In this document: piece by piece, positions 1-10,333 of the stretch
How positions within the stretch are numbered: position 1 is the first letter of the stretch
How the letters are laid out: each line of letters begins with the position of its first letter
Notes under the pieces: generated by a model
What the model saw: only the letters and a program-made list of their open reading frames with translations
Databases searched by the model: none
What the model was told of the DNA's origin: nothing
Program-made: the position numbers and the translations under genes
Assembly: GCA_030043175.1 (NCBI GenBank)
Contig: JASHYD010001383.1
Location: 1-10,333, forward strand
Direction: 5' to 3'
DNA: 10,333 nt
From: Xanthobacteraceae bacterium
GTDB taxonomy: Bacteria > Pseudomonadota > Alphaproteobacteria > Rhizobiales > Xanthobacteraceae

Positions 1-1569
1 TGCGTCCCGCTCCACTAGCTCAAGGAAACCCTGGACGATGGCTTCTTCGAGCGTATTGCCGGCTGCACAGCCATTGGAATCCGCCTGATATCCGGCCCCA
101 TAGAAAAAATACAAAAGCCCGGTCGGAAGGTATTTGAAGCATTCGTCGCGCAGAGACCAGACCGGCGACCACTCTATTTTGGCCGACGGATCGAACGGGG
201 GTGGGACCATGTGCGAATGGCCCGTATCGAGCGCGCTCGTCTGGCGTCGCCCATATTGGGCGTCGCTGAAGAGGAGGACGTCGTTCGGATGGAGGACCTC
301 GCCCGGCAGAAAATCCGTGAAGCGCCGCGTCACTCGGATTTCATCGCCCTGGAAAATCCCGGAATAACGTTCGATCGCCTCCATGAGCGCGCTGGCTTCG
401 CCTTGCTCGGCCGTACTGCCCTTGCCGAAGCTCCCGCCCCTCAGTCCTGCCCTCAACTGGTTGACCGTACGGGCAGGCGCAGAAAAATTGTGCGCAGCAA
501 AATAATTAGTGTTCAGCGGCAAGTCGGCCTCGATCCGTTCCAGCCGTGAAACCACGCCAGTGAGCGGGCTCACGTGCTTTCGGAACCGCGCGACGGTTGC
601 CCGCGACGAAACGGTGCGGTATCCGCCGCTCGTCATGACCAGCTTGCCGCTGGCGTCAAGCTCGACCGGCGTCGGCGCACGGCGCGGATCGCGCAATTTT
701 TTGCGTCCGCATGCCGGACATTGCGGACGGGCCGCCACGTAATGCTTTGCAATCGTGGCGCCCGACAGATCGAGGCTGATAATGTGATCGTTCAATTCCG
801 TACGGAACCCGGTGGCGACCGCTTTGGCGATCTCTACGGCAGCAAGCTGGATGCCGGTCTGTCCGAGCGGATGTCGAGCCAGAGGCGATACCGCGACGCA
901 GCGCGCATCCCCGCGGTCGAGCAACGCTCGGACCTCCCGGTTCCGCCTCATCCGGTCGGCAAGGCAGGTCCAGCAGGCGCCCCTGCCCGGGCTGAACACG
1001 GGTCCCACCAGAGGAAAAATGCCAGAGGGCTGAACCAGCAGCCACGGCGTTTGTTTGGACAAATGTTGCTGGTTCAAGTCGGCCAGCCATGTTTCAAGAT
1101 AGTCGTTCACCATCGTGATGGTCAGGGCAGGAGAGCGTTCCACAACGCGAACGCCCAGCTTGCTCAAGGCGGCGCCGAGTTGCTTTTCACCCGGCACGTC
1201 GATCGATTGAATGCACACACGACATTTCTGCAGATTTTGCTCCGCGTTTTCTGGCGCCAGGCCGAGGCTTGCCCAATAAGCTGCCATGGTGCCGTCGGAG
1301 CCGCGTGATACGGGGACGACGTAACGACGGTCGAACAGTCGCTTCAGCGCTTCCTGAATCTTCTCCGACGGGAAATCCCGCTCTAGCTCGCGAACGAGCT
1401 CCCGACAGCTCTGCCCCCCTTTTCCAATTGCCGCCGCAAGTGCGCAGTAGAGTTGGCCGTGGAGAAAAAACTTCCTGTCCTCGGAATAGAGGCACACGAC
1501 GTCGGGTGGCAGCAGGTAGACGGTGAAATTGGGAGAGAACTGCGGAACGGCTTTGCTGTTGGGCAGCAT
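1..1569 (-). CDS. Fused TOMM cyclodehydratase (leader-binding C domain + YcaO D domain), 3' end beyond window
   Basis: This enzyme would use ATP to cyclise Cys and Ser/Thr of a ribosomal peptide into thiazolines and oxazolines. The frame is open without a stop for 523 residues and leaves the window at its C-terminal side. Residues 1-110 look like a leader-binding (RRE/E1-like) region. Two Cys pairs, C199/C202 (CWTC) and C284/C287 (CPAC), fit the structural zinc site of SagC/ThiF-like C proteins. The YcaO part follows. It shows the ATP-site motif GEASALMEAIERYSG (390-404) and the second motif GNTLEEAIVQGFLELVERDA (504-523). The start ATG at 1569 has GGGAG seven bases upstream; an upstream in-frame stop at 1624 limits the alternatives. 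It lies 125 bases after the Cys/Ser-rich precursor, on the same strand. The architecture matches the SagC/SagD fusion seen in many TOMM clusters. The C-terminus and any dehydrogenase or transporter lie outside the window. Confidence 0.93.
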   Translation of the reverse strand, partial: MLPNSKAVPQFSPNFTVYLLPPDVVCLYSEDRKFFLHGQLYCALAAAIGKGGQSCRELVRELERDFPSEKIQEALKRLFDRRYVVPVSRGSDGTMAAYWASLGLAPENAEQNLQKCRVCIQSIDVPGEKQLGAALSKLGVRVVERSPALTITMVNDYLETWLADLNQQHLSKQTPWLLVQPSGIFPLVGPVFSPGRGACWTCLADRMRRNREVRALLDRGDARCVAVSPLARHPLGQTGIQLAAVEIAKAVATGFRTELNDHIISLDLSGATIAKHYVAARPQCPACGRKKLRDPRRAPTPVELDASGKLVMTSGGYRTVSSRATVARFRKHVSPLTGVVSRLERIEADLPLNTNYFAAHNFSAPARTVNQLRAGLRGGSFGKGSTAEQGEASALMEAIERYSGIFQGDEIRVTRRFTDFLPGEVLHPNDVLLFSDAQYGRRQTSALDTGHSHMVPPPFDPSAKIEWSPVWSLRDECFKYLPTGLLYFFYGAGYQADSNGCAAGNTLEEAIVQGFLELVERDA

Positions 1570-1694
1570 CAGGCTGCTCCCGTGGTTGCCTGTCACAGCG
1601 ATAGTGTCCGCGAATCCGGACCGCTACGGCATTGCGATGTCACACCAGCCGCGCACGACTTCCGCCTGCGTGGTCGGACAGCGCTTGCGGTCTG

Positions 1695-2171
1695 TCACCA
1701 GCAGCAGCAGCACGAACACGAACAGGAACAGGAACAGGAACAGGAGCACGAGCACGAGCACGACCAGCCGCAGGAGCACGAGCAGGAGCACGAGCAGGAG
1801 CACGAGCACGACCAGCCGCCGGACCGGCAACTAAAACCGCAACCGCAACCGCGGCAGCCGCACCCCCGACATCCCCGGCAACCGCCGCAACCGCCGCAAC
1901 CTCCGGCAAGCCGCACGCCCGCGTTGCCTAGTTTGGGATTATCCGTATCGAAAACATAGAACGTCGCCAAACTGACGTCGGAGATTTCCTCTTCGCCGAG
2001 GATAATTTCGTGATTTGGCGCGTTCTTCACCACCGGCCGAATATCTACTGCCGCGCCGTTAGTCGTCGCGGCTGCGCTCCCCGCCAGCGCCAGCGAAAAC
2101 CCGGCAGCTCCCAACACTGGCACGGTTTTCTTGGCAGCCCTCCGCTTCGCCGCTTGTTTCGCACGTAGCAT
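1695..2171 (-). CDS. TOMM (thiazole/oxazole-modified microcin) precursor peptide with Cys/Ser-polymer core
   Basis: A 158-residue substrate peptide for the adjacent cyclodehydratase. Residues 1-16 are very basic, 17-36 are hydrophobic and end in Ala-rich sequence like a signal peptide, and 55-80 form an acidic leader containing EEISDVSLATFYVFDTDN. LAGG (88-91) sits directly before the first core cysteine, like a double-glycine leader cleavage site. The core (92-158) has 28 Cys and 18 Ser. A Gly/Cys/Arg part (92-119) is followed by W plus seven Ser-Cys pairs, then GW plus nine Ser-Cys pairs, and finally CCCW. ATG at 2171 has GAGGAG six bases upstream. Dense alternation of cyclisable residues beside a YcaO gene identifies it as a RiPP precursor. 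The family resembles short Bradyrhizobium-type proteins I remember only loosely. The final activity (toxin, signal, metal binder) cannot be read from the sequence. Confidence 0.9.
   Translation of the reverse strand: MLRAKQAAKRRAAKKTVPVLGAAGFSLALAGSAAATTNGAAVDIRPVVKNAPNHEIILGEEEISDVSLATFYVFDTDNPKLGNAGVRLAGGCGGCGGCRGCRGCGCRGCGCGFSCRSGGWSCSCSCSCSCSCSCGWSCSCSCSCSCSCSCSCSCCCCW
1713..1814 (-). repeat. Trp-(Ser-Cys)n tandem repeat in the precursor core, 48-bp period
   Basis: The two Trp codons (1812-1814 and 1764-1766) are exactly 48 bases, or 16 codons, apart. Each opens a run of Ser-Cys codon pairs: seven in the first, nine in the second. The first run alternates TCGTGC and TCCTGC. The second contains three TCGTGC followed by four TCCTGT. 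The matching flanks around both Trp codons suggest duplication of a 16-residue unit. The uniform hexamer runs suggest later expansion by replication slippage, always in frame. Confidence 0.85.
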
Positions 2172-2261
2172 AGTGAGCTCCTCAATGCTCGAAGAGCATC
2201 CCTCGTACGCCCTGCAAGACGCGCTGTAAGCCGCCTTCCTTACTTATTCACCTTATTTATA

Positions 2262-2281
2262 AATTAATTCATGAATTAATT
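2262..2281. promoter_or_regulatory. 20-bp perfect palindrome at the TOMM promoter start site (candidate operator)
   Basis: AATTAATTCATGAATTAATT is a perfect inverted repeat. It overlaps the proposed -10 hexamer and the expected transcription start of the precursor gene, which is a usual place for a repressor operator. No regulator gene is adjacent within the window. AT-rich sequence makes chance palindromes commoner, so function is inferred. Confidence 0.4.
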
Positions 2282-2307
2282 AAATTCAAAAATAAATAAT
2301 ATGACAA
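2279..2307 (-). promoter_or_regulatory. Sigma-70-type promoter for the TOMM precursor
   Basis: On the minus strand TTGTCA (2302-2307) is followed after exactly 17 bases by TTTAAT (2279-2284). Each hexamer matches the housekeeping consensus at five of six positions. It lies in the most AT-rich stretch of the window and would start transcription near 2272, giving a leader of about 100 bases before the precursor start. This is a sequence match only. Confidence 0.55.
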
Positions 2308-2344
2308 ATATCACTGCAAGCCGACCAACAGTATGGCAGTTTTT

Positions 2345-2450
2345 TGTTGACGAGTCGATTATGGCGCAAACGCACCAAGCGATGCCTCATTCATTCCTGC
2401 ACGATCCGATTAATATTCCGCCGAAAGTGGCCACTCTCGATTATCCGCCT
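2345..2450. mobile_element. Possible IS21-family end remnant
   Basis: The stretch begins TGTTGAC and carries three CGATTA-containing units (near 2356, 2406 and 2438), two of them leading into CCGCC. It also contains AAAGTGGCCACTCTC. Ends of IS21-type elements in rhizobia often carry several internal repeats around a GTGGCCACTTT-like core, and this resembles one such end. No istA or istB reading frame is present, so at most a fragment remains. The similarity is from memory. Confidence 0.3.
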
Positions 2451-2683
2451 GCAAAAAGGTTTCATCGCGCTTGAGGCTCCATGACGGCCGGAGCATGGCC
2501 GAGTGAACCTCTTTGCTGCTCGTCGCTGCGCGCCCGGACGCTCCTCCCGCGCATCAAACTCAAACCACGCCCGATGCCGACGGTGGGCGATTAATCGTCT
2601 TCACTTGACCGCGCCCTCAGCGCGCGGCGCGCACGCGAACCTGGTCGCGCACACCAGCTCTTGCTGCAGCAATAATCGTCCGG
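2451..2683. other. Non-coding stretch with no recognised gene
   Basis: I see no convincing reading frame here. The 63-codon plus-strand frame starting at 2503 has no ribosome binding site and a low-complexity Arg/Ala/Ser composition. TTGCTGCAGCAA (2661-2672) is a perfect 12-bp palindrome without a T-run, so I do not call a terminator. Confidence 0.5.
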
Positions 2684-2939
2684 CTATGACTTAGCTTTTA
2701 GCTTACCGACCTCGTCAAGCGCGTTGCCGGCAGCCTCGAAAGCTTCACTCGATCGCCACAATCGCCTCAGGCCCGAACCGCCCCAGGTTGCACGAATGAA
2801 TGAACTGACAGAGCTGCTCGCCCATGACCGCAGCCGAGCACGCCCAAATTGAAGACTGGAAATGCGTCGGGTCAAGTTTGATTGAGGCTAGGAGAGCCAG
2901 GTGCAATTCATCACTTTTAAATCTCGCCTCCAGCATCAT
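2684..2939 (-). pseudogene. Frameshifted small hypothetical protein gene
   Basis: The first part, from ATG 2939, reads like a compact helical protein (SDELHLALLASIKLDPTHFQ, later SIWACSAAVMGEQLCQFIHS and RFGPEAIVAIE) and hits a stop at 2745. Shifting by one base at that point continues smoothly as EAFEAAGNALDEVGKLKAKS to a stop at 2684. The two pieces together would make a protein of about 84 residues. A single-base insertion near 2745 explains the break, although a sequencing error is possible. The start has no good ribosome binding site. The style resembles short Rhizobiales hypothetical proteins, but I cannot name a family or function. Confidence 0.5.
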
Positions 2940-3472
2940 CGTTGGATAGCAGCTTCACCGCGTCGCGCCCGACACAATAAGAGACGCGGCACGCATTACC
3001 TTATGCGCGCGCTGGACGGCTGCAGTAAGAGAGTAAGCCGACACGAGTCTTGCGAAGGCTCTGCAATCCCTACGCTGCCGGTCGCGCTCTGCACGCCGTT
3101 GATGAAGACCGCAAGGGAATGCCTGATGGCGACCGCCCGCGGCTGCCGCATGTGGTCGTCCCGCACGCGACCCGATTGCCTTCGCGATGGGGGACTGAGG
3201 TGGTGTTTTTAAAGTCGCTGACGCCACGCGGAGGGGCGAGGGGAAGCGAAAGCCAACGACAGGCCGATCGCACCGAGAAACAGCGTCAGCCGCGCCCTAA
3301 CAGAGCGACGGCGCCGATCCGTTGTCGGTCGCCTTCTCGACGCGCTCAGCAATGATGTAAGCAGCGTGTCCGCCTTGCAACACTCGGCAGCGTCCGCATC
3401 CAGTCAGCGTGGCCTACAACTTGGGCGCAGCGCCAAGAGGACAATTGTTCGTGTCGCCGGCCACTTTTCAGC
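2940..3472. other. Decayed intergenic stretch, no intact gene
   Basis: No frame here has a good start site and coherent composition. Two fragments on the minus strand look like gene remnants. One at 3209-3301 has an Arg-rich start, then LTLFLGAIGLSLAFASP, which is very like a secretion signal, and stops after 31 codons with no start codon. One at 3297-3375 ends AERVEKATDNGSAPSLC. They overlap in different frames, so at most one was real. The rest looks like unselected sequence. Confidence 0.4.
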
Positions 3473-4027
3473 TTACGGAATGCCTGAACGCACCATTGGC
3501 ACCTGTGACGGCCGCGCCACGGGGTTGCGCGGTGTGGCAGGGGTGGGCCGTTGCGTAGGCATAGAGATCTTGTCAAGGATGTTGTGCTCGACCGCCTCCA
3601 GCTTGCTGCTGAAGTCGCGGGTTATCGACTCGTGGCTGGCCGACAATTGGTCGACGCTGCGTCTCATCTGCTCTTGATTAGCGTCAAGATTAGCCGCGAT
3701 CCGGTCAATGCCTTGCCGCATGGCGTCGAGATCGAGCGATATCGCGTTGAACTGCTGCTGATAGGGAGCGCGGGCGGTTGGCGCGATCATCTCTCTGGCT
3801 GCGCCACCGTAGGACTGCCACGCCAACGTGGTAGCGACGCCAATGAAATAGGCGATCAGGTAGGACGCCAAGGCGAGCGGGGCGAGCCTGCCGACCCACG
3901 ACCATCTTTCCGGAAGCCGGTCGCGATTCGGGTTGGGCGGACGACTAGCAGGCGCCTCAGCTGATGGCTTGACGAGCAGAGAGGCTGCAAAGAACTCAGG
4001 CGGCGTAGGGCTCTGCGTGGTATTCAT
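3473..4027 (-). CDS. Single-span membrane protein with coiled-coil region, function unknown
   Basis: A 184-residue protein. Residues 1-45 are Pro-rich and presumably cytoplasmic. Residues 48-70 form one membrane helix (LAPLALASYLIAYFIGVATT). Residues 90-155 are polar heptad-like helix containing DAMRQGIDRIAANLDANQEQ, probably a coiled coil in the periplasm. The C-terminus (156-184) is Pro/Arg-rich. I chose ATG 4027 because GAGG lies five bases upstream; the longer form starting with TTG at 4081 lacks a comparable site. It resembles a family of short membrane proteins found in many copies in Bradyrhizobium-type genomes, where RIAANxxxNQEQM-like segments recur. No enzymatic motif is visible. 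It stands alone, with no operon partner. Confidence 0.8.
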   Translation of the reverse strand: MNTTQSPTPPEFFAASLLVKPSAEAPASRPPNPNRDRLPERWSWVGRLAPLALASYLIAYFIGVATTLAWQSYGGAAREMIAPTARAPYQQQFNAISLDLDAMRQGIDRIAANLDANQEQMRRSVDQLSASHESITRDFSSKLEAVEHNILDKISMPTQRPTPATPRNPVARPSQVPMVRSGIP

Positions 4028-4464
4028 TTGCGCCTCGCTCTCCGGGTCCCGAGCCGGCCCCCCTATGAGACCCCCAGCCAACGCCCGTGACTTTCATCGG
4101 AATGGTAGCCGCTCACAGCGGGATGTCGCGGACTGCGCCGGGGTCAGGGATAGGCCGATCGCCCGGAGAGATTCATCCATGACGTAAGAAGCGACTGTGC
4201 TGGGCCACTGTCCGTCGCCTTCTCGACGAACTCCGCAAAGAATCCATTTCTCGTCCCCATAATTCTTCATGGTTCGCGGTGCAAGGGGGATGCCCACGCG
4301 TGCTGTACGCGGCAGCGGCGGCTCGAAGCCGAGCGAAGCCTGCCGACCCCATGCCGATTCAGAACTTTTAACTTGCTCCTTCAACGTGCCTCAATCAGAG
4401 TCGGTGTGAACAATGGGCGCCGAAATTGATTCACTTGAAATTCCACGTTTGGCGAGGTGGCCGC
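4028..4464. other. Intergenic stretch with a short gene-like remnant
   Basis: On the minus strand a frame ending at 4144 reads NGFFAEFVEKATDSGPAQSL and then LTSWMNLSGRSAYP, without a start codon in frame. It resembles the remnant at 3297-3375 over about 20 residues. The long minus frame at 4094-4384 starts with TTG, lacks a clear ribosome binding site and has an atypical composition, so I leave it out. Nothing else is recognised. Confidence 0.35.
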
Positions 4465-4493
4465 TTGGCCGGTTCGCTGCGAATAGGTATTTT
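4465..4493 (+). promoter_or_regulatory. Weak candidate promoter for the DUF4242 gene
   Basis: TTGGCC (4465-4470) and TATTTT (4488-4493) are separated by 17 bases and lie about 40 bases before the start codon of the DUF4242 gene. Each matches the housekeeping consensus at four of six positions, so this is only a candidate. Confidence 0.25.
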
Positions 4494-4531
4494 ATCCTTG
4501 TCGACGAAATCCCTTTGTCAAAGGAGAACTC

Positions 4532-4813
4532 ATGACCTTGCGCCGCTTCATTATCGAAAGAGCAATTCCCGAAGTCGGCACGTTCGCCAGAGAGCAACTT
4601 CGGGACGCAGCAAAAAAATCGAATGAGGTGCTTCACCAGCTTGGTCCAGACATTCAGTGGGTTGAAAGTTACGTCGCCGACGACAAGACGTTTTGTGTTT
4701 ACCTTGCCAAAGATGAGGGGATCATTCGCAAGCACGCGGAGATCAGCGGCTTTCCGGCGACCAAAATCACCGAAGTAAAGAAAATGATTGATCCCACAAC
4801 GGCCGCGACATAG
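4532..4813 (+). CDS. DUF4242 domain protein (SCO4226-like)
   Basis: A 93-residue soluble protein that matches the DUF4242 pattern across its whole length. MTLRRFIIERAIPEVG opens the first strand, AAKKSNEVLHQLGPDIQWVE forms helix 1 and the next strand, SYVADDKTFCVYLAKDEGII is the most conserved block, and KHAEISGFPATKITEV closes the fold. Proteins of this family adopt a ferredoxin-like fold, and the Streptomyces member SCO4226 binds nickel. Whether this one binds metal is unknown; H68 is a possible ligand. AGGAGA lies six bases before the ATG, a strong ribosome binding site. It is a stand-alone gene, and its length is usual for the family. Confidence 0.9.
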   Translation: MTLRRFIIERAIPEVGTFAREQLRDAAKKSNEVLHQLGPDIQWVESYVADDKTFCVYLAKDEGIIRKHAEISGFPATKITEVKKMIDPTTAAT

Positions 4814-5208
4814 GGCGAAATTGCACGGCGCAAATTTGCCTGGAAGCTTAAAAATTGCTGACCGTGGCGACGTACCAGTGATGGCTTGGCGATTGTGCGT
4901 GAAGGTCTCTCCGGCGGGCGACGCGACCAGCACCGATGGCGGTGAGGACGTGACGATGCTGCTCCAGCTTTTTCGCTACAGCGAACCTCGGTCGTCACTC
5001 GAATAGACCCGCTCGCCGGTCAATCCATGACCTGCTGAACATCGTCCATGGTATTCGGCACCGCGGGCATCGAGCGAGTGCCCCTCGGCGAATTGCGCGG
5101 CACCCGCTGTCACGAGCATGACCGGTTAATGTCAGCGGTGGAAGCCACCGCATCGGCCCCGGGGCAATGAAAATCGCGCGTCTTCCGGCCGGGTTCGCAG
5201 GTTTCTAC
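4814..5208. other. Non-coding stretch between convergent genes
   Basis: No frame here is convincing. It separates the DUF4242 gene on the plus strand from the 66-residue gene on the minus strand. The only structure I see is the stem-loop at 5135-5151, listed separately, and a short GCAAATTTGC palindrome near 4831. Confidence 0.5.
5135..5151 (-). terminator. Stem-loop downstream of the 66-residue gene, possible terminator
   Basis: GCGGTGG and CCACCGC pair perfectly over seven bases around a three-base loop. It lies about 58 bases past the stop of the minus-strand gene. No T-run follows, so it may be only a 3'-end hairpin rather than a full intrinsic terminator. Confidence 0.3.
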
Positions 5209-5409
5209 TTAACTGTCCTTTTGCGTATCTTCCTCTTGGTTGCCGCGACCCTCCAAACCGCGCTCAGGCCGCGCATCGACGTAATCGGCAAGGACCATAT
5301 AAATGCTGGCAAGGCCGAGCAGTTCAACTCGCTCAGCCGTGCCGCGCACCTCATCGGCGGCACGCGTGCATTCCATCGCCTTCTTTCGGTACGTTTCGAG
5401 ATTCGACAT
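5209..5409 (-). CDS. Small hypothetical protein, probable general-stress gene
   Basis: A 66-residue, charged, helical protein beginning MSNLETYRKKAMECTRAADE, with a middle segment (VELLGLASIYMVLADYVDAR) that looks like an amphipathic helix. It has no membrane segment or signal peptide. GGGGGA lies eight bases before the ATG. I know similar short proteins from Bradyrhizobium-type genomes, where they are uncharacterised. A perfect sigma-EcfG promoter sits about 35 bases upstream, so expression is probably tied to the PhyR-NepR-EcfG general stress response. The function itself is unknown. A longer overlapping frame from 5519 has no supporting start site and is rejected. Confidence 0.8.
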   Translation of the reverse strand: MSNLETYRKKAMECTRAADEVRGTAERVELLGLASIYMVLADYVDARPERGLEGRGNQEEDTQKDS

Positions 5410-5444
5410 TTCGTGTATCCCCCTGAAGCACTAAGCCGGATTGC

Positions 5445-5469
5445 AACGCCGAACTCTGGGTCTGGTTCC
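5445..5469 (-). promoter_or_regulatory. Sigma-EcfG (general stress response) promoter
   Basis: On the minus strand GGAAC (5465-5469) is followed by exactly 16 bases and then CGTT (5445-5448). This is the established -35/-10 pattern of alphaproteobacterial EcfG sigma factors. Transcription would begin near 5438, about 30 bases before the 66-residue gene, a natural distance. I looked at the other GGAAC occurrences I noticed in the window and none had a correctly spaced CGTT. Confidence 0.7.
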
Positions 5470-5625
5470 CGACGTAACCGAGGCCACCGCACCATCATGG
5501 CGGGCCCCGCGGCCCTCACTTTTCGTTCCCTCTATGTTCCGCAAGGATAGGGGCGGTTGAAGGACCTTTACCGCGGGAACGTGCGCGGAACCTCGACTGG
5601 ACTTTCGAACCGCCGGAAAAAAGTC

Positions 5626-6387
5626 ATGGCGGACTGAGCCAAATCGGCGGGGCGGAATTCAATCGACTGCCGCTTTTCGCAGGGCTCTTTTTTACGAACG
5701 GCATTGCTGCAAGAGCCATTGCGACAGACGTCGGATGGCTGAGCACCGTGATCGGCCTGTTCGATGTCAGTGTCATTGTGCTCGCCCGCCTGCGCATCCG
5801 GTCTTTGGTTGATGACCGGCCACGCGGAGCAATCGGCGGTCCCCACCGACCTCGTTATCGGCTCGGTTGCGCTCGTGCTGATCACTCTTCCCACTGGAGG
5901 GCCGAGCTGGATCGCGCAGGCGGACTGGCTCTGTATTCTGCCGTTCACGGACGCAGACCTGCCGACGCGACGCGGGGCGCTGGCTCACTATTGTTAGCGG
6001 CGACTGTACCCCTCTTTTGGAGCCGCTTGTTGTTCCAGTATTTTTGCAAACTTCATCCTGGAAATTGATGCATTATTCGTTGGGTGGATGCTTGGTACGG
6101 AGCGGACGAGCGGACGCGCAATATCCTCGCTTCGCAAATCGTAGCGGATACCTCGTGATATTCCCGGGGTGTTCATCGTTAGCGAATATGTCACTGGCCT
6201 TGCTCTGTTGGATTACGGTAAGCGAGTTCGCGGGGGATCGGCGAACCTAAGCGATCTGTAATGGTGCCTGCTGGCTTGCGGCTCACTGCTTGCCAGCCCG
6301 TCCATCCGTCAGGTTGGCGATGCTGTCACGAATACTCTGGTTCTGATTGCCACGCTGGGGTGGAGCTTCTGGGGGTGCAACACATGA
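5626..6387 (+). pseudogene. Exosortase/archaeosortase-family membrane protease, multiply frameshifted
   Basis: Exosortases cleave sorting-signal proteins at the membrane using Cys, Arg and His. Fragments of one multi-span membrane protein appear in order but in different frames: GLFFTNGIAARAIATDVGWL (from 5667), ASGLWLMTGHAEQSAVPTDL, LLLAATVPLFWSRLLFQYF, EIDALFVGWMLGTERT, then SGYLVIFPGCSSLANMSLAL with the likely catalytic Cys at 6170-6172, and finally WCLLACGSLLA joined to GDAVTNTLVLIATLGWSFW. At least four frame changes are needed, plus an early stop. Between GSLLA and GDAVTN only a few residues remain where the family normally has the helix carrying the conserved Arg and His, so a deletion is likely. 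The proposed start at 5626 is a guess. The family assignment rests on the Cys motif and the membrane pattern. Confidence 0.6.
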
Positions 6388-6844
6388 GCTCTCCCGCGCT
6401 TAAGTGGCTGATTGCGGCCTTGCTCCCGCCAACTCGAGCATGGAAAGAACGCTCACCCGCGGAGAATGTTATCGCATTCCTGATGCGGCGCGGATTCGAT
6501 GCAGCTGTAGATGAACGGACGAATTTTCGCAGAATCCTGGCGCTCAATAGCTCCTGCCGGATGCGCCTGTTGATAGCATCTAATGATGGAGCGGATCGGG
6601 ACATGATGCGCAGCCTTGCTGCCCTCGCCGAGGCCTGATTTTCGTTTATCAGGGCAAGGTCTACCAAGAACAGCCGATCCTATTGATTGTATCGGCTGAA
6701 TTGTGGGCGCGAGCGCCCGGCAAATTAGGATTGACGGATCGTCACCTCCCCGTTCTTGCGGTGGTGGGGCAAAATCGAGGCGATGTAGAGCGCCTGTTCT
6801 GGGACGACTTAAGTAGGGGCAGCCCCACGGAGATGGTCCGTTGA
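6384..6844 (+). pseudogene. Frameshifted gene of unknown function, translationally coupled to the exosortase remnant
   Basis: The ATG at 6384 overlaps the exosortase stop (ATGA), as in coupled operon genes. The first frame gives 84 residues, including ENVIAFLMRRGFDAAVDERT and CRMRLLIASNDGADRDMMRS, and stops at 6638. A shift of one base near 6632 continues as GLIFVYQGKVYQEQPILLIV and ends with QNRGDVERLFWDDLSRGSP at a stop at 6842. The intact protein would have been about 153 soluble residues. I do not recognise the family. Its coupling suggests it served the exosortase pathway, but that is inference. Confidence 0.5.
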
Positions 6845-7225
6845 ACGCATCCTACGATTTTCTATCGCCAGCGGCACCGATTGGCAGCGGGTCGACCTGA
6901 TTCCTTCTCATCTCGCTCCGCGGGCCCCATCAACAGCGAGGTGTTATTTTGGCTGCCGGGGTCCTATCGGCGACGCCGCTCCGGACTCCCTGCGCAGCGA
7001 TGACAGGGACAACGTAGTGTTGTGCTTTGCTAAACCGGCAGACACAAATGCCTTTGCAGAGCGCTTTGGGGGGTTGCCTTCGCCCCAGAGATAATCCCGA
7101 AAACAAGCGGGCCGAGCTGAAGGCCGCACTTTGATTGTCCCTGAGTGGATCGAATCAACGGCTATCGGCGTTTTTCTGTTGTGGATTGTTGTGCACTTGC
7201 GCCGCGCTGGACAGACAGGAACTCA
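6845..7225 (+). other. Intergenic stretch with a small gene remnant
   Basis: A plus-strand frame at about 6996-7094 reads SDDRDNVVLCFAKPADTNAF and then AERFGG before a TAA stop. Its composition is protein-like and it resembles the C-terminus of short rhizobial hypothetical proteins, but no start codon or ribosome binding site precedes it. The rest shows no coding signal. The promoter of the following membrane protein should lie here, but I could not pick one with confidence. Confidence 0.35.
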
Positions 7226-7648
7226 ATGCCAATGAGAGACGATGGGCTACTCAAACGCATGCCTGGCTTCTTCTACATCCTCATTCTTTTCATAGCCGGG
7301 AGGCTCATCTTCGCTGACCCACGGGCCACCTTGTTCCAATGGGGTAAGTACCACCTCTCTTGGGTTGAGGTCCTTATGGTCGGCGCAGCGATGATGGCGA
7401 TGGCTGAACAGTTGAAAGTGTCTCATCCTGGAATTGACAACACTATTGAGGCCATTTTGATGGGTGCAATGGCCGGTGTGCAGGTTCTGCTTTTCGCTCT
7501 TGGGGCGGCAGGCGTGAGGCACCTCGCTATCTTTAACAATACTGAGTTTCTCATGCTTACTTTGATCAGCATTACTCAGGCTATTGTTGCGACTTTGATC
7601 AACGCTAGGACGCTACGGCGGACGATCGGGGTGAGCGGCAGCAGCTAA
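7226..7648 (+). CDS. Four-span inner membrane protein, function unknown
   Basis: A 140-residue protein with four predicted membrane helices at about 14-30 (FFYILILFIAGRLIF), 46-61 (WVEVLMVGAAMMAMAE), 75-97 (AILMGAMAGVQVLLFALG) and 105-125 (FLMLTLISITQAIVATL). Both ends are short and charged, and the loop KVSHPGIDNT lies between helices 2 and 3. I start at ATG 7226 because AGGA lies five bases upstream; the longer frame from 7145 would add 27 residues of poor composition. It is intact and surrounded by decayed sequence, so it may be the only working gene between 5470 and 8770. I recognise the style of an uncharacterised Bradyrhizobium-type protein but no named family. Confidence 0.75.
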   Translation: MPMRDDGLLKRMPGFFYILILFIAGRLIFADPRATLFQWGKYHLSWVEVLMVGAAMMAMAEQLKVSHPGIDNTIEAILMGAMAGVQVLLFALGAAGVRHLAIFNNTEFLMLTLISITQAIVATLINARTLRRTIGVSGSS

Positions 7649-8768
7649 TCCAAGTGGCGACAAGATCGCGAGCCCGCTCGCCGCCGCAAGGCCGCTGGGC
7701 GGGCTCGCTAGCGCCTGCATGGCCGCGCATCGACCAGCGCTTCCAAGGCCAGCATGAAAAAGTTCTCATCCATCCGCTGCGGCTGCGCCTGGATGAGCTA
7801 TTGCGGTGTCGCGTGTCATGTTCGGCACCACGCCTCCGGCTCTCGACAAGAACTTCGGCAGTCGCAGCTTTGCCACAAGAACTCCGCCACCGTGGTCGCC
7901 AACGCCCGCGTGACGCCGCAGATGATCGATCGCATGATCCCCTCTATCACGAAGACTAGCACGTCGTGGTCGTCCGGATCGGATTGCAGGCCGTCGGCCG
8001 CTCGCCGCGGCTGCTACTACCGCTGCGCCTCGATCGTGTGAACCTCCATGGCCTGGTGCGCCTTGAACACGACGAACTTCTGCTTCGCTTGCACCTCTGT
8101 CGTCTCGTGCTTCGCAACTGCTCGCACAACACATCACCGCACAGTGGAATTGCCGACGTCGCCGCAGCTGCGGTGCTTCTGACAATAGGCCATGCGCCGC
8201 GCCTGCCGCAGTCAGCCATCTCCCGAAATGACGACGCTGCCGCACACTCGTGGTAATGCTCCCACACCTGTTTCATTTCGCATCCTGACAACGAGCAGGC
8301 AAAGAGCGCCGCAAATCCTGGGGGAAGTCGCGTTTCGCATAGTGTGTTCCCTCTGCCTCGATGGCCAATTCGGGTACCAATGCCCTGCAATCGCTAATCC
8401 TGATCGTCAGATCGGACTAAGACTCGGTGCCAGTAGCAAGCTGGGCTGGTGTGCTCAGTAATAATCCCCTCGCTTGCCCTTCGAACCGCCCCTTACCTCC
8501 GCGAACTGATACGGCCCCCTTGAATGCGGTCCTTGCACCTTCACTCCGAGCCTCCGCTGATCAATACGTTACTCTGGTCCATCGTGAATCACACGGCTCG
8601 CCCGAGCCGGTGATCGGCGCGCGAGACTGTGCACCTCCGCCTCGCCTCTTGGGAACGCCGGGGTCGGATTGGCATATACCATCAGGAGGAGTTGCATGAA
8701 GAGAGGGATTCTACGGCGCTGCGATCGCACTTGAACCGTTGGCAACACGGGAGTGTTGAGGCCGGAAG
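7649..8768. other. Long decayed stretch without an intact gene
   Basis: Several overlapping frames of 70-160 codons occur on both strands, but they are Arg/Ala-rich GC artefacts with no start sites. One minus-strand frame between about 8020 and 8200 has a more natural composition (ETTEVQAKQKFVVFKAHQAM) but is broken by stops on both sides, so it is at best a remnant. A strong AGGAGG (8690-8695 region) precedes ATG 8696, yet that frame encodes only 12 residues. Nothing else is recognised. Confidence 0.45.
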
Positions 8769-8903
8769 ATGCCCAAACACAAACGTCGGGCCGCAGACAC
8801 GCATCTTGGTAGTGCGACTGGTGCCGTGGGTGCTATGCGAACAGTCAATGTGAGAACATCAAGATTTGCTGATCGTGAAAAGGCGGAGAGACGACGATCA
8901 TGA
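8769..8903 (+). CDS. Doubtful 44-residue basic protein
   Basis: The frame starts MPKHKRRAADTHLGSATGAV and ends FADREKAERRRS; it is strongly basic and too short for a clear domain. A GAGG lies seven bases before the ATG. Its stop overlaps the ATG of the next frame (ATGA at 8900-8903), which is mild support for both being real. I do not recognise it. The surroundings are decayed, so it may be chance. Confidence 0.35.
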   Translation: MPKHKRRAADTHLGSATGAVGAMRTVNVRTSRFADREKAERRRS

Positions 8904-9193
8904 CAACGCTACTTTTGGTCACGCACACCGTGACGACATCTGGCAAGACCACTCGCCGGGCACGGTGCGAGGGCAGCCCATCCGTGTACACGGTCAAGCG
9001 CACAGTTTCGGATAGCGCCCATATGCTCGTGCCGGAAGACGCACGGCGCACGCCGAAGTGCGCCCGCGAGCGCTTGAAAATGTCTAGCGCGGTCGAGCCT
9101 GTTCATTGTCCGGATGGTACGGCGTCCACAAGTCCGCGATGGGGACTGCGCGCTTTCCTCCGTAAAGACTACGATCCGGACAAACTGGCCTGA
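8900..9193 (+). CDS. Doubtful 97-residue hypothetical protein
   Basis: The frame begins MTTLLLVTHTVTTSGKTTRR and ends GLRAFLRKDYDPDKLA, with a fairly natural C-terminus. Its start overlaps the previous frame by four bases. It has no recognisable domain. An equally long frame lies on the opposite strand over the same bases, so strand choice is uncertain. I favour plus because of the overlap. Confidence 0.3.
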   Translation: MTTLLLVTHTVTTSGKTTRRARCEGSPSVYTVKRTVSDSAHMLVPEDARRTPKCARERLKMSSAVEPVHCPDGTASTSPRWGLRAFLRKDYDPDKLA

Positions 9194-9237
9194 CGGGGAG
9201 CTCCGGCCCAAGGGAACCGGCGGTCGCGTAATATAAG

Positions 9238-9522
9238 CTAGCGCTTCTTCGGACGATATTCGCCCAAATCGATCTCATAGCCGCGGTCTTTCGCTGCCGC
9301 GCGATGCAGGGTGGCCCGCTGCTTTCGCGAAAGCCTCAGTGTCTCGGCGACGAGATTGACCCACTCTGGCGAGGCGCTCTTGCGCCCCGTTAGCGTCTGG
9401 TTCGTGTAGGCGTGCGATTTGCCGACCGCTTCGGCAAGATCAGCTTGTGACATTCGACGCTCGGTCAACAGATGGCTGACCGCAACGCCGAATGTGCTTT
9501 TCGTCGATGAGCGGCGCGACAT
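9238..9522 (-). CDS. XRE-type helix-turn-helix DNA-binding protein
   Basis: A 94-residue protein with an XRE/Cro-like domain at about 13-65: VAVSHLLTERRMSQADLAEA, then VGKSHAYTNQTLTGRKSASP, which is the turn and recognition helix, followed by WVNLVAETLRLS. The tail (66-94) is basic. Such proteins usually bind operator DNA as dimers. The start ATG 9522 lies four bases after the stop of the vWA gene (9527), so the two are co-transcribed and probably translationally coupled; a weak GAAG precedes it. A longer frame from 9660 would overlap the vWA gene and is rejected. Autoregulation through the palindromes upstream of the vWA gene is plausible but inferred. Confidence 0.85.
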   Translation of the reverse strand: MSRRSSTKSTFGVAVSHLLTERRMSQADLAEAVGKSHAYTNQTLTGRKSASPEWVNLVAETLRLSRKQRATLHRAAAKDRGYEIDLGEYRPKKR

Positions 9523-9526
9523 CGCT

Positions 9527-10279
9527 TCACAGCGAAAAATCGTCCACGGCCTTGTGCCTGGGCTGCGGCGGAATCGGCCGCGACTGCGGCTTGGGCACCT
9601 GCGAGCCTTGCTGGCCGAATACGCGTTGGAAATGCGCATCGCCCGAGGCAGCGCGTGCACTCATCGAAAGACCCGTGTCTCTCGAACGGCCTGCAGCGTA
9701 GTCTGCGATTGACTCGCCCATCGCCGCATAGGACGCGCGCACATGCTGCGGCGATCGCCCGCTGGACAGCGTTGACATCGCCGCCACGCCCATACGCGCT
9801 CCCGTATCGTAGGCATCAATGCCGGTGCCCAAAAAGTTGAATTGCCAGCCATCGGCGGTCTTTTCCTTGATCAGGGCATTGAGCTCGTCCCACGTATGCT
9901 CGGTCGACGCGTTCTCGTGCCCGTCGGTCTGAATGCACACTACGACCTTGGGATTGCTGCCGTTGAGCGACTTTTCCACCGCCTTGATCGTCTTGTAGGC
10001 AGCGTCGATCAGAGGGGTGCTGGCGCCCGGCTGATAGCTTTCCATGGTCAGCTCGGCAACCTTCGACACCGGAACCGCCACACAGACCTTTTCGATGCGG
10101 CGGCTGTCGAACTTGATCAGCGTGAAGTCGATCGGCACGGCCTCCGCCTTGAGCGAACCGAGATAGGAATTGAACCCGCCAATGGTGTCGTCCTTGATCG
10201 ACTCCATCGAGCCGGTTTCATCGAGTAGAAACGTCACCAGCGTGCATTGATCGGTTCCAGCCTTCTTCGACTTAGACAT
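9527..10279 (-). CDS. von Willebrand factor A (vWA) domain protein
   Basis: A 250-residue soluble protein. The vWA fold covers about residues 12-170. The metal-site (MIDAS) residues are visible: DETGSM (20-25, a D-x-T-G-S variant of DxSxS), T88 in PGASTPL, and D119 in QTDGHEN. Such domains bind a divalent metal and a protein partner. Residues 195-250 are low-complexity and Pro/Gln-rich, ending KAVDDFSL. No signal peptide or membrane segment is seen, so it is cytoplasmic. AGGAGG six bases before ATG 10279 is an ideal ribosome binding site. An XRE regulator follows directly. The partner is unknown; no MoxR-type ATPase or Ter gene lies in the window. Confidence 0.9.
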   Translation of the reverse strand: MSKSKKAGTDQCTLVTFLLDETGSMESIKDDTIGGFNSYLGSLKAEAVPIDFTLIKFDSRRIEKVCVAVPVSKVAELTMESYQPGASTPLIDAAYKTIKAVEKSLNGSNPKVVVCIQTDGHENASTEHTWDELNALIKEKTADGWQFNFLGTGIDAYDTGARMGVAAMSTLSSGRSPQHVRASYAAMGESIADYAAGRSRDTGLSMSARAASGDAHFQRVFGQQGSQVPKPQSRPIPPQPRHKAVDDFSL

Positions 10280-10305
10280 ACACAGCCTCCTGTAAAACGG
10301 CCGGA

Positions 10306-10330
10306 ATTAGCCTAATCGGCATATATGCCG
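10306..10330. promoter_or_regulatory. Two abutting palindromes upstream of the vWA-XRE unit (candidate operator)
   Basis: ATTAGCCTAAT (10306-10316, an inverted repeat around one central base) directly abuts CGGCATATATGCCG (10317-10330, a perfect 14-bp palindrome). They end about 27 bases before the vWA start codon, where a promoter should lie. An XRE protein encoded in the same operon is the obvious candidate to bind them. The right edge of the window cuts off the rest of the promoter. Confidence 0.45.
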
Positions 10331-10333
10331 TAT

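What the first reader, a model, noticed from the sequence alone, without database searches (positions are those of the whole stretch)
1..2310. RiPP (TOMM) cluster with an extreme Ser-Cys polymer precursor
A fused C/D YcaO cyclodehydratase follows a precursor whose core holds 28 Cys and 18 Ser, mostly as alternating Ser-Cys pairs with Trp punctuation. If fully cyclised it would be a ribbon of alternating oxazole and thiazole far longer than in well-known azole peptides. I do not recognise the precursor as any characterised product.
Basis: partly seen in the sequence, partly recalled or inferred. Interest (0 to 1): 0.9.

Follow-up and report, generated by a model that had tools for sequence, protein, structure and literature searches.

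The report
Azole-peptide precursor with Ser-Cys polymer
This bacterial DNA encodes a small protein whose tail is almost pure alternating serine and cysteine, next to the first part of an enzyme of the kind that turns such residues into rings; it is a rare, extreme version of a widespread but uncharacterised Bradyrhizobium-type peptide family.

Summary
On the minus strand a 158-residue precursor (1695-2171) is followed after 98 bases by a fused cyclodehydratase (1-1596, cut by the window edge). The 69-residue core has 28 Cys, 18 Ser, 3 Trp and uninterrupted Ser/Cys stretches of 14 and 21. It is a thiazole/oxazole (TOMM) cluster: the enzyme resembles LynD/TruD, and 23 of 25 large relative loci carry precursor, cyclodehydratase and SagB dehydrogenase in that order. 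The leader family is large (over 4,000 hits) and Bradyrhizobium-type; a B. japonicum precursor with Cys-Arg-Gly repeats was mentioned in print in 2009. Relatives' cores are Gly-Cys with little Ser. Only P0001, of 157 listed homologues, shares the Ser-Cys polymer, in another arrangement: a rare core variant of a known kind. I infer export by the general pathway, described as rare among RiPPs. Whether Ser is cyclised is unknown; the nearly Ser-free family cores argue for mostly thiazoles with Ser spacers. Function (bacteriocin or metal binding) is untested.

The parts
1695..2171 (-). TOMM precursor gene, 158 aa
   Evidence: ATG with GAGGAG upstream
2178..2183 (-). Shine-Dalgarno-like GAGGAG
   Evidence: sequence
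2067..2171 (-). residues 1-35: signal-peptide-like segment (charge +7 before an uncharged stretch from residue 17, A-A-A at 33-35)
   Evidence: inference, no predictor run
1938..2012 (-). residues 54-78: conserved leader block HEIILGEEEISDVSLATFYVFDTDN, presumed enzyme-binding part
   Evidence: alignment; role inferred
1821..1904 (-). residues 90-117: Gly-Cys core typical of the family
1770..1811 (-). residues 121-134: (Ser-Cys)x7, 14 residues, after GGW
1701..1763 (-). residues 137-157: (Ser-Cys)x9 then CCC, 21 residues, after GW
1705..1811 (.). DNA tandem array behind the polymer (period 6, 17.2 copies, at 1709-1811; period 30 over 1705-1811)
1..1596 (-). fused C/D cyclodehydratase, first 532 aa, runs off the left edge
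1318..1542 (-). residues 19-93: winged-helix domain of the cyclodehydratase (RRE-like by recall)
   Evidence: PF21084, 25.8 bits against cut-off 24.1
550..1050 (-). residues 183-349: leader-binding C domain, with CWTC and CPAC pairs
   Evidence: TIGR03882
1..426 (-). residues 391-532: N-terminal part of the YcaO domain
   Evidence: PF02624

Best explanation
The locus is a Bradyrhizobium-type TOMM cluster. The fused cyclodehydratase binds the conserved leader block (GEEEISDVSLATFYVFD) through its winged-helix/C domain and uses ATP to cyclise core Cys residues to thiazolines. A SagB-type dehydrogenase, expected just beyond the left edge, oxidises them to thiazoles. In this lineage hexanucleotide repeat expansion has replaced most of the usual Gly-Cys core by Ser-Cys modules punctuated by (G)GW. 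Most likely all or most Cys, and only some Ser, are cyclised. The signal-peptide-like N-terminus then lets the general export pathway take the modified peptide out, with signal peptidase cutting after A-x-A, which would explain why no dedicated transporter or peptidase was found recurring beside the cluster. The product most likely acts outside the cytoplasm, as a narrow-spectrum bacteriocin or an envelope metal-binding peptide. Shown: genes, domains, gene order in relatives, core variation. Inferred: ring formation, export, function.
For: Cyclodehydratase domains; match to LynD 4v1t over residues 17-531, E 3.9e-97, and to TruD and MusD. Cyclodehydratase and SagB in the same 23 of 25 large loci, downstream of the precursor on its strand (SagB by TIGR03605 in L003, 178.7 bits against 78.4). 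YcaO looks constrained: 77, 63 and 221 differences at codon positions 1, 2 and 3 over 531 codons against L048, and 96, 76, 228 over 532 against L047. Conserved leader block with invariant G59, E61, E62, D65, V66, L68, T70, F71, D75 in 26 aligned precursors. A second Ser-Cys allele, P0001. Uncharged 15-mer in 158 of 159 precursors, with A-x-A after it in 154 and a basic start as well in 153; the 15-mer is absent from 5 of 5 presumed cytosolic controls and present in 2 of 3 presumed exported ones.
Against: No chemistry was seen. The signal-peptide-like stretch is less hydrophobic (mean 1.74) than in the two exported controls that had it (2.18 and 2.22), and the third exported control failed my test; the region is Ala-rich, the controls are few, some with uncertain start codons, and no signal predictor was available. 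The window's SagB gene and YcaO C-terminus are beyond the edge; the window's surroundings match none of the relatives' neighbours tested. The polymer sits on a DNA tandem array, so slippage alone might have made it.
Confidence: 0.65

Rival explanations
1. Full polyazole ribbon: every Ser and Cys is cyclised, giving contiguous alternating oxazole/thiazole blocks of 14 and 21 rings.
For: Perfect alternation, with all variation among the TCS-TGY units synonymous; a second allele keeps alternation. Cytolysin TOMM cores with 10 or more contiguous potentially heterocyclised residues are on record (PMC4603692 passage), and phazolicin carries three thiazoles and five oxazoles (PMC6783444 passage).
Against: Family cores almost lack Ser before Cys (38 of 1962 Cys counted in 156 members), so there is little sign of selection for Ser cyclisation. 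LynD and TruD, the nearest solved relatives, are Cys-selective (recalled, from no call). P0001 breaks the runs with GGW every few residues.
Confidence: 0.22
2. Neutral slippage: a hexamer repeat expanded in the core, and the extra Ser-Cys units are not functional or not modified.
For: TRF finds a period-6 array of 17.2 copies. P0001 differs from the window in the core mainly by in-frame insertions. Rare: P0001 alone among 157 listed homologues.
Against: Two alleles keep the reading frame, Trp punctuation and a similar Cys total (28 and 29). The P0001 leader is nearly identical and YcaO looks constrained.
Confidence: 0.25
3. Bufferin-like role: a Cys-rich RiPP exported by a signal peptide to bind metal in the envelope, rather than a bacteriocin.
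For: Signal-peptide-like N-terminus; bufferins combine a Sec signal peptide, Cys-derived heterocycles and copper binding (PMC12452194 abstract and passages). No transporter or peptidase gene was found recurring next to the cluster.
Against: Different enzyme (YcaO, not MNIO). No metal-related gene among the neighbours that I identified (not every neighbour was identified).
Confidence: 0.25

Closest known systems
Bradyrhizobium putative thiazole bacteriocins (Lee et al. 2008 as cited by Haft 2009, PMC2674419)
   Same: Genus, Cys-rich repeat core; I infer that it is this family from the described Cys-Arg-Gly repeats, which resemble the (R/G)GC cores of the relatives here
   Different: Core here is a Ser-Cys polymer; the C-terminal CCxSWGxCRxC of most relatives is replaced by CCCCW. 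Lee et al. itself was not held
Heterocycloanthracin (Haft 2009)
   Same: Low-complexity Cys core with in-frame repeat indels between strains; precursor far from the enzymes
   Different: Unit is Cys-Xaa-Xaa there, Ser-Cys here; leader not compared by a tool
Cyanobactin heterocyclases LynD/TruD
   Same: Fused cyclodehydratase, best solved relatives of the enzyme
   Different: No PatA/PatG-type protease among the neighbours of relatives that I identified
Bufferins (MNIO RiPPs)
   Same: Signal-peptide-like N-terminus and Cys-rich core
   Different: Different modifying enzyme and chemistry

Membership tests
TOMM / linear azol(in)e-containing peptide | YcaO (D) cyclodehydratase | tested here: met
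   PF02624 1.6e-42 (146.4 bits, cut-off 25.7) over profile positions 2-141. TIGR03604 104.8 bits, below its cut-off of 219.25; the window copy is cut by the edge, and the full-length relative in L003 scores 216.5, also just below
TOMM / linear azol(in)e-containing peptide | C/leader-binding domain | tested here: met
   TIGR03882 148.6 bits against cut-off 36.9
TOMM / linear azol(in)e-containing peptide | Precursor with conserved leader and Cys/Ser/Thr-rich core beside the enzyme | tested here: met
TOMM / linear azol(in)e-containing peptide | SagB-type dehydrogenase (often present) | tested here: inconclusive
   beyond the window edge; present in 23 of 25 large relative loci
TOMM / linear azol(in)e-containing peptide | Azole or azoline rings in the product | not testable with these tools
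   needs mass spectrometry
Cyanobactin | PatA/PatG-type proteases in the cluster | tested here: inconclusive
   none among the neighbours of relatives that were identified; the window's own left flank is not held, and no search for these proteases was run
Bufferin | MNIO (DUF692) enzyme | tested here: not met
   the adjacent modifying enzyme is YcaO; the window's left flank is not held
Sec-exported RiPP precursor | N-terminal signal peptide | tested here: inconclusive
   basic start, uncharged 15-mer and A-x-A in 153 of 159; no predictor or export test

The most novel reading that the evidence does not exclude
A YcaO-modified peptide family exported by a general signal peptide, in which this lineage makes contiguous 14- and 21-ring alternating oxazole/thiazole ribbons, longer than any azole run known to me.
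Probability: 0.13. Interest if true: 0.85.

Novelty: new variant of a known kind. Interest (0 to 1): 0.52.

Why it matters
An enzyme that handles 35 Ser/Cys residues in two near-adjacent blocks would test how far azole formation runs along contiguous residues. [quoted passage not shown]

Tried and rejected
Uninformative: the homologue search restricted to residues 110-158 scored none of 5330 candidates; it missed even P0001, so it had no power on this low-complexity tail. The plasmid search with the precursor found nothing. The Ser-Cys DNA pattern hit 2 of 391 family genomes, but in neither does the repeat lie in a precursor: the stretches are short frames without the leader (L044, L045; no leader match in L044-L046). 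That pattern covers TCC/TCG codons only, and the reversed control pattern also hit 6 genomes of the list. The viral collection gave one leader relative (L067) with no match to the window's cyclodehydratase.

Rejected: wrong frame or antisense reading (leader homology and P0001 support the frame); a twin-arginine signal as the family rule (RR before the uncharged stretch in 51 precursors). Weak and not relied on: synonymous-only variation among Ser-Cys units, since units of a tandem array are not independent. The consensus promoter scan found none, and the 3 terminator-like sites (1.0 expected) lie inside the precursor gene. The 159 precursors (120 listed proteins, the window, 38 short loci) are not independent: they were found by homology, and some short loci (L006, L008, L010, L012, L014) repeat the places of L001-L005.

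Corrected on checking: my first count of A-x-A after the uncharged stretch (158) came from a script slip that counted a label; one search gives 154, and 153 with a basic start. Results against my reading: L003 has a Peptidase_C13 gene and two solute-binding-protein genes within about 5 kb, but each is found in only 1 of 25 large loci; L047 has an ABC transporter gene and L053 a solute-binding protein downstream. I scanned one downstream ORF in each of 10 of the 23 loci, so a transporter elsewhere is not excluded.

Full report
What is there. On the minus strand a 158-aa ORF (1695-2171) precedes a 532-aa ORF (1-1596) that runs off the left edge, with 98 bases between them. The small ORF has GAGGAG before its ATG. 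Two uninterrupted Ser/Cys stretches of 14 and 21 residues are separated by Gly-Trp; the longest perfect SC repeat is 18 residues, against at most 12 in 20,000 shuffles of the same residues. The DNA beneath is a hexamer array.

The enzyme. The large ORF has a winged-helix domain (PF21084), the TOMM leader-binding C domain (TIGR03882, 148.6 bits against a cut-off of 36.9) and the first 141 positions of YcaO. By sequence its best solved relatives are LynD, TruD and MusD. It has no internal stop; it is 75.5% identical to L048 and differs from it at 77, 63 and 221 first, second and third codon positions (531 codons), so it looks constrained at the protein level.

The family. The precursor has 4603 hits at E 0.001 or better among 7991 candidates scored; 120 are listed. 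Neither Pfam nor NCBIfam (window protein only) gave a convincing family for it. All five loci found in named genomes are Bradyrhizobium. In the genus of G001, 105 of 242 genomes sampled have a match, some several (8 in G054, in which mostly 16 candidates per genome were scored). Of 25 large relative loci, the same 23 have the cyclodehydratase and the SagB-type gene downstream on the precursor's strand; L002 and L005 have neither. Upstream a glyoxalase-like gene (23 loci by clustering, 24 by tblastn), an OpgC gene (21) and an NDUS4 gene (19) recur, which suggests a conserved chromosomal place; none of these matches the window. In the families recurring in 9 or more loci that I identified there is no peptidase or transporter; not every recurring ORF family was annotated. 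The downstream ORFs scanned in 10 loci are diverse: an epimerase, a cytochrome c, an ABC transporter, an Hsp70-like protein, an amidohydrolase, two carbamoyltransferases, a solute-binding protein, a glyoxalase-domain protein and an IS66 transposase. Of 38 short loci, 30 have the cyclodehydratase within about 1.5 kb and 8 do not, some of these cut by contig ends, so some precursors may be orphans.

The unusual core. In 156 other precursors (L013 dropped because the core boundary was not recognised) Cys is mostly preceded by Gly (1377 of 1962 Cys counted) and rarely by Ser (38 of 1962); in the window 17 of 28 and in P0001 20 of 29 follow Ser. Two full-length searches listed 157 distinct proteins; only P0001 has a Ser-Cys polymer, the next having 4 Ser-Cys pairs. 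The lists are capped at 120 of some 4,300 to 4,600 hits each, so distant Ser-Cys members could be unlisted; with the two-sequence profile P0001 (one of the two) scores 359 bits and the next 143. P0001 is 95% identical where aligned, has 29 Cys, but arranges the modules differently, with GGW after short (SC)n blocks. So the core is a rare variant, changing by in-frame units. The usual C-terminal CCxSWGxCRxC is replaced by CCCCW (window) or CCCSW (P0001).

The leader. In 26 aligned precursors A33 and A35 are invariant, as are P18, G21 and A23, and positions of the block GEEE..DV.L.TF. A-x-A begins 29-42 residues before the DVSLATF-type motif in 155 of 159, and the other 4 have a small residue, x, Ala. 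An uncharged 15-mer is found in 158 of 159 (not in P0039), followed by A-x-A in 154, with a basic start as well in 153. Of eight controls from relative loci, 2 of 3 presumed exported proteins and 0 of 5 presumed cytosolic ones have such a 15-mer. The hydrophobicity is modest (1.74 against 2.18 and 2.22). I read this as a probable signal peptide ahead of the enzyme-binding block. [quoted passage not shown]

What is known. [quoted passage not shown] japonicum precursor among the putative thiazole bacteriocins of Lee et al. (that paper is not held; that it is this family is my inference). Cox 2015 (PMC4603692, passages) has no occurrence of Bradyrhizobium (listing) and reports cytolysin cores with 10 or more contiguous potentially heterocyclised residues, so contiguity itself is not new. 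Searches of the held open-access library showed me, in their listings and in the passages I opened, no characterised product of this family; subscription papers are not covered.

Verdict. A genuine TOMM precursor and cyclodehydratase by sequence, a new core variant of a known but uncharacterised family. Ring formation, ring formation on Ser above all, export and function remain inference.

Noticed in passing
L008, L009, L011, L013, L014, L015, L028, L042; genome G054 (8 matches): Precursors with no cyclodehydratase within about 1.5 kb, or several per genome, suggesting that one enzyme set may serve several precursors; some loci are cut by contig ends.
   Followed up: partly
P0071, P0073, P0097, P0104, P0120: A precursor subfamily whose short Cys core is followed by a long CWTG..YTS-type, Pro-rich tail instead of CCxSWGxCRxC.
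   Followed up: no
window 9238-10279, minus: An HTH protein gene (PF13560) next to a protein with a DETGSM, VWA-like motif (motif by recall); neither has a match in the fetched loci.
   Followed up: partly
window 2310-9230: Few recognisable genes for a 7-kb stretch (one SCO4226-like ORF, 4532-4813, PF14026; only some ORFs were scanned); the relatives' glyoxalase, OpgC and NDUS4 genes are not in the window.
   Followed up: partly
L067 (viral collection contig), 3622-3846: A leader relative (52% identity) on a contig filed as viral, with no match to the window's cyclodehydratase in its 6155 bases.
   Followed up: partly
P0003, P0006, P0090: Leaders among the nearest to the window after P0001 (68-79% identity) come with truncated or Cys-poor tails, perhaps frameshifts or assembly errors in the low-complexity core.
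   Followed up: no
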